A stretch of DNA of 64,000 nucleotides from Dyadobacter sp. Leaf189 (GTDB taxonomy: Bacteria; Bacteroidota; Bacteroidia; Cytophagales; Spirosomataceae): assembly GCF_001424405.1 (NCBI RefSeq), contig NZ_LMPS01000006.1, positions 496,001 to 560,000 of the forward strand, written 5' to 3'. The stretch's first letter is position 1. Each line of letters opens with the position of its first letter. Of this stretch, positions 1 to 64,000 are shown piece after piece. Below the pieces are notes generated by a model. That model was not told where the DNA came from, made no database searches, and saw nothing but the letters and a program-made list of their open reading frames with translations. The translations under genes were made by a program, and so were the position numbers.

Positions 1-1074
1 TGGTTTCGCAAAAACCTTCTTACAGCCAGTCAGCTGGAAGCGGTTAATGCGAATTTTACGAGCGAATTTTACCGGCCCGGTATATTCGTAACGATCGGAC
101 TTTTCTGTTTTGGGCTCCTTTCCTGCGCATTTTTCGGCGGCTTTGTCTCCATATTCTTCATCGGTGAGGGCTCCGATGCCACACTTTCGCTACTGAGCCT
201 GTTTTGCGCCGCCTGCTTTACCTCCGCTTTGGAAGTATTGATCAGGGAGAGAAAACTGTTCCATTCGGGTGTAGACAATGCACTTTTGTATGCCGCATTA
301 CTGTCTGCATCAACGCCTGTTTTCCTGCTTTTTGAAAGTGCGCCTGCGGGAGTCTACTGCATTGTTACATTGCTGTTCCTTATCCCTTCTGTTTTAAGAT
401 ACGCGGACCTCTTCGTTACTACTGCCGCCTTCTTCGTGCTCCTCATACTGGTTGGCTCCACATTCATCGGGTTCCCTCTCGGCAAGGCTCTCCTTCCGTT
501 TATTTTGATGATCGTAGCTGCTGGTATCTATTATTCTGTCAGGAAGAACAATGATATTTATTACCTCAAATGTCAGCAAATCGTGGAGGCGCTCTCGCTG
601 GCTGTGTTTTATGTTTGTGGAAATTATTTCGTTGTCCGCGAAGGCAATGCAATGCTGAACGATTTACCAGTTTCTGCGGAAATTAGTTTTTCCTACCTCT
701 TCTACTTCCTTACAGCAGCAATCCCGGCGGCTTACATTTATTTTGGCCTGAAAAAACACGACCGAATATTATTTGTCACCGGCTTACTGGGAATTGTCGC
801 CTCCGTGTTTACTTACCGGATGTACTTTTTTGAACTACCCCTTTCTCAGGAACTTACCATTGCAGGAGCGCTGCTGATCGTACTGGCGGCCGCATTGATC
901 AGTTACCTGAAAACACCTCGTCACGGTATTTCCGATCAGCCTGGTAAGCGCAGGAGATTTGCCAATCTGGAAGCTATTCTGGTTGCTGAAAGCCTCGGGG
1001 ATCTACCGGCAGATCCGGGAGTTAAGTTCGGCGGAGGAAATTTTGGTGGCGGCGGCGCAGGGGAGGCATATTAA
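1..1074 (+). CDS. Polytopic membrane protein, 5' end outside window
   Basis: The reading frame is open from the first base of the window to a TAA at 1072-1074, so at least 357 residues are seen and the true start lies upstream. The internal ATG/TTG-type starts near 229 would cut through continuous hydrophobic sequence and are not believable. The protein has many hydrophobic segments (roughly eight or more) and short charged loops, so it should be an inner-membrane protein. The C-terminus is a soluble tail ending in a glycine-rich stretch (GGGNFGGGGAGEAY). That kind of tail occurs in several bacterial membrane proteins of unknown role. I do not recognise a family and assign no function. The next gene starts 56 bases later on the same strand. 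Confidence 0.8.
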   Translation, partial: WFRKNLLTASQLEAVNANFTSEFYRPGIFVTIGLFCFGLLSCAFFGGFVSIFFIGEGSDATLSLLSLFCAACFTSALEVLIRERKLFHSGVDNALLYAALLSASTPVFLLFESAPAGVYCIVTLLFLIPSVLRYADLFVTTAAFFVLLILVGSTFIGFPLGKALLPFILMIVAAGIYYSVRKNNDIYYLKCQQIVEALSLAVFYVCGNYFVVREGNAMLNDLPVSAEISFSYLFYFLTAAIPAAYIYFGLKKHDRILFVTGLLGIVASVFTYRMYFFELPLSQELTIAGALLIVLAAALISYLKTPRHGISDQPGKRRRFANLEAILVAESLGDLPADPGVKFGGGNFGGGGAGEAY

Positions 1075-1130
1075 TTTAGGTAAAAATTATGAACTTTACC
1101 CGGGTTAAAACTTACGCCTGTTAACTTCTG

Positions 1131-2108
1131 ATGAAAAACTATCTTTCCTTAATCCTGGTCTGCATTCTGAGTACCTATTCGTTTTCCCAGTCTGCGAAAA
1201 AAGCCGCAGGCAACCCTGTTTTTAAAGGCTGGTATGCAGATCCTGAGGGAATTATCTTCGACAAAACCTATTGGATTTACCCGACATACTCTGCTCCATA
1301 CGAAGAGCAGGTGCATTTCGACGCATTTTCATCCAAAGATCTTGTAAACTGGAAAAAGCACGAGAATATCCTGGATACCTCATCCATTAAATGGGCAAAA
1401 CGCGCTATGTGGGCGCCTTCCATTATCGAGAAGGACAAGAAATACTATTTTTTCTTCGGAGCAAATGACATTCAAAGCGATAATGAGCTGGGCGGAATAG
1501 GCGTGGCAGTTGCCGATAAACCGGAAGGTCCATTCAAAGATCACCTCGGCAAACCGCTGATCGATAAATTCCACAACAAAGCACAACCGATTGACCAATT
1601 CGTTTTCAGGGACAAAGACGGACAGTACTATCTTTTTTACGGCGGCTGGCGGCATTGCAATGTGGCCAAGCTGAAACCGGATTTCACCGGCTTTATTCCC
1701 TTTGAGGATGGAAGTACATTCCGCGAGGTAACCCCGAAAGGTTACGTGGAAGGTCCGTTTATGTTCATCAGAAATGGAAAATACTATTTCATGTGGTCAG
1801 AGGGCGGCTGGACAGGACCGAACTACTCAGTAGCTTACGCCATCGCAGACTCTCCTTTCGGGCCGTTCGAGCGTGTTGACAAGATATTGCAGCAAGACCC
1901 GAAAGTGGCCACCGGCGCCGGTCACCACTCGGTGATCCAGGTACCAGGCAAAGACGAATGGTATATCGTTTACCACAGAAGACCGCTGACAGAAACGGAT
2001 GGAAATCACCGTGAGACCTGTATTGATGCGATGACCTTTGACGAGAAGGGATTTATCAATCCGGTCAAAATTACCTTTGAGGGTGTAAAGCCAGTTAAAA
2101 TCAAATAA
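1131..2108 (+). CDS. Secreted glycoside hydrolase, GH43 family
   Basis: A 325-residue protein with an N-terminal signal peptide (about residues 1-20, ending near SFSQS). The rest fits a single five-bladed propeller domain of glycoside hydrolase family 43. The three expected acidic residues are visible: Asp37 in WYADPE (general base), Asp155 in PIDQF (pKa modulator) and Glu207 in VEGPF (general acid). Family members are mainly arabinofuranosidases, xylosidases or galactanases acting on plant-type polysaccharides, with inversion at the anomeric centre. The exact substrate cannot be read from the sequence. There is no extra carbohydrate-binding module and no T9SS tail, so it is probably periplasmic. 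It lies 8 bases upstream of a secreted carbohydrate esterase and is likely cotranscribed with it. Confidence 0.87.
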   Translation: MKNYLSLILVCILSTYSFSQSAKKAAGNPVFKGWYADPEGIIFDKTYWIYPTYSAPYEEQVHFDAFSSKDLVNWKKHENILDTSSIKWAKRAMWAPSIIEKDKKYYFFFGANDIQSDNELGGIGVAVADKPEGPFKDHLGKPLIDKFHNKAQPIDQFVFRDKDGQYYLFYGGWRHCNVAKLKPDFTGFIPFEDGSTFREVTPKGYVEGPFMFIRNGKYYFMWSEGGWTGPNYSVAYAIADSPFGPFERVDKILQQDPKVATGAGHHSVIQVPGKDEWYIVYHRRPLTETDGNHRETCIDAMTFDEKGFINPVKITFEGVKPVKIK

Positions 2109-2116
2109 TCCAGTCG

Positions 2117-4153
2117 ATGAATTTGCTTCACCGCAACACTGAGCCCGGCCGAAAGTGGCTCGGAATCCTTCTTGTTATCGTGTTTCTCCTCGGAAGCGCA
2201 GGTGCTGGTCATGCTCAAAGGTTTTTCTCGGTCGTATTCGAGAAGCTCCCGCAGGACTATCAGCTGTACCCTCGTGACGAGAAGAGTGAAGCAAACATTC
2301 CGATCTCCGGAATCGTCGAAGTAGCCGGCTGGGACTATGTTTCGGTGCAAGTAACCAGAAACAATGCGCCTTTCAAGTATCTGAAAGCTAATCTGCAATA
2401 TACGGGAGGCGGCAAAGTAGGTAAGTTCTCAACTGAAACGAAGATCAAGGCGGAGCTCGCCGGATATAATTTTGCAGTGTACGTATGCAAAGGAGCGGAC
2501 TCTGTATTGGTGGTTAACAGAAAGGATGTCGTGAGTGGAGACGTGTACATTGTCTCGGGACAATCTAACTCCACCGGATTCTTCACAGAACCAGATACAA
2601 CGCGCTTTTGCCGCACTTTTGGCAGGATTACGGACAACCTCAATACAGTGCCCTACAACCCCGCCGACACGCTTTGGTCGTACTCCAATATGAACCTTTA
2701 CCAAAATGGTGTGGGTACAATGGGTTTTGAAATCCAGAAGCAGGTAATGCAAAAATCGGGCATTCCGAACTGCCTGATCAATGCAGGGTTTCACTGGTCG
2801 GCTGTGGGTGATCATGCGAAACGCAACGAGAACAATCCGGCGGACCTGAATACCGGGTACGGCAGAATGCTTTACCGGCTGCAAAAAGGCGGACTTGTCA
2901 ATGCAGCTAAATCATACATTTTCCGGCAAGGTGAGACAGAAGCTTACCACGAAGCCTTTAACTGGCCCGGCAACTTTGATCACCTGCATAAGAACCTCAA
3001 ACTCGATCTGCCCAACCTTCAAAAAATTTACATTTACCAGATCGATATCATTTATTTCCCATCCCCAACCGGTGCTGAAATACGAGATTATCAGCGCAGG
3101 CTTCCTGATATTTACAATGAGATCACCACAATTGCGACGGTAGGAACGGCCGAATTCGACGGGCTGCATTATGGGCGGGCGGGCAATCAGCAGAGCGGGT
3201 TCGAGCTTTCGAGGATTATCCTGAAAGATTTTTACAATTCCACAGACACTTCCAACATACTCTCTCCTTCGCTTAAAAAGGTTTTTTATAAAACCCAGGA
3301 AAAAAAACAGCTGGTACTGGTGTTTGACGAAGGTCAGGAGCTGGTTTACCCGACAACTTACCGCACTGCTTCCGGCGTAAACCTGGAAATGAAAGATTTC
3401 TTTTACCTGGACTGGGGATCAGGAATGGTAACTTCAGGAAAAGCCGAAGGCAACAAAATCCTGCTTGAACTTAGCGGTCCGCAGGGAGCGAATAGCATTA
3501 ACTACCTGCCGATGTACCTTCCTGAGGGCGGCCCCTACTTTCCGTTTACCGGGCCTTACATCAGGAACAGCAAAGGAATGCGCGCGCTTACTTTCTACAA
3601 TGTACCGATCGGAACTGCATTGTCAAAGCCTGTTCTGACAGCTGAAAAGCAGGGTGACACGGATGTAAAGCTCAGCTGGCAACTTGTAGAAGGAGCAAAT
3701 AAGTACGTATTGGAGCGGCAATTGAAAGGCACCTCCGCGTTCAGCCGCATTGCAGTACTTGACTCGGTTACAACCCAGTTTGTTGATAAGCCCAATCATG
3801 CCGATAAAATCATATACCGGCTCAAAGCCGAGAACAAACTCGCTGAATCCGACCAGTATGGACTCGCTGAGATTGAAATGCCTGTTATCCTCGGCGTAGA
3901 GAAGGATCGGGGCGAGCTGTTTTCAGTTTACCCGAACCCGGCACGTAAAAATGACCGCCTCAGCGTAAAGTTCAACAAATCAGTTACAGGTGAAATCAGC
4001 TTTTTAGATATGAATGGACACGCATTGTCGCAACAGGCTGTCCGGAATGAAACAGAAACCATTATTACAGTACCTGGCGGGGTCCAGGGCATTCATTTGA
4101 TCAGGCTGAAAGCCGGTGAAAAGGAATGGACAAAGAAAGTTTGGGTACAATAG
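2117..4153 (+). CDS. SGNH-type carbohydrate esterase with T9SS sorting domain
   Basis: A 678-residue secreted protein. A hydrophobic signal segment (about residues 15-33, ending GAGHAQ) is followed by a sialate O-acetylesterase-like SGNH hydrolase domain. The nucleophile is probably Ser150 in SGQSNS, and the Asp348/His351 pair lies in FDGLHYG. Residues about 500-590 look like a fibronectin type III domain (LSWQLVEGANKYVLER). The last about 75 residues are a type A T9SS C-terminal sorting domain, starting FSVYPNPARK and ending in a basic tail. The family removes acetyl groups from sugars. Together with the upstream GH43 enzyme this suggests breakdown of an acetylated polysaccharide, with this partner exported to the cell surface. 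The substrate is inferred, not shown. Confidence 0.85.
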   Translation: MNLLHRNTEPGRKWLGILLVIVFLLGSAGAGHAQRFFSVVFEKLPQDYQLYPRDEKSEANIPISGIVEVAGWDYVSVQVTRNNAPFKYLKANLQYTGGGKVGKFSTETKIKAELAGYNFAVYVCKGADSVLVVNRKDVVSGDVYIVSGQSNSTGFFTEPDTTRFCRTFGRITDNLNTVPYNPADTLWSYSNMNLYQNGVGTMGFEIQKQVMQKSGIPNCLINAGFHWSAVGDHAKRNENNPADLNTGYGRMLYRLQKGGLVNAAKSYIFRQGETEAYHEAFNWPGNFDHLHKNLKLDLPNLQKIYIYQIDIIYFPSPTGAEIRDYQRRLPDIYNEITTIATVGTAEFDGLHYGRAGNQQSGFELSRIILKDFYNSTDTSNILSPSLKKVFYKTQEKKQLVLVFDEGQELVYPTTYRTASGVNLEMKDFFYLDWGSGMVTSGKAEGNKILLELSGPQGANSINYLPMYLPEGGPYFPFTGPYIRNSKGMRALTFYNVPIGTALSKPVLTAEKQGDTDVKLSWQLVEGANKYVLERQLKGTSAFSRIAVLDSVTTQFVDKPNHADKIIYRLKAENKLAESDQYGLAEIEMPVILGVEKDRGELFSVYPNPARKNDRLSVKFNKSVTGEISFLDMNGHALSQQAVRNETETIITVPGGVQGIHLIRLKAGEKEWTKKVWVQ

Positions 4154-4188
4154 CCCGACATATAGATACCATCGTGAATTAACTCAAC

Positions 4189-5250
4189 ATGCATTCTCTT
4201 CAAACAGGCCTGGAAATTGCCGGGGCAATTATTGTACTCTTTTCCCTGATTCCGCTGGTCAGAAATGATTTCTGGGCATTCAGAGTTTTCGAATATCCCA
4301 GGTTACAAAAGCTTTTTCTCAACGTACTGATCCTGATCCTTTATCTGGCGCTATTCAGGATTTCTACACCTTTTCAGATCGGCGTCGTGGCAGTATTGCT
4401 GCTGAATACTGGTTACCTCGTTTACCAGGTTTTTCCATTTACTTTTCTGTCCAAACGTACGTTGCTGAAAGCAGACAGGAATGATCCTGATAATACGGTG
4501 AGCATTATTTCTTCCAATGTGTACCAGCATAACAAGAATATAGCAGGCTGTCTGAAAGTGTTGAAGAAGTACAATCCGGACATTATACTGCTGCTTGAAA
4601 CAGACGAATTCTGGCGAAAAGGTACCGAAGAGCTTACAAAAAGCTACCCTTACCAGCAGCTTGTTCCACTCGAAAATACGTATGGAATGCTGCTGTATTC
4701 CCGGCTTAAACTGATGGATACGGAAGTCCGGCACCTGGTGGATGAAGAGATACCTTCCATTAAAACCTGCGTAGAATTGCCCTCAGGCAAGAATTTCCAG
4801 CTGCATTGCGTGCACCCTACCCCGCCGGTACCGGGTGAAAATGTGTACTCCACCGAGCGCGACAAAGAACTGTTGCTGGTAGCCAAAGAAGTAAAAGAAT
4901 GCCCGATTCCCACGATCGTAGTGGGCGACCTGAATGACGTGGCGTGGTCATACACAACGCAGCTTTTCAAGAAAATCAGCGGAACGCTCGACCCGCGTGA
5001 AGGTCGCGGCTTCTTCAATACTTTCCATGCGAGGTACCCTTTCCTGAGATTTCCCCTCGATCACGTTTTTTGCACCACGCACTTCAAACTGATCCATTTG
5101 AAAAGACTGGAAAACTTTTCCTCCGACCACTTCCCGATCCTGATTTCACTCCAGTATGAACCTGCTGCAGAAAAGCAGCAGGAAGAGCCGGAACCAGACA
5201 AAGAAGACCTTGAATTAGCCGAAGAAAAGATTAGTAAGGAGACTGAGTAA
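4189..5250 (+). CDS. Membrane-anchored endonuclease/exonuclease/phosphatase family protein
   Basis: A 353-residue protein. Three hydrophobic segments cover about residues 7-85. They are followed by an EEP-fold domain with the expected motifs: SIISSNVYQ near the start, LLLETDE (metal-binding Glu), HCVHPTPP, VVGDLNDV and the closing SSDHFPI. The family hydrolyses phosphodiester or phosphomonoester bonds with Mg2+. Members of this membrane-anchored bacterial type are commonly annotated only as EEP domain proteins, and their substrates (nucleic acid, lipid or sugar phosphates) are mostly unknown. The tail (about residues 325-353) is very rich in Glu and Lys and is probably disordered. The gene follows the esterase by 35 bases on the same strand. 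The catalytic domain probably faces the periplasm, but I cannot prove the topology. Confidence 0.8.
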   Translation: MHSLQTGLEIAGAIIVLFSLIPLVRNDFWAFRVFEYPRLQKLFLNVLILILYLALFRISTPFQIGVVAVLLLNTGYLVYQVFPFTFLSKRTLLKADRNDPDNTVSIISSNVYQHNKNIAGCLKVLKKYNPDIILLLETDEFWRKGTEELTKSYPYQQLVPLENTYGMLLYSRLKLMDTEVRHLVDEEIPSIKTCVELPSGKNFQLHCVHPTPPVPGENVYSTERDKELLLVAKEVKECPIPTIVVGDLNDVAWSYTTQLFKKISGTLDPREGRGFFNTFHARYPFLRFPLDHVFCTTHFKLIHLKRLENFSSDHFPILISLQYEPAAEKQQEEPEPDKEDLELAEEKISKETE

Positions 5251-5333
5251 TGATTTGGAATGATTTTTGCTAAACAAGATCAAATTCGAATTGTTAACGT
5301 ACTCTATCCTTCCCGATCTTGATTTTGACTGAT

Positions 5334-6101
5334 ATGCATTTCAGCACATACGAGGAAAATACCAGACTTGAACTGTTGAAGTGGCAGCACAAAATGCAGA
5401 AGCGGCCGAACTTTGTTGATCGTACTTCGAAGGCTGTTCAGGACAAAATCAATAATATCATCCCGGATAAGGTTCATCAGGCAATTACTGCGACTATCAA
5501 ACAGATGATCCGTGCGGTACTCACCGGCGCGGAGTTCACAACCGGCATTCCCCGGGAGCGACACAGCCTGGAAGAAATTGAAACCGAGGTCAAGAAACGC
5601 ATTGAATTTTATAAAAAAGCCAGTGCTGCGGAAGGTGGTATCACCGGCGCAGGCGGCTTCCTGCTTGCACTCGCCGAGTTCCCCATTCTGATCGGGATCA
5701 AATTGAAGCTGCTTTTCGAGATCGCCGCGCTGTACGGCCGACCTGTAAACGATTATAAAGAGCGGCTTTTTATCCTGCATGTTTTCCAGCTTGCTTTTTC
5801 AAGCCAGAAACAAAGACAGCACGTTTTCAGCCAAATGCAGGACTGGCAAGTGAAGAGCCAGTTTTTGCCGGATGATATCCATCAGTTCGACTGGAAAACC
5901 TTTCAGCAAGAATACCGCGATTATATTGATCTCGCCAAAATGGCGCAGCTGATACCTGGGATCGGAGCGGCAGTGGGCGTGATCGTAAACTATCGCCTGC
6001 TGGACAAACTTGGAAAAACAGCTATGAATGCATACAGAATGAGGTGGTTTGAAGAGAGATCGCTGCCGGGAGCTAAACCAGCTATCCCATTGAGCATCTG
6101 A
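5334..6101 (+). CDS. EcsC family protein
   Basis: A 255-residue protein if started at the ATG at 5334. A TTG five codons earlier would add only a few residues and is less likely. The sequence fits the EcsC family: an N-terminal helical part, a glycine/alanine-rich middle (EGGITGAGGFLLALAEFPI, about residues 100-118) and a second glycine-containing hydrophobic segment near the end (LIPGIGAAVGVIVNY). EcsC was named after the third gene of the Bacillus ecs ABC-transporter operon, and its biochemical role is not established. Here it is followed 42 bases later by MlaE, MlaF and MlaD homologues on the same strand. That placement suggests a role close to membrane lipid handling, but this is inference from context only. 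Confidence 0.8.
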   Translation: MHFSTYEENTRLELLKWQHKMQKRPNFVDRTSKAVQDKINNIIPDKVHQAITATIKQMIRAVLTGAEFTTGIPRERHSLEEIETEVKKRIEFYKKASAAEGGITGAGGFLLALAEFPILIGIKLKLLFEIAALYGRPVNDYKERLFILHVFQLAFSSQKQRQHVFSQMQDWQVKSQFLPDDIHQFDWKTFQQEYRDYIDLAKMAQLIPGIGAAVGVIVNYRLLDKLGKTAMNAYRMRWFEERSLPGAKPAIPLSI

Positions 6102-6143
6102 AAAGAAGCAACGAAACACAAAAGTCACTTTGCCAAAAATTGA

Positions 6144-6932
6144 ATGAGCACAAAGAAAAGGGAACACGTTTACACAAAAGGTTTAGACTCAGCCTTCCTG
6201 GCGGTTTATAATGGCTACGTATTCTTTATCAGGTTTTTCCGCGAAGTCTTCAAAGGCCGGATGGAATTTCAGGAGATCGTGAAGCAATGTTACGCGATCG
6301 GAAACAAGTCGCTGCTGCTGATCGGAATGACGGGCTTTATCACCGGAATGGTATTTACAAAACAGTCGCGGCCCTCGCTGGCCGAATTCGGCGCGGTATC
6401 CTGGCTGCCTTCACTGGTTGCTATTGCTATCGTCCGCGCGCTGGCTGCGCTCGTAACTGCATTGATCAGCGCCGGTAAAATCGGGTCGAGCATCGGTGCT
6501 GAGCTGGGTTCGATGCGCGTTACCGAGCAGATCGACGCGATGGAAGTATCGGCTGTTAACCCATTCAAATTCCTGGTGGTAACAAGGGTGCTCGCTTCCA
6601 CCATCGCTATTCCCATTCTGATGTTCTACTGTACGCTCGTGAGCTTGTTGGGCGCGTTCCTCAATGTAACACTCAATGAAGGGACAAGTTTTATTGCATT
6701 CTTCGAAAGCGCATTCGAGCAGATAACCTTTCTGGATATTTTCACCTCACTCGCCAAAGCAATTGCTTACGGTTTCACAATCGGGATTGTGGGGTGTTAC
6801 CAGGGTTACAATGCGAGTAAGGGGACGGAAGGAGTTGGAAAGGCAGCCAACTCGGCTGTGGTAATTTCGATGTTCCTCATTTTTATCGAGGAAGTGATCA
6901 TTGTTCAGGTATCTAATTATTTCAGGATATAA
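6144..6932 (+). CDS. mlaE: MlaE-type ABC transporter permease
   Basis: A 262-residue polytopic protein of the MlaE/YrbE permease family. It is the inner-membrane part of an ABC system that moves phospholipids or other hydrophobic molecules between the inner and outer membranes. After an amphipathic N-terminal helix there are about five hydrophobic segments. The cytosolic coupling region near residues 110-145 (SAGKIGSSIGAELGSMRVTEQIDAM) is split here by the family motif GAELGxMxVxEQIDA, which is highly characteristic. The length is normal for the family. The stop codon is one base before the ATG of the ATPase gene, so the two are surely cotranscribed and probably translationally coupled. Confidence 0.93.
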   Translation: MSTKKREHVYTKGLDSAFLAVYNGYVFFIRFFREVFKGRMEFQEIVKQCYAIGNKSLLLIGMTGFITGMVFTKQSRPSLAEFGAVSWLPSLVAIAIVRALAALVTALISAGKIGSSIGAELGSMRVTEQIDAMEVSAVNPFKFLVVTRVLASTIAIPILMFYCTLVSLLGAFLNVTLNEGTSFIAFFESAFEQITFLDIFTSLAKAIAYGFTIGIVGCYQGYNASKGTEGVGKAANSAVVISMFLIFIEEVIIVQVSNYFRI

Positions 6933-6933
6933 A

Positions 6934-7698
6934 ATGGAAGAAGTAACTCAGCCAGAAGCGCCGGTTATCGACATCGAAGACCTTCACAAGTCTTTCGGGA
7001 GCCTGCATGTGCTTCGCGGAGTAGATTTGAAGGTCGAAAAAGGTGAAAACGTGGTGGTACTGGGCCGCTCCGGAACTGGTAAGTCGGTACTGATCAAGAT
7101 CATAGCCGGCCTACTTAAACAGGATCGGGGCAAGTGCATTGTTTTGGGCAGAGAAGTATCTCAGCTCAATGAAAAAGAACTGAGGGAATTGCGGATGAAA
7201 ATCGGCTTTTCCTTTCAGAACAGTGCGCTCTATGATAGTATGACCGTAAGGGAAAACCTTGAATTCCCGCTCGTAAGGAATGTGGCGAACCTGACCCGCG
7301 CGGAGATCAACGAGCAGGTGGAATATGTACTGGATGCGGTCGGCCTTTTACAGACCATTAATCAGGTACCCTCGGAATTGTCAGGCGGGCAGCGTAAACG
7401 GATCGGTATTGCAAGGACATTGATCCTCAAACCGGAAATCATGCTTTACGACGAACCTACTGCCGGACTGGATCCGATCACATGTCTGGAAATTAACGAG
7501 CTGATCAACGAGGTAAAAGAAAAATACCACACCAGCTCGATCATCATCACACACGACCTTACCTGTGCCCGCGCGACCGGGGATAAAATAGCAATGCTGC
7601 TTGACGGGACATTCGTGAAACAAGGCACATTCGAGGAGGTATTTAGTTCAGAAGAAGAGAGAATCAAGAGTTTTTACGACTATAATTTTATTCAGTAA
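6934..7698 (+). CDS. mlaF: MlaF-type ABC transporter ATPase
   Basis: A 254-residue cytosolic ATPase that energises the MlaE permease. All nucleotide-binding motifs are intact: Walker A GRSGTGKS at about residue 44, signature LSGGQRKRIGIART at about 149, Walker B IMLYDEPTAGLDP at about 170 and the switch histidine in ITHD at about 206. The open frame extends 11 codons upstream to a TTG inside mlaE. The ATG at 6934, one base after the mlaE stop, is preferred because the family's conserved sequence (VIDIEDLHKSFG) begins only about 10 residues later. A short C-terminal extension after the H-loop (EEVFSSEEERIKSFYDYNF) resembles the MlaF tail. Confidence 0.93.
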   Translation: MEEVTQPEAPVIDIEDLHKSFGSLHVLRGVDLKVEKGENVVVLGRSGTGKSVLIKIIAGLLKQDRGKCIVLGREVSQLNEKELRELRMKIGFSFQNSALYDSMTVRENLEFPLVRNVANLTRAEINEQVEYVLDAVGLLQTINQVPSELSGGQRKRIGIARTLILKPEIMLYDEPTAGLDPITCLEINELINEVKEKYHTSSIIITHDLTCARATGDKIAMLLDGTFVKQGTFEEVFSSEEERIKSFYDYNFIQ

Positions 7699-7701
7699 AT
7701 A

Positions 7702-8715
7702 ATGGAAACATCAACAAGAAGACGCTCTATCACCGTTGGCCTGTTTGTAATAATAGGAATTCTGATTTTTGTAGTCGGAATACTCACGATCGGGAGTATG
7801 AAAAAGGTATTTTCTTCCACCATTAGTGTCAAAACCATTTTTGATGACGTGAACGGGCTTAAACCCGGCAACAACATCTGGTACTCGGGGGTGAAGATCG
7901 GTACAGTTAAGTCCATTCGCTTTTTAGGTAACTCGCGGGTAGAGGTGCTGCTGAACATCGAAGAAAAATCTCAGGAGTTTATCCGCAAGAATGCAAAAGC
8001 CAAGGTCAGCACGGACGGTTTGATCGGAAATAAGATCATTGTCATTTACGGCGGCACGCAAAAGGTACCTTCTGTGGAAGACGGCGACGAGCTGGTTGTA
8101 GAAAAAATAGAGAGTACCGAGGAAATGCTCGCGGTTTTATCCGAAAACAACAAAAATCTGCTCGGGATAACCAGTGCCTTCAAAACGATCAGCAAGAACA
8201 TCCTGGAAGGAAAAGGAACCGTGGGTATGCTTCTGAACGACGAGCGGCTTTACAACGATGTGGACCAAACCCTGGCCTCATTGAAAAAGGCTTCTGTTAA
8301 TGCGCAGGCAATGACCGCTTCTCTCTCCGGATTTTCTCAGAAATTGAACCAGAAAGGTGGCCTGGCAAATGATTTTGCAACCGATACAGTTATCATGAGA
8401 GACCTGCGCGGAACAATCGGCAGATTGAATGAGACAGTTTCTTCTGCGAATGTGATGGTAAACAACCTGAAAACAGCCAGCGCTGAACTTAACTCAAACA
8501 CTACCAGCCCAATCGGTGTGTTACTGCACGACGAAACTACGGCAGCAAACCTGAAAGGAACCCTTCAAAACCTGGAAACCAGCACTGAAAAACTGGATGA
8601 AAATATGACCGCTTTAAGGTCTAACTTCCTGTTCCGCAGGTACTTTAAGAAGAAGGCAAAAGAAGAAGCGAAACAACCTGCAAAAGAAGAAACAAAAGCA
8701 GAAGGAAATCAATAA
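7702..8715 (+). CDS. mlaD: MlaD-type MCE-domain lipid-binding protein
   Basis: A 337-residue protein with one N-terminal transmembrane anchor (about residues 8-29, VGLFVIIGILIFVVGILTI) and then a single MCE domain (about residues 38-115, including DDVNGLKPGNNIWYSGVKIG). MCE proteins form hexameric rings under MlaE that bind and pass lipids through the periplasm. The region after about residue 150 is predicted helical with many Asn, Leu and Ser, like the longer MCE proteins of Bacteroidota. The last about 25 residues are a Lys/Glu/Ala-rich tail. No MlaA, MlaB or MlaC homologue follows; the transcription unit ends at a hairpin 17 bases downstream. Direction of lipid transport cannot be inferred. 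Confidence 0.92.
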   Translation: METSTRRRSITVGLFVIIGILIFVVGILTIGSMKKVFSSTISVKTIFDDVNGLKPGNNIWYSGVKIGTVKSIRFLGNSRVEVLLNIEEKSQEFIRKNAKAKVSTDGLIGNKIIVIYGGTQKVPSVEDGDELVVEKIESTEEMLAVLSENNKNLLGITSAFKTISKNILEGKGTVGMLLNDERLYNDVDQTLASLKKASVNAQAMTASLSGFSQKLNQKGGLANDFATDTVIMRDLRGTIGRLNETVSSANVMVNNLKTASAELNSNTTSPIGVLLHDETTAANLKGTLQNLETSTEKLDENMTALRSNFLFRRYFKKKAKEEAKQPAKEETKAEGNQ

Positions 8716-8731
8716 TTGTTATAGTTTTGCG

Positions 8732-8765
8732 ACGTGCAAGGGTTACCAGCGGTATCCTTGCACGT
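8732..8765 (+). terminator. Probable intrinsic terminator after mlaD
   Basis: A perfect 10-base inverted repeat (ACGTGCAAGG at 8732-8741 with CCTTGCACGT at 8756-8765) has a 14-base loop and is followed by TTACTTTTACC. It lies 17 bases after the mlaD stop, so it most likely ends the EcsC-MlaEFD unit. It also lies inside the upstream extension of the next open frame, which argues that the Hpt gene starts at the ATG at 8818 and not at the GTG at 8734. Confidence 0.7.
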
Positions 8766-8817
8766 TTACTTTTACCTCAACCAACCTCTTATCCGGAATA
8801 CTTTTAACTCAGAAATA

Positions 8818-9186
8818 ATGGCTTTAAACCTTAACCCAGCTCTGGATCTTGCCTATATCGATCAGGCTTATGGAGACGATCCGGTCATCCTTTACATGAT
8901 TTTTGACGCATTTCTGAGCGATTCCCTTCCGCGCTGGCGGGCATTGGAGCTGGCACTTGAAACCGATAATAAAAAAGAAGCCGCAAGCATTGTCCACGGA
9001 TTGAAACCCTCTTTTACAATGGCGGGATTAACAGGTATCCGCCCGCGCGTCGAGATCCTGGAACGCGCCATTAAAGACAATGAAACCAATGACGCACTCA
9101 TGAACATGTACGTGGAGATCAACACGGATATCAATGTTTTCCTGCCTATTCTGGAAGAAGAATCAGCTCGCCTTAAAGCAATGTAA
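8818..9186 (+). CDS. Stand-alone Hpt (histidine phosphotransfer) protein
   Basis: A 122-residue, all-helical cytosolic protein fitting the Hpt domain of multistep phosphorelays. The phosphoaccepting residue is probably His60 in IVHGLKPSF, where His, Lys and the following Pro/Ser match the usual HxLKP(S) pattern. It would carry phosphate between a hybrid kinase receiver and a second receiver. The ATG at 8818 is preferred because the longer GTG start would translate through a strong hairpin. The gene stands alone after the Mla operon terminator and is convergent with a glycosyltransferase gene, at the edge of the exopolysaccharide locus. A second Hpt gene lies at 22364. Its kinase and receiver partners are unknown. 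Confidence 0.85.
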   Translation: MALNLNPALDLAYIDQAYGDDPVILYMIFDAFLSDSLPRWRALELALETDNKKEAASIVHGLKPSFTMAGLTGIRPRVEILERAIKDNETNDALMNMYVEINTDINVFLPILEEESARLKAM

Positions 9187-9207
9187 TTACAGGCTTACGG
9201 GCAAAGA

Positions 9208-10392
9208 CTAGTAAGTAGCAGTTGCGCTTTTCCGGCGGGACTTATCCCAGGCCGCGCTTTGTGAGCCTTTGATATACCGCCGTATTCCTGCCAATACCGC
9301 ATAATTCATCACGCAGAAATAGTAAGGAACGAACAAGGCTTTCACCTTGATTTTCCGCTTTTCGAGCAACCAGCCCAGCAGTGCCGCGCCGTAGAAGAAA
9401 ACCTGCCCGGCAAGGATCAGGCTGTAAAACCACCCGCCTCCATCGGCAACGATCCAGATGTTAAGTACAAATGAAAGGATCATCAGAAAAGGTGTGACTG
9501 TCCACCTGAGTACGCGGTGACTGATGTACTGAAATGACAGCAGGGGCGAATGAAACGGGTTCAGCAGTTTTTTGAGCCGCAGAATGGATTGTATCCCGCC
9601 CGCAGCAATGCGCACTTTTCGTTTCAGCTCCTCCTTGATATCTTCCGACGAAAGCTCCGAAGCGTAGGCAGCAGGCTCGTAGATAATGCGGTAACCTTGC
9701 TGGGCAATGCGCATTGAAATCATAAAATCATCGAGAATAGTATCGGGCTCCACATCCGTGTAAAGGGAATTCCGCACGCTGAACAATTCTCCTGCCGCCC
9801 CGACGACCGAATAAAGCTCTGAATCCCATTTCTTCAATGTCGATTCGTACTTCCAGTAAAAGCCTTCCCCGGCAGTTGCATCCGAAACTTCTTCCTGCTG
9901 TACGCGTTTTTCGCCGGACACTGCGCCTACAGTCGGGTCGGCATAGTGCCTTGCGATCAGCATCAATGCGTCTTTGTTGAGGAAAGTATTTGCATCGGTA
10001 AAAACAACTACCTCGGAATTCACCTCCTTCATTGCCCGGTGCATGGCCAGGATTTTACCGCTTCTCACCGGTGTATGCATCAGCTTGATCTGGTCGTAAG
10101 CGGCTACCAGTTCCGGCGTACGATCCGACGAACCATCTGTAACGAACACCAGGCTCAGTTTGTCTGCGGGGTATGACAGCTGTAAGGTATTGGCGATCTT
10201 CTCTTCAATGATGCTCTCTTCGTTGTACGCAGCAATGATCAGCGTCAATGTCGGAAAGTCCTGATCGAAACCGGGTATTGGCCGGTTTCCTTTGATAATC
10301 CTGCGCAGTCTTACCAGAATGTACAGCACGATCCCGTAGCCAAGAAACGTGTAAAAAACGACGAAAAGGCTGAGCCAGAAGAGGAGTTCCAT
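9208..10392 (-). CDS. Membrane-bound family 2 glycosyltransferase
   Basis: A 394-residue processive-type GT2 enzyme. An N-terminal transmembrane helix (about residues 3-26) is followed by the GT-A catalytic domain: TLIIAAYNEE, FVTDGSSDRTPE, the VFTDANT metal-binding segment and ILDDFMISMRIAQQGYR carrying the ED/DD-type acid. Hydrophobic segments from about residue 295 onward form further membrane helices. A QxxRW-like motif is weak (KRKVRIAAGG). Such enzymes add sugars from nucleotide donors during extracellular polysaccharide synthesis. The gene follows the next GT2 gene by only 3 bases on the minus strand, so the two form an operon that reads toward the Hpt gene. Confidence 0.87.
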   Translation of the reverse strand: MELLFWLSLFVVFYTFLGYGIVLYILVRLRRIIKGNRPIPGFDQDFPTLTLIIAAYNEESIIEEKIANTLQLSYPADKLSLVFVTDGSSDRTPELVAAYDQIKLMHTPVRSGKILAMHRAMKEVNSEVVVFTDANTFLNKDALMLIARHYADPTVGAVSGEKRVQQEEVSDATAGEGFYWKYESTLKKWDSELYSVVGAAGELFSVRNSLYTDVEPDTILDDFMISMRIAQQGYRIIYEPAAYASELSSEDIKEELKRKVRIAAGGIQSILRLKKLLNPFHSPLLSFQYISHRVLRWTVTPFLMILSFVLNIWIVADGGGWFYSLILAGQVFFYGAALLGWLLEKRKIKVKALFVPYYFCVMNYAVLAGIRRYIKGSQSAAWDKSRRKSATATY

Positions 10393-10395
10393 ATG

Positions 10396-11313
10396 TTAAC
10401 GTTTCAAATTAAAACCCAGGTTGTTGCTGTCCGCCTTGTTAGTGAAATGCCAGGCAATTGCACTCAGAAACACGGGAATAAAGCTGTACTCTTTGTTTTT
10501 GATGTATTTGAAGATATTTCGCGGGGCAACTGTAAGGAGAAAGTAGCAACAGAAAATGAAGAAGGTAAGTCCGGGTGCATTTTTTCGGATGAAGAGAATC
10601 CGGTTGCGGTTCATGAAAAACTCTTTCAATGCAGTTCTCTTTCCGACTGAAACGGACTCTTTGTGGTAGATCAATGCAGATAAGTCTACATGAATTTCAT
10701 AGCCCGCCTTCCTGATGCGCTCGCACCAGTCCAGCTCTTCATAGTACAGAAAGTAATTTTCCGCCATTAAACCGGCCTTTTCAATTGCTTCGCGCCGCAC
10801 CATCATGGCCGCGCCGTGCGCATAGCCGGTTTCTCCGCTGAGCGAATCGTACTGTCCCCTATCCTCTTCAAACTGGCCAATGCAAGCATTTCGGGCAGTA
10901 TAATAATTCATGGGGGTATAGCCGGTGTACTGCAGCATTTTCGGGTGATCAAAGTAGTTGATCTTCGGAGAGATCATTCCGATTCTCGGATTCTCTTCCA
11001 GCTGAGCGACGAGCTTTCTGATCAGATCCGGCGTAACCTCGGTGTCATTATTGATCAAAAACAGGTAGTTACCTGTCGCTTGTGCAATCCCGATATTGTT
11101 CCCTCCTGCAAATCCGGTGTTCTTTTCAGAGCGGATAAATTTCACGTGCGGATAGCGTGGCTTCCAGGCAGGTACCGGGTCTATTGTGCTTCCGTTATCA
11201 ACCACAATGATTTCCAGGTCAGGATAATTATTAACCTCTTCAAGTGATCTGAGCAGATCTTCGGTAACCTGAGGCTGGTTAAAATTAACCGTCACAATGG
11301 AAACTGTTTTCAT
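10396..11313 (-). CDS. Family 2 glycosyltransferase (rhamnosyltransferase-like)
   Basis: A 305-residue enzyme of the WcaE/RfbN-like GT2 group. The N-terminus has the GT-A nucleotide-sugar fold: VSIVTVNFNQP, IIVVDNGSTID, then the LINNDTEVTP segment with the DxD-like metal site. GYAHGAAMMVRREAIEKAG and the acceptor motif YYEELDWCERIRKAGY, typical of rhamnosyltransferase-type proteins, follow in the middle. A single hydrophobic segment near residues 250-268 probably anchors it to the membrane. It is the first gene of a two-gene minus-strand operon, starting at an ATG at 11311-11313. The donor sugar cannot be told from sequence. Confidence 0.88.
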   Translation of the reverse strand: MKTVSIVTVNFNQPQVTEDLLRSLEEVNNYPDLEIIVVDNGSTIDPVPAWKPRYPHVKFIRSEKNTGFAGGNNIGIAQATGNYLFLINNDTEVTPDLIRKLVAQLEENPRIGMISPKINYFDHPKMLQYTGYTPMNYYTARNACIGQFEEDRGQYDSLSGETGYAHGAAMMVRREAIEKAGLMAENYFLYYEELDWCERIRKAGYEIHVDLSALIYHKESVSVGKRTALKEFFMNRNRILFIRKNAPGLTFFIFCCYFLLTVAPRNIFKYIKNKEYSFIPVFLSAIAWHFTNKADSNNLGFNLKR

Positions 11314-11498
11314 TCTAAAAATGACTGCGGGAAAGTGTTCGGAAAGAGGGAATATTTTTGTTGTTTTGTAGAACTATTTCAAAAGTAATAATAAAAATAT
11401 AGCTTTAACAAATTGTTGTTTCAGACCGCAGGTTTTGTTGAGCAAATGCAAGTAATTGCAATACCGAACCTCCTTTATCCAAAATCCGCGTCAATCAA

Positions 11499-12032
11499 GT
11501 GAAAATTCCTCGTCTGCTGGAAATCAGGCCGATTAGCATTCCCTCCAAAAAGGTACCGGAAAATGCGCTTTTAGAAGCGAAGGTTGACGAAATAGTTCGC
11601 CTGATTGGTCACGCCAATGTGGATAGCGGGCAGGCGCAAGAATTTGAGGAGCGCATTTCGGAGGCTTTCCGAATGGCAGAAGCCGCGAGAAAAAGGCTGG
11701 CGCCCTACGAAGCGCTGGATCAGGATACGCTGTCACGCGAGGACCTGCTGGAAGGTCTGGAAAAGCTGCTGGCAGAAAACCCGGTCGATAACAGGATTAT
11801 AGGCAGCAGTCCGGCCCGGAAGGGATTGCAGACTGTCGTAATGCTGATTCTAGGATTTTTACTGATCACCACAGGATTTGCTATGATCATCATGCCGGCC
11901 CCGCCCAGCTTTGAAATTGCCACCGTTTTTTATTTCAATATCAATGACGGCGTAACGATCATGGATCTGGTTTCGCTGATGATCATATTTGGAGGAGTTC
12001 TCCTGATTGTTTTAAACTTCAGCAAGAAATGA
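11499..12032 (+). CDS. Two-helix membrane protein preceding the partner-switch module
   Basis: A 177-residue protein of unknown family. The only usable start in frame is a GTG at 11499; no in-frame ATG lies upstream. Residues about 1-100 are charged and helical (many Glu, Arg, Leu), suggesting a coiled coil in the cytosol. Two hydrophobic segments follow, at about 108-130 and 152-172, separated by a short loop containing FYFNINDGVTIMD. The stop overlaps the start of the REC-SpoIIE phosphatase gene by four bases (ATGA), so the two are translationally coupled. It may anchor or sense for the signalling proteins downstream, but this rests on position alone. Confidence 0.7.
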   Translation: MKIPRLLEIRPISIPSKKVPENALLEAKVDEIVRLIGHANVDSGQAQEFEERISEAFRMAEAARKRLAPYEALDQDTLSREDLLEGLEKLLAENPVDNRIIGSSPARKGLQTVVMLILGFLLITTGFAMIIMPAPPSFEIATVFYFNINDGVTIMDLVSLMIIFGGVLLIVLNFSKK

Positions 12033-13186
12033 TCACGTTCCCGGATCCGCCGACAAGTGTTAAGAAGATCCTTCTGGTGGAAGATAGTCTGCTGTTTGGC
12101 AGGGTAATAGAATCTGCATTGCGGAAAGCCGGTTATGAATGTGCCGTTTGCGAATCAGCGGAACGCGCGCTTGATTTCCTGGCGAATGAAATCCCGGACC
12201 TCATTATCTCCGACTACGACATGCCCGAAATGAACGGGTTTCATTTCAGGCAAGCCGTTTTGATGAACCCGAAAATCAACGAGATACCTTTCGTTTTCCT
12301 TACCTCATTTACCGATAATTCACTGGTACTCGAAGGTTTGAATATGTACGCGCTTGATTTTATCAATAAGGAAACGCCAATCCCGGTGATTATTTCCAAG
12401 TTGAACAACATCATTAAGTCGCTCCAAAATGAGCATGTGCGTTCGGTGCGTGAGTTGAAGATCGCGGCGGATGCATTGAATGTAAAATCCATCCCGGTGC
12501 GCGAGCCCGAGTTGCCCGGTTTTAGGGTACATTTCTGGCATAAAGGGTTCAGAGGCTATCCCGGCGGCGATTTTATCGACTTTGTCCAGGTGGACGAGCG
12601 GTACTGTTTCGCATTCCTGGGCGATATCATGGGTAAGAAATGGAAAGCGTGGTTTTTCACCTTCGGCTTCCTGAGCTATATCCGTGCTGCGATCCGTTTT
12701 TGCGTGTTGGACAAAGATTTTGAGCTCGACCAGATTGTTCAAAAGATCAATAAACTAATCTGCCTGGATGAAAGTCTGCAAAACATTCTTTCCAGCCTTT
12801 CACTGCTGCTGCTCGACAGCCACACCGGCGAAGTGCATTATACCGGCGCAGGAGACCTTCCGCTGATCGGCTTTAAGGCATCTACCCGGCGCATTGACAC
12901 AGTACAATCCTCCGGGCTGCTGCTGGGCTTGCTGGAAGAAGGTTTGTACGATAAACAGTCCATTCAAATGCAGTTGGGAGACCAGCTTGCCATTTTTACA
13001 GACGGGATGATCGATATCCCTTCCAACAATTCAAAGAAGAGCGACTATCCATTTTTTGTTGAAAAAATAAGCCCTTATCTCGGTCAGGCACAGAGCTTTG
13101 AGCTCATCCGAAAGTACGTTTTGGCAATCATCGACGATACGAATCAGATGGACGATGCCAGCATTATTTTTATTGAAAAATTATAA
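12029..13186 (+). CDS. Response regulator with SpoIIE-type PP2C phosphatase output
   Basis: A 385-residue signalling protein. The N-terminal receiver domain (about residues 12-130) has the acidic pair in LLVEDS, phosphoacceptor Asp62 in IISDYDMPE and the Thr/Lys switch residues in FLTSF and FINKE. The C-terminal half (about 175-385) is a PP2C/SpoIIE-like phosphatase, with metal-binding acids in YPGGDFIDF, FLGDIMG, FTDGMID and QMDDASI. The segment after GDIMG differs from the common GHG motif. In known systems such a protein dephosphorylates a STAS antagonist once its receiver is phosphorylated. The STAS gene follows 6 bases downstream and a HATPase gene after that, completing a classic partner-switch set. 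Confidence 0.9.
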   Translation: MITFPDPPTSVKKILLVEDSLLFGRVIESALRKAGYECAVCESAERALDFLANEIPDLIISDYDMPEMNGFHFRQAVLMNPKINEIPFVFLTSFTDNSLVLEGLNMYALDFINKETPIPVIISKLNNIIKSLQNEHVRSVRELKIAADALNVKSIPVREPELPGFRVHFWHKGFRGYPGGDFIDFVQVDERYCFAFLGDIMGKKWKAWFFTFGFLSYIRAAIRFCVLDKDFELDQIVQKINKLICLDESLQNILSSLSLLLLDSHTGEVHYTGAGDLPLIGFKASTRRIDTVQSSGLLLGLLEEGLYDKQSIQMQLGDQLAIFTDGMIDIPSNNSKKSDYPFFVEKISPYLGQAQSFELIRKYVLAIIDDTNQMDDASIIFIEKL

Positions 13187-13192
13187 GCTAAA

Positions 13193-13531
13193 ATGATATT
13201 ACATACCAATGAAGTAGACGGCGTCATTCAGGTTACAATCCTGCCGGAAGAAGCCAACTTGTCAAACTCGGAACTGTTTAAGGAAGAAATGATCAGCCTG
13301 ATGGTAAATGGTGCCAAGCTGATCATCGTGAGTTTTGAAAACGTCAATTACATCGATAGCTCCTTCCTGGGAAGCCTCGTTGTAGCCCTTAAATATGCAT
13401 TGCCCCGGAATATCGATATATACCTAGTATCCCTTAAACCGGATGTACATAACTTATTGACACTGATTAGAATGGATAAGGTTTTCAAGATTTATAAAGA
13501 CCATCAAACTGCATTGGAAACGCTTCGGTAA
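13193..13531 (+). CDS. STAS-domain anti-sigma factor antagonist
   Basis: A 112-residue single STAS domain, the usual size for SpoIIAA/RsbV proteins. The phosphorylatable serine is probably Ser56 in YIDSSFLG, aligned with the DSS-LG motif of the family. When unphosphorylated such proteins bind and sequester an RsbW-type kinase; the kinase inactivates them by phosphorylation and a SpoIIE-type phosphatase reactivates them. Both partners are encoded directly beside it (12029 and 13535), with gaps of 6 and 3 bases. The target of the switch in this organism is not known; Bacteroidota generally lack the sigma-B type targets of Firmicutes. Confidence 0.9.
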   Translation: MILHTNEVDGVIQVTILPEEANLSNSELFKEEMISLMVNGAKLIIVSFENVNYIDSSFLGSLVVALKYALPRNIDIYLVSLKPDVHNLLTLIRMDKVFKIYKDHQTALETLR

Positions 13532-13534
13532 AGG

Positions 13535-14128
13535 ATGATGGAAACGCGCAACAAGTTTGAGAAGGTGTTCAGATGCGACCTGCAGGAGATTTCAGACATG
13601 TTGAATAGCTGTATGGACTATGTGGAGCAGAGTAGAGTGCTAACGAATGATCTGACGGAAGATGTCAGGTCGAGGTTTAAATGGGTAATGACGGAATTGC
13701 TGACGAACGCGATCAAACATTCGGGCGTGCCTGAATGCGCAGTATTGATCGTGAATGATCAGAAGAAGCTTGTGCTGGAAAAGGCGGATAAAGGCCTGCC
13801 ACTTGCGATTAAGCTGGAAAATGGCGGAAAAAAGGTTTCGTGGCCGCTGGAAAGCATTACGCCGCCGGTGGAATTCGAAATATACCAGAACGGGATTGAA
13901 TCACTCCGGCTGAGTGCACCGAGCACCACGCGGGCTGTTTTTTCAGTGGAAGAAATGGAAAGCAGCGGTAACCCGATGATTTCAGAATTGACGACCGAAC
14001 ATTTCGGATTGCTGATCCTGACAAAAGCTTCGGACGCATTTGAATACGAATACGAGTCACAAACAGGGACGAATACTTTTAGGTGCATCTTTAATTTGAA
14101 ACCAGACGGCAATGAAGCATCGGTTTGA
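13535..14128 (+). CDS. RsbW-like serine kinase / HATPase with enlarged lid
   Basis: A 197-residue protein with the GHKL ATPase fold used by anti-sigma serine kinases. The N-box is clear (VMTELLTNAIKHSG, about residues 49-62), the G1 box reads KADKGLP (about 86-92), and the closing segment HFGLLILTKASD...GTNTFRC resembles the G2 region. Between the G1 and G2 regions lies an insertion of about 55 residues, making the protein longer than typical RsbW (about 160). It should bind and phosphorylate the STAS protein encoded 3 bases upstream. The start ATG is preceded by AAGG. Its 3' end overlaps the acyltransferase gene by 17 bases, tying the switch to the polysaccharide genes. Confidence 0.82.
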   Translation: MMETRNKFEKVFRCDLQEISDMLNSCMDYVEQSRVLTNDLTEDVRSRFKWVMTELLTNAIKHSGVPECAVLIVNDQKKLVLEKADKGLPLAIKLENGGKKVSWPLESITPPVEFEIYQNGIESLRLSAPSTTRAVFSVEEMESSGNPMISELTTEHFGLLILTKASDAFEYEYESQTGTNTFRCIFNLKPDGNEASV

Positions 14129-15239
14129 GGTACTTGATATTTTCCGGGGATTGTTCGCGTCGATGGTATTTCTGTTCCATTTGAGCCCTTTTGCAGCCAC
14201 GCCGATCATCAACAACAGCTTCGTCGAAAATTCAGATATGTTCGTTGACTTCTTCTTCGTGCTCAGCGGGTTTGTGATCGCGTACAGCTACCAGGCTATT
14301 TCATCAGGTGGAGAAGTAAAACTGTTCCTTAAAAAGCGCTTTTTCAGGATCTATCCGCTGCATTTATTCATGCTGCTCACTTTTGTCGCCATCGAGTTTG
14401 CAAAAAAATCCATGACAGCCTATGTGAAGGTGAACAATCCGGCAGATCCCGACAATAACATTTACACCTTCATTACCTCACTGTTCCTCCTCAATTCAAC
14501 CCCGCTTTTTGACCCGAAAGATGTGAGCTGGAACATACCCAGCTGGTCGATCAGCGCTGAAATGGTTGCTTACATTGTGTTTGCATTCCTAACGCTGGCT
14601 GTCTTTGTAATGGGTTTACAAAAAATCAAAAACTGGTTCTACGCCGCCATTGTACTGCTCGCAACCATTGCACTCATCTCAGTCCAGAACAGCTTCAAAA
14701 TAGACTTTACATTCGATTACGGTTTCCTGAGAGGGATTATCGGCTTTTTTCTGGGGGCGATCTGCGTGAATGTTTTCAGGCTCAGCTACGATACTGTATC
14801 CCGCCTTTCTTCTCCCCTGTTTTCCGTGTTGGAAGTTTTGGCTGTTGCTGCAATTATCACGATGATCTGCGCAGGAGCTGCCTTGAAGGAGATCGGGCTT
14901 GTTTATGAAGTGCTTTTCTTCATTTGCATTTACATTTTCGCATTTGAAAAAGGCGCATTGTCAGGAATGCTCAAAAGCGTGGGCATACTGCATAACCTGG
15001 GCAAGTACTCCTACTCGATTTACATGTGCCACGCATTGATGATCAGCCTTTTCAATGTCGCATTCATACGCGTTCTGAAATTTCCCGAAACCGCGTACTC
15101 CTATCTCTTCATACTCAACTTTCTCATCATCTACTTTTTCTCCGCCTGGACCTACAAGCATATTGAAATGCGGTTTGCGTACAAGCCAAAAGCCCGGGTC
15201 AATAAAAACAGCAAGGAACCTGAATTGAAAACACCCTAA
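14112..15239 (+). CDS. Membrane acyltransferase, family 3 (OafA/YrhL type)
   Basis: A 375-residue integral membrane O-acyltransferase with about ten hydrophobic segments. The family start motif is present (VLDIFRGLFASMVFLFHL, with the conserved Arg and His at about residues 13 and 24). RFFRIYPLHL, a further family motif, follows at about residue 77. Such enzymes transfer acetyl or other acyl groups from the cytosol to sugars of O-antigen or exopolysaccharide. Length is normal for a stand-alone enzyme; there is no C-terminal SGNH domain. It overlaps the HATPase gene by 17 bases and heads a run of polysaccharide genes, so it probably decorates the exopolysaccharide made by this locus. Confidence 0.88.
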   Translation: MKHRFEVLDIFRGLFASMVFLFHLSPFAATPIINNSFVENSDMFVDFFFVLSGFVIAYSYQAISSGGEVKLFLKKRFFRIYPLHLFMLLTFVAIEFAKKSMTAYVKVNNPADPDNNIYTFITSLFLLNSTPLFDPKDVSWNIPSWSISAEMVAYIVFAFLTLAVFVMGLQKIKNWFYAAIVLLATIALISVQNSFKIDFTFDYGFLRGIIGFFLGAICVNVFRLSYDTVSRLSSPLFSVLEVLAVAAIITMICAGAALKEIGLVYEVLFFICIYIFAFEKGALSGMLKSVGILHNLGKYSYSIYMCHALMISLFNVAFIRVLKFPETAYSYLFILNFLIIYFFSAWTYKHIEMRFAYKPKARVNKNSKEPELKTP

Positions 15240-15265
15240 TTGTTCGCCAGTTTAATATCTAATGT

Positions 15266-16156
15266 ATGAGCATTAAAGACAAAATCACGATCGTCGTTGC
15301 AACCGATAACCACTATGCAATTCTGCTTGGCGCGTTGATCAAATCCATCGAGATGAATCACAAAACGCACGAGAAAATTGATCTGTACATCATCGACGAC
15401 GGCATTTCTGAGTCCAGCAAGAAGAAGATCCTTGCATCCAGCAACCCGGCAGTAACGACAATGTACTGGCATAAAACTGCTAGCGTGATCCCGCCGAATG
15501 TGAAAATCCCGGTAGATAAATCGGCATTCCCGATCACTACTTACCTCCGGCTTTTTGCTCCCTACATTATCCCGAAGGAAACCGAACGTTTCCTGTACCT
15601 GGACGTGGATATGATTTTGAAAGAGGATATTTCAAAACTGTGGCACACCGACTTGCAGGATAAAATGTTCGCGGCAGTACCTGATCTGGCCAAAGTAGTG
15701 AGCAGTGAATGGGGCGGTGTTCCCAATTACAAAGAACTCGGCTTTGATCCGCAAACCCCTTATTTCAATGCAGGTATGCTGCTCGTGGACCCGATCCAGT
15801 GGCGCGCGCAGGATATTTCCAACAAGGTTATCCAATGCATTTACGACAATATTGCCTCTGCCAGCTTCCCCGACCAGTACGGTTTGAATGTGGTTTTGGT
15901 AAATAAATGGGTGGTGCTCGACCAGCGCTGGAATACATTCGCTGTGCTGGAAATCAAAGATCCGTGGCTGATCCACTACCTCGATATCAAGCCCATTTTC
16001 CAATCCTACAATTGCAACCCTGCCTATAAGGACGAGTTTTACAAATACCTGAGAATGACTCCCTGGAAAGACCACAAGCCGGTTCCTGACTGGGTGAGAC
16101 TAAGCAGAAAAGCTTACAATAAATTAAGGAAAATCGTATCGGGATACCTCAAATAG
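15266..16156 (+). CDS. Family 8 glycosyltransferase
   Basis: A 296-residue GT8 enzyme of the LgtC/RfaJ type, a retaining transferase usually using UDP-galactose or UDP-glucose. The GT-A fold motifs are visible: ITIVVATDNHY at the N-terminus, the metal-binding DxD in FLYLDVDMILKED (about residues 110-122), PYFNAGMLLVD (about 166-176) and the late LIHYLDIKPIF segment, whose His binds the metal ion in the family. The C-terminal stretch is basic and aromatic (WVRLSRKAYNKLRKI), probably resting on the inner face of the membrane. It lies between the acyltransferase and a GT2 gene on the same strand. Donor and acceptor are not known. Confidence 0.88.
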   Translation: MSIKDKITIVVATDNHYAILLGALIKSIEMNHKTHEKIDLYIIDDGISESSKKKILASSNPAVTTMYWHKTASVIPPNVKIPVDKSAFPITTYLRLFAPYIIPKETERFLYLDVDMILKEDISKLWHTDLQDKMFAAVPDLAKVVSSEWGGVPNYKELGFDPQTPYFNAGMLLVDPIQWRAQDISNKVIQCIYDNIASASFPDQYGLNVVLVNKWVVLDQRWNTFAVLEIKDPWLIHYLDIKPIFQSYNCNPAYKDEFYKYLRMTPWKDHKPVPDWVRLSRKAYNKLRKIVSGYLK

Positions 16157-16167
16157 AATACTTTCAG

Positions 16168-16926
16168 ATGCATAGTTTCGATGAAATAACTTTACTCGTC
16201 ACGCATTACAACAGAAGCACTTCCCTGGAAAGGCTACTGAAATCGTTTGAGGATCTTGGCTGCCGGTTCGGGAATATTGTTGTCTCCGATGACGGCAGTA
16301 AACCCGAGCACATTACCTACATCAACTCGCTTAAAAACACCTACACTTTTGAGCTGGTAACTACACCGAAAAACCGGGGGCTGGGTAACAACATCAACAA
16401 AGGTCAGGACGCAGTCAAAACACCTTACACGCTGTACGTGCAGGAGGATTTTGTTCCGCAGGCGATTTTCCCGGACAAGCTCAAAAGCGCCTTCGGGTTT
16501 ATGCAGGAACGGAAAGAGCTCGATTTTGTCCGCTTCTATGCCTACTTCAAATATCCGTATCTGAAACCTTATAAAAGCGGGTTTTCTGATATGGTATTCA
16601 GTATCTGGAATCCCGGCTACAAGAAGTTCTACTATTACAGCGATCACCCGCACCTGCGCAGGAGCAACTTTTTTGAGCGTTTTGGCCGCTATCCTGAGGG
16701 TTTGAAAGTGGAAGTTACCGAATACCGGATGATGATGTCTGTCCTCAAAAACAAAGGAAAGGCATTGTTTTTCGACGAATACACCACGCTTTTCGATCAG
16801 GTGAATTCCTCCGCCGAGCCCAGCACGGTTAAAAGAAATTACTGGCGCGAAACAGAGAACCCATTCGTCACCCTTTCCCGGCATTTATACCGGCATTTGA
16901 AATTCAACTACGATTACCTGACCTAG
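16168..16926 (+). CDS. Family 2 glycosyltransferase
   Basis: A 252-residue cytosolic protein with an N-terminal GT-A nucleotide-binding half: ITLLVTHYNRSTSLERLL, IVVSDDGSKPE and TTPKNRGLGNNINKG. In place of a perfect DxD it has YVQEDFVPQ (about residues 91-99), which probably supplies the metal ligand. The second half is rich in Tyr, Phe and Lys and lacks membrane helices. The gene starts 11 bases after the GT8 gene and ends 15 bases before the flippase gene, so it is part of the same plus-strand operon. The variant metal site leaves a small chance that it is an inactive or unusual member. Confidence 0.82.
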   Translation: MHSFDEITLLVTHYNRSTSLERLLKSFEDLGCRFGNIVVSDDGSKPEHITYINSLKNTYTFELVTTPKNRGLGNNINKGQDAVKTPYTLYVQEDFVPQAIFPDKLKSAFGFMQERKELDFVRFYAYFKYPYLKPYKSGFSDMVFSIWNPGYKKFYYYSDHPHLRRSNFFERFGRYPEGLKVEVTEYRMMMSVLKNKGKALFFDEYTTLFDQVNSSAEPSTVKRNYWRETENPFVTLSRHLYRHLKFNYDYLT

Positions 16927-16941
16927 TGTCGGCCTGTATTT

Positions 16942-18285
16942 ATGGCTACTGAGAAAAAGGGAAACGACAAGTACTGGCTTAAATCAGGCATTATCAATGT
17001 ACTGCAAAACCTCACGGGTGTACTTTTCGGCTTTGGCGGATTTTACCTCATGGTGCGGATGCTCGACAAGCATTCATTCGGCGTGTGGACACTCTTTGCC
17101 GCGACGACCACCATTTTCGAAATGGTACGTAGCGGACTGATACAGAATGCATTGATCAAGTATTTATCATTCAGCGAACCCGAAGAGCACGACAAGATCC
17201 TCTCCGCCTCATTTGCATTGAGTGGCGGTTTGACCCTGGTTTGTATCCTTGTAAACCTGATGCTGGCGACCTACCTGGGCAGGATCTGGAACTCGCCCGA
17301 TATTGTGCCGCTCTTCTGGGTTTATAGTATTGTATATCTTTTTTCCGGCATTCTGTCGCAGTTTCACTGGATGGAACAAGCCAACTTCCGCTTCAACGGA
17401 ATCTTCATCACCAACTTCGTGAAGTCGGGTGTCTTCTTCTGTTTTCTCGCTTTCTGCTTTTTTTTCAATGTAAAAATCAGGCTTGTTGAGCTGGTCTATG
17501 TGCAGGCAGTTGCATTGTTCCTGGCTATTTGTCTCGAATATTTCTTCGTCAAAGACCTGCTTAATTTCACGCTGAAAATCACAGGAGAATGGGTGAAAAA
17601 GCTGCTGAATTATGGTAAATACGCATTTGGGACTTCCATTGGCTCCATTCTTTCAAGTACCATCGATCAAATGATGCTGGGTTCGCTGCTCTCTCCTGCG
17701 GCTTCTGGCGCATTCAATATTGCAGTCCGTATTATGAACCTGGTCGACATTCCCACAAATGCAATTGCAGTGATTGTGTTTCCGCAAAGTGCCCGGCGAC
17801 TGGCCACTGAGGGGGAAGCAGCGATTAAATATTTGTATGAAAAATCGGTAGGTACCATTCTCGCAATCCTGATTCCTGCCCTGCTTTTCCTGTTTTTGTT
17901 CCCTGAATTTGTGGTCAGCTTTATAGCAGGAGATAAATACACGGAGACGATCCCGATCCTGAAAGTAACCGTCTTATACTGTGTTCTGATCCCTTTTGGC
18001 AGGCAGTTCGGTACAATCCTTGATTCTATCGGCAAACCGAAAATTACATTTGCACTGGTGCTGCTCAGTGCAGTTATTAACCTGGTCCTCAATTACATAT
18101 TGATTAAACGAATGGGCGTAATGGGTGCTGCTTATGCGACATTGATCTCGAACATTGTCAATTTTGCTATCTCGCAAACGATCCTGAACCGCATTTTACA
18201 TGTGAACCTGCTTCATACATTTATATACGCATTTAAGTTTTACCCTGAGTTTTTTGCCAAGTATATTAAGCCAAGATTTACCTGA
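16942..18285 (+). CDS. Wzx-type polysaccharide flippase
   Basis: A 447-residue integral membrane protein with 12 or more hydrophobic segments, of the MOP/MVF superfamily (polysaccharide biosynthesis protein). It starts with SGIINVLQNLTGVLFGFGGF, the usual first helix, and has the characteristic C-terminal half (RQFGTILDSIGKPKITF, then AVINLVLNYILIKRMGVMGAAYAT split across adjacent helices). Members move undecaprenyl-linked oligosaccharide repeat units to the periplasmic face. With the polymerase at 22726 and the co-polymerase at 25543 it points to a Wzx/Wzy-dependent pathway. No odd features seen. Confidence 0.9.
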   Translation: MATEKKGNDKYWLKSGIINVLQNLTGVLFGFGGFYLMVRMLDKHSFGVWTLFAATTTIFEMVRSGLIQNALIKYLSFSEPEEHDKILSASFALSGGLTLVCILVNLMLATYLGRIWNSPDIVPLFWVYSIVYLFSGILSQFHWMEQANFRFNGIFITNFVKSGVFFCFLAFCFFFNVKIRLVELVYVQAVALFLAICLEYFFVKDLLNFTLKITGEWVKKLLNYGKYAFGTSIGSILSSTIDQMMLGSLLSPAASGAFNIAVRIMNLVDIPTNAIAVIVFPQSARRLATEGEAAIKYLYEKSVGTILAILIPALLFLFLFPEFVVSFIAGDKYTETIPILKVTVLYCVLIPFGRQFGTILDSIGKPKITFALVLLSAVINLVLNYILIKRMGVMGAAYATLISNIVNFAISQTILNRILHVNLLHTFIYAFKFYPEFFAKYIKPRFT

Positions 18286-18315
18286 TTTCTGCTAACTGTC
18301 TTAAAGCCGCATTCA

Positions 18316-19167
18316 ATGTCATTTTTTCAAAACCCGGACTGGCTGGAAAAATATAACTACCCCTACACTGCTTTCGACCAAATCCCCGACCAGGTTTTTG
18401 CTGAAATCAACCAGCGGCTGGATTCGAAAAAAGCAGCGGAGCCTTTGGTCACCGTGATGATTGCGGCCTGGAATGAAGAAGTTAACCTGCTTCGCTGCGT
18501 GGCAACGCTTTCGGATATGGCAACGAAATTTCCATTCGAGATACTGGTTGTCAATAATAATTCGACAGACAAAACACAGCAAACCATTGACAGCCTGCAC
18601 GTTAGGACAGTTTTCCAGGAAATACAGGGACCTGGACCGGCGCGCCAGCTCGGACTCGAAAATGCACGCGGCAAGTACATTCTCCTTGCAGATGCAGATT
18701 GTTTTTACCCCAGCTCCTGGATGGACGATATGATGCAGGTACTCACACAACCCGGAGTGGTATGTGTTTACGGCAGATATTCTTTCATCAGCGAAGAGGG
18801 TTATTCCCGCTGGCAGCTCTCGGTACTGGAAACGGCGAAAGACCTGATTGCAGAATATCGTCACTTGAACCGCCCCTACCTGAATACCTACGGGATCAGC
18901 ATGGGATTTGTTCGTGAACCAGCATTGAAAATCGGCTTTGTAATGAAGAACGTGCGTGGCGAAGACGGCCGGCTCGCCTATGCATTAATGAGTTACGGAA
19001 AAATCAAGCAGGTAAAAGCCAACCGCTCACGTGCCTGGACAGGCGCGCGGACCTTGAAAAGGGACGGTAGTTTTGTAAGTCTTTTTACAAAGCGGGTTGT
19101 GAAAGAAATCAAAGGATTGCTCTTCAACCTGCATTCAAAAGCACCAAAAGAAATCGAAAAGTTGTAG
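18316..19167 (+). CDS. Family 2 glycosyltransferase
   Basis: A 283-residue GT2 enzyme. Core motifs are TVMIAAWNEEVNL (about residues 46-58), ILVVNNNSTDKT, GPGPARQLGLENARG and the metal-binding LLADADCFYP (about 125-134). MKNVRGEDGRLAYALMSYG contains the acceptor-side acidic residues. A short basic C-terminus with no membrane helix suggests a soluble or peripherally bound enzyme. It follows the flippase by 30 bases on the same strand and is the last gene of this plus-strand run; only 5 bases separate its stop from the end of a convergent glycosyltransferase gene, and no terminator hairpin is visible between them. Confidence 0.87.
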   Translation: MSFFQNPDWLEKYNYPYTAFDQIPDQVFAEINQRLDSKKAAEPLVTVMIAAWNEEVNLLRCVATLSDMATKFPFEILVVNNNSTDKTQQTIDSLHVRTVFQEIQGPGPARQLGLENARGKYILLADADCFYPSSWMDDMMQVLTQPGVVCVYGRYSFISEEGYSRWQLSVLETAKDLIAEYRHLNRPYLNTYGISMGFVREPALKIGFVMKNVRGEDGRLAYALMSYGKIKQVKANRSRAWTGARTLKRDGSFVSLFTKRVVKEIKGLLFNLHSKAPKEIEKL

Positions 19168-19172
19168 CTGAA

Positions 19173-20378
19173 TTACTTTTTCGCGAGTTCGGCGGATAGC
19201 AATTCTGAGATTTGCGCAACCCGCTTTTCCCAGGTATTATCCGCAGCAACCTGAATTCGCGCCTGTCTTTTTTCCTCACTGTCCGTCTTCAACGCTTCAT
19301 TGATCGCTTCCGAGAATGCGGCTGCATTTGAACAAAATGCGACGGAATCCTTTGTGAATTCCTTCAAATCATCATTGAAGTTAATGGAAACCAGCGGCTT
19401 ACCTGCACCCAGGTATTCAAACAACTTCAATGGGAAAATGGTAGCACTCACTTCATCCCGCTTAAACGGAAGTAGCGCCACATCAAATCCCTTGATCACA
19501 GCTGGCATTTCAGAATAAGGTACGCTGCCTGTGAAATGAACATTAGGCGCATTGAAGAACCAGTCCGGTATGTACGATTTATCCATCGGTCCTACGAACA
19601 CGAAGCTTTTATCCGCATTCATTTTGATCACTTCTTCCAGCATCACATAGTCCATGCGTCGCTCGATGTTTCCAAAATAACCGATGACGGGCTTCCTGAT
19701 ATCTTTCAAAACGGACGCGACCGGCAATGTTGGATCCAGCGCCTTCTGGCTGTGGGTTACATCGGCTGCATTAGGGATAAAGTAGGTGTTTGCATTCAGC
19801 TTTTTACTTTGATTATAAAGCTGGCGGGCTGTGCAAAATACGATATCGCTTTTCCGAAGCAGCTGGTTTTCAGAAACTTGACCGTGACGCGCATCAAATG
19901 GAACAATGATCGGGTCAACACAATGGTAAGCGGCCAATTTCGGATGCAGCCCGTCCATTAAGCCCGGATAATGGAAATTGAAGGAGTTAATGAAAATGAA
20001 ATCCTTGATATTGTATTTCCTGATAACCCTTTTAAGCTTGGCGCGGATCAGCAGTTCGTTAACTTTCAGCAAAGACCGGAATAAAAATCCCTCGGGTAAA
20101 AAATTAATAGATAATAAAACGGGCGGAATAATGACCTTGAAATTAGGGTTATCCGTATCAATTACTTTATCATCAAACACATCATGATATCCCTTACGTT
20201 TCTCATTCTCAGGCTCATTGCGGAGACGCATATAATCCTTTATGGTAAACGGATGTTCCACATAAAAAACCTGATTATCACGAGCCAGCATTTTGGCGAT
20301 TGTATAATTCGTCGATTCGATTTTTGAATCAAACCGGGGCAAGCCAAAAATGATCAATTGTTGTCCCTCTAATTTCAT
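19173..20378 (-). CDS. GT-B fold glycosyltransferase (family 1/4-like)
   Basis: A 401-residue protein started at the ATG at 20376-20378; TTG and GTG codons directly upstream would add two residues. The C-terminal half has the donor-binding features of GT-B enzymes: PVIGYFGNIERRMD, FVFVGPMDKSY, NVHFTGSVPYSEMP, then LPFKRDEVSATIFPLKLFEYL with the conserved Glu, and GAGKPLVS. The N-terminal half has IIFGLPRFDS and a potential acceptor-binding DCV/HCVDP region. It resembles the TuaH-like group of surface polysaccharide transferases. It is followed on the minus strand by nothing but the convergent GT2 gene and preceded, 12 bases upstream, by an unrecognised gene. Confidence 0.85.
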   Translation of the reverse strand: MKLEGQQLIIFGLPRFDSKIESTNYTIAKMLARDNQVFYVEHPFTIKDYMRLRNEPENEKRKGYHDVFDDKVIDTDNPNFKVIIPPVLLSINFLPEGFLFRSLLKVNELLIRAKLKRVIRKYNIKDFIFINSFNFHYPGLMDGLHPKLAAYHCVDPIIVPFDARHGQVSENQLLRKSDIVFCTARQLYNQSKKLNANTYFIPNAADVTHSQKALDPTLPVASVLKDIRKPVIGYFGNIERRMDYVMLEEVIKMNADKSFVFVGPMDKSYIPDWFFNAPNVHFTGSVPYSEMPAVIKGFDVALLPFKRDEVSATIFPLKLFEYLGAGKPLVSINFNDDLKEFTKDSVAFCSNAAAFSEAINEALKTDSEEKRQARIQVAADNTWEKRVAQISELLSAELAKK

Positions 20379-20390
20379 CACCAATCGTTT

Positions 20391-21329
20391 TCAGACAAAA
20401 AATTCATTTACATAATTCCGGACTTCTTCATCTGTTTTTGCATGCAGGATCTTAGCTCCGGAGAATTGCGGATATAACTTCTGAAAACACTTAAAATGAT
20501 GCTCGGGTCCCTTCCTGGAGAAGATCAGATTGGTCCCTCCAAAGTAACTTGCCAGGGTTGCAGTTCCACCATGAATGGATATAAACTTGCTTGCATTGGC
20601 ATATACCATAAACTGCAAGTGATTGAAATTGTTGGCCTTACCCTCGTTTTCTCTGTAAAGATCTTCCATCAAGATAACCTCAGGGTGATTTATTTTAAGC
20701 CACTCATACTCCTTCAAATCATACACCTCGCTGTTGTCCATAGTGATTTGTTCGGGGCGGGGACGATTGTAAATAATGGTATACTTACTTGTAAGTGAAG
20801 AAATTATAAATTCCAGAAGCTCGATGCTGTAAAAGCTTACCGGCGGGCCATCCCATTCCATATTATAGCGGTTTGCTATAATTACAATTGGCTTATCATA
20901 AATGTAAATATCATTCTTATAAACATCTTTCAGTGGTACCGGCAGCCACTTGGACATATTATAATCCTGGCTGTAGAGCACGCGCGGCATTTCAAAGTTC
21001 TTGTTACCCGGCTCCGTTCTGATATCGAATTCTTCGGTATGTTGTGGCGAAAAAAAATAGAGTTCTTTGGTGTACTTGGGGGCACTTGTACTTTTAAGTG
21101 TACCGTTTTTATAATGCCAATATGCAAATGGGAGAACAAATTGAAGTTCACACGCAAACTCGCCCTCGAATGAAAGTTCTTTGTATTTGGGTCGGAAAAT
21201 ATAATCTTTTAACAAATACTTAACCTGGACCAACTTGCAAGTATACGTATGGCGATAAAAGTACCTAAGATCCGGGGGTAATTTCCCGTATTTGATCAAG
21301 ACAAAGAAACTCAGTATTTTGTTTAACAT
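20391..21329 (-). CDS. Unrecognised protein, possible GT-B-like transferase
   Basis: A 312-residue protein if started at the ATG at 21327-21329. A GTG 16 codons upstream gives a longer form but adds residues unlike the rest. I recognise no family. Tyr, Phe, Asn and Lys are common and the base composition is clearly richer in A+T than in flanking glycosyltransferase genes. The late segment ASKFISIHGGTATLASYFGG followed by TNLIF resembles the donor-binding part of some GT-B transferases, where a His-Gly-Gly stretch and a small-residue loop hold the nucleotide. Position in the polysaccharide locus supports a transferase role, but the link is weak. It starts divergently from the FkbM methyltransferase gene. 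Confidence 0.7.
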   Translation of the reverse strand: MLNKILSFFVLIKYGKLPPDLRYFYRHTYTCKLVQVKYLLKDYIFRPKYKELSFEGEFACELQFVLPFAYWHYKNGTLKSTSAPKYTKELYFFSPQHTEEFDIRTEPGNKNFEMPRVLYSQDYNMSKWLPVPLKDVYKNDIYIYDKPIVIIANRYNMEWDGPPVSFYSIELLEFIISSLTSKYTIIYNRPRPEQITMDNSEVYDLKEYEWLKINHPEVILMEDLYRENEGKANNFNHLQFMVYANASKFISIHGGTATLASYFGGTNLIFSRKGPEHHFKCFQKLYPQFSGAKILHAKTDEEVRNYVNEFFV

Positions 21330-21502
21330 GGTTGAAATTCCTGATCCGAAAAAGGGTTCATAACTCTTACCTTCCACCAGTAAAAATACACAAGAATTAG
21401 ATCCTGTTTAGCAAACTTGGGCTAAAAGTGCTAAATTTAGAAAGGGTAGTCTCGACCCAAAAATCATCAGCAACGATCTAGCTTGACATTACATTAATTG
21501 CC

Positions 21503-22234
21503 ATGAAAAATCTTATACGATATCTGCTTCAAAAAACACTGTCTTTTAAAAATTATCTCTTCCTATTTTCCTTATACTCAATTAAAACCATTGAGGCTGG
21601 AAAATACGAACGGGAATTTTTATACTTTTTGAAAATGATTAAAAAGGACGGTATCATACTGGATATCGGTGCTAACATTGGAATTACCGCAGCGCCGCTC
21701 GCAAAGCACCATCCCAACGCAGAGGTTCACGCATTTGAACCCATTTCTGAAAATTTTTCTGCATTGGAAAGGGTTGTCCGTTATTTGAAACTGAAAAATG
21801 TAAAACTGTTCAATATTGCATTGGGAAGTGAGTCGGGAACTTTGAAGATGATCATGCCAGAGCGCGGAAATTCTCGGATGCAGGGATTGAGCAAAGCATA
21901 TGAAGAGGGAGCGAATGAAAAAGGGGTTGTATACCAGGTCCCATTGAAAAAGCTGGACGATCTCTACCCTACCGAGACAAATATCAATGCGATCAAGATC
22001 GATGTAGAAAACTTTGAACTTGAAGTATTTAAGGGGTCGCTGAAAGTTTTAGAGAACAACAAGCCTATGATTTACTGCGAGTTATGGCAAAATGATAACC
22101 GCACTCAAGTATTTTCCCTCCTGGGTGGTTTCGGATATAAGTCCTATGTTTTTAACGAAAATACCGAATCAATAGAACCGGTGCAGATCTCGGATTCATT
22201 GCCGGCGGGCAACTTCTTTTTTATTCACGGCTGA
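21503..22234 (+). CDS. FkbM family methyltransferase
   Basis: A 243-residue protein with a Rossmann-type SAM-binding domain of the FkbM family. Motif I is ILDIGANIGITAAPLA (about residues 52-67), the acidic ribose-binding residue is in AEVHAFEPIS (about 76-85), and INAIKIDVENFELEVFKGS (about 160-178) is the typical FkbM segment. FkbM-type enzymes O-methylate sugars or polyketides. In this locus, methylation of a sugar in the exopolysaccharide is the likely role. The gene is A+T rich compared with its surroundings and stands between a divergent unknown gene and an Hpt gene. The first 25 residues are basic and hydrophobic and may associate with the membrane. Confidence 0.88.
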   Translation: MKNLIRYLLQKTLSFKNYLFLFSLYSIKTIEAGKYEREFLYFLKMIKKDGIILDIGANIGITAAPLAKHHPNAEVHAFEPISENFSALERVVRYLKLKNVKLFNIALGSESGTLKMIMPERGNSRMQGLSKAYEEGANEKGVVYQVPLKKLDDLYPTETNINAIKIDVENFELEVFKGSLKVLENNKPMIYCELWQNDNRTQVFSLLGGFGYKSYVFNENTESIEPVQISDSLPAGNFFFIHG

Positions 22235-22363
22235 GCCGAATAATAACTGAGGATGTTCGTTGGAAAAGCCAACGTGTTCTGGCAGATTGCTATAATAGTG
22301 TTAGCTTTGTAAATAATGCTGATCACAGATCAGCAACTTACTTATGAATAACCCCTCGAAAAA

Positions 22364-22732
22364 ATGTACCCCGCAATGAACAACTCACACGACGAAACCT
22401 CATTGATTGATTTTGCTTATCTGCAGGAAATTACCGGCGGAGATGCCGAATTAAAAAGCGAATTGATCAGCATGTTTGAATCTGAAACTGTTATCCAGCT
22501 TGACAGTATCAGAACAAATTGCAAAGCAGGTGATCTTGACATGCTGAAACAATCCATTCATAAATACAGATCTTCTCTGTTTTCAGTCGGGCTACTTAAT
22601 ACCGCTGCCAAATACAAGGAAATTGAATCAGCTTTGAAAAGAAATGAAACTGTCCCGGATCTTGCGATTCAGCTTGCAGATTTGGAATTGGAATCGAATG
22701 CAGGTTTGGAAATTCTTAAATCTGATCAATAA
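22364..22732 (+). CDS. Second stand-alone Hpt protein
   Basis: A 122-residue helical protein of the Hpt family. The phosphoacceptor is probably His66 in IHKYRSSLFSVG, matching the HxxKSS-like core with Arg in place of Lys. It is the same length as the Hpt protein at 8818 but clearly diverged from it. It should pass phosphate between receiver domains; candidates in this window are the receiver-only protein at 29668, the REC-SpoIIE protein at 12029 and the hybrid kinase at 39457. Its 3' end overlaps the convergent polymerase gene by 7 bases. An ATG four codons in (22376) is a possible alternative start. Confidence 0.82.
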   Translation: MYPAMNNSHDETSLIDFAYLQEITGGDAELKSELISMFESETVIQLDSIRTNCKAGDLDMLKQSIHKYRSSLFSVGLLNTAAKYKEIESALKRNETVPDLAIQLADLELESNAGLEILKSDQ

Positions 22733-24213
22733 TTTCCCTTTACACTTTTTGCTGTTTCCTTTTTATCAATCAGATAGGTTGTGTGCACAATAGCTGCTGC
22801 AATGTAAAAAAGGATATTATTAGGAAATTGCACCAAAGCTTCCTGCGGAAAGTTGCCGATATTAAGTGAGAAAATAACCAAAGTCATCGCGAGACAATAG
22901 GTTCTTAGTTCCGGATTTTTAATGCGGTAAAAGTTATTGATCCCCATTTTTAATACCGAATACATTAAAAAACAAAAGATCAGTAAGCCGATCCAGCCCA
23001 GCTCGACAGCCACACGTATGTAACCGCTGTCAGGCGGGAAAGTTGCCAGGAAAGAATTCGGCGAAAATCGTGCACCCCAGGCACCGGTTGATCCCAATCC
23101 ACCGCCAATGGGGTGTGTCAAAATGTAAGGTTGTATTCTCTTCTGGTTGGCCTTTCTTACATTGAAAGATGCATCATCGGAAGGCCGGAATGCAGTTTGA
23201 AAGCGCGCGATCGTCGGATTTGAGGTGGGGATAATGATCAGGATTATGATAAAAACGGCCGCCACGCAGGAAGCAAACATGATCTTTTTACTGAAATTCA
23301 GTAATGCGAACGGTATCAGCGAAGCGGGTACCAGCACATAAGCACCCCGCGTTCCGGAATAGAGCATCGCCAGAAGAAATGCCCCGATCATTACAACCAG
23401 GATAATCCTTTTGGCCAGGCTTTGTCTGGCCGACAATAAGGCGACGCATATCAGACTGGCGCCGACCATGGTGTAAGAAAAAGAAACCGGGTCAGAAAAA
23501 ATCGAATATTTTCTCCACGCGCCATTGATATACAACAGGCTCACCTGCATGGGATCGCTCCATAAGTCGGCGAGCTCTTGCGGAGCGATGCCGATATATT
23601 CCTGCTTGAAACCATATATTGCACCACAAACTGCAAGTACCAGCCAGGTTTTCAGCACGATACGAATTGCTTCGACGGATCGGAGGTAGTATACAAAAAC
23701 AAAATACATGATCGTAACTGCCGCAACAGACCGCACCGTGTACACCCAGGCCAGCCGGGACTCAGCCCAGGGATTTGCCACCTGGATCAGATTGTAACCG
23801 ATCCATACCAATATCATGATGGATACCGGATTCTTGAATGTACTGATATTCCAGTCTCCTTTTTGTTTCAACTTGATCAGAAAACCGACGATCAGCAGTG
23901 CTTCCAGTCCGTCCATCAACGTTCCGAGCGGGAAATTGATACCGAACCGCAGGATAAAAAAGAGGAAAAAGCCCATGATCAGCAGCACCACAATACCGAA
24001 TATCGGGTAAACAACCACTGCATACACCGCCGGAATAGCTACCATCGCCACCAGCACCATCAGGCCAGCGACCATACCACCATAAATTGTAGCAAGCCCC
24101 AACCCGATCGCAGCCAAAGCCAGCAGCACCATACCGACCGGCGTACTTACCTTATCGATAATGGGCAAATGGATAGAGCGCCTCTCTGATTCAGCTGATA
24201 ATTCGTATTTCAA
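22726..24213 (-). CDS. O-antigen ligase/polymerase-like membrane protein (Wzy/WaaL type)
   Basis: A 495-residue integral membrane protein with about 12 hydrophobic segments and one large periplasmic loop (about residues 330-390, containing RFQTAFRPSDDAS, RKANQKRIQPYILTHPIGG and SPNSFLATFPPDSGYIRV). This layout, with Arg/His-rich loop and HP-(I/L)-G-GLG motif, is typical of the Wzy_C/WaaL family that polymerises or ligates lipid-linked glycans. The only fitting start is TTG at 24211-24213; no in-frame ATG occurs before residue 28. A 47-residue membrane protein gene ends 11 bases upstream. The gene belongs to the minus-strand EPS operon reading from 30057 toward here and is its last member. Confidence 0.85.
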   Translation of the reverse strand: MKYELSAESERRSIHLPIIDKVSTPVGMVLLALAAIGLGLATIYGGMVAGLMVLVAMVAIPAVYAVVVYPIFGIVVLLIMGFFLFFILRFGINFPLGTLMDGLEALLIVGFLIKLKQKGDWNISTFKNPVSIMILVWIGYNLIQVANPWAESRLAWVYTVRSVAAVTIMYFVFVYYLRSVEAIRIVLKTWLVLAVCGAIYGFKQEYIGIAPQELADLWSDPMQVSLLYINGAWRKYSIFSDPVSFSYTMVGASLICVALLSARQSLAKRIILVVMIGAFLLAMLYSGTRGAYVLVPASLIPFALLNFSKKIMFASCVAAVFIIILIIIPTSNPTIARFQTAFRPSDDASFNVRKANQKRIQPYILTHPIGGGLGSTGAWGARFSPNSFLATFPPDSGYIRVAVELGWIGLLIFCFLMYSVLKMGINNFYRIKNPELRTYCLAMTLVIFSLNIGNFPQEALVQFPNNILFYIAAAIVHTTYLIDKKETAKSVKGNY

Positions 24214-24224
24214 TATGGTAACTA

Positions 24225-24368
24225 TTAGAAAAACAGGATCTTAAAAAAGAAAACAAATACGCTGGCAAATGCGATGATGAGCGCGATTGTGCGCGTGAGC
24301 GTCTGAAGTTGTGTGAGTTCAGGATCGTTCGATTTTTTTTTTGCTTTTTGAGAAGGGAATACTTTCAT
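24225..24368 (-). CDS. Small single-helix membrane protein (47 aa) in EPS operon
   Basis: I read this small gene directly from the minus strand. It starts ATG AAA GTA at 24366-24368 and ends TAA at 24225-24227, giving 47 residues. The N-terminal half is polar and basic (MKVFPSQKAKKKSNDPELTQ); the C-terminal half is one hydrophobic helix (TIALIIAFASVFVFFFKILFF). It starts 5 bases after the stop of the upstream GT2 gene and ends 11 bases before the start of the polymerase gene, so it fills the gap exactly, as expected for a real operon member. It contains a run of ten A bases in codons 9-12. It resembles no family I know; a helper of the polymerase or the GT2 enzyme is possible. Confidence 0.62.
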   Translation of the reverse strand: MKVFPSQKAKKKSNDPELTQLQTLTRTIALIIAFASVFVFFFKILFF

Positions 24369-24373
24369 ACTGA

Positions 24374-25546
24374 TCAGGGTGCTTTACGGTAATTGTGCTT
24401 GGTTGCAACTGAAATCTTATTCGCTTTTCTGGCTTTAAGCAGCGAAAGCACCTGATAATACATGAAGACCGGAATGGAAGTAAGCGAGCGGAGAATGCGT
24501 TTGTCAACCGAACTGTCAAACAACGGAACAAGGAACCCGGCCACAAAAGTGAGCAAAGCTGCCAGCCACCACGCACTCATCAATGGATCAATCCAAAAAT
24601 TCACAAGCATGAACAGTACTGAGATAATCAGAAAAATGAAAAGGGGCGGCCGCAAAAGCACAAACCCAAAAAGGAATTGGTTCCAGTTCAGGTTCTTTAC
24701 TCCGCTGAAAATCAGATCAAATCCAAACTTAAAATACTTGAACCAGGTATTGATCCAGCGCGAGCGCTGGTTAACAAGCTGAGTTGATTCAGAAGTTTTT
24801 TCATCCCACACCACAGCCTCTTCCCGAAAAGCAATGCGGTGCTTCCGTGTGATGATTTCTTTTTGAAGTATTTTGTCAAAACCCGCACCCACTATATCCA
24901 GATTGCCGAGCGCCTCTTTGTACAACGCTACCGTAAACGCCATTCCGGAACCCGAAAGTGTCGCCGACGAGCCCGCTTCAAACAGCAGTTGACCATCATA
25001 AAAATGGTAGTAAATGTCGCGTGCAGCGTCCAGACACGCATAAACCGAGTCGAGGTTCTTTGCTTTACGTACACCCTGAACCGCCACGAAGCCGTCATTG
25101 AAACAAACATCCAGCTCGTTGAGCAGCTCCGGATCTACGATATTATCGCTGTCGATAATGACAAGCCGCTCGTGCGCTCTCCTGAAATGGTTGATCGCAA
25201 AAAAGTGAGAACGCGTATTGCTCGCCAGCACAGTCGGCGGGTGCAATACGATTACCCTGTCACTTTCCAGGTTCAATCCCGACGCGTCGCATTTGTCAGC
25301 GACCACGTACACCAGGTAATTGGAATAGTTAAGTTTTGATATGGAAGCAATTACATCCGGCAACTGCTGGGTTTGCTCATAGGTCGCTACAATCAGCGCG
25401 TAATCTGCTTCGGGGTGTTTCTCAGGTTTCCCGGTTGCTTCTTCTTTTTTGGTAAACAGATTAAACATCAGCAGCAATACCGGAAAAATCAGGTAAAAGC
25501 CGATCGCCATCTGGCATAACCACCATAAGAACCAGACTATTGTCAT
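24374..25546 (-). CDS. Membrane-bound processive family 2 glycosyltransferase
   Basis: A 390-residue GT2 enzyme with a membrane helix at the N-terminus (about residues 7-28), a GT-A domain and several C-terminal helices (from about 290). Motifs: YALIVATYEQTQQL, VVADKCDASG, LVIIDSDNIVDPELL (DxD), FVAVQGVR, and a QxxRW motif in LVNQRSRWINTWFKY (about residues 256-270), the hallmark of processive beta-glycosyltransferases such as cellulose, hyaluronan and PNAG synthases. A run of synthesis across the membrane is therefore possible. Its ATG overlaps the stop of the Wzc-like gene by four bases, so the two are translationally coupled. Confidence 0.88.
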   Translation of the reverse strand: MTIVWFLWWLCQMAIGFYLIFPVLLLMFNLFTKKEEATGKPEKHPEADYALIVATYEQTQQLPDVIASISKLNYSNYLVYVVADKCDASGLNLESDRVIVLHPPTVLASNTRSHFFAINHFRRAHERLVIIDSDNIVDPELLNELDVCFNDGFVAVQGVRKAKNLDSVYACLDAARDIYYHFYDGQLLFEAGSSATLSGSGMAFTVALYKEALGNLDIVGAGFDKILQKEIITRKHRIAFREEAVVWDEKTSESTQLVNQRSRWINTWFKYFKFGFDLIFSGVKNLNWNQFLFGFVLLRPPLFIFLIISVLFMLVNFWIDPLMSAWWLAALLTFVAGFLVPLFDSSVDKRILRSLTSIPVFMYYQVLSLLKARKANKISVATKHNYRKAP

Positions 25547-27726
25547 TCCGCCACGTGTTTGGAGACCCTACCCGATTGTTTCAAAATATCCTGCGCGCCG
25601 GTTAATACCCAGCCAGCCATTTTTCCATTGAGACCTTTCAGATACTCGATTTTTGAACGGTCGTCATAAGAAATACTGTGTCCGCTTTCAAAAACAGCCA
25701 CAACCGCATCTGAGAATGTGATCCATTCCTTGGCTTTGTTCATCGACACGAGTGAACCTGCGTCCACCAGGATGGTATCATATTGTGTTTTCAATGTAGC
25801 CAGTGCTTCCTTGATCCTCGTTTCATCGGCGAGTTCAAGGAGCGAAACATCACCACCTTTATTGGCCAGGATCGAAATCGAACCATGCGCAGCAGTCGTG
25901 ACCGTGTCTCCTTTGGTAAGGTAATCTTCCAGGTACCGCGAGCCTGTATTAAGCTTCGTGATATCAGCTGCATTGAAGTTTCCATCAATAATCAACACCC
26001 TTTTGTTGATCTTGGAAAATGCCCACGCAAGGCTCAATGTAAGCAAAGTTTTTCCGCTTCCTTCCGAAAGGCTGGTGATCGAAAGGATCTTTGGATCGGG
26101 AAATTCATTGTCCAGCTCAAAGCGAATGGAGCGGATCAGGTTCCTGAATAATTCGATTTTACCCTCACTCGTATGCTCATTCTGCAACTCACTGATACGG
26201 AAACCACCTCCGAGCTGATTAACAAAACCAAGCACCGGCCGGTCGGTCGCATTGGCAAGCTGCTGCGGGTACCGGATCGATGAGTCGAAAAAGTAAAGGA
26301 TAAAGAGGATAAACAAGCAAAATGCGAAGCTGATCACTCCTGACAGTATAACCAAAACGATCTTTTTAGAAGGCTGTATTACACCTGGAAGTGCTTTTTC
26401 CGCGACTTTGAGTGTTGCAGGAAAGCTCGACGCCAGCCGCGCATCGTTATATTTTTGCAATGCTTCCATATACTCGCGGCCTGCTATATCAATCGCAGTT
26501 TCAAACTCCTGCACCCGTGCTTCATTGGGTACCAGGCCGTCGAACTTGTTGTTCAGCGTTTTCAGCTCTGCTTCAATAGTTGCCAGACTGTTCGCCGCGA
26601 GGTCCCGCTCCACTTCCATGGTCAGCTTTTGGGTAACCAGGTTCTCCTTGAGCGAGAGCGGACTGTACACATACCTGTCAGTAGACTCGTTAATCTGTGC
26701 CGACAATTTGGTCTGGATCGAGTCGAGCCCAGCTTTATATTTCGGGTCAAAGTTGCTTTTTACATAAGCTTCATTCAACGCGCGGAGCCGCTGTTTTGTG
26801 GCGACAATGCTCTGGTTAATGCCCGAAACCGCACTTTCGAAGTATTTGCGATCATTCGCACTGAATCGATTGTCAATATTCCGGATCGCCACACCGTACG
26901 CAATCACATCTTTCTTGGCAACTTCTCTTCTCAGCTCAAACTCCGCCATTTGTCCGTACAAGCTTTTTGCCTGTTCGTCCAGGTTCAAAACCCGGTTCTT
27001 GATCTTATAATCACGCAATCCGTTCATCTGAACGCGGAGCGCCATTCTTTTTTGTTCGAGAAAATCGGCAAGGAAGCTGATGGTACGGTTGTAAGTATCC
27101 GTCAGCCTGGCAGAGTACATTTTGATAAACTCGCTGCTAAGCGTATTGATCACAAACGATGCCATTTGTGAATCGTCCGACTCGTATTCAATGTTTATAA
27201 AATCACTGTTGGACAGTCGGAAAATGGTCAGCTTCTTCTGCACAGACTCGGCGTCGTAGCCCATGTCCTTCAAAATAGCCAGCAACTTCTTCTCCTGCGG
27301 AACCGCTGGCGAGAGCTCCTGTTGTGTCTTGTACTTTTGCGTAAGCACATTCACAGCCTGGGCGCGGGCATTTTGGTCCAGTGCCTGTAAGTCTTTGGAA
27401 GCCGATCTGAAATCATCCTTCTCAGCCGCTTTCAGATCGTGAAGCAGTAACTGATAAGAAACCTGATCGAGTACCTTCTTTTGCGACATCATTTGTATGA
27501 TGTTGTCAAACTTCCTGGCAATCTCGAAATCCTGCTCAGTGCCGCTGCTCATCAAACCCTGCTCCGTTTTGTCAACCAAGCCTGTTGCAATGCTTCCGTG
27601 CGATTTGAACTGGTCGGGAAGCGCTTTCACCAAAAAGTACGCTGCCACAACTGTGATCAGCGGAACAAAGATCAGTACGAACTTATTTTTATATAGTATT
27701 CTCAGAAATTGCGAGAGCTCTGTCAT
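25543..27726 (-). CDS. Wzc-like polysaccharide co-polymerase with degenerate BY-kinase domain
   Basis: A 727-residue protein. Transmembrane helices at about residues 15-33 and 455-480 enclose a long periplasmic Wzz-type region with coiled coils. The cytosolic C-terminal domain has Walker A (SLSEGSGKT, about residue 555). In Walker A' the usual DxD is replaced (VLIIDGNFN) and the Walker B-like site reads TILVDAGS. There is no C-terminal tyrosine cluster; the protein ends KQSGRVSKHVAE. Full BY-kinases control chain length and export through autophosphorylation of such a cluster, so this one may bind ATP without cycling by tyrosine phosphorylation. It overlaps both neighbours by four bases. Confidence 0.88.
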   Translation of the reverse strand: MTELSQFLRILYKNKFVLIFVPLITVVAAYFLVKALPDQFKSHGSIATGLVDKTEQGLMSSGTEQDFEIARKFDNIIQMMSQKKVLDQVSYQLLLHDLKAAEKDDFRSASKDLQALDQNARAQAVNVLTQKYKTQQELSPAVPQEKKLLAILKDMGYDAESVQKKLTIFRLSNSDFINIEYESDDSQMASFVINTLSSEFIKMYSARLTDTYNRTISFLADFLEQKRMALRVQMNGLRDYKIKNRVLNLDEQAKSLYGQMAEFELRREVAKKDVIAYGVAIRNIDNRFSANDRKYFESAVSGINQSIVATKQRLRALNEAYVKSNFDPKYKAGLDSIQTKLSAQINESTDRYVYSPLSLKENLVTQKLTMEVERDLAANSLATIEAELKTLNNKFDGLVPNEARVQEFETAIDIAGREYMEALQKYNDARLASSFPATLKVAEKALPGVIQPSKKIVLVILSGVISFAFCLFILFILYFFDSSIRYPQQLANATDRPVLGFVNQLGGGFRISELQNEHTSEGKIELFRNLIRSIRFELDNEFPDPKILSITSLSEGSGKTLLTLSLAWAFSKINKRVLIIDGNFNAADITKLNTGSRYLEDYLTKGDTVTTAAHGSISILANKGGDVSLLELADETRIKEALATLKTQYDTILVDAGSLVSMNKAKEWITFSDAVVAVFESGHSISYDDRSKIEYLKGLNGKMAGWVLTGAQDILKQSGRVSKHVAE

Positions 27727-28391
27727 TTGATGTCTTCCAATTTTTGTCCCAATAATTCTTCCAGCGCGCTTTTAGAGATAAGCACATCTGCCTCCGCCGA
27801 TACCTTGGCCTGCTGCCTGTCCGAAATGACCACCAGCGCTTTACTATACTCTTCCAGCGTGGTTTCGCCCTTTTCGTATTTGAATTTGAGCTCTTCGGCC
27901 AATGCTTCCACATCGTGCAATGCATCTGCCTTGATCCGCAGCAGCACTTTGTATTGCGCATATGCAATGTAACGCTGCTTCACGTCGGCTTCCAGGTTCA
28001 GCATGTATGTGTCGCGATCGTGCTCAACAGCCTGCAATTCGCTTTTGGCCTGCTTGATCAAAGCCGGCTTTTGCAGCAGTGAGCCGATGTTCACGAAAAA
28101 ACCAAACTGGTATCCATTCAGAAAATTGGGGTTTATGGAGCTCGCCAGCCGATCCGGGCTATACAGATAGGAGAATGAAAGGATTTCAAAATAGGAAAGC
28201 TTCAACTTTTTGGCATTGTAAGTGCCTGCGTCAACCCGTGACTGATATAGCTTCAACTTAGGGTAGTTTTTTTTGGCGATCTCAACCAGCTTCTCTAAGT
28301 AGGGAAAGGAAAGTTCGTCCGACAATGCATTTTGTGCCTTTGCGGGAGCCAGTGAGATCAGGAAAATTAATAGTGAGCAGAAATATTTCAT
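27723..28391 (-). CDS. Half-length TolC-like (OEP family) protein
   Basis: A 222-residue protein with a signal peptide (about residues 1-19, ending APAKAQ) followed by what looks like one outer membrane efflux repeat. Long amphipathic helices (LVEIAKKNYPKLKLYQSRVDAG, split here as YPKLKLYQSRVDAG; and LRIKADALHDVEALAEELKF) flank a short segment that could supply two beta strands (SPDRLASSINPNFLNGYQFG). Normal TolC-type channels are about 420-480 residues with two such repeats. The frame is intact, with a proper start and stop and a four-base overlap with the Wzc-like gene, so it is not a fragment. A Wza-type exporter is not seen in the window, so this could be the outer-membrane or periplasmic partner. 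Confidence 0.75.
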   Translation of the reverse strand: MKYFCSLLIFLISLAPAKAQNALSDELSFPYLEKLVEIAKKNYPKLKLYQSRVDAGTYNAKKLKLSYFEILSFSYLYSPDRLASSINPNFLNGYQFGFFVNIGSLLQKPALIKQAKSELQAVEHDRDTYMLNLEADVKQRYIAYAQYKVLLRIKADALHDVEALAEELKFKYEKGETTLEEYSKALVVISDRQQAKVSAEADVLISKSALEELLGQKLEDIK

Positions 28392-28438
28392 TGAGAGAAT
28401 TTAAGTGAGTAGTAGTCAGGAGGGGATTGGGGAGGTAT

Positions 28439-29653
28439 CTAAACGTTTTCGGATTGTAAAAGTGCGGGGAAGGTTTTTAGGATAATCTGCATATCCATTT
28501 TGAATGAAAACTCCTTCGCATAAGTAATGTCAAGCTGCGTCCTCTCCTCTTCCGACATATCTGCTTTTCCTTTTCCTCTCTTGGTAACCTGCCACAGTCC
28601 CGTTAAGCCGGCTGGTCCTGCAAAACGGAAAATCTTGTCGTCGGTTGTCATTTTTTCAGCCTCATAAAGCGGCAACGGCCGGTTGCCCACCAGCGACATA
28701 TCGCCTTTCAGGATGTTGATCAGCTGTGGAAGTTCGTCGATACTTGAATTGCGCAGGAACTGGCCGAACCGCGTGATCCTCGGATCGTTCTGGAACTTCA
28801 TAAATGCGGCTTTTTGCTCCTTCTGGAAGTGGTACAGCTTTTCGCAGATTTCCTTACCATCGTGGAACAGCATGCTTTTGCATTGGTTTCCGGCCTGGCA
28901 CTCCGCGCACAGCCCGCTGTGTTCCATCTGCTGTACCGGCTCCGTCGATTTATTGTACATACTCAATGCGGCCATTTTGCGGATCTGCTGGTCTGCATCG
29001 GTACGCATGGTGCGGAACTTGTAGAGGTCGAAAATCTTGTAACCGCTCCCTACCCTTTTGGATTTGTAAAAAACAGGCCCTTTCGAATCCAGGCGGATCA
29101 GGATGGCGACGATAATGAACACCGGCAGCAGCAAAAGGACAGCCGTGCCTGTGGTGATGATATCAATACTACGCTTCCATAAGGGCGTATGCGCACTTTG
29201 GTCGCCAATCTTCTGCAGTGCCTTGTTGGCAACATACCACTGTCTTTTCTTGAAGTACTTAATCCTGGTGATCAGGTCCCCATCGTCGAAGCGGACAGAG
29301 AAGATATCGTCTGCGTGCTTCTGACGTGCAGTTTCGATGGACGCGCGCGTCAGCTTGTCGACCATGAGTACAAACGGGATATTGCCAAAACCGGCAGAGC
29401 TCCGGATATAATCGAGCAGCTCAATGCCGCCGCTGTTCTCGTGCGCTATGATCACATCTGCCGGAAAATTTTCCTGGAGTGCAGCAAGCAGGTTCTCGCG
29501 GCTGCTGAAATACTCTACCTGCAGCGAGTCGGCGAAGCGTTCTGTGAAATTAATGTAATGATCAAAATCGACGTTCAGGTACATAACCCTGAACTGAGCT
29601 GTGTAAGACTTCGTCTCAGCGCCCGGCGTCTGGATTTCGCTTGCAGTTTCCAT
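28439..29653 (-). CDS. Priming sugar transferase with N-terminal receiver-like domain
   Basis: A 404-residue protein. The C-terminal part is a bacterial sugar transferase (WcaJ/WbaP type) that moves a sugar-1-phosphate onto undecaprenyl phosphate and starts repeat-unit synthesis: membrane helix at about 165-190, KSKRVGSGYKIFDLYKFRTMR at about 200, and DELPQLINILKGDMSLVGNRP near 320 (each motif split over the active site). The first about 140 residues look like a receiver fold (FRVMYLNVDFDHYI, PADVIIAHENSGGIELLDYI, IPFVLMVDKL), but the phosphoacceptor Asp position reads His-Glu. Between the two transferase halves is an insertion with four cysteines (C-x2-C-x5-C-x10-C, about residues 245-267). 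A receiver-only gene lies 14 bases upstream. Confidence 0.86.
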   Translation of the reverse strand: METASEIQTPGAETKSYTAQFRVMYLNVDFDHYINFTERFADSLQVEYFSSRENLLAALQENFPADVIIAHENSGGIELLDYIRSSAGFGNIPFVLMVDKLTRASIETARQKHADDIFSVRFDDGDLITRIKYFKKRQWYVANKALQKIGDQSAHTPLWKRSIDIITTGTAVLLLLPVFIIVAILIRLDSKGPVFYKSKRVGSGYKIFDLYKFRTMRTDADQQIRKMAALSMYNKSTEPVQQMEHSGLCAECQAGNQCKSMLFHDGKEICEKLYHFQKEQKAAFMKFQNDPRITRFGQFLRNSSIDELPQLINILKGDMSLVGNRPLPLYEAEKMTTDDKIFRFAGPAGLTGLWQVTKRGKGKADMSEEERTQLDITYAKEFSFKMDMQIILKTFPALLQSENV

Positions 29654-29667
29654 CTTTTCTAAACTGA

Positions 29668-30057
29668 TTAGGAGTATCGTTTGGCGCGGCGGAGTATCGC
29701 ATTGATCTTGGCGTGTACCTCCATCGGGTTAAATGGTTTCACCATAAAATCATCCGCTCCCAGGTTCAGGCACTGGATACGCTCGCTGCTCTCGTCGGAG
29801 CCGGACAGGATGATGATGGGTATCTCTGAGTAGAGGTTACTCGCTTTGGTCACTTTCAAAAATTCCTTTCCGCTCAGGTTGGGCATATGCAGGTCCGCAA
29901 TGATCAGATCGGCGTGATTGCCTTCTTCCAGCCAAAGCATACCCTCTGAACCGTCACTTTTAATGATAACGTTAAAATCTTTCTTTAAAAAATGCTCTAA
30001 TATTTTGGTGATACTCGGCTCGTCGTCGATGATCAACAAACTTCTTTTAATGTCCAT
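29668..30057 (-). CDS. Single-domain response regulator (receiver only)
   Basis: A 129-residue CheY-like protein with a complete receiver: LLIIDDEPS (acidic pair at residues 11-12), phosphoacceptor Asp55 in IIADLHMPN, Ser in IILSGSDES and the conserved Lys in FMVKPFNP. There is no output domain. It is the first gene of the minus-strand EPS operon, 14 bases before the priming transferase with a receiver-like domain. It may act as a phosphate sink, a phosphorelay intermediate with the Hpt proteins, or a direct binding partner of the transferase. The 400-base region upstream has no gene and should contain the operon promoter. Confidence 0.9.
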   Translation of the reverse strand: MDIKRSLLIIDDEPSITKILEHFLKKDFNVIIKSDGSEGMLWLEEGNHADLIIADLHMPNLSGKEFLKVTKASNLYSEIPIIILSGSDESSERIQCLNLGADDFMVKPFNPMEVHAKINAILRRAKRYS

Positions 30058-30457
30058 GGTGATGTAAAAAATGAATCAAATGCTGGTATAGATCTAAAAA
30101 CGTGTTGGTTAAACCATCAGAATTCATCGAAGTATGCGCTCAAACTAGTTGACTTCATGCCTAAGTATCAGATGGAATTATTTTGTAGATTTAGTCATAA
30201 TACTTTTCATAACAAAACAGTAAGTTCAATTGTATTACACTGGTTTTGTTCATTCCTACTGTCCTTATTCATTGTTTAGGTTGATTCTAAGTTATTCAGG
30301 ACAATAGCAAGCTATTATGGTTAAAGAGAGATGAGTTGTAGAGAGTAGGTAGTAAAATTATGCACTGGGAACTACATCACAAAAAATACCCGGCAGAATT
30401 TGAAAAAATTTTGCAAATTAATTCTACGTAAAATGTAACCAGTTGAGGCTGTTCGGA
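30058..30457. other. Gene-free, A+T-rich intergenic region
   Basis: About 400 bases between the start of the receiver gene at 30057 and the end of the anti-sigma gene at 30458. It is noticeably richer in A+T than neighbouring genes, with short T and A runs. I found no credible reading frame (the ATG at about 30319 stops after five codons), no tRNA-like fold and no strong inverted repeat. It must carry the promoter of the minus-strand EPS operon, but I cannot place a promoter motif with confidence. Confidence 0.6.
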
Positions 30458-31450
30458 TTATTTGGAAGCGTGGAAGTAAATCGCTACCTCAGCAGTCGCG
30501 TCGATCGGACTGCCATTCTGCTTCGCCGGAGTCCATGCCGGACCTTTACGTACAACCTCGATAGCAGAAGAATGAAGGGATGATTTGCCGGTGGCTTTAA
30601 TATCAGCAAGTGTCCCGTCGGCTTTTACAACGAAGCTGACGATCACCGTTTCGCTCCCCTCAAAAGCGGGTGTATTTTGCTGAATGTAGGAAAGGTATTG
30701 TTGCCAGCCTGCCTTTGGCTGCGGCTTATCAGTTGACAATGCATCGGAATGTTCACTCACCGCACCATCAGAAACAAGCCGCGACGAAGACCTGCTCAGC
30801 TTCGCAGGAGCCGCTCTTCCCAGCGACTGAATGGAAGAAGGAGGAGCAGAAAATGCGGAAGGTACAGGTTCAACCACAGCCACTCTGGCTTTAATAAAAT
30901 CAGAATCAGTGCTGATATTCTCATCTAAAGATGGTGCAGCAGCGACAAGCGGCTCTGGCTTCGCCGAAAGTTGCTCAGCCTGTCTCCGCGCGGGGCGCTG
31001 CTTTTTCCCGGGCAGTTCGGGAGCTGCTGCAATCGGCGCTGCATTTACGTTTGCATCTGGCACCGGGCCGGCGGGCTTGATTACCGGCTTTTCAATAGGC
31101 GCAGGCCCTTTACTTACTGTTTCGACGACGTTGTCTTTGGTCAAAACAATCCACAGGATCCCAGCTGTTATGATGATGGAGGCGGCGGAGGCGTAAGTCC
31201 ATAAACTGGTCTTCCGTGATCCATTCTCCGCAGTTCTTGCTGCCAGCTTAGCAGCCAGTTCTGCATGGAGCGTTTCGGCTTGGGCAGAGGTCGGGTTGAG
31301 AAATGCAAATCCTTCATAAGCCTCCGCAAATGCAGGATCAGAGAGAAGCCGCTTCTCAAAAGTATGCTGCTCCTCAAAAGACATTGCGCCGCTCTGGTAG
31401 CGTACAAAATCTTTCAGGTTAATGGGGGAACGTTGATTAAACTCAGCCAT
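30458..31450 (-). CDS. Membrane anti-sigma factor with TonB-like C-terminal domain
   Basis: A 330-residue protein. The N-terminal about 80 residues form a cytosolic anti-sigma region (FVRYQSGAMSFEEQHTFEKR). One transmembrane helix follows (about residues 85-103, WTYASAASIIITAGILWIVL). Then comes a long Pro/Ala/Ser-rich periplasmic spacer, and the last about 95 residues resemble a TonB C-terminal domain (FEGSETVIVSFVVKADGTLAD, split around the beta strands, ending GSPIDATAEVAIYFHASK). It should hold the ECF sigma factor inactive and release it when the periplasmic part is engaged. It overlaps the sigma gene by 8 bases. TonB-like tails on anti-sigma factors occur in Bacteroidota, but the ligand is unknown. 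Confidence 0.82.
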   Translation of the reverse strand: MAEFNQRSPINLKDFVRYQSGAMSFEEQHTFEKRLLSDPAFAEAYEGFAFLNPTSAQAETLHAELAAKLAARTAENGSRKTSLWTYASAASIIITAGILWIVLTKDNVVETVSKGPAPIEKPVIKPAGPVPDANVNAAPIAAAPELPGKKQRPARRQAEQLSAKPEPLVAAAPSLDENISTDSDFIKARVAVVEPVPSAFSAPPSSIQSLGRAAPAKLSRSSSRLVSDGAVSEHSDALSTDKPQPKAGWQQYLSYIQQNTPAFEGSETVIVSFVVKADGTLADIKATGKSSLHSSAIEVVRKGPAWTPAKQNGSPIDATAEVAIYFHASK

Positions 31451-32027
31451 TTCTTTCCATACATATTTTCAGGTTCCGCTTCCCGTTCTGGATATAGCTC
31501 TTCACTTTCTCTAAACCAAACCCCGTTTCTGAGGCAATTTCCCGGTAACACTTGCTCTCCATATAAAACAAGTTTACGGACAGCTTTTGCTCGGGCGACA
31601 AGGTTGCAATACACTTTTCAAGCCACACCAGCTGCTTTTCCTCAAACATATCCGTCTCCCCGGAATCAACTCCCGCCAGCTGCTCCAATGCCTCTTCCGT
31701 ATGCTCCGCTATTGGAACAAACACTTTTGCCGAACGCAGCTGCATTAAACAGTAGTTCCTGGTCACCGAATGCAGCCAGCTGCTGAAATGCTGCACTTCA
31801 TGGACCCGCAGATCTTTCACAAGCTTCTCAAAAATCTGCATTACTGCATCTTTTGAGCGGTTATCATCTTTAAAATATTTGAAACAAATCCCGAAAACGG
31901 CGTCCATATAAGGTTCATACAAAGTCCCCAGCAGTCTGAGGTCGCCGGATGCGCGGTACGCTTCCAGCAGCTCAGGCTCCGTAAGCGGATGCTGATGCTG
32001 TTTTGTAAAAACCTTTAAAAACCTCAC
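31443..32027 (-). CDS. ECF-type sigma-70 factor
   Basis: A 194-residue RNA polymerase sigma factor of the extracytoplasmic function class. Region 2 is present (LYEPYMDAVFGICFKYFKD, then DAVMQIFEKLV, about residues 35-75) and region 4 follows (LSPEQKLSVNLFYMESKCYREIA, split at the helix-turn-helix, then GLEKVKSYIQNGKRNLKI, about 140-190). The best start is GTG at 32025-32027, because no in-frame ATG precedes conserved sequence and MRFLKVF fits the family N-terminus. It is paired with the anti-sigma gene downstream and lies divergent from the VWA protein gene at 32164. It probably activates itself and perhaps that gene. Confidence 0.87.
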   Translation of the reverse strand: MRFLKVFTKQHQHPLTEPELLEAYRASGDLRLLGTLYEPYMDAVFGICFKYFKDDNRSKDAVMQIFEKLVKDLRVHEVQHFSSWLHSVTRNYCLMQLRSAKVFVPIAEHTEEALEQLAGVDSGETDMFEEKQLVWLEKCIATLSPEQKLSVNLFYMESKCYREIASETGFGLEKVKSYIQNGKRNLKICMERNG

Positions 32028-32063
32028 ATGAATATGCTTGAAGAAAATGCATTCAACTAATAC

Positions 32064-32138
32064 CTGGATGCAGGCGGCGGCTCTTTTCCATAAAAACTCT
32101 GAAAACTTTTATGGAAAAACTTTCCGGTCTGCATCCAG
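32064..32138. repeat. Nested pair of perfect inverted repeats between divergent genes
   Basis: Two perfect inverted repeats share one centre. The outer arms are CTGGATGCAG (32064-32073) and CTGCATCCAG (32129-32138). The inner arms are TTTTCCATAAAA (32084-32095) and TTTTATGGAAAA (32107-32118) around an 11-base loop. The unpaired stretches between inner and outer arms are 10 bases on both sides, so the structure is symmetric. It lies between the sigma factor gene (start 32027) and the VWA gene (start 32164). It could be a dyad operator, a 5' UTR structure or an attenuator; there is no U-run of the sort expected for a simple terminator. Confidence 0.8.
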
Positions 32139-32163
32139 TCAATAAACTAAAACTTTATTAACC

Positions 32164-34029
32164 ATGAAAGGAAAGATCGTAATACTCCTTGCTTTATTCC
32201 TAAGTGCTTTTGCCGTGGTACCCAACAAGGTCATCAGAGGGCAGGTAACCTTTAATAATCAGCCGGTAGCAGGCGCCCGCATTTCCCTCGACGGCAGCAA
32301 AACAATTGCTACCACCGATCAGCAGGGAAAATTCACCATTTCCATTCCCGACTTCACCAAACCGCTCCAAGTAGCAGCTCCGGGATTTAAAACGCAGCTG
32401 GTGACGATCACCTCCTCCTCTTTCCTGGATATTGTGATGGAAAAAGCAGAGGCTGACTTCGATAAGCAGCGACTAACTGTCGGCATTTACGAGCAGGCCG
32501 TAAAGAAGGTGAGCCCTCAATTTGCAGGAATGTCGGCCCCATTGCCATCTTCCAATGTAATGCGGCGCAGCAGTCCGCTGACAGATGTCACAAATGAATC
32601 TTATAAGCTGATCAACGAAAATGGCTTTCAGGTAACAGGCCAGCAGGCAGTTACTACCTTCGCCGCAGATGTGGACCGGGCTTCTTACAGCAATATCCGC
32701 CGGTACCTCACCAACGGCAACCTCCCTCCTGCTGACGCAGTGCGGATCGAGGAAATGATCAATTACTTCGATTACGACTACCCGCAACCAAAAGGCGACT
32801 CGCCCATTGCGCTTACCACGGAATTGACGGACTCACCCTGGAACAAGGGACTTAAATTGTTGCATATCGGTATGCAGGCGAAAAAAGTAGCTGTACAAGA
32901 TCTGCCAGCTTCCAACCTGGTGTTCCTGGTGGATGTTTCCGGGTCAATGACTGATGAAAATAAACTCCCGCTGGTGAAGCAGGCGCTCAAATTGCTGGTG
33001 GGCCAGCTGCGGGAGCAAGACAAGATCTCCATTGTTGCTTATGCCGGCGCCGCAGGCGTCATCTTACCTCCTACTTCGGGAAGTGAAAAGTCGAAAATTA
33101 AGGATGCTCTTGACAAGCTGGAAGCAGGCGGCTCTACCGCCGGAGGTGAGGGCATCGAGCTTGCTTATGATCTTGCCGCTGCGCATTTTATATCCAAAGG
33201 CAACAACCGTGTGATCCTGGCGACAGACGGTGACTTTAATGTGGGTGTTTCCAGCGAGGCAGGCTTGCAGCGGCTCATCGAGCAGAAAAGGAAAAGCGGC
33301 ATTTTCCTCAGCGTAATGGGTTTTGGAATGGGCAATTACAAAGATAACCTGGCTGAAACGCTGGCCGACAAAGGAAATGGCAATTATGCATACATAGACA
33401 ACCTGCAGGAAGCAAAAAAGGAATTTGTGCACGAATTTGGCGGTACATTATTTACGGTTGCCAAAGACGTTAAAATCCAGATTGAATTTAATCCCTTGCA
33501 CGTGCAGGGTTACAGGCTGATCGGCTATGAAACCAGGGCACTCAAAAACGAGGAGTTCCACGATGATAAGAAAGATGCGGGAGAAATGGGCTCGGGGCAC
33601 ATTGTCACTGCGATTTACGAGCTTATTCCGGCAGGTTTTAACAGCGAATACTTACCAAAAACAGATCCGCTGAAATACCAGAAAAACAACATTTCAGCAA
33701 CTGGAAAAACAGACGAAATGCTCACGATCAAAGTTCGTTACAAAGAGCCTGACAGCGAGAAAAGCCAGTTGTTTGATCTGCCGGTAGGTAACAGCTCGCG
33801 TCCATTTGCAAGCTGTTCAGAGAACCTCAGGTTCTCCGCAGCAGTTGCCGAGTTCGGACTCTTGCTCAGAGATTCAGAGTTCAAAGGCGAAGCTACTTAC
33901 GGAGATGTGATCAGCAAGGCGCAAAATGCATTGGGGAAAGACAATGAAGGGTACCGGGCTGAATTCGTGCAGCTTGTAAAAACGGCGCGGTCTTTACAAG
34001 ACCCGAAGGAAACTGCAATCAAGGAGTAA
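32164..34029 (+). CDS. Secreted VWA-domain protein with carboxypeptidase-regulatory-like domain
   Basis: A 621-residue protein, YfbK-like. After a signal peptide (about residues 1-20) comes a carboxypeptidase-D regulatory-like beta-sandwich (about 22-95, RGQVTFNNQPVAGARISLDG). A von Willebrand N-terminal segment follows (FAADVDRASYSNIRRYL, about 168-184). The VWA domain (about 248-425) has an intact MIDAS site: LVDVSGSMTDE, a Thr in AGGSTAGGEGI and LATDGDFN. The C-terminal domain (about 430-620) is of the DUF3520 type. Such proteins bind partners through a metal ion, but their role in Bacteroidota is unsettled. It is divergent from the ECF sigma/anti-sigma pair and may be under its control. 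A strong terminator follows its stop. Confidence 0.87.
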   Translation: MKGKIVILLALFLSAFAVVPNKVIRGQVTFNNQPVAGARISLDGSKTIATTDQQGKFTISIPDFTKPLQVAAPGFKTQLVTITSSSFLDIVMEKAEADFDKQRLTVGIYEQAVKKVSPQFAGMSAPLPSSNVMRRSSPLTDVTNESYKLINENGFQVTGQQAVTTFAADVDRASYSNIRRYLTNGNLPPADAVRIEEMINYFDYDYPQPKGDSPIALTTELTDSPWNKGLKLLHIGMQAKKVAVQDLPASNLVFLVDVSGSMTDENKLPLVKQALKLLVGQLREQDKISIVAYAGAAGVILPPTSGSEKSKIKDALDKLEAGGSTAGGEGIELAYDLAAAHFISKGNNRVILATDGDFNVGVSSEAGLQRLIEQKRKSGIFLSVMGFGMGNYKDNLAETLADKGNGNYAYIDNLQEAKKEFVHEFGGTLFTVAKDVKIQIEFNPLHVQGYRLIGYETRALKNEEFHDDKKDAGEMGSGHIVTAIYELIPAGFNSEYLPKTDPLKYQKNNISATGKTDEMLTIKVRYKEPDSEKSQLFDLPVGNSSRPFASCSENLRFSAAVAEFGLLLRDSEFKGEATYGDVISKAQNALGKDNEGYRAEFVQLVKTARSLQDPKETAIKE

Positions 34030-34030
34030 T

Positions 34031-34066
34031 AAAAAAGAGAGAGCCCGGCCGGGCTCTCTCTTTTTT
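34031..34066. terminator. Strong bidirectional intrinsic terminator
   Basis: A perfect palindrome runs from an A6 tract through GAGAGAGCCC, a GGCC centre and GGGCTCTCTC to a T6 tract. The stem is 16 bases per side. Because the A run and T run flank it symmetrically, it can end transcription in both directions: of the VWA gene (stop at 34029) on the plus strand and of the small lipoprotein gene (stop at 34065) on the minus strand, whose stop codon it overlaps. Confidence 0.92.
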
Positions 34067-34538
34067 ACTTTAAGGATTTGAACTTCAATGCGATTTTGGT
34101 GACGTTCGGGTAGTCGTAGGCGGTGCTCTGGGTTTTCATGATGAATGAACTTTCATCGACATCGCCCGGAGCGATTGTCCAGTCGCCGGGTGAAGGTGAC
34201 GCGCCGGGCAAGCCGACCGTGATCTTGTTTTCATTCAACTTCCATTGCAGCTTGAATGGTTTTGATTCCCCCTTGAATACGCCTTCAAAATTCCCGTCTC
34301 TACGGATTTCAACAATCTCCATGTAACGTTGAAAATCAATCCCACCGAATTGCTGCATCATTTTCCCATTCTCAAATGTAACTGCATCATTTACCCTGAT
34401 CTCATCTATTTTCCACTTCGGAGCAGCAGTAAGAAACTCAGCAGCTTCCTTTGAATCTCCGGCCGTGTTGTTGCAGGAAATCAGAAATGTAATCAGTGCA
34501 AAGAGCGTCAGCAAAGACGGAAAAACGGGATTTCTCAT
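34065..34538 (-). CDS. Small lipoprotein of unknown function
   Basis: A 157-residue protein started at the ATG at 34536-34538. The upstream TTG would add 16 residues before a normal lipoprotein signal. Residues about 1-25 form a signal peptide ending in a lipobox (LISC, Cys about 25), followed by NNTAGDS. The rest is a small beta-rich domain with WKIDEIRVNDAV near the start and IALKFKSLK at the end. This looks like the lipocalin-like or META/heat-resistant-type small barrels common in Bacteroidota lipoproteins, but I cannot name the family. It lies between the VWA gene terminator and the TreY-MalQ gene and begins only about 50 bases after the latter ends, so read-through is possible. Confidence 0.72.
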   Translation of the reverse strand: MRNPVFPSLLTLFALITFLISCNNTAGDSKEAAEFLTAAPKWKIDEIRVNDAVTFENGKMMQQFGGIDFQRYMEIVEIRRDGNFEGVFKGESKPFKLQWKLNENKITVGLPGASPSPGDWTIAPGDVDESSFIMKTQSTAYDYPNVTKIALKFKSLK

Positions 34539-34589
34539 TGATATAAAACAGGATTGGGCCCACAAAATAAAAGGTATGTGGGCCAAAAA

Positions 34590-37500
34590 CTAATCACGGT
34601 TGTACAATTGTGCCAGCTCGGCCAGGAACTGCTGGTCCTTTTCACCATACTGATCAGGCAGTAACCGCCACGCCCAGTTGTCCTCATTCGAACCCGGTAC
34701 GTTCATCTTCGCACTTTCATCCAGGTTGAGTACGTCCTGCATGGGCAGTATTGCAATCTTGGCAACAGATTGATAGATCAGCCGCGCCATTTCTGCGTAC
34801 GCATTCTCCTCGGTCACTTCCTTGCCGGTGTAGCGTTCCAGTCTTTCTTTCACACCTTCCTCAGCTGACTGCTTAAACCAGCCGCGCGTGGTATTGTTAT
34901 CGTGCGTACCGGTGTACGCAATGAAGTTGAATGCATAATTATGCGGGATATGGTCCGACTGCGGCATGTTTTCATCGAATGCAAATTGAAGTACCTTCAT
35001 CCCCGGCAATGAGAATTGATCGCGCAGCTTATACACCTCCGGCCCGATCTCGCCCAGATCCTCCGCGATAAAGGGCAGCTTACCCAGCGCAGACTGGATC
35101 TTTTCAAAAAACGCCGCATCGGGTCCAAGCTTCCATTTCCCGTTTACGGCAGTTTTCTCATCACCAGGTACTTCCCAATAATCAGCGAATGCGCGGAAAT
35201 GGTCTAGCCGGACAAGATCAAACAACTCCACATTCTTTTTCAAACGATCTATCCACCATTGGTAACCCTGCTTCTCAACAACCTCCCAGTTGAACACGGG
35301 CATTCCCCAAAGCTGACCATCGTCAGAAAAAGCATCCGGCGGCACACCAGCCACTCCGGTGATCTTACCCGATTTATCCACGCAAAACAGCTCTTTATTC
35401 GCCCAAACATCGGCAGAATCGTAGCTTACGTAAAATGGAATGTCACCCAGCAGCTTAATTTCCAGATTGTTGCAGTATTCGCGCAGGCTTTTCCATTGCT
35501 TGTCAAAAATGAACTGCTGCCATTTAACAAACTCAATAAGCTCCGACTGCGTACTTTCAATTTCCTTGATAGCAGCTTCGTCGCGCATCTTGAACTGGTC
35601 CTGCCATTCGTACCAGGGCGTACCGTCGTGCTGGGTTTTCAATACAATATAGGTCGCGAAATCCTGCAACCATTCTGCATTCTGTTCACAAAAATCATTG
35701 TAAGATTGCTGGTCACCGGCTTTGTCCTGCTCTTTATATGCCGCAAAAGCTTTTTCAAGAATTTCCGTCTTAATCCGGTTTGCTTCTTCATAATCCACTT
35801 TTTCTGACGCGTCCATATGGAAGTCGGCAAGACTTTCAGCATCAAGCAAACCTTCCTCCGCCAGCAGTTCCGGACTGATCAGCAACGGATTTCCCGCGCG
35901 GCTTGATACCGCACTGTAAGGCGAATTCGCCTGTGAAGGTTCAGTTGGATTGAGCGGCAATAACTGCCAGATACGCTGGTTGCTCTTGTTCAGAAAATCG
36001 GCAAATGCAAATGCCTCAGGACCCAGGTCGCCGATCCCGAAAGGAGAAGGAAGAGAGGTAATGTGCAGTAGAACACCAGCCTTACGCTCGTTATCTGGCT
36101 TTGACCCTTTGAGCAAACCAAATGGCAACTTACCAAACAGCTCCGATGGAACCAGTTTGCCTTGCCATTCCCCTTTTTGTTGTGTCAAAACATCCAGCCA
36201 TTCCGGTGCAAGTCCGTCAGGCAACACCACGCTGGTATCTTTCCAGTCTATCTCAAAAAAGGATGCTTGCTGTTCCTTGCAGAGCGCCGCAATGTGCATT
36301 GGAATCACTACCACGTAGTAATCCTTCTTGTGTTTCCGGGCAAAAGCCATTAAATGGTTTTTGTATTCACCCCTGGTTTTCAATGGAATGTAATGTCCCT
36401 CCGTAAAAATTTGGGCTTCATCCTTGCGCAAATGGAAGAGCTGCGCAGTAAGCCACAGCTTGATTTTCGCATTGTACCGTTCGTCCCATAGCTTTTCCAG
36501 GAGGCGGTCAGACTCGTAATTTTCCAGTTCGTTCAGCCATTTGGTACGCCTTTCAAAATCGGGCGCGCGACGATTGTCGGGATCGACCAGTGAAAAATCC
36601 CACAACTCGCAGCCCTGGTAAACGTCCGGGATACCCGGAAGCGTGAATTTGAGCAGTACCTGTGCCAGTGAATTGATCAGGCCATAATCTGCTATATCGC
36701 CCAAAAATCCCTGAAAATCTTTGTAAAAAGCGCTGTCGCTTTTCAGCAATGCAGCCGCGAAATCTTTTGCTTTCTGTTCATATTCCTCATCCGGCTCCGA
36801 CCATGAAGAGTTTACTTTTCCTTCCCGCAAAGCTTTTTGCAGGTACTCGGCCAGCCTGTTTGAAAAATCATCCTCGTCTTCACCGGGCATCGGATGCGCA
36901 CCGGTTATTGTTTGGTAAATCAGGTACTCGTCGTTTGCATCAGGACCTTTGCCTTCTTCTCTGAGATCAGCAGTCAGCTTACGCCATTGCTCTACCTTTT
37001 CAAGCCAGCCTTCGCCCAGGTCTGTCAGCACATTCAGTCTCGCACGCACATCTTCGCCGCGTTTTGTATCGTGGGTAGAAGTCGCATTCAATGCCAGCGG
37101 CCACTTTTGCTGGCGCTTGGTCATGTAGTGATGAAAATCCTTTACAGTCACGCCAAACCGGTCTGGAAAATCACCTACCTCATTATGTGCGATAAAGCGA
37201 TTGTTGGTATACATCAAGGTATCCTCCCCACCTTTCGCCATCAGGGGACCGGAAAACTGCATGCAACGCTGGTAGAATTCAAGTGCGCGGCCATTGTATT
37301 CTTCATCTTCCTGTCCACCAGGCGTTTCGATCATGCACTTTGCAAACAGCTCCGCTGGTTTGGCCAGATCCGGGTGGTATTCAAGTACCTCTTCAATGAT
37401 GGATTTCAATGCCGCATTTTCAGGTTCCGAAAGTGGCATCTGATTTCCGTAATACCGGTATACCGGACAATGCACCAGGAATTCGCCAATGAATTTTTTC

Positions 37501-38816
37501 AGGTTTCCTTTCCCGGTGGCTTCCAGTTCGGCGTTGGTTGCAAGTTCCAGCTCAATAAATAGCTGGTACAGGTTTTCAAGCTCGCCGCCCATGTGCCCGT
37601 ACAATATTTCCGACTTTTTGCTTAAAAGCTGATCATGAATTGGCTTGTCGGAAGCCACGAGCTTTTGATAGAATGCATCAAATGTTTTCTCCGCCTCCGG
37701 ATTTGACAGGAGGTTATTGATCATCGCAAGAAACTCGTAGCCCGTCGTTCCCTGAATAGGCCAGTTTTCCGGCAGATCTTCCTCTTTTTCAAGGATTTTT
37801 TCAGCAATAATATAAGTATCCTCTCCTACCGCATTCCTTAGTTTATCAAGGTATAAATCGGGATCAAACAGCCCGTCGATGTGGTCGATGCGCAATCCCT
37901 GGAACACGCCTTCTTTTACAAGCTCTTTGGTCAGTCTGTGGTATTCGTCAAAAACCTCGTCGTTCTGCATGTTAAGGCAGATCAGCCCGTTTACCGTAAA
38001 AAAGCGGCGGAAATTGATCTGCTCCTCTGTTTTCTGCCAGTGGCAAAGCACGTAAGTCTGCAAATCGGCTACTTCTGTTAACAGCTCTTTGCTCGCATTG
38101 AAATGCGCCAGGGTCTCGTCAATGTACTTTTTGATCTGCTCATTTTTGTATAAAGACGCAAGCTGTAACATCAGCTCGTTCCATCTTTCCGAAAACACAT
38201 TCGGATCTTCTACTTCATGGATTTCTTTCAGCTGCGACACAAACTGCTGCACCGATTGCGGCTGATCATTTTCTGCCACGGAAAGAATGCGCTGGTAAGA
38301 TCTCAGGTTGAGCGGGAAAGCGCCGCCCGAAAATTCAAGCATCAGCCTGTTATTGGTATAAACCAGCTGTAATTCTCCGCTTTCTATTACTTCTGCAAGA
38401 TCGTTTGCCAAAAAAGGCACCATTATCCTGCCTTTGAAGAGTCGGTTATTCCAGGCAATGTCGAAGAAAGATGCGTAGCGTGACTGCGTTCCCTTTTCGA
38501 GCACGTCCATCAGCCACGGATTATCGGAATGGAACGCCATGTGATTGGGAACAATGTCCTGCAACCAGCCGATATTTCCTTCATGAAGCTTGCTGCTGAT
38601 CTCTTTCAGCTGTTCCAGCGTACCCAGCTCGGGATCGATATCGGCGGGATTCACCCCGTCGTATCCATGTGTACTTCCCGGTGTAGATTCCAGGATAGGC
38701 GAAGCATATATAGTACCAACGCCCAGTTTCCGGAAATAGGGAATCAGTTTTTCGAAGTCTTTAAATGTAAATGTATTATTGAACTGTATGCGATAAGTAG
38801 ATGCAGGATGATTCAT
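34590..38816 (-). CDS. treY-malQ: Fused maltooligosyltrehalose synthase and 4-alpha-glucanotransferase
   Basis: A 1408-residue protein with two complete enzymes. Residues about 1-890 are TreY (GH13), which converts the reducing end of maltodextrin to a trehalose unit. Its start is STYRIQFNNTFTFKDFEKL; catalytic residues are Asp in LRIDHIDGL (about 307), Glu in YIIAEKIL (about 334) and Asp in STHDTKRGED (about 581). Residues about 905-1408 are a MalQ-type amylomaltase (GH77): LLHITSLPSPFGIGDLG, Asp in LVRLDHFRAF (about 1203), Glu in FIAEDLGEIG (about 1248) and Asp in YTGTHDNNTTRGW (about 1303). Each part is close to the normal length of the single enzyme. TreY usually works with TreZ, which is not in this window. 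MalQ could remake maltodextrins of suitable length for TreY. Confidence 0.93.
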   Translation of the reverse strand: MNHPASTYRIQFNNTFTFKDFEKLIPYFRKLGVGTIYASPILESTPGSTHGYDGVNPADIDPELGTLEQLKEISSKLHEGNIGWLQDIVPNHMAFHSDNPWLMDVLEKGTQSRYASFFDIAWNNRLFKGRIMVPFLANDLAEVIESGELQLVYTNNRLMLEFSGGAFPLNLRSYQRILSVAENDQPQSVQQFVSQLKEIHEVEDPNVFSERWNELMLQLASLYKNEQIKKYIDETLAHFNASKELLTEVADLQTYVLCHWQKTEEQINFRRFFTVNGLICLNMQNDEVFDEYHRLTKELVKEGVFQGLRIDHIDGLFDPDLYLDKLRNAVGEDTYIIAEKILEKEEDLPENWPIQGTTGYEFLAMINNLLSNPEAEKTFDAFYQKLVASDKPIHDQLLSKKSEILYGHMGGELENLYQLFIELELATNAELEATGKGNLKKFIGEFLVHCPVYRYYGNQMPLSEPENAALKSIIEEVLEYHPDLAKPAELFAKCMIETPGGQEDEEYNGRALEFYQRCMQFSGPLMAKGGEDTLMYTNNRFIAHNEVGDFPDRFGVTVKDFHHYMTKRQQKWPLALNATSTHDTKRGEDVRARLNVLTDLGEGWLEKVEQWRKLTADLREEGKGPDANDEYLIYQTITGAHPMPGEDEDDFSNRLAEYLQKALREGKVNSSWSEPDEEYEQKAKDFAAALLKSDSAFYKDFQGFLGDIADYGLINSLAQVLLKFTLPGIPDVYQGCELWDFSLVDPDNRRAPDFERRTKWLNELENYESDRLLEKLWDERYNAKIKLWLTAQLFHLRKDEAQIFTEGHYIPLKTRGEYKNHLMAFARKHKKDYYVVVIPMHIAALCKEQQASFFEIDWKDTSVVLPDGLAPEWLDVLTQQKGEWQGKLVPSELFGKLPFGLLKGSKPDNERKAGVLLHITSLPSPFGIGDLGPEAFAFADFLNKSNQRIWQLLPLNPTEPSQANSPYSAVSSRAGNPLLISPELLAEEGLLDAESLADFHMDASEKVDYEEANRIKTEILEKAFAAYKEQDKAGDQQSYNDFCEQNAEWLQDFATYIVLKTQHDGTPWYEWQDQFKMRDEAAIKEIESTQSELIEFVKWQQFIFDKQWKSLREYCNNLEIKLLGDIPFYVSYDSADVWANKELFCVDKSGKITGVAGVPPDAFSDDGQLWGMPVFNWEVVEKQGYQWWIDRLKKNVELFDLVRLDHFRAFADYWEVPGDEKTAVNGKWKLGPDAAFFEKIQSALGKLPFIAEDLGEIGPEVYKLRDQFSLPGMKVLQFAFDENMPQSDHIPHNYAFNFIAYTGTHDNNTTRGWFKQSAEEGVKERLERYTGKEVTEENAYAEMARLIYQSVAKIAILPMQDVLNLDESAKMNVPGSNEDNWAWRLLPDQYGEKDQQFLAELAQLYNRD

Positions 38817-38884
38817 AAAATGCTGTTTTGGATCTGACCCTGCCCTTTAAATATTATGCCAGACAGTTTCAGCGCAGCATTGAA

Positions 38885-39262
38885 TCACGCTTGCAGCAGC
38901 GACCTCAATAAAACAAGGTCCAGCGGCTTGGGTAGCAGCCTGATGATAAATGGATTGCTCTCGGCCTCTGCGAAATCGTTCGGGTCGACGGTGGAAGAAA
39001 TCATGAAGAGCCTGATGCGGTTTCTGACTCCGGCAGGAAGCAGGCCGTAATGTTCGGCAAACTGGAACCCGTTCAGACCGGGCATTTGCAGATCGAGCAA
39101 TATCACAGTCTCCGGCATTTCATGACTCTGCTGCACGAGGTACTCTTCCGCCAGCTCAGCCGAGCTGAATGTAAGCACACTGGAAGCCAACCCGCTTTTC
39201 AGCAGTAGCTTCTCCTGTGTGAACAGGTCGAATACGCTATCATCAATTATTATGAATTCCAT
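38885..39262 (-). CDS. Single-domain response regulator (receiver only)
   Basis: A 125-residue receiver domain started at the ATG at 39260-39262; a longer frame upstream adds 18 residues with no match to the fold. Features: acidic pair at residues 7-8 (IIIDDS), phosphoacceptor Asp57 in ILLDLQMPG, Ser/Ser in FMISST and Lys in LLPKPL. No output domain follows. It is transcribed toward the TreY-MalQ gene (68 bases away) and divergent from the hybrid kinase at 39457, so it probably belongs to that signalling system. Confidence 0.85.
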   Translation of the reverse strand: MEFIIIDDSVFDLFTQEKLLLKSGLASSVLTFSSAELAEEYLVQQSHEMPETVILLDLQMPGLNGFQFAEHYGLLPAGVRNRIRLFMISSTVDPNDFAEAESNPFIIRLLPKPLDLVLLRSLLQA

Positions 39263-39456
39263 GCATGCAGGGAAATTGGGGTCATAACAAAACCTTCTGC
39301 CAGACGTAAAGAACAATAAATGTAGAAAAATAAATTTTTGTTTTACATTTAAGTGTAATTGTAGAATTAGTTAACAAAAGGAGACCGATGTACAATTTCT
39401 AACGCCTATCCCTCCCCTGAAATGTCTGACTAATACTAATTAGGTGCTGATTGCTA

Positions 39457-42400
39457 ATGAAAATACCTCTGCTGCTTTGTTTTATACTCACGTTTGCATT
39501 TTCCGATTCCAGCGCCCAAGCCAGAAATCGTCCTTTTCGCCACCTTACGACCAATCTGGGCCTCTCTCAGAATAATGTGAACTGCATTGTCATGGACAAG
39601 CGCGGTTTCATGTGGTTTGGCACCCAGGACGGACTGAATATGTACGACGGATACCGGTTTACGGTTTACCGTCACGACCCGCAAAATCCTAAAAGTATCC
39701 CCCACAGCTACATTACGGCATTATTCGAGGATAATAAAGGAAAGTTGTGGATCGGGACGAATGATGGCGGGCTGAGCATTTACAATTACCAGCTGGACAG
39801 TTTCACCAATTTTAGTCACGACCCCGGGAATGCAGGAAGCCTGGCGAACAACAAAGTCACCTCCATTGCACAGGACCCGTCGGGCCGCATCTGGATAGGG
39901 ACCGCTGACGGGCTGAGTTTTTACGATTCTGTAAAAAAGCGCTTCTCGCATTACAGACACAAACCTACGGATCCGAATTCGATCAGCCAGAGTTACGTAA
40001 GAAGTGTGCTTGCCGACAGTGAAGGAATGGTATGGGCTGGAACATTGTCGGGCGGATTAAACAAACTCGACCCTAAAACCGGCAAGTTTACGCATTACCG
40101 ACACAATCCTGCGGACAAAACCTCACTGGGTCCGGGTGAGATCAACAGCATTTATGAAGACAGAAATCAATATCTCTGGATCGCTACGGAAGGCGGCGGG
40201 CTGAATATGCTCGACCGGCTGAACGGGACTTTCAAGAAGTTCCGCAATGATCCGGCGAGGCCTGAGAGCATTTCACATAATGATATTCTGTCTTTTGAAG
40301 AAGATAAAGCCGGCCGACTCTGGATAGGCACGCGGAACGGGGGTATCAACATTCTCGAAAAAGACGGAACCTTCACAAAATATGCATTCAGCAAAGCCAA
40401 TGCAGAAGGTATCAATAATGGATCGATCTACTCGATGTTTTGTGATAAAAACGGCACGATGTGGGTGGGTACTTTCAGCGGAGGTGTGAATATCCTGGAT
40501 CATGAACCGCTTAAATTCAGCAGGTTCAGAGGCAGCGCGGCGGTACAGCAGGGTTTGAACAACGACAATGTACTTTCTCTTGCCGAAGACCTGACCGGAC
40601 AAATGTGGCTGGGTACCGACGGCGGCGGGGTCAACGTAATGGCCCCCGAAACGGGCAGCTTCAAACATTATATGCACGTGCCTGGAAACAATGCATCCGT
40701 TGCCAGCAACTTTATCACCTCCGTGATCCGGGACCAGGAAGGAAAGATCTGGATCGGGAATTACAAAGGCGGATTAAGCTTCTTTGACAAAACCACCGGG
40801 AAGTTTGTCAATCTGAATAATAACCGCAGCCTCAAACCGATTACCGCGAATATTTACGCCATGGTCGACGACCGCAAAGGGCACATCTGGATCGGGAGCT
40901 CCGCCGGACTGCTGCGGTTCAGCAAAGCCGACTACTCTTACATTACCTTCAAAAATGACCCGCGCAATCCTGAAACGATCAGTAATGACGTGGTACCTTC
41001 TGTGTATATGGACAAAGCAGGTCGGCTTTGGCTGGGGACGGAAGGAGGAGGATTGAACCTCTACAATGAAAAAACAAACACCTTTTCACGTTTTGTACAT
41101 AACCCGAAAAACCGCAAGACAATCAGCAACAACCTCGTTAACTGTACGCTGGAAGACAGTAAGGGAAATTTGTGGGTCGGTACCAACGGGGGGTTGAATT
41201 CTTTAAATACAAAAACGAAGGTCTTTACCTCATTCACCCAGCGCGACGGGCTTCCCAGCGACCTGATCTGGGGGATTTTGGAAGATACGCACGGAATGTT
41301 GTGGATCAGCAGCAATAACGGTTTGTCAAGATTTGATCCTGCTACCAAAAGTGTCCGCAACTTCGATATCAGCGATGGCTTGCAGGGAACCTCCTTCAAC
41401 AGGATGGCGAGCTATCAGGATAAAACCGGGAAGATGTATTTTGGCGGGCAAACGGGACTTAATATCTTCCATCCTGACAGCATTCGTTACAATAAATTCA
41501 TCCCGCCGATCTATGTTACAGATTTTCAGATCTTCAATCAGTCGGTGAATGTAGGCGATGGTTCGGTGCTGTCAAGGCACATTACCCAGACGCGGGACAT
41601 TACCGTTTCTCATGAAGACCTGATGCTTTCGTTCGAGTTTTCGGCGCTGAATTACACATTACCCCGCAAAAACAAATACGCCTACAAGCTGGAAGGGTTT
41701 GACAAAGACTGGATCTTCTCCAATACGACAAGAAAAGCGACTTATACCAACCTTGACCCCGGCGATTACCTGTTCCACGTCAAAGCTTCCAACAATGACG
41801 GTGTCTGGAATGAAACGGGTACATCGATCCGGCTGCACATTATCCCGCCTTTCTGGCAAACGTGGTGGTTCCGGATTTTGGGCTTGCTTGTTGCTGCGGC
41901 GTGCATTTACCTGCTTTATCAAGCAAGGGTAAAGGTTATAAAGAACCAGAAGCAGGTTTTGCAGCGTAAGGTATTTCAGCGTACCAAAGAAGTTGTGCGG
42001 CAGAAACAGGTACTGGAAGAGCAAGCTGCTAATTTACACCAGCTCAATGAGGATTTGCAGCAGAAGAACATTCACGAACTGCAGGCAAGAAAAGAAGCAG
42101 AAAAAGCGAATCAGGCAAAAAGTGTCTTTCTGGCCACAATGAGCCACGAAATCCGCACGCCGATGAACGGGATTCTGGGAATGGCGGTGCTGCTTTCGCA
42201 AACCGAGATGACGGAAGAGCAGTCTGAATATACCCAGACGATCATCAGTTGCGGCGATGGCTTGTTAACCGTGATCAACGACATTCTGGACTTTTCGAAA
42301 ATTGAGTCGGGCAATATGGAGCTCGAACATAAATCCTTTGACCTGCACGAATGCATTGAAGAGGTACTTGGAATTTTCGCCGGGAAAACGGCTGATCTCG

Positions 42401-43668
42401 GCCTGGACCTGGTGTACCAGATTGATCCTGATATCCCTTCCCAGATTATCGGGGACAACCTCAGGTTGAGGCAAATCCTGATCAATCTGGTCAGCAATGC
42501 TGTGAAATTCACGCACAAAGGGGAAATTCTCGTGAATGTAACGCGGGAAAGCCCGGCGCAGCAAACTCCCGAATTCAAACTAAAATTCCAGGTGCGGGAT
42601 ACCGGGATCGGTATTGAACATGAAAAGCTCGATTTGCTCTTCAAAGCATTCTCGCAGGTGGATTCGTCACATAGCCGCAAGTATGGCGGTACCGGTCTCG
42701 GCCTGGTAATCAGCCAGCGGTTGACTGAATTAATGGGCGGTGAAATTTATGCAGAAAGTGAACCCGGGAAAGGCACAAGCTTCTTTTTCACTATCAAAAC
42801 TACGGCCGGACTAGATACCGGCGAGCTTTCAGAAGCAACAGACGGAAGCGAAAATGCGGGCAAACAGGTGTTGGTTGTTGACGATAACAAAACCAATTTG
42901 CGCATCATCGAAGCGCAGCTTAAATACTGGAAACTGGTACCTGTGCTGGCATCATCGGGGCAGGAGGCGCTTTCAATGCTGAATGCCGAACACAAAATAG
43001 ACCTGGTAATTACCGACCGGAACATGCCTGGTATGACCGGCGTAGAGCTTGCCCAGCAGATCAGGGGCAGGTATCCCGAGTTGCCGATCGTGCTGCTTAC
43101 CTCAATGGGCGATGAGACACGCAAGAACTATCCCGGCATATTCTCTTCTGTTTTGACCAAACCGGTGAAACACCAGAAGCTTGGGGAAGTGGTCAGGAAA
43201 CAGCTTTCCAGACAGGTTACTACCTCTGACTCCAAAGCAACTGCGCAAAATGTGCTAGCAACGAGCTTCGCTGCCGAATACCCCCTCACGATCCTCATGG
43301 CGGAAGATAATGCGATCAATGAAAAGTTGTTTGTGACTGTGCTTTCCAAGCTCGGCTATAAGCCCGTAGTGACCAGAAACGGAAAAGAAGCTACTGTGGA
43401 AGCTGCAAAAAATGCTTACGATCTCATTTTCATGGACATCCAGATGCCGGAAATGGATGGGCTGCAAGCGACGGGCATTATCCGCAGGCAACCGGGCCCG
43501 CAACCTTACATTATTGCGATGACCGCGAACGCGATGCAGGAAGACAGACAGATCTGTCTTTCGGCCGGAATGGATGATTATATAGCCAAGCCGTTGCGAT
43601 ATGAGGAAATAAAATCTGCATTACAGCGCGTTTACCAGCAGCGCTACACGGTCTCCGACCTCAACTGA
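39457..43668 (+). CDS. Hybrid histidine kinase with propeller sensor and two receivers
   Basis: A 1403-residue membrane sensor started at the ATG at 39457. A signal peptide (about 1-22) precedes about a dozen two-component regulator propeller repeats (motif LWIGTxxGGLN) up to about residue 690, then a Y_Y_Y domain and one membrane helix (about 802-822). In the cytosol lie a coiled coil, HisKA ([11 protein letters not shown], His about 897), a HATPase, and two receivers with phosphoacceptors in VITDRNMPG (about 1185) and IFMDIQMPE (about 1326). It lacks the AraC helix-turn-helix often found at the end of such Bacteroidota sensors, so output must go through an Hpt or another receiver. Position suggests it senses a glycan and serves the glucan genes on both sides. 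Confidence 0.92.
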
Positions 43669-43712
43669 TCTATTTAACCGATAAGCAGGTTAAAAGTTTC
43701 ATTTTCAAAATG

Positions 43713-43748
43713 GTATACGTACACAATGTCCGTCAAACGTATACTTTT
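43713..43748 (+). terminator. Possible terminator after the hybrid kinase
   Basis: An 8-base perfect inverted repeat (GTATACGT at 43713-43720, ACGTATAC at 43737-43744) with a 16-base loop is followed at once by TTTT. It lies 44 bases after the kinase stop codon. It may end that transcript and separate it from the GlgE operon, whose first gene starts about 100 bases downstream. The T run is short, so a dyad operator is an alternative. Confidence 0.5.
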
Positions 43749-43841
43749 GCCTGGATGGGTTTGTAAAAAACCATTTCTGCAGGCATGATTTTGATTGCTT
43801 GATAGTCCATTCAGCAAAATGAGAAACTAAAAATAAGATCG

Positions 43842-45800
43842 ATGAGCAACCAGGACGGAAGAAAACGCGTGGTAATCACCAATGTTAGTCCCCAAGTTGA
43901 GGCTGGAAAATACCCGGCAAGACGTGCCATAGGTGAGAGCATTGATTTTTCGGCTGATGTGTTTGGTGACGGTCACGACGTGGTGGCTGCCGCTGTAATT
44001 TACAAGCACGAATCCGAAGAAAACTGGAATGAAGTCCTGATGCAATTCACCGGCAACGATCATTGGGAAGCAACCTGGTCTCCCGATAAAGAGGGCTTTT
44101 ATCAATATCAATTTACAGGTTGGATTGATCATTTTACTACCTGGAAAAAAGGGCTCGTCAAAAAATACGACGCACACCAGGATATAGCTGTTGAAATCAA
44201 AATCGGTATAGAATTGCTTGAAGAAGCGAGCGCTTTGGCTGACAGCCAGGATACCGCGGATTTTCAGCAATGGATTGCATTCTTTAACAACAGCACCGAC
44301 CATCAGGCGGCGGTGAACCTGGCGATCAGTGACGAGATTGCGGCTGCTATGTCGAAAATCAGGTATACGGATCGCATTACAGTCTTTCAAAAAACCTTCC
44401 AACTGGAAGTGGAGAGAAAGAAAGCCGCATTCAGCAGCTGGTATGAGCTTTTCCCAAGATCCGCATCACCGGAGCCTGAACGGCACGGTACATTCAAGGA
44501 TGTTACCAGGCTGCTTCCGAAAGTAGCCAAAATGGGTTTTGACACATTGTACTTCCCTCCTATCCACCCGATAGGCGAGATGAAAAGAAAAGGAAAAAAC
44601 AACTCGCTGGTACCTTCAGAAACAGATCCGGGATCGCCCTGGGCGATTGGCAACAGGCTGGGCGGCCACAAAGCCGTACATCCCGAGCTGGGCGAAATCG
44701 AGGATTTCGTTGAACTCGTTACAGAGGCAAAAAAGCTGGGGATTGAGGTCGCTATGGACATTGCATATCAATGCGCGCCTGATCATCCTTATGTGAAAGA
44801 ACATCCACAATGGTTTAAGTGGCGCCCTGACGGCACTGTGCAATATGCAGAAAACCCTCCCAAAAGGTATGAGGATATCCTTCCTTTCGATTTCGAAACG
44901 CAGGATTGGGAAAATCTCTGGCAGGAGCTGAAAAGCGTAATCGAGTTCTGGATAGAAAAAGGCGTGAATATATTCCGCATTGACAATCCGCATACAAAAG
45001 CATTCGGCTTCTGGGAATGGATGATCGGCGAAGTACGAAAGGAAAACCCGCAGATTATCTTTCTGGCAGAGGCATTTACACGTCCCCGCGTCATGGAGAG
45101 ATTGGCCAAAATCGGCTTCAATCAATCGTATACCTACTTCACCTGGCGGAACAGTAAATGGGAGATTGAGCAGTATCTGAATGAACTGACGAAAACAGAT
45201 CAGCAGTACTACTTCCGCCCTAATTTCTGGCCAAATACACCGGATATCCTCCCGCACCACCTGGTAGAAGGAGGCGAGAATGCGCATATCACGCGGTTTA
45301 TTCTGGCGGCTACCCTTTCTTCAAACTACGGTTTATACGGGCCTGTCTACGAATATGGTGTCAACACGCCGCATCCTGGTAAAGAGGAATATACCGATAA
45401 CGAGAAGTACGAGATCAAGCATTGGGACTGGGACAGATACAGCCGTACACGAGAAATTATCACGAGGGTTAATAAGATCAGGAAGGAGAATCCGGCGCTG
45501 CAAACTACCTGGAACATCAACTTCGCCGAAACCAGTAATGATATGGTTATCTGCTACACCAAAGCAGATCCGCTCAGTAACAACCTGCTGATCATTGCGG
45601 TGAACCTTGATTTCTTTAATACGCAGGGTGCGAACATCAAAGTACCCCTGCACAAACTGGGCATGCATTGGGAGCAAAGTTACCGTGTACGCGATATGCT
45701 GAGCGGTGAGCTTTACGATTGGCACGGAGAGTACAATTACGTGCAAATGAACCCTTACGAGATGCCGGCACACATTTTTAAAATCGAACCACTCAACTGA
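43842..45800 (+). CDS. glgE: Alpha-1,4-glucan:maltose-1-phosphate maltosyltransferase
   Basis: A 652-residue GH13 enzyme that adds maltosyl units from alpha-maltose-1-phosphate to linear alpha-glucan. The N-terminal domains are typical of GlgE (VVITNVSPQVEAGKYPARR, then HWEATWSPDKEGFYQYQFTGW, split between two domains). The catalytic barrel has the nucleophile Asp in FRIDNPHTKAFGFWEWM (about residue 382), acid/base Glu in FLAEAFTRP (about 409) and a third acidic residue near TPDILPHHL (about 466). The length matches known GlgE proteins. It is the first gene of a three-gene operon (8 bases before the TreS-maltokinase gene) whose other products make its substrate and branch its product. Confidence 0.95.
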   Translation: MSNQDGRKRVVITNVSPQVEAGKYPARRAIGESIDFSADVFGDGHDVVAAAVIYKHESEENWNEVLMQFTGNDHWEATWSPDKEGFYQYQFTGWIDHFTTWKKGLVKKYDAHQDIAVEIKIGIELLEEASALADSQDTADFQQWIAFFNNSTDHQAAVNLAISDEIAAAMSKIRYTDRITVFQKTFQLEVERKKAAFSSWYELFPRSASPEPERHGTFKDVTRLLPKVAKMGFDTLYFPPIHPIGEMKRKGKNNSLVPSETDPGSPWAIGNRLGGHKAVHPELGEIEDFVELVTEAKKLGIEVAMDIAYQCAPDHPYVKEHPQWFKWRPDGTVQYAENPPKRYEDILPFDFETQDWENLWQELKSVIEFWIEKGVNIFRIDNPHTKAFGFWEWMIGEVRKENPQIIFLAEAFTRPRVMERLAKIGFNQSYTYFTWRNSKWEIEQYLNELTKTDQQYYFRPNFWPNTPDILPHHLVEGGENAHITRFILAATLSSNYGLYGPVYEYGVNTPHPGKEEYTDNEKYEIKHWDWDRYSRTREIITRVNKIRKENPALQTTWNINFAETSNDMVICYTKADPLSNNLLIIAVNLDFFNTQGANIKVPLHKLGMHWEQSYRVRDMLSGELYDWHGEYNYVQMNPYEMPAHIFKIEPLN

Positions 45801-45807
45801 GACAACC

Positions 45808-48800
45808 ATGGAATATAAGAACGGAGTGCTTGAAAAAAACCTGCATTGGTATAAGGATGCAATCATTTACGAGCTGCACATCAAGGCATTTAAGGATGGA
45901 AACTGCGATGGTATTGGAGATTTCAAGGGCCTGATGGAACAGCTCGATTACTTACAGGATCTGGGCGTAACAGCAATCTGGCTGCTCCCATTTTACCCTT
46001 CACCTTTGCGGGATGATGGATATGATATTGCTGATTATTACAGCATTAATCCTTCCTATGGAGATCTTCATGAATTTAAAGCATTCCTGAAAGAGGCACA
46101 CAAACGTGGTCTAAAGGTTATCACTGAGCTGGTTATCAATCACACTTCGGATCAGCATCCATGGTTTCAACGGGCAAGAAAAGCGCCGAAAGGCTCCGAT
46201 CACCGAAACTTTTACGTCTGGACTGACGATCCGAAGCAATTCAAAGATGCGAGGATCATTTTTCAGGATTACGAGAAATCAAACTGGACGTGGGACAGCG
46301 AGGCAGAACAGTACTACTGGCACCGTTTCTTCCATCACCAGCCCGACCTGAACTATGACAGTCTGCAGGTTCAGGAAGAGATTTTCAAGATCATCAATTT
46401 CTGGTGTAAAATGGGTGTTGACGGCTTCCGTCTGGACGCGGTACCTTACCTGTTTGAACGCGATGGTACCAACTGCGAAAATCTGCCTGAAACACACGAA
46501 TACCTTAAAAAGCTTCGGAAGTATGTAGATGACCGTTATCCGGGCACCCTGCTGCTTGCGGAGGCGAATATGTGGCCGGAGGATTCTGCCGCGTACTTCG
46601 GCGACGGCGACGAATGCCAGATGAATTACCATTTCCCTATTATGCCGCGCATGTTTATGTCGCTGCAAATGGAGGACCGCTACCCTATTACCGATATTTT
46701 TGATCAGACACCGGCTATTCCGGATAACTGTCAATGGGGTATCTTCCTGAGAAACCACGATGAGCTAACTCTTGAAATGGTGACTGACGAAGAGCGGGAT
46801 TATATGTACAAGGTGTACGTAAAAGATCCCAAGGCGCGCATTAACCTCGGTATCCGTCACAGGTTAGCTCCATTGATGGAGAATAACCGGAAGAAAATAG
46901 AGTTGCTGAATTCGCTGCTATTTACCTTCCCGGGAACGCCCATTATCTATTATGGTGACGAGATCGGAATGGGAGATAATTTTTACCTGGGCGACCGCGA
47001 CGGTGTGAGAACACCTATGCAATGGAGCCCGGACCGGAATGCAGGATTTTCACAAGCAAACCCGCAGCGTCTTTATTTACCGACCATTCTGGACCCGCAA
47101 TACCATTACGAGGCTGTGAACGTGGAGCTGCAATCGCGCAACTCATCCTCACTGCTTTGGTGGATGAAGCGGGCGATCAGTACCCGGAAAAAGTACAAAG
47201 CATTCAGCCGCGGCGATATTCAATTCCTTAACTCGGAAAACTCGAAGGTACTGGCGTTTACGAGGACTTTCCAGGATGAGACGATGCTCGTGATTGCCAA
47301 TCTATCCCGCTTCCCGCAGCCTGTTGAGCTGGATCTTGACCAGTACAAGGGATTTCAGCCAGTCGAAATTTATAGTAAGAACAAATTTCCTTCTGTTAAG
47401 GATAATACACCATATTTCTTCACGCTGGAAGCTTATGCTTGTCAATGCTTTGTGTTACAGAAAACACATCCCGAACTCGACGAGGTACACGAACTTCCAT
47501 TATTGCAGCTTGACAAATGGAGTGACCTGATAGAACCAGAGGTGGTGGATATGCTGGAGAACACCTTCCTACCTTCATACCTAATGAAAATGAGGTGGTT
47601 TGGCGGTAAAGGAAAAGGTTTGGACAGCGTGAAGATCGTTTCACACGCAGTAATGCCGCTTGGAGATAATCCACCTGCTTACATTCTGCTGCTCGAAACG
47701 ACTTACCAGAACGATCTGCCGGAAATGTATCAGCTCCCGCTGGCATTTGGAAAAGAGCCTTTCTCCTACAAGGTGAAAGAGGATTGCCCACAGGCAGTTG
47801 TGGCCAGGATCGCGATAAAAGATGAAGAAGAAGGCGTGTTGTTTGACGCGATGTACGGTCTCGAAATGCAGCAGGCTTTGATCACCAACATGGCTACTAA
47901 TGAAAAGATCCACGCGAAAGACAGCGAGATCCTTTTCACTGGTAATGCAGGTCTGGCTGCGCACATTCAGGAAACCGAGCGCGTAAAGCCGCGTGTACTT
48001 TCGGGTGAACAAAGTAATACCTCTGTTACTTACGACGGGAAATACTTCTTCAAGCTTTACAGAAAAGTTGATCGCGCGATCAATCCTGATGTTGAGATAA
48101 CCCAGCACCTGACGCACAAGGCGCATTTCCCAAATATTCCGGCTTACGTCGGTGCCATTGAATGGAAGCATAGAAATGGCTCTATGATATTGGGTATGAT
48201 GCAGGAAATGGTCACCAATGCGACAGACGCCTGGGCTAATATGCTCGACAGACTGGATAGCTTCAATGAAAAGATCCTTTTAGGAGATGTAGTTGAGCTG
48301 CCGGAATTAAGGGGAACACTTACAGAGCCGGTTGGTTACGAAGATATCCCTGACGAGTTGAAGACGCTCCTTGATGTGCCCGTTGCAGAACAGGTTGCAT
48401 TGCTGGGAGTGAGAACAGCAGAAATGCATTTAGCGCTGGCTTCTGACAAATCTTCGGAAGATTTCAAGCCGGAAGAATTTTCTCTTCACTATCAGCGGTC
48501 GGTATATTCTTCGCTGCAATCGCTGGTGAGGGTAGCTTTTCAGAGCCTGAGCCGCAATGCGAAAAAACTATCGCCTGAGGTGAAAGAAGAGGCTGATAAG
48601 GTTTTGCAGATGAAAGACGAAATTCTGGCAGAACTTAAAAAGGTGTACTCGCACAAGATAGATACTTCTAAGATCAGGATTCATGGTGACTATCACCTTG
48701 GTCAGGTACTGTTTACAGGAAAGGATTTTGTCATTCTTGATTTTGAGGGTGAACCTGCCAGAAGCTATAGTGAACGCCGGTTGAAACGCTCGGCATTGAG

Positions 48801-49143
48801 AGACGTCGCCGGCATGTTACGGTCTTTCCATTACGCAGCTTATGGTAGCCTCTTCCTGGATAATCAGATCAGAAAAGAAGATATTGGAAAATTGATCCCG
48901 TACGTGGAACAATGGTACCATTACATGAGCGGCTTTTTCATGAAGGCATATCTTGAAACGGTAAAAACAAATCCGATCATACCTTCGAGCAAGCAGGACC
49001 TGGACATTCTGTTACAGACTTTCCTGTTGCAAAAGGCGATTTACGAGCTCAATTATGAAGTTAACAACCGGCCATCGTGGGTAATGGTACCTCTGAGAGG
49101 AATCAAATCCATATTGAAAAAAAATGACCCGGCGATTGTATAA
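45808..49143 (+). CDS. treS: Trehalose synthase fused to maltokinase
   Basis: A 1111-residue bifunctional protein. Residues about 1-560 are TreS (GH13), interconverting trehalose and maltose: WYKDAIIYELHIKAF, Asp in VDGFRLDAVPYL (about 207), Glu in LLLAEANMWPED (about 251) and Asp in FLRNHDELTLEM (about 317). Residues about 580-1111 are a maltokinase (Pep2/Mak) with a Gly/Trp-rich start (LMKMRWFGGKGKG), catalytic Asp in IRIHGDYHLGQVLF (about 960) and metal-binding Asp in VILDFEGEPARSY (about 978). The kinase makes maltose-1-phosphate with ATP for GlgE. The fusion passes maltose directly between the two activities. The ORF end overlaps the possible earliest GlgB start by 20 bases. Confidence 0.95.
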   Translation: MEYKNGVLEKNLHWYKDAIIYELHIKAFKDGNCDGIGDFKGLMEQLDYLQDLGVTAIWLLPFYPSPLRDDGYDIADYYSINPSYGDLHEFKAFLKEAHKRGLKVITELVINHTSDQHPWFQRARKAPKGSDHRNFYVWTDDPKQFKDARIIFQDYEKSNWTWDSEAEQYYWHRFFHHQPDLNYDSLQVQEEIFKIINFWCKMGVDGFRLDAVPYLFERDGTNCENLPETHEYLKKLRKYVDDRYPGTLLLAEANMWPEDSAAYFGDGDECQMNYHFPIMPRMFMSLQMEDRYPITDIFDQTPAIPDNCQWGIFLRNHDELTLEMVTDEERDYMYKVYVKDPKARINLGIRHRLAPLMENNRKKIELLNSLLFTFPGTPIIYYGDEIGMGDNFYLGDRDGVRTPMQWSPDRNAGFSQANPQRLYLPTILDPQYHYEAVNVELQSRNSSSLLWWMKRAISTRKKYKAFSRGDIQFLNSENSKVLAFTRTFQDETMLVIANLSRFPQPVELDLDQYKGFQPVEIYSKNKFPSVKDNTPYFFTLEAYACQCFVLQKTHPELDEVHELPLLQLDKWSDLIEPEVVDMLENTFLPSYLMKMRWFGGKGKGLDSVKIVSHAVMPLGDNPPAYILLLETTYQNDLPEMYQLPLAFGKEPFSYKVKEDCPQAVVARIAIKDEEEGVLFDAMYGLEMQQALITNMATNEKIHAKDSEILFTGNAGLAAHIQETERVKPRVLSGEQSNTSVTYDGKYFFKLYRKVDRAINPDVEITQHLTHKAHFPNIPAYVGAIEWKHRNGSMILGMMQEMVTNATDAWANMLDRLDSFNEKILLGDVVELPELRGTLTEPVGYEDIPDELKTLLDVPVAEQVALLGVRTAEMHLALASDKSSEDFKPEEFSLHYQRSVYSSLQSLVRVAFQSLSRNAKKLSPEVKEEADKVLQMKDEILAELKKVYSHKIDTSKIRIHGDYHLGQVLFTGKDFVILDFEGEPARSYSERRLKRSALRDVAGMLRSFHYAAYGSLFLDNQIRKEDIGKLIPYVEQWYHYMSGFFMKAYLETVKTNPIIPSSKQDLDILLQTFLLQKAIYELNYEVNNRPSWVMVPLRGIKSILKKNDPAIV

Positions 49144-49153
49144 ACAAGCAAAT

Positions 49154-51085
49154 ATGACTGATCTTCAAAGTACCTCGTTTGCAAGAATATCCGACTTCGA
49201 CATTGACATGTTTAAGGGCGGTACGCATTATCACGCTTACAACAAACTAGGCTCACATATCGCAGAAGTAGATGGACAAACCGGAACCTATTTCGCTGTT
49301 TGGGCTCCAAATGCGAGAGAGGTTTCGGTTATCGGAAATTTCAACGGCTGGAACAGGACAAATAATCCTCTGAATGTCAGAAACGACGGTTCTGGCGTTT
49401 GGGAGGGATTTGTGCCAGGGATAGGCAATGGAGAGTATTATAAATACTTCATTGTCTCGCATTCGGGTTACCAGGTTGAAAAAGGCGATCCTTATGCGTA
49501 TCACTGGGAAACGCCTCCGAGCACTGCCTCCATTGTGTGGGATTTGTCCTATCAATGGAGTGATGACAATTGGATGCAGGAAAGAAAAGCCTCTTCTCCA
49601 TTGGAAAAGCCTATTTCCATTTATGAAGTACACATGGGCTCGTGGCGGCGGGTGCACGAGGAAGAAGGTCGTTTCATGACCTATCGCGAACTGGCGGCCG
49701 AACTTCCTGAGTATTGCAGCTATATGGGTTTCACACACGTGGAGTTCATGCCGGTGATGGAACATCCTTTTTACGGTTCCTGGGGATACCAGCTGACGGG
49801 CTATTTTGCGCCGTCAAGCAGATACGGGACGCCACAGGATTTTATGTTTCTTATCGATGCGCTTCACCAGGCTGGTATCGGCGTAATCCTCGACTGGGTA
49901 CCATCTCACTTCCCTACTGACGAGCACGGACTTGGCTACTTTGACGGAACCCACCTGTACGAACATGCAGATCCAAAGAAAGGATTTCACCCTGACTGGA
50001 AGAGCTTTATCTTCAATTACGGAAGAAATGAAGTCCGGGCTTTTTTAATCTCCAACGCCATTTACTGGCTCGATAAATTTCACATTGATGCGCTGCGCGT
50101 TGATGCAGTTGCCTCTATGCTATACCTGGACTATTCCCGCAATGAAGGCGAGTGGATCCCAAATCAATATGGCGGAAGGGAGAACCTGGAAGCGATTGAT
50201 TTCATCAGAGAGTTCAACTCGGCAGTACACCAGTATTATCCTGACGTATTTACTGTTGCAGAAGAATCAACTGCGTGGCCGGGAGTGACACAGCCTGCCC
50301 AAAACGGCGGACTGGGTTTTGACATGAAGTGGATGATGGGTTGGATGCATGATACCTTATCTTACTTCCAAAAAGACCCGGTATACCGACCTTTTCACCA
50401 GGGACAGCTGGCTTTTAGCATGCACTATGCATTTTCGGAGAAATTTACTTTGCCGCTCTCGCACGACGAGGTTGTGTATGGTAAATATTCGCTGATTAAT
50501 AAAATGCCTGGTGATCAGTGGCAGCAATTCGCTAACCTGCGGCTTCTGTATGGTTACATGTTCGGTCATCCCGGCGCGAAGCTGATTTTTATGGGCGGAG
50601 ACTTCGCGCAACGTCACGAGTGGCGCCACGATTTCAGTCTGGATTGGGATGAGAATTTAAATCCGTCACATCAGGGAATTCAGTTGGTGCTCAAAGATTT
50701 GAATGCATTGTACCAGTCAGAACCGGCATTGTACGAGAAGAACTTTTCAAGTGAAGGTTTTGAATGGATAGATAATCAGGATAGCACAAACAGCGTGTTG
50801 AGCTGGATCAGGAAAGGCAATACACCAAGGGAAGAGCTGATTTTTATCGGAAACTTCACCCCGGTTGTCCGCACCAATTACCGGGTTGGTGTACCAAAAC
50901 CAGGCTACTACAAAGAGCTTTTCAATACGGATAACCTGAAATATGGCGGCTCAGACCTGCTTTGCGGAGAAGAATTAGAAAGCTACCCAATTCCGAAACA
51001 CGGAAAAATGCATTCCATTCCAATGACACTTCCACCGCTAGCCATCGTTGTATTAAAATATGACCGTGGATTTGAGTGGTTGTAA
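49154..51085 (+). CDS. glgB: 1,4-alpha-glucan branching enzyme
   Basis: A 643-residue GH13 branching enzyme that cuts alpha-1,4 chains and rejoins them by alpha-1,6 links. The N-terminal CBM48 region is at about 20-115 (GTYFAVWAPNAREVSVIGNF). Catalytic residues are Asp in ALRVDAVASMLYLDY (about 316), Glu in FTVAEESTAWPG (about 370) and Asp in LPLSHDEVVYGK (about 437). A C-terminal beta domain follows. An ATG at 49124, inside the TreS gene, gives 10 extra residues; the ATG at 49154, 10 bases after the TreS stop, is preferred because the extra residues do not resemble the family. It completes the glgE-treS/mak-glgB operon, which ends at the hairpin at 51121. Confidence 0.95.
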   Translation: MTDLQSTSFARISDFDIDMFKGGTHYHAYNKLGSHIAEVDGQTGTYFAVWAPNAREVSVIGNFNGWNRTNNPLNVRNDGSGVWEGFVPGIGNGEYYKYFIVSHSGYQVEKGDPYAYHWETPPSTASIVWDLSYQWSDDNWMQERKASSPLEKPISIYEVHMGSWRRVHEEEGRFMTYRELAAELPEYCSYMGFTHVEFMPVMEHPFYGSWGYQLTGYFAPSSRYGTPQDFMFLIDALHQAGIGVILDWVPSHFPTDEHGLGYFDGTHLYEHADPKKGFHPDWKSFIFNYGRNEVRAFLISNAIYWLDKFHIDALRVDAVASMLYLDYSRNEGEWIPNQYGGRENLEAIDFIREFNSAVHQYYPDVFTVAEESTAWPGVTQPAQNGGLGFDMKWMMGWMHDTLSYFQKDPVYRPFHQGQLAFSMHYAFSEKFTLPLSHDEVVYGKYSLINKMPGDQWQQFANLRLLYGYMFGHPGAKLIFMGGDFAQRHEWRHDFSLDWDENLNPSHQGIQLVLKDLNALYQSEPALYEKNFSSEGFEWIDNQDSTNSVLSWIRKGNTPREELIFIGNFTPVVRTNYRVGVPKPGYYKELFNTDNLKYGGSDLLCGEELESYPIPKHGKMHSIPMTLPPLAIVVLKYDRGFEWL

Positions 51086-51120
51086 TTAGCGGAAATACAA
51101 TTAGACGATTGTAATTAGAT

Positions 51121-51148
51121 AAGGCTACCTCTTTATTGAGGTAGCCTT
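51121..51148. terminator. Intrinsic terminator after glgB
   Basis: A perfect 11-base stem (AAGGCTACCTC at 51121-51131, GAGGTAGCCTT at 51138-51148) has a six-base loop. It lies 35 bases after the glgB stop and about 110 bases after the end of the convergent secreted-protein gene at 51259. Weak A and T flanks on both sides allow it to act in both directions. Confidence 0.82.
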
Positions 51149-51258
51149 AATATGTACTACTCACACACTATTGAGTTTAAAATAGAAACTCATGTATTCT
51201 CATTTGAGCACAACGTCATACTATAAATAATTAAAAGCTTTATTGTCTAAGATCATAA

Positions 51259-52545
51259 CTAGTTGGTCGAAACACTTGTGATAACGGTGTTGTTACTAGA
51301 ATCATTTTCACCACTTGCACCACCTGCGATCACAGCTGTTATGTTTTGAGTTAATCCTTTTCCAACTCCTGTCTTCCTTTTCATTGTAAAACCAATTACG
51401 GAACTGTTTGATGCCGGAATAAGTGAGTTGCGGATGGCCGTAATGAAGTTGACGTTCTCAGAAAATATCCAGTTTGAGTTTTCGTTAGCTTTCCCTCCAA
51501 AAACATTTGAAACACCACTTTGCGTCGGATAGGTAATCTCAAATCCACCAGGCTTGCTAATTTTGACAATCGTGGCTGTATCTGTACTTGCGCCTTTCAC
51601 CTCAAACACATTCACTACAAAGTCACGACTCTGCCCCTGGGAGAAACTTAGTCCATTAATATCCAGAGATGGCGAGAGATCAAAACATCCAGGCTCTACG
51701 GTTACTTTCGCTGTTGAATTGTCGGTGTTATAACATTGTAGTACATCATGATATTTGAATGCGTAGTACGTTCCGGGTTCAGCCGCGTTCGGCTGGTTGT
51801 ATTTTTCTCCCGTGTGCGTCGCATTTTTGAACCAAACGATCGAGACGGTCGCTCCCGCATTACCCTGCACCAGCGATGTCAGATCGGCACCTTTGGCACA
51901 TTTAGTTTTCATAGTAATAGCACTTAAACTAACCTGATCTGTTCCCGCCAGACACTCTGTAAGCGCATTGAATCCTATGTCCAGGTTTACAAAGCCGCTA
52001 GCACCGATCGCAGAAAAGGTAAGTCTGACGTTCGAACTGGGCGGCGTAAATTTTAGCACTTTGGTGACCCATGTACTTGTGTTTAGTCCCGCTATATAAG
52101 TAACGCTTTGATCTATAAAGGGTGTGGGAATACCGTTAGATACAGTAGCTAACTCCACCTTTCCCGACTCTGCATAACCCGCATCACCAGCCCTTTTGCT
52201 GGACATAATACTGTATTTAAGATAATATGTCTTATTAGCAGTCAGGCCAGTCAGGTTAGTATGACAAACAGCTGGTTGATTTGGCTGGGGCTGAGCGGTC
52301 AAGAATGAACCAAGATATGATGGTGCCGGACCATCTGGCGCCGGCGACCAGGATTGATCTAATAAACCTGCATAGTATCGCTCGTTCGAAACACTAAAAG
52401 AGATAGCAGCAGCATCATTAGTCCATCCATTTGATGGCATGCAATATTGACAAGTAGTACCTGTCGAAGTTGGCTTGATCTCCTGTGCAGAAGCTTTGAG
52501 CAAAATCAGGAGCTGTACAATTATAAAAAAGAACTTAGTTTTCAT
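51259..52545 (-). CDS. Secreted protein of unknown function, paralogue of 53835 gene
   Basis: A 428-residue protein with a clean signal peptide (about residues 1-20, LLILLKASAQ). I recognise no enzyme family. A cysteine pair lies just after the signal (CQYC), and an N-terminal beta-sandwich follows, resembling surface-bound lectin-like domains (YLKYSIMSS, FVNLDIGFN). The C-terminal about 140 residues are closely shared with the protein at 53835: both have QSRDFVVNVFEV or a near copy, KPGGFEITYPTQSGVS, WIFSENVNFIT and the final ITSVSTN. This C-terminal block resembles repeated adhesin-type domains (DUF11-like). No type A T9SS tail is present. It is A+T rich relative to the glucan genes. Confidence 0.75.
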   Translation of the reverse strand: MKTKFFFIIVQLLILLKASAQEIKPTSTGTTCQYCMPSNGWTNDAAAISFSVSNERYYAGLLDQSWSPAPDGPAPSYLGSFLTAQPQPNQPAVCHTNLTGLTANKTYYLKYSIMSSKRAGDAGYAESGKVELATVSNGIPTPFIDQSVTYIAGLNTSTWVTKVLKFTPPSSNVRLTFSAIGASGFVNLDIGFNALTECLAGTDQVSLSAITMKTKCAKGADLTSLVQGNAGATVSIVWFKNATHTGEKYNQPNAAEPGTYYAFKYHDVLQCYNTDNSTAKVTVEPGCFDLSPSLDINGLSFSQGQSRDFVVNVFEVKGASTDTATIVKISKPGGFEITYPTQSGVSNVFGGKANENSNWIFSENVNFITAIRNSLIPASNSSVIGFTMKRKTGVGKGLTQNITAVIAGGASGENDSSNNTVITSVSTN

Positions 52546-52641
52546 AACGGAATTTTAGTGAGCAAACCAAAATGGTTTGATGTTAAAGGAAATTAGCGGA
52601 GGGTTAACGCTTATTCCGAATTGCCTGAGCAATCTACAAAG

Positions 52642-52668
52642 GGGCTGCTCCACACACCAGAGCAGCCC
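52642..52668 (-). terminator. Terminator after the T9SS-sorted protein gene
   Basis: A perfect 9-base stem (GGGCTGCTC at 52642-52650, GAGCAGCCC at 52660-52668) has a nine-base loop. Read on the minus strand it lies about 20 bases after the stop of the 52688 gene and is followed by CTTTGT. It probably makes the neighbouring secreted-protein genes separate transcripts. Confidence 0.7.
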
Positions 52669-52687
52669 TCTGCAAAACACAAGCAAA

Positions 52688-53719
52688 CTACTTCACAACA
52701 AGAATTTTGGAGCTTGTTTCATCTCCGTTTACACCTTTAACGCGCACAACATAAGCACCTGCGTGCAAGTGGCGAACCTTAATGGTCTTCTTTGGACTCG
52801 CACCAGAGTTGTACACTTCTTTCCCGTTCAAATCAAACATTTGAACGCTTGAAACACTTGCTAAATCTGGTATATCCAAGATCAGCTCGTCTGAAACAGG
52901 ATTGGGATACAAGGACATCGGCGTTCCCTCAAAATTTATATTACGTATGCTACTATACGCGCTGGTACCATCTTTGTCAATCATGTGTAACCGATACAGA
53001 TTTTCCCCGGAGAATGGCGCCTTGTCGACAGCATGGTAAGTGTAAGAATCTTTGCTTTCTCCAAGAGCCTGGACGGTCTCGAAAGTCTTCCAGTTTTTAC
53101 CATCGCTACTCTTCTGGACATCGAACCTCTCGCTGTTCACTTCCTCAGATGTTACCCAGCTTAACTGAGCCGCTGCGCCTTCCTTGGTTACTTTGAATTC
53201 CTGTAACTTGACCGGAAGGTTGATCTCGACGGGCATCACTGCAACACTGTTGTCATTGGCTGGATTATTACCCACCGGCGGCGGCCCTTGAAATCCAAGG
53301 GTACAAGTGATTGGGCCTGTTCCCACTTCTTCTGCAAACACCTTAATATCAAATTCAAAGCACTCAAACTGCGGTAGCGTTGTTGTATTCAATAAGACGA
53401 TCGTGTGATCGCTAGGTTCATTGACTAATGAAAATATGCTGAAATTGCTAACTGGAGTTCCATCGGTATTCAGTGCTTCAATAACAGTCAAATTATCCGG
53501 AAAACTGATTAATGGACGCAACTTGTTTGCTGGTGCCGATACCGGGGTTGGATTATTGTTGCAAATAGAAACCCTAAGGAATCCAAATGTATGATTGAAC
53601 AATGGGAAAGTCTGTGGAGTGATGTTAACTGACACATCCTGGGCTTGTAAGCACCCTCCATTTCCGAGAAGCCAGATAAACATTCCCCATGGTAAAAGTC
53701 TCTTCATTTTTGTTTTCAT
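52688..53719 (-). CDS. Secreted protein with type A T9SS sorting domain
   Basis: A 343-residue protein. A signal peptide covers about residues 1-27 (the first ATG or the fifth-codon ATG could be the start). The middle has a beta-rich region without a recognised family (about 30-165). Next comes a segment common in Bacteroidota surface proteins (LPVKLQEFKVTKEGAAAQLSW, then VNSERFDVQKSSDGKNWKTF, about 170-235). The last about 75 residues are a type A sorting domain (SLYPNPVSDELILDIP, ending SSKILVVK). The protein should be carried across the outer membrane by T9SS and attached to the surface. It lies between two paralogous secreted-protein genes on the same strand. Confidence 0.84.
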   Translation of the reverse strand: MKTKMKRLLPWGMFIWLLGNGGCLQAQDVSVNITPQTFPLFNHTFGFLRVSICNNNPTPVSAPANKLRPLISFPDNLTVIEALNTDGTPVSNFSIFSLVNEPSDHTIVLLNTTTLPQFECFEFDIKVFAEEVGTGPITCTLGFQGPPPVGNNPANDNSVAVMPVEINLPVKLQEFKVTKEGAAAQLSWVTSEEVNSERFDVQKSSDGKNWKTFETVQALGESKDSYTYHAVDKAPFSGENLYRLHMIDKDGTSAYSSIRNINFEGTPMSLYPNPVSDELILDIPDLASVSSVQMFDLNGKEVYNSGASPKKTIKVRHLHAGAYVVRVKGVNGDETSSKILVVK

Positions 53720-53793
53720 TTGATTGTGATTTGATAGTTAATATTTTGGGAAGCGAGATTACGACTTGCTAGCATTGCACATGCTATTGAATG

Positions 53794-53826
53794 GATAGCC
53801 TTGTAGTGTTTGCTGACAAGACTATC
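53794..53826 (-). terminator. Possible terminator after the 53835 gene
   Basis: An 11-base stem with one mismatch (GATAGCCTTGT at 53794-53804 against ACAAGACTATC at 53816-53826) lies just after the stop of the minus-strand gene at 53835. There is no T run on either side, so its function as a terminator is uncertain. Confidence 0.4.
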
Positions 53827-53834
53827 CTCTCTAA

Positions 53835-55148
53835 TCAGTTAGTCGATACTGTGGTAATCGACAAATTGTTTTCGGTATTCAATTCACCACCAGAGCCGCC
53901 CACAACAGTGATTGTGATGTTTTGGCTAAGCCCGGCAGCTATTCCAGCTTTTCTAGCGACTCGAAACCCTATGGTAGCCTGTCCATTTGCCGGTATAGGC
54001 TCGCTAGACGTAGCTGTGATGAACCCTGCATTTTCACTGAATGTCCATTTGCCATTTTCATTTGGTACATCTCCAAATATCTTTGATACTCCGCTGACAG
54101 TCGGATAAGTAATTGTAAAGCCACCTGGCTTACCTATCTTGAAAGTAACTGGTCCGGCAGTACCTGATCCATTAATTTCATATAGGTTAACTACAAAATC
54201 ACGTGAAACCCCCAGGCTAAAGTTTGCAGCACTTATATCAAGCGTCTGTGTTACGTCTGCGCAGTTCTTGTATGTGACATCAATCTTTGCCGTTGAAACA
54301 TCCTGATTGTAGCAGTTATTAGCTGCGTCGTAATAGAATGCATAATATGTACCAGCTCCAACATTGAGATTACTTAATGGAAGTCCGGTATGGTTTGGAT
54401 TTGTAAAAAACTTTAATTCCGTGCCACTCGGAATCAAACCTCCGAAAAATTGTGAAACAAGGTTAACGGAAGTTTCGGGGCAGAGGATTTCGTGTGACGT
54501 TGCCTTAAGTGGGACTGCCTGCGTGCCTGCAATGCATGGTACAACTGTATTTGGCCCTAAGTCAAGCCCTACAACTCCGTATTCATTATCATCATCCGCT
54601 TCTTGAATAATCTCCACTTGCAGAATTGCAGTTGTCGCCTTTGGCGTAAACTCAAACACACCAGTTCGCCATTCGATTGGCTCTTCATCAGGACCAGCAA
54701 AATCGTGTTTATGAACCGCCAAAACCTCATTGAAGCCAATTCCAGGATTATTAACGCTAAAATTGATCCCACCAGTAAAATTTCTATTTGGATAGTCTGG
54801 ATTAAAGGACTCTATCATTGCAGAAATGACTGAATATGTAAATTTGTATTTCTGCCCAATGACAAGGTTTGAAATAGTTGCTTGTGTTATTCCTGAGTAT
54901 AATCCTAAGAAGGTGCTTTCTCCTGATGGGATTGGAGGTAATACTGGTGTTCCTGGAAAGGTTGGCAACAATCCGACAAAAGGTTTATCAAGAGACCCAT
55001 AATAAGTTCTATTAGACAGATATCCAGTATTCCACCCAGCAGGTGCACATTTACATATGGATTGACCACTTGTTTTTGGAATGGTTTGTGCAGCCAATTC
55101 TATCTTCAAAACTGATATAAATAGCACGAGCAATAAAATCCGTTTCAT
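53835..55148 (-). CDS. Secreted protein of unknown function, paralogue of 51259 gene
   Basis: A 437-residue protein with a signal peptide (about residues 1-20, LKIELAAQ) and a CxC pair close behind it (SICKCAPAGW). The N-terminal part is beta-rich and includes EFTPKATTAILQVEI and VGLDLGPNTVVPC, the counterpart of the DIGFNALTEC region of its paralogue. A middle block with LKATSHEILCPETSVNL, FFTNPNHTGLPL and YYAFYYDAANNCYNQDVSTAK matches the paralogue closely, as does the C-terminal block from about residue 295 to the final ITTVSTN. No T9SS type A tail is seen. The shared ends suggest one ancestral gene duplicated around the T9SS-sorted gene. Function unknown; probably periplasmic or surface bound. 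Confidence 0.75.
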   Translation of the reverse strand: MKRILLLVLFISVLKIELAAQTIPKTSGQSICKCAPAGWNTGYLSNRTYYGSLDKPFVGLLPTFPGTPVLPPIPSGESTFLGLYSGITQATISNLVIGQKYKFTYSVISAMIESFNPDYPNRNFTGGINFSVNNPGIGFNEVLAVHKHDFAGPDEEPIEWRTGVFEFTPKATTAILQVEIIQEADDDNEYGVVGLDLGPNTVVPCIAGTQAVPLKATSHEILCPETSVNLVSQFFGGLIPSGTELKFFTNPNHTGLPLSNLNVGAGTYYAFYYDAANNCYNQDVSTAKIDVTYKNCADVTQTLDISAANFSLGVSRDFVVNLYEINGSGTAGPVTFKIGKPGGFTITYPTVSGVSKIFGDVPNENGKWTFSENAGFITATSSEPIPANGQATIGFRVARKAGIAAGLSQNITITVVGGSGGELNTENNLSITTVSTN

Positions 55149-55520
55149 AATCGAGTGTGTTTAAGTTTAAAATTTTCATAACGGTTGTGATTGGAGAGTT
55201 GGCGGGTGTTTTAAATCCGGCCGGGTGACAGCGGGCCAGGCTGTCTGTCATGACTTAACTGATTCAAATATGATGGAGAAATTGGAAGGTGTAGTGTTAT
55301 ATTGAATTACCGGTTTCAATTCAGTGATTTAATGGCATTTTCCGCTAAAATGAAGTTCAGAGTAGATTTTCGGTAGAGATCAGCAGGTTTGTACTTCATG
55401 TATTACGGTTATCAATTCTTGTCTCCTTAAAATAACCGAATACTACCATTCACTAATCGTATCTCCGTTTTGTGGTGGTTCTACCATTAATTACAATGAC
55501 GTAACTGTTCCATTTCTGGT
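55149..55520. other. Divergent intergenic region without genes
   Basis: About 370 bases between the divergent secreted-protein gene (start 55148) and the propeller-LytS kinase gene (start 55521). It is A+T rich and holds no convincing reading frame. Two possible control features are visible: a 7-base inverted repeat (CGGTTAT at 55406-55412, ATAACCG at 55432-55438) and the direct repeat CTACCATT at 55443-55450 and 55481-55488. LytTR regulators bind paired direct repeats, so the latter might be a target of the regulator at 59105, but the motif is short and the link is a guess. Confidence 0.45.
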
Positions 55521-58500
55521 ATGCGCACTATCTACCTAACTATTTGCTTTTTGCTCTTTTCTTTTCCCCTAAGTGCCCAGTTCATTTTTCAAAATCTGAA
55601 CGAAAAAGATGGTTTAAGCTCAAAGCACGTTCGGTGTATATACAAGGACAAAGACGGGTTGGTTTGGATCGGAACAGCCAATTCTCTAAACCGCTTTGAC
55701 GGAAATTTCATTAAACGTTATCCTGGTTTTGATGGACAAAAAAATCTGTATGTCAACGCAATCGTTCCTTTCGAAAACGACAATAAATTACTCGTTGCCA
55801 GTTCAACGGGCCTATTCACATTTGATAAGAAGTTAGGCCGCTTTCAGGTGGACCAACGTTTCCGAAAACTTTTCGGGAAAGACGTTCTCTCATTTAAGAG
55901 GGATTCCGAAAACAGGTTGTGGATTGTATCTACCAATGGACTGCACATATTACAAAATGGCACAGTAGTAAGTGCCAAAGAGGTTTTCCCGTTTCTTGAA
56001 GTACTTGATGATACTGATTTTTCATTTTCCGGTATATCCGCCTTCTGTTGGGATCAATCACGGAAAGGATTTTGGATCGGCGGGGTAAACCCTTGTTTCG
56101 TAGATCTAGGAAACAAGCATGTTTTTGACAGGTACAACAATCCCCTTAGGTTAGCTTTCTTTGATCAGCGCTTTGTAACTTCGGTTGTAATTGACAAGAA
56201 GCATAACCTCTGGTTCAGCTCTACTTCACCGAAAACATTATCTTATTGGAACCCTGCAACTAATCAGCTTACGACCTACGACAAGTTGGGCGACACCAAA
56301 ATGACTGATGGCTGTAATTATCTTTTCATCGACAAATCGGACAGGCTTTGGATTTCTACCTGGATGTATGCTGCCTATGTCAAATATCCAAACTCCGGAA
56401 TTCAAAAGGTTCCCTATAGCCAAGATGCACCATATTCAATTGCTTACGGACATTTCAACGATGCTGTGGAAGACGACGAGGGTAACATTTGGTTAGCAAC
56501 TATTAACGGTCTAAGTCGAAGCCAGATACATGCACCATTTCGATCCATCTATAAACTTCCAAGCTTTGATTTCTTTCTAGACACAGGGTTTGCACATGCT
56601 AACTTCATCGTTGTGTCTGGCGACACGATCGTAGCTGCAAAGGAAGATGGGATCATATTTTACAATACCAATCTCAAAACTTATAAACGATTTGCCATTA
56701 GTAGAAAAAATGCTTTTGAGAAAAATATTTTTATTCATGCGGCAAAATCCCGAAGCGGATGGTGGTTTGCAGGCATTGATGGAATTTATCGGTTAAAGCC
56801 AGGTTCTGACAAGCTACAAAGATTTGATCGGATCAAAAAAGATCCGTTTTCACCTGTGGCCAATTTTGTTTTCGAAGATAGCCAAGGGCGGATCTGGTTT
56901 CAAGTGGATGCCCTTTATAGATATGATCCGATTACGGATGAGATTAAACGATTTGATGGCAAGGATCCTGCATATGGGTTCTTCAAATATATGCGTTGCC
57001 AAAGCTATTTAAAATTAAGAAATGGCGATTTGCTTTTTTCGATGAACAAATCGGGCTTTGTCAGATATAATCAACATTCGGACAGTTTCTCTTCCATCTC
57101 CGTCGCTAACAGCTCTCAATTTAACGTACCAACAATGGTCGAAGATGATAATGGTATTTTATGGTGTGGAGTTGCTGAGAGAGGGATTTTGAAAATGAGG
57201 CAGAACGGAACAATTCTTGATAGCCTAACTACCGCTTCCGGTTTTCCATTCGACTATATAGCAAGCCTCACAATTGATGCGCAGAATTCAATCTGGGCTG
57301 CCAATGCTGACGGGCTTCTTTTCTTCAAACCTTATAACAAGGAAATTACAAGGGTTAATGTCGATCTTGGGAAGACGCTGCAGGATCATTGGAATTATGT
57401 TTATTCCTATCAGAAGAAGGTGTATGCGGTTATGCTTGATCATGTTGTGGTGATCGATCCATTCAAATTTTCGACGATCCCAATCAAGAAAGCGCCGCGC
57501 ATTACTTCTGTTCGTGTTTTTGAAAAAGAAGTATCCAGTTACCACAAGCTTGCAGATCTTGAACTTGCACCGCATGACAACTTTATTACTTTTCAATATA
57601 CCTCTCCCAATCACCGCGATGTCCCGAGCTTACAATACAGCTACCAGTTGGGGGGATTGGACGACTCGTGGATCACTGCGGGGAGGAACCTGACAGCTTC
57701 TTATAATAATTTACAGCCAGGCTTATATACTTTCAGAGTCAGGAGCACGGATGAGAATGGGAAGTGGATGCCTACGTTTACAAGTATGCGTGTGCGCGTG
57801 AGAGCACAGTGGTGGCAAACCTGGTGGTTTGCCTTTTTCTCTGCAACATTCTTCGCGTTCACAATACACTTCCTCATCGACAGTCACCAGCGAAGGAGGC
57901 GTAAAATGACATTTGACGAGACCATCGACTACTTTGCTAATTCTGTATACGGAGAAAATTCAGTAAGTGAAATCTGCTGGGATATCGCAAGAAACTGTAT
58001 TACCCAGCTCCGTTTTGAAGATTGCGTGGTTTATCTCTGGGACGCGGACAAGAATAAACTGGTTCAAAAAGCCGCGTACGGACCTACCAAGAATGTCAAA
58101 GAACATGAAATACTGAACCCGCTGGAACTGGAAATCGGTGAGGGAATTGTGGGTGCCGCAGCGGCTACCCGGAGGCCGGTAATCGTGAAAGATACTTCCA
58201 GGGACAAGCGCTACATCGTTGACGATCAACGTCGCTTGTCCGAACTTGCGGTGCCGATATTACACGACGGTAAGCTACTCGGCGTCGTTGATTCCGAGCA
58301 TAGTGAACGTGCCTTTTTCAACCAGGAACACGCGCGTGCTTTGATGACGATTGCGTCTATTAGTGCGACAAAAATCGCGGAAGCACAAGCCGAAGAACAG
58401 GCACAGCAAAAGGAAATTATGCTCCTGGAAATCAATAAAATGCTGGCGGAGAGTCAATTAATGGCGCTACGCGCCCAAATGAACCCGCACTTTGTATTCA

Positions 58501-59099
58501 ATTGCCTCAACAGCATTCAGGAATGCATTGTCACTGAAAAATATGGTGAGGCGAGCAAGTACCTCAATAAATTTTCACGCCTGTTCAGGATGGTGTTGAA
58601 CAACTCCGATAGAAACCTGGTGACAATTGAGGAAGAGGAAGATGTACTTAAACTATATCTCGAACTCGAACAAATGCGGTTTGAGCAAAGCTTTACCTAT
58701 GAGATCATCATTGACGAAGACCTGGAAGCAGAAGAAATCGTCCTTCCTTCCATGCTTCTGCAACCTTACGTCGAAAACGCACTCTGGCACGGACTCATGC
58801 ACAAAGACGGCGACCGGCAGCTTACCATCACTTTTGAGCGAATGGATGACGATATTTTCCGGTGCCTGATCGAAGATAACGGCATAGGCAGGAAGAAATC
58901 ACTGGAAATCAAACAGTACAACAGCAAAGCAAAGCGACACAAATCCAAAGGTCTGCAAATCGCAAAAGACCGGCTTGACCTACTTGAAAGACAGGGGCAA
59001 CATGCTTCTGTGGAGATAATCGACAAATATGACCCGGAGGGAAATCCCGAAGGTACCCTGGTAGTAATCGAACTTTCAACCCTGTTAAGTAATACATAA
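55521..59099 (+). CDS. Propeller-sensor LytS-type histidine kinase with GAF domain
   Basis: A 1192-residue membrane sensor. A signal peptide (about 1-20) is followed by degenerate two-component propeller repeats (DGLVWIGTANSLNRFDG) to about residue 660, a Y_Y_Y domain (about 680-755) and a membrane helix (about 767-786). A cytosolic GAF domain (about 800-960, IGEGIVGAAAATRRPVIV) is followed by a LytS-type His_kinase domain with the phosphorylated His in QMNPHFVFNCLNS (about 990) and a HATPase with MLLQPYVENALWHGL. The GAF domain between helix and kinase would add a cytosolic signal to the periplasmic one. It is followed 5 bases later by its LytTR regulator, with which it surely acts. Confidence 0.92.
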   Translation: MRTIYLTICFLLFSFPLSAQFIFQNLNEKDGLSSKHVRCIYKDKDGLVWIGTANSLNRFDGNFIKRYPGFDGQKNLYVNAIVPFENDNKLLVASSTGLFTFDKKLGRFQVDQRFRKLFGKDVLSFKRDSENRLWIVSTNGLHILQNGTVVSAKEVFPFLEVLDDTDFSFSGISAFCWDQSRKGFWIGGVNPCFVDLGNKHVFDRYNNPLRLAFFDQRFVTSVVIDKKHNLWFSSTSPKTLSYWNPATNQLTTYDKLGDTKMTDGCNYLFIDKSDRLWISTWMYAAYVKYPNSGIQKVPYSQDAPYSIAYGHFNDAVEDDEGNIWLATINGLSRSQIHAPFRSIYKLPSFDFFLDTGFAHANFIVVSGDTIVAAKEDGIIFYNTNLKTYKRFAISRKNAFEKNIFIHAAKSRSGWWFAGIDGIYRLKPGSDKLQRFDRIKKDPFSPVANFVFEDSQGRIWFQVDALYRYDPITDEIKRFDGKDPAYGFFKYMRCQSYLKLRNGDLLFSMNKSGFVRYNQHSDSFSSISVANSSQFNVPTMVEDDNGILWCGVAERGILKMRQNGTILDSLTTASGFPFDYIASLTIDAQNSIWAANADGLLFFKPYNKEITRVNVDLGKTLQDHWNYVYSYQKKVYAVMLDHVVVIDPFKFSTIPIKKAPRITSVRVFEKEVSSYHKLADLELAPHDNFITFQYTSPNHRDVPSLQYSYQLGGLDDSWITAGRNLTASYNNLQPGLYTFRVRSTDENGKWMPTFTSMRVRVRAQWWQTWWFAFFSATFFAFTIHFLIDSHQRRRRKMTFDETIDYFANSVYGENSVSEICWDIARNCITQLRFEDCVVYLWDADKNKLVQKAAYGPTKNVKEHEILNPLELEIGEGIVGAAAATRRPVIVKDTSRDKRYIVDDQRRLSELAVPILHDGKLLGVVDSEHSERAFFNQEHARALMTIASISATKIAEAQAEEQAQQKEIMLLEINKMLAESQLMALRAQMNPHFVFNCLNSIQECIVTEKYGEASKYLNKFSRLFRMVLNNSDRNLVTIEEEEDVLKLYLELEQMRFEQSFTYEIIIDEDLEAEEIVLPSMLLQPYVENALWHGLMHKDGDRQLTITFERMDDDIFRCLIEDNGIGRKKSLEIKQYNSKAKRHKSKGLQIAKDRLDLLERQGQHASVEIIDKYDPEGNPEGTLVVIELSTLLSNT

Positions 59100-59104
59100 A
59101 CGTT

Positions 59105-59860
59105 ATGATAAAAGCGCTAATAATTGACGACGAACAAAAAGCACGTAATGTACTCACGCATTATCTGATCAATTTTGTCAAAGAAAACGTAGAAATCCGC
59201 CATGCTGATTCGGTAAGAGGCGGGTTGAATGTGCTCAACGACTTCATGCCCGACATTGTGTTCCTGGATGTGGAAATGCCACATCAAAATGGATTTGACT
59301 TCCTGTTGCTTCGCAAAAACCCGAGCTACGACATTATTTTCACAACAGCATACAACCAATATGCTATTCAGGCGATTCGGTTTAGTGCATTGGATTACCT
59401 GCTGAAACCTGTTGATCCCGAAGAATTACAGGCTTCGATCGACAGGCATTTGGAAAAAGTCAAACAAAAAGCGCAGCAGAATAATCAGCAACTCTACGAC
59501 AACCTCGTTCAAAACATTGAGAAAAAGGAAATCAAAGATTTCAGGTTGGCAGTGCCTTCCAGCGAAGGTGTTTTCTTTTTCACATTAGATGAAATACTGC
59601 GTCTGGAAGCGGACAAGAACTATACGTCCATTCACCTGATCGGTAAACGACCATTTCTGTCCAGTAAAACTTTGAAGCACTTTGACGAAATGTTATGTGA
59701 ATTTAACTTTATACGGACACATAAATCGCATCTCGTCAACCCGAAATACATCAAGCAAGTCACGCATAATAATCAATTTGTGCTGCTTACAGACGGATCA
59801 AGGATTGAGATTTCACGACGGAAAAAAGATTCTGTCCAGCAGTATCTGAAACTTAAATAG
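59105..59860 (+). CDS. LytTR-family response regulator
   Basis: A 251-residue DNA-binding regulator. The receiver domain (about 1-120) has the acidic pair in IIDDEQ, phosphoacceptor Asp55 in VFLDVEMPH, Thr in FTTAYNQYAI and Lys in LLKPVDP. The C-terminal LytTR domain (about 150-250) contains ILRLEADKNYTSIHL, FIRTHKSHLVNPKYIK and IEISRRKK, all family hallmarks. It starts 5 bases after the kinase gene and is its cognate regulator. Likely targets are the divergent secreted-protein genes, inferred from position only. Confidence 0.93.
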   Translation: MIKALIIDDEQKARNVLTHYLINFVKENVEIRHADSVRGGLNVLNDFMPDIVFLDVEMPHQNGFDFLLLRKNPSYDIIFTTAYNQYAIQAIRFSALDYLLKPVDPEELQASIDRHLEKVKQKAQQNNQQLYDNLVQNIEKKEIKDFRLAVPSSEGVFFFTLDEILRLEADKNYTSIHLIGKRPFLSSKTLKHFDEMLCEFNFIRTHKSHLVNPKYIKQVTHNNQFVLLTDGSRIEISRRKKDSVQQYLKLK

Positions 59861-59866
59861 GGCCGT

Positions 59867-60250
59867 TTATCCAACCTGTTGATTAAATAAATGACTCAAC
59901 GCCTGCTTGGGGTCGTCACAAAAGCCTGCATGTACTTTTGAAGTTTGTAAAACGGTACTGCGGGTTGCAGTGAGCCACCGGAACCTGGAAGAAAGCGGCA
60001 AGCTGCCGATCGCCCCGCCTTCTTTCCGGCCTTCGCAAATTTGTCTGAATGCACGGAGGTACGATTGAATTTGCTCCACGTCAAGATCCGCATTAAATAC
60101 ATTCAGCCTGGTCAGGTTATCGTCAAAAACAACATCAAGAAATTGCCGGCCTGAACAATAAAGCACTACTCCAACATTGATAAACTCTTCGCGCTCTACC
60201 CTTGGTACAACGCGCAGAACGGCATACTCATACAGCTGCTTGTCTTGCAT
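59867..60250 (-). CDS. DUF3037 family protein
   Basis: A 127-residue soluble protein of the DUF3037 family, recognisable by YEYAVLRVVPRVEREEFINVGVVLY at its N-terminus (split here: VVPRVEREEFINVGV). DUF3037 proteins have no proven activity. They are commonly encoded beside a HipA-like kinase, and here the 5' part of the gene overlaps the 3' end of such a gene by 23 bases, so the two are translationally coupled. It may regulate or be modified by the kinase, or both may act on a common target. Confidence 0.85.
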   Translation of the reverse strand: MQDKQLYEYAVLRVVPRVEREEFINVGVVLYCSGRQFLDVVFDDNLTRLNVFNADLDVEQIQSYLRAFRQICEGRKEGGAIGSLPLSSRFRWLTATRSTVLQTSKVHAGFCDDPKQALSHLFNQQVG

Positions 60251-61040
60251 CGGATGCGGCTTTTACAAATATTTCTGAATGATGCAGCCTGCGAGTTAAA
60301 AACTCCGCATAGGCGCTCCGGTGCTCTTCTTCGGATTGAAAAGGTGTGTCTCTGATCAGCCACTCGCCAGGAATCATTGATACAATATCATTGATCACAC
60401 CAGGATTAAGCATTTGCTTAAACTGCGCATCCACTGCTTCAAGTTCACTGGCCATTTTGAGCAACACGTGATCTTTTACCTGCAAAAATGGACGCTCCGC
60501 CTGCTCCTGCCAGTTATTCCATGAATGGTGGAAATACAAAGACGCACCATGGTCTATCAACCAGAGCTCTTTATGCCAGATGAGCATATTGGTATTGCGT
60601 ACAGTCCGGTCTACATTCAGGAGAAAACAATCCAGCCACACGATCCGGGACGCAAGATTTGCATCTATCCTGCTGACCAGCGGATCAAAAGTGATTGAAC
60701 CTGAGAGGTAATGCATAGCCAGATTGAGTCCGACACTTGCTTTCAGCAGATCCTGGATTTCTTCGTCGGGCTCTGTTCTGCCAAATGCTTCATCCAGTTC
60801 AGCGAATACAATTTCTGGAATTTTAAGACCGAGATACCTCGCAATTTCGCCACCAATCAGTTCGGCAATAAGCGCTTTTACTCCCTGCCCTGCACCACGA
60901 AATTTCAATACATATAAAAAATCGTCATCAGCCTCTGCAATGGCCGGCAGCGACCCACCCTCTCTCAGCGGGGTAAGATATCGGATCACATTCACTGTCC
61001 GCAACTCCGGCAAACTCGTATTCCTCTCCATAGGAACCAT
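60228..61040 (-). CDS. HipA-like serine/threonine kinase family protein
   Basis: A 270-residue protein related to the catalytic part of HipA kinases. Kinase-type motifs are visible: FLYVLKFRGAGQG (ATP-binding Lys), IVWLDCFLLNVDRTVRNTNML with the catalytic Asp-Arg and Asn residues (split at LDCFLLNVDRT), and LWLIDHGASLYFHH as the metal-binding Asp segment. It is shorter than E. coli HipA (about 440) and lacks the N-terminal subdomain-1 of HipA. No HipB-like DNA-binding antitoxin is nearby; the partner is DUF3037. A toxin role is therefore uncertain. The ATG at 61038-61040 is used; one three codons later is also possible. Confidence 0.83.
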   Translation of the reverse strand: MVPMERNTSLPELRTVNVIRYLTPLREGGSLPAIAEADDDFLYVLKFRGAGQGVKALIAELIGGEIARYLGLKIPEIVFAELDEAFGRTEPDEEIQDLLKASVGLNLAMHYLSGSITFDPLVSRIDANLASRIVWLDCFLLNVDRTVRNTNMLIWHKELWLIDHGASLYFHHSWNNWQEQAERPFLQVKDHVLLKMASELEAVDAQFKQMLNPGVINDIVSMIPGEWLIRDTPFQSEEEHRSAYAEFLTRRLHHSEIFVKAASDARQAAV

Positions 61041-61079
61041 ATTTTGAAAACGTCAATATAGAAAAATTGGCCCGTTTGA

Positions 61080-62081
61080 CTACTGATTTGTCAAAACGAT
61101 CTTTCCAAACTGCTTTCCCTGGTGCATATATTCCAGGGCGTCTTGTGCGTCTGCGAGACCTGGATATACCTTATCGACAATGGGCTTGATGTTGTGCGCG
61201 CTTGTGAATGCGAGCATGTTGCTGAAATCTTCCAAAGTTCCCATTGTTGTACCCAGAATGGACAGGTTGCGCCAGAAGATCTTGTTGGGCGCGATATTGC
61301 CGATTGCACCGCCGGTACCACCAAAAAACACAATCCTTCCACCAGCCCGGGCTGCGTCGATCAGGTTGATAAAACCCTCACCTGACGCACTGTCGACGAT
61401 TACATGAAAGCCGCCGGTTGCTTCTTTTGCCTTTGAAACCCACTCTTCGTCTTTGTAATTGAAACCCCCGAGAGCCCCCAGCTTTTTCGCACGCTCCATT
61501 TTCTCCTGCGAACTGGAAGTAACCCACACCTCCGCTCCTGCTGCGATCGCGTATTGCAGTGCGAGCAACGCGGTACCTGCACCAATGCCGGTTACCAGTA
61601 CCTTTTCACCTGGCTGCACCGCTGCCCTGGTAAACAATGCACGATAAGTAGTTACCCCGGCCAAAGGCAATGCGGCTGCCTCCTCGTCGGTGAGGTGTAC
61701 TGGCTTGGCGTGAATGTACTTTTCATCTATGGCGATATACTCAGCGAATGTACCTGGCTCAGGGTTTCCCAGAATCTTGAAATGCTCGCCAAAAGCAGCG
61801 GGGTTGTCACCCCAGTCGTGACTTGGATTAATAATTACCTTCTGCCCCACCCAGCTCTGATCCGCATGCTCTCCTGCTTCTTCCACAACGCCAAGCCCGT
61901 CTGAACCAAGTATCAGTCCTGATTTTGGACCTGCATAGCGGCCTTTTTGTATCCACACGTCGCGGTGGTTCAAAGCAGAGAATTGCAGCCTTACCAACAC
62001 CTGGTTAGCTCCTGGGGCCGGCTTTTCTACTTCTTTGATGATCAGCGGCTGGTTCGTTTCTGTTAAAAAAACTGCTTTCAT
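61080..62081 (-). CDS. Medium-chain quinone oxidoreductase-like dehydrogenase
   Basis: A 333-residue cytosolic protein of the medium-chain dehydrogenase/reductase superfamily. The GroES-like catalytic half is at about 1-130 (ALNHRDVWIQKGRYAG, LILGSDGLGVVEEAG). A Rossmann NAD(P)-binding half follows (VLVTGIGAGTALLALQYAIA, about 150-170). The catalytic and structural cysteine ligands of zinc alcohol dehydrogenases are absent, so a zinc-independent quinone oxidoreductase or enoyl reductase is more likely than an alcohol dehydrogenase. Substrate unknown. It is transcribed singly, divergent from the small secreted protein gene at 62176. Confidence 0.87.
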   Translation of the reverse strand: MKAVFLTETNQPLIIKEVEKPAPGANQVLVRLQFSALNHRDVWIQKGRYAGPKSGLILGSDGLGVVEEAGEHADQSWVGQKVIINPSHDWGDNPAAFGEHFKILGNPEPGTFAEYIAIDEKYIHAKPVHLTDEEAAALPLAGVTTYRALFTRAAVQPGEKVLVTGIGAGTALLALQYAIAAGAEVWVTSSSQEKMERAKKLGALGGFNYKDEEWVSKAKEATGGFHVIVDSASGEGFINLIDAARAGGRIVFFGGTGGAIGNIAPNKIFWRNLSILGTTMGTLEDFSNMLAFTSAHNIKPIVDKVYPGLADAQDALEYMHQGKQFGKIVLTNQ

Positions 62082-62083
62082 GA

Positions 62084-62119
62084 TTTGTTGTCTATAAATT
62101 GATGGTGGAATAATATTTG
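62084..62119 (+). promoter_or_regulatory. Possible Bacteroidota-type promoter upstream of 62176
   Basis: TTTGTTG at 62084-62090 and TAATATTTG at 62111-62119 are 20 bases apart. This is close to the Bacteroidota housekeeping promoter pattern (TTTG near -33 and TAnnTTTG near -7), except for one extra base inside the second element. It lies about 57 bases before the start of the gene at 62176. Weak evidence. Confidence 0.3.
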
Positions 62120-62175
62120 AAGGTTGTTAAAGTAAAATCAGGAATTATCCGTCAACATAACTAAACAAGAAAATT

Positions 62176-62529
62176 ATGAAAGCGTTTTCATTCATTATAG
62201 CACTTGTGTTAATTACTGCTTCAAACTCGTTTTCGCAAAAATCGAGGTATACCGAGCGCACAACCGAAACGAGGACGAGTCTTAAGAAGACTAAAAAAGA
62301 TTCATCAGATGTGACTGCTATCCTGAAAGACTCCTCTAATGCCGAATCCGGACCAATCTTGAAGGATGATGGCTCCGTGAGTAGCACAGGCACAATCGAC
62401 GGGCGCAGCAGCACCGGTCGCCCGGATGCAGATACTACGACGAGCTATACCGTCAGAAAGAAAGTAAGAACGCTGAACCCCGGCGAAACGACCAGAACAG
62501 ATTCAACCAGAAAGCGTAAAAAACCCTGA
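62176..62529 (+). CDS. Small secreted Thr/Ser/Arg-rich protein of unknown function
   Basis: A 117-residue protein. A signal peptide (about residues 1-20, ending SNSFSQ) is followed by a low-complexity polar region rich in Thr, Ser, Arg, Lys and Asp (RYTERTTETRTSLKKTKKD, SSTGTIDGRSSTGRPDADTT). It ends in a basic cluster (RKRKKP). There is no recognised domain and it is probably disordered. It may bind an anionic polymer at the cell surface; this is only suggested by charge. It lies 8 bases before the next gene on the same strand. Confidence 0.68.
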   Translation: MKAFSFIIALVLITASNSFSQKSRYTERTTETRTSLKKTKKDSSDVTAILKDSSNAESGPILKDDGSVSSTGTIDGRSSTGRPDADTTTSYTVRKKVRTLNPGETTRTDSTRKRKKP

Positions 62530-62537
62530 TCAACTTC

Positions 62538-63002
62538 ATGTTCCCGATTCTGCTCATTGCACATTCAATTACCCGTTGGTTTGTAGTAACTACCTTATCA
62601 ATAGCAATCTACCGGGGCATTCGGGGGTGGAGGGGAGCAAAAGAGTTTACCAGGAGAGACGATTCGCTGCGACATGGCACTGCCACATTCTCGCACATTC
62701 AGATGATGATCGGGTATTTGTTGTACTTCAACAGCCCGTTCATCTCTTACTTCCGTTCCCATTTCAAAGAAGCAATACAGCATTTCGACTTTGTCTTTTT
62801 TGGAATACTGCACATTACATTGATGACGATCGCCGTCATTATAATCACCATAGGATCCTCTGCGGCTAAACGACAGCAGACCGATCTGGCCAAATTCCGG
62901 ATCATGACCATTTGCTTTATCGTAGCAGCAATCATCATCTTCATCGCAATACCCTGGCCATTTTCTCCGCTCGCAACGCGGCCTTATCTGAGAATATTTT
63001 AA
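62538..63002 (+). CDS. Four-helix membrane protein of unknown function
   Basis: A 154-residue membrane protein with four hydrophobic segments (about residues 3-25, 55-70, 84-108 and 122-145). Histidines occur in or beside the helices (LIAHSITRWFV, TFSHIQMMIGYLLYF, FGILHITLMTI), a pattern that would allow heme binding as in small cytochrome b-type proteins, but no clear family match is seen. Short loops are basic on one side (RRDDSLRH, AKRQQTDLAKFR). It follows the small secreted protein by 8 bases and is convergent with the next gene. Confidence 0.75.
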   Translation: MFPILLIAHSITRWFVVTTLSIAIYRGIRGWRGAKEFTRRDDSLRHGTATFSHIQMMIGYLLYFNSPFISYFRSHFKEAIQHFDFVFFGILHITLMTIAVIIITIGSSAAKRQQTDLAKFRIMTICFIVAAIIIFIAIPWPFSPLATRPYLRIF

Positions 63003-63028
63003 TGCAGACAGTGAACAAAATTAACTAA

Positions 63029-63418
63029 CTACTTGCCCTTTCTGGTCAGTTTCAGATTTTCTTTCCTGTACTCACCCCACCCCGTCCATAATTCCTGTAA
63101 GACCAGGTTTTTACCATCAAATTGTGTAACCACATAATACCAGTTACGCGGTGGACAGTTCTTGGCCCCATTGAGCGGTTGTTTATCTTTCATTAAAAAT
63201 GATTTGTCATCCAGCCAATGAATAAGCAATGTATCCGGATCCTGGCAGGTTATCTCATTGCGCCAAATCACTTCTTTGTCGCTGAAAAACTCGAAACCCG
63301 CACAGCTTGCCTCATTTAAAACAAACCTGCCTTTGATTTTAGAGAAGTCGGGTGCTGCATTTCTATCGCTGCCATTAAAAGCTGCCAAAGAAAGCGCCAT
63401 TAAAATAGTAAGTTTCAT
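63029..63418 (-). CDS. Small secreted protein of unknown function
   Basis: A 129-residue protein with a signal peptide (about residues 1-19, ILMALSLAAFNGSDR). The remainder is a beta-rich domain containing three cysteines (NEASCAGFEFF, NEITCQDPD, KNCPPRNWY) and ending in a basic tail (LKLTRKGK). It resembles small lipocalin-like or META-type barrels seen in Bacteroidota periplasmic proteins, but no family is certain. It starts 23 bases after the end of the SRPBCC gene on the same strand, so they may be cotranscribed. Confidence 0.7.
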   Translation of the reverse strand: MKLTILMALSLAAFNGSDRNAAPDFSKIKGRFVLNEASCAGFEFFSDKEVIWRNEITCQDPDTLLIHWLDDKSFLMKDKQPLNGAKNCPPRNWYYVVTQFDGKNLVLQELWTGWGEYRKENLKLTRKGK

Positions 63419-63441
63419 AGCTGAGCTCTGGTTGATCCTGG

Positions 63442-63894
63442 CTATTGAAAACGCCAGTCGAATGCACCTTTTCTAAGATTAACACCATGTTCAAGATACG
63501 CTTTCAGGAATGCGAGAAAGTAAGCCCAGCCTTCGGTATTCCCCCTGAGCCAATCGATTCCTTCGGGCGTATTTTCCATAAACTTTTCAGTAATCCGCAC
63601 GATCGTTGTCCCTCCAAGCGGTTCCAGTGTAATCTCCACCAGCGTCTCATTTCCTTCCTCACCCCAATAAAAAGAGATAAATTGATGGTCAGTTACTTTC
63701 TCGATCATCACAGGAACATCCACGTCCGTTTCCGGGAAATGCCACGTCAGCCTGGCGCCTTCGCGGATATGTCCGCTGCTATCGGCGATAAAATAATTCA
63801 CCATATGCACAGGATCAACAATTGCATCATAAACCTCCTGAGGCGTTTTGGCGATCTGTATCGCAGCCTTGCTTTCCAATTTCATGCTTTCCAT
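63442..63894 (-). CDS. SRPBCC/AHSA1-type protein
   Basis: A 150-residue cytosolic protein of the START-like SRPBCC superfamily, AHSA1/YndB branch: AAIQIAKTPQEVYDAIVDPV near the start, MVNYFIADSSGH, LTWHFPE, ISFYWGEEGNETLVEITLEP and the closing helix TEGWAYFLAFLKAYLEHG. Such proteins have a deep hydrophobic pocket for small lipids or act in stress responses; function here is unknown. The ATG at 63892-63894 is preferred over a TTG three codons upstream; a second ATG three codons in is also possible. Confidence 0.83.
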   Translation of the reverse strand: MESMKLESKAAIQIAKTPQEVYDAIVDPVHMVNYFIADSSGHIREGARLTWHFPETDVDVPVMIEKVTDHQFISFYWGEEGNETLVEITLEPLGGTTIVRITEKFMENTPEGIDWLRGNTEGWAYFLAFLKAYLEHGVNLRKGAFDWRFQ

Positions 63895-64000
63895 TGAGAT
63901 CAAAGTTTTAGTTCAAAATTCTTGTGGTAACCTGATAGTGCCTGACTGATTACAAAAGCCAGGCCAGTGTTCTCAGTTCTTTCCTGATTTGGGAAGAAAT

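Follow-up and report, generated by a model that had tools for sequence, protein, structure and literature searches.

Why should a gene for a receiver without an output domain lie immediately upstream from a gene for a sugar transferase that itself seems to begin with a receiver, and could the small receiver control the enzyme? The question is raised by a locus in the window analyzed here (the whole stretch of DNA, 64,000 nucleotides), for which a preliminary description had proposed that phosphorylation of the small receiver could, through heterodimer formation, control the step that commits the cell to making a polysaccharide. The observation itself is confirmed below, and its interpretation is partly supported.

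The receiver and transferase genes head a polysaccharide operon

The source genome belongs to Dyadobacter: the transferase was found in 27 named loci, the 22 closest of which are from Dyadobacter (best match, 92% identical) and the remaining five from Prevotella. The operon runs on the minus strand. It starts with the receiver-only gene (positions 29668 to 30057), followed after a gap of 14 bases (29654 to 29667) by the gene for the priming sugar transferase (28439 to 29653; 404 amino acids; PF02397, E value of 3.3e-58). Counting this one, PF02397 is matched five times in the window's genome. The next gene encodes a short outer membrane protein with a single OEP domain (27723 to 28391; 222 amino acids; PF02321, E value of 3.4e-19), and after it come genes for a Wzz/Wzc-like chain-length protein with an AAA domain (25543 to 27726; PF13614, E value of 4e-7; PF02706, E value of 0.00026, under its cutoff), a GT2-family glycosyltransferase (24374 to 25546; PF13641, E value of 1.3e-31), and a Wzy/O-antigen ligase-like membrane protein (22726 to 24213; PF04932, E value of 6.4e-12). 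Genes like the Wzz/Wzc-like one are also found downstream in distant relatives. At the operon end, a gene for a single Hpt protein on the plus strand (22364 to 22732; PF01627, E value of 1.2e-5) is convergent with the operon and overlaps the Wzy-like gene by 7 bases. Seventeen of the 22 named Dyadobacter loci have the start of the OEP frame 648 to 766 bases past the transferase, compared to 52 to 61 bases otherwise; in L051, the one of these 17 loci that was inspected, an opposite-strand frame of 218 amino acids lies between the two. A scan of the window with a Bacteroidetes-type promoter consensus gave 2 matches, with 2.3 expected, and none upstream from the pair.

The partner is a complete single-domain receiver

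The upstream gene encodes a complete single-domain response regulator without an output domain, as originally described: PF00072 (E value of 7.3e-23) spans residues 8 to 118 of 129. The active-site residues D11, D12, D55 (29893 to 29895), S85, and K107 are present, as is a KPFNP signature. Among 62 partner receivers, D55 is kept in 58, and Ser or Thr at position 85 and Lys107 are found in all; the exceptions at the phosphorylation site are Glu in three and His in one. The Glu partners are those of L132, L142, and L146, and since L132 stands apart from the L142/L146 pair on the tree, the change from Asp to Glu perhaps arose twice. Such receivers could represent a locked-on form.

The transferase belongs to a distinct family of PF02397 enzymes

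The transferase is a monotopic phosphoglycosyl transferase, a member of PF02397 (196.6 bits, with a cutoff of 27). Its catalytic domain (residues 160 to 399; 28457 to 29176, minus strand) contains the re-entrant helix motif D164-x12-P177, the dyad D306-E307 (28733 to 28738), and a G-N-R-P motif. For comparison, relatives were thinned to 72 family members including the window's own, which represent 28 family codes (some sharing a genus) and one named Prevotella locus. The 22 named Dyadobacter loci, 33 of 36 genus genomes (the window's own, G029, and G031 were kept), 4 of the 5 Prevotella loci, and any match weaker than 1e-80 in the class and phylum searches were dropped before counting. The DX12P motif is present in 72/72 relatives and the Asp-Glu dyad pattern in 69/72, the meaning of both motifs being taken from a study of a related enzyme (PMC12802240). 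G-N-R-P is likewise found in all 72, while 26 of the 29 other PF02397 genes read have G-P-R-P and three gave no motif match; judged by these motifs, the family has a catalytic signature of its own. On the tree, the 72 relatives stand on one side of a branch from six outgroup transferases, with an SH-aLRT value of 99 and a program warning of long branches there, and 21 of the 75 inner branches are weak. Of 395 genomes sampled from the class, 47 have a match with an E value of ≤1e-80, as do 31 of 395 from the phylum; the two samples overlap. Within the genus, the gene is present in 36 of 37 genomes, the single miss (G032) being 81% complete, and the receiver gene lies directly upstream in all 36.

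In the AlphaFold2 model of the window transferase, which was built from 26 rows of mostly close relatives and, being poor past about residue 190 (block pLDDT of 24 to 56), was interpreted only up to there, the part before the catalytic domain consists of nothing but a receiver fold and a single linking helix. This is not the architecture of large monotopic phosphoglycosyl transferases (monoPGTs) of the WbaP/EpsZ type, and the models for these enzymes score the transferase far under their cutoffs (WcaJ, 200 of 411 bits; WbaP, 199.5 of 403 bits; EpsZ, 165 of 800 bits).

The N-terminal domain is a predicted degenerate receiver akin to the partner

The preliminary description had likened the N-terminal part of the transferase to a receiver, and the predicted model and fold comparison agree: approximately residues 20 to 140 (29234 to 29596, minus strand) adopt a predicted receiver fold. 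An N-terminal part of another fold, which had been named as a refuting result, was thus not what the prediction gave. The same fold is predicted for the N-terminal domain of the Prevotella homologue L071 (model from 14 rows of mostly close relatives, poor past about residue 170), and its close relative L070 gave no significant receiver sequence match (E value of 0.13). The phosphorylation residues (DD, D, S/T, and K) are absent from the domain of the window protein, which has N, V, H71, V, and V instead; the loss of the phosphoacceptor Asp, noted earlier, is thus borne out, with His71 (29441 to 29443) at its position. Across the family, just 12 of 42 fused domains have Asp at the phosphoacceptor position. 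Response_reg was matched (E value of ≤0.01) in 16 of 30 family members, the window's own not among them, and a receiver profile found no sequence match at an E value of <1e-3 for 11 of 53 fused domains.

When 58 fused domains were queried against a pool of 62 partner receivers and 59 other receivers (the latter defined by position and from diverse subfamilies), 47 had a receiver match at an E value of <1e-3, and the best match was a partner receiver in 46 of these 47. By sequence similarity, the fused domain and the partner receiver are therefore closest kin, and, with the reservation that the pool of other receivers is so mixed, we read the best matches as pointing to duplication of the partner, followed by fusion and decay.

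Receivers of the OmpR/PhoB type dimerize via their α4-β5-α5 face, on which PhoB-D101 and PhoB-R115 are, we assume, two positions of a conserved salt bridge. The fused domains are acidic at PhoB-D101 in 42/42 and have Arg at PhoB-R115 in 40/42; the partner receivers have Asp in 42/52 and Arg or Lys in 43/52. Other nearby receivers have Asp at the first position in 30/37 and Arg at the second in 3/37, all three being the partner-like receivers of L148 to L150. The value of Asp as a dimer-face signature is weakened by its being so common in other receivers, and the Arg at the PhoB-R115 position is, on these counts, more telling. The kept Asp/Arg pair suits a heterodimer of free and fused receivers, which is plausible, but fits a homodimer formed by two fused domains just as well.

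Receiver and transferase genes stay together across the family

An N-terminal extension is present in 59 of the 72 relatives, and in 57 of these a receiver gene lies on the same strand within 300 bases. L041 and L215 are the two that lack one. Homologues with neither an adjacent receiver nor the cysteines, which had been named as counterevidence, do occur (5/72; L041, L148, L149, L150, and L213), and only L041 among them has the extension. As a control, the PF02397 genes among the listed matches for which loci were given (30) and 4 from the window's genome were examined. An adjacent receiver was found in 0 of 29 nonfamily genes (25 spread over 14 genomes that also have a family member, and the 4 of the window's genome) and in 5/5 family members, among which L164 was included by score and motif.

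In the window, the pair lies in an operon, and co-transcription alone could keep neighbors together. The two genes might thus be co-transcribed and co-inherited without direct contact between their products, with the receiver working elsewhere, and both are often found beside polysaccharide genes (Wzc-like genes in 60 of 87 loci scanned, replicates included). We consider this quite improbable, because the pair persists where no polysaccharide gene is recognized directly downstream (L111, L115, and L119, judged by eye from protein starts), because none of the 29 control transferases has an adjacent receiver, and because direct contact has been published for a Myxococcus analogue (PMC12802240). 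Together with the adjacency itself, these observations make the proposed receiver-transferase partnership well supported by comparative evidence.

What the receiver touches is a separate matter. Among the 13 relatives without the extension, a receiver gene is adjacent in 5 and within 3.5 kb in 10; hence, the fused domain is not required for pairing, and the receiver can matter without it. Because these transferases keep the receiver, the catalytic domain must also be considered as its contact. The free receiver might act on that domain or on another operon protein, with the fused receiver giving the transferase no more than a scaffold or a surface for homodimerization, comparable to the DUF of WbaP/EpsZ, a reading that we regard as possible and somewhat doubtful. 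It would fit the partial distance correlations, in which the value for the partner receiver is higher with the catalytic domain, at 0.47, than the 0.37 reached with the fused domain (permutation P value of 0.0005 each, n = 57) in a test that removes shared descent only in part; given the partner receiver, the partial correlation between fused and catalytic domains is just 0.17, though they form one polypeptide (57 pairs). It would also fit EpsZ, for which a published model has the receiver touching both the DUF and the catalytic domain (PMC12802240). On the other hand, adjacency is more frequent with the extension (57/59) than without it (5/13), a difference that rests on few independent tree changes (for a test of whether extension and receiver are lost together, the tree offers only 1 independent pair on starred branches and 4 on all branches, which is too few), and the fused domain is akin to the partner subfamily, as fits receiver-receiver pairing.

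Several loci differ in arrangement. L148, L149, and L150, which lack the extension, have a partner-like receiver gene 2.1 to 2.5 kb upstream with a frame of 676 to 698 amino acids in between, and the receiver of L149 has Asn at the phosphorylation site. In L108 to L113 and L116, all from one family, a frame of 455 to 478 amino acids that starts with a receiver lies directly upstream from the partner receiver gene and ends 362 to 430 bases before the transferase frame. L179 adds a second pair of receiver and transferase genes to genome G136, where one is already present.

The catalytic domain carries a separable Cys4 insert

Between the KFRTM motif and NDPRIT, the catalytic domain contains an insert with the motif C249-x2-C252-x5-C258-x11-C270 (28844 to 28909, minus strand). 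Four co-conserved cysteines of the kind sought for a zinc-finger or Fe-S domain, in the form C-x2-C-x4-9-C-x8-14-C, are found in 45 of the 72 relatives. The insert has four cysteines in 41 relatives, five in 4, none in 25, one in 2, and two or three in none, an all-or-none distribution that a shared metal site predicts. The trait shows at least 10 changes on the best tree. It had been described together with the receiver fusion; the cysteines are indeed conserved, and the two features proved separable, in that L210, L211, L212, and L214 have the Cys4 motif and neither the extension nor an adjacent receiver (in L210 and L212, a receiver gene lies 2.5 to 2.7 kb upstream). The Cys4 insert is thus not necessarily part of a receiver mechanism, and we regard it as a separate feature that probably binds metal. 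With the KFRTM motif on one side of it and the catalytic dyad on the other, the insert may shape the active-site rim, a single metal ion probably holding that loop in form.

The insert might instead be a redox or metal sensor that gates the enzyme by itself, independent of phosphorylation, as the all-or-none cysteines, their repeated changes on the tree, and their presence in four relatives that lack both the extension and an adjacent receiver would allow. This seems unlikely to us: the pattern is also accounted for by a structural zinc site, the cysteines are absent in 27/72 relatives, and the insert has no credible Pfam family and no PDB sequence match at an E value of ≤10.

Identification of the insert as a known zinc finger was rejected, with scattered weak Pfam matches only (best E value of 0.017, in one of 19 members). 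AlphaFold2 confidence is low there (block pLDDT of 48 to 56, residues 241 to 280). The insert measures just 26 to 28 residues in L040 and L041, and in Prevotella L070 to L074 a Met/Asp-rich stretch (MMMMDMGMESDMM) stands where others carry four cysteines. We know of no Cys4 insert in small monoPGTs of the PglC type.

Candidate sources of the signal

A motif scan found a histidine-kinase-like gene starting within 5 kb in 12/72 loci and none fixed beside the pair. In L206, L207, and L209, whose transferases lack the extension, a hybrid kinase frame of 686 to 721 amino acids lies directly upstream from the receiver gene, giving the order kinase-receiver-transferase; these kinases are leads as a putative signal source. 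A gene like that for the Hpt protein at the operon end was found within the fetched 8 kb in 8 of the 22 named Dyadobacter loci, and this protein is a possible phosphodonor, which we note as a lead.

A proposed two-gene output module and its relation to known systems

On balance, we lean toward the pair being a two-gene output module of two-component signaling, in which the free receiver binds the transferase directly and shifts its state. The transferase, as its family and operon suggest, would move a sugar phosphate onto polyprenyl phosphate, which is the first committed step toward a polysaccharide of the Wzx/Wzy type. Its N-terminal domain would be a duplicate of the partner receiver, no longer phosphorylated and retained for docking. 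A kinase or Hpt protein presumably encoded elsewhere would phosphorylate the free receiver, which would then bind the fused domain, the catalytic domain, or both and thereby shift the active or dimeric state of the enzyme. In favor of such a module are the predicted receiver fold, the gene pairing and its absence from the control transferases, the best matches of the fused domains, the intact active site of the partners, the kept acidic residue and Arg of the fused domains, the distance correlations of the partner with both parts of the transferase, and the EpsW-EpsZ precedent. Against it count, besides the pairing seen without the extension, the possible homodimer, and the shared operon, the three Glu and one His partners, the 11/53 fused domains without a profile match, and the description of small monoPGTs as functional monomers (PMC12802240). 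A broader version, which we think rather unlikely, is a phylum-wide switch: a response regulator would have been duplicated, one of the copies, joined to the priming transferase and no longer phosphorylated, would serve as a dedicated dock, the pairing of phosphorylated and dead receivers and a metal-holding Cys4 loop would jointly gate the first committed step, and the free receiver would be locked on by the Asp-to-Glu change in some lineages.

The recurrence of the pair in many Bacteroidota makes it probable that phosphorylation acts as a direct switch on the synthesis of the sugar coat. The two-gene output module points to phospho-control that is direct and nontranscriptional and that acts, in Bacteroidota (Prevotella relatives included), on the first committed step toward surface polysaccharides. 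The pair also offers a compact two-protein system in which to study the control of a monotopic membrane enzyme by a receiver and the reason for retaining a receiver that can no longer be phosphorylated.

Receiver control of a monoPGT and receiver domains on small monoPGTs are already in print. In the open-licence PMC literature, as far as its text could be retrieved, we found no receiver-fused transferase in Bacteroidota beyond a note on BT0523-BT0524 of Bacteroides thetaiotaomicron, an iron- and colitis-regulated transferase and its cognate regulator, both changed about 2-fold in the iron table (PMC10434189); likened by that description, they may be a family member in a model organism. Nor did the retrieved text contain a Bacteroidota family that combines a fused, decayed receiver akin to its partner, an adjacent partner gene, and a Cys4 insert in the catalytic domain, and the main text of PMC12802240 has no word beginning with "bacteroid."

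The closest known system in these sources is EpsW-EpsZ of Myxococcus xanthus, in which the phosphorylated single-domain receiver EpsW activates the large monoPGT EpsZ (Schwabe et al. 2025, PMC12802240). Both systems pair a single-domain receiver with a monotopic phosphoglycosyl transferase that starts an exopolysaccharide; control of EpsZ is posttranslational and at the first step, and the Dyadobacter pair is known from its genes. As a large monoPGT, EpsZ has four transmembrane helices plus a DUF, whereas the Dyadobacter transferase has a receiver-derived N terminus and a Cys4 insert. In carrying a receiver domain, it resembles small monoPGTs reported by O'Toole et al. 2021 (PNAS), as cited in PMC12802240. 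With the PglC type it shares the catalytic domain, DX12P, and the Asp-Glu dyad; PglC-type enzymes consist of the catalytic core only (PMC10942596), unlike the Dyadobacter transferase with its N-terminal domain.
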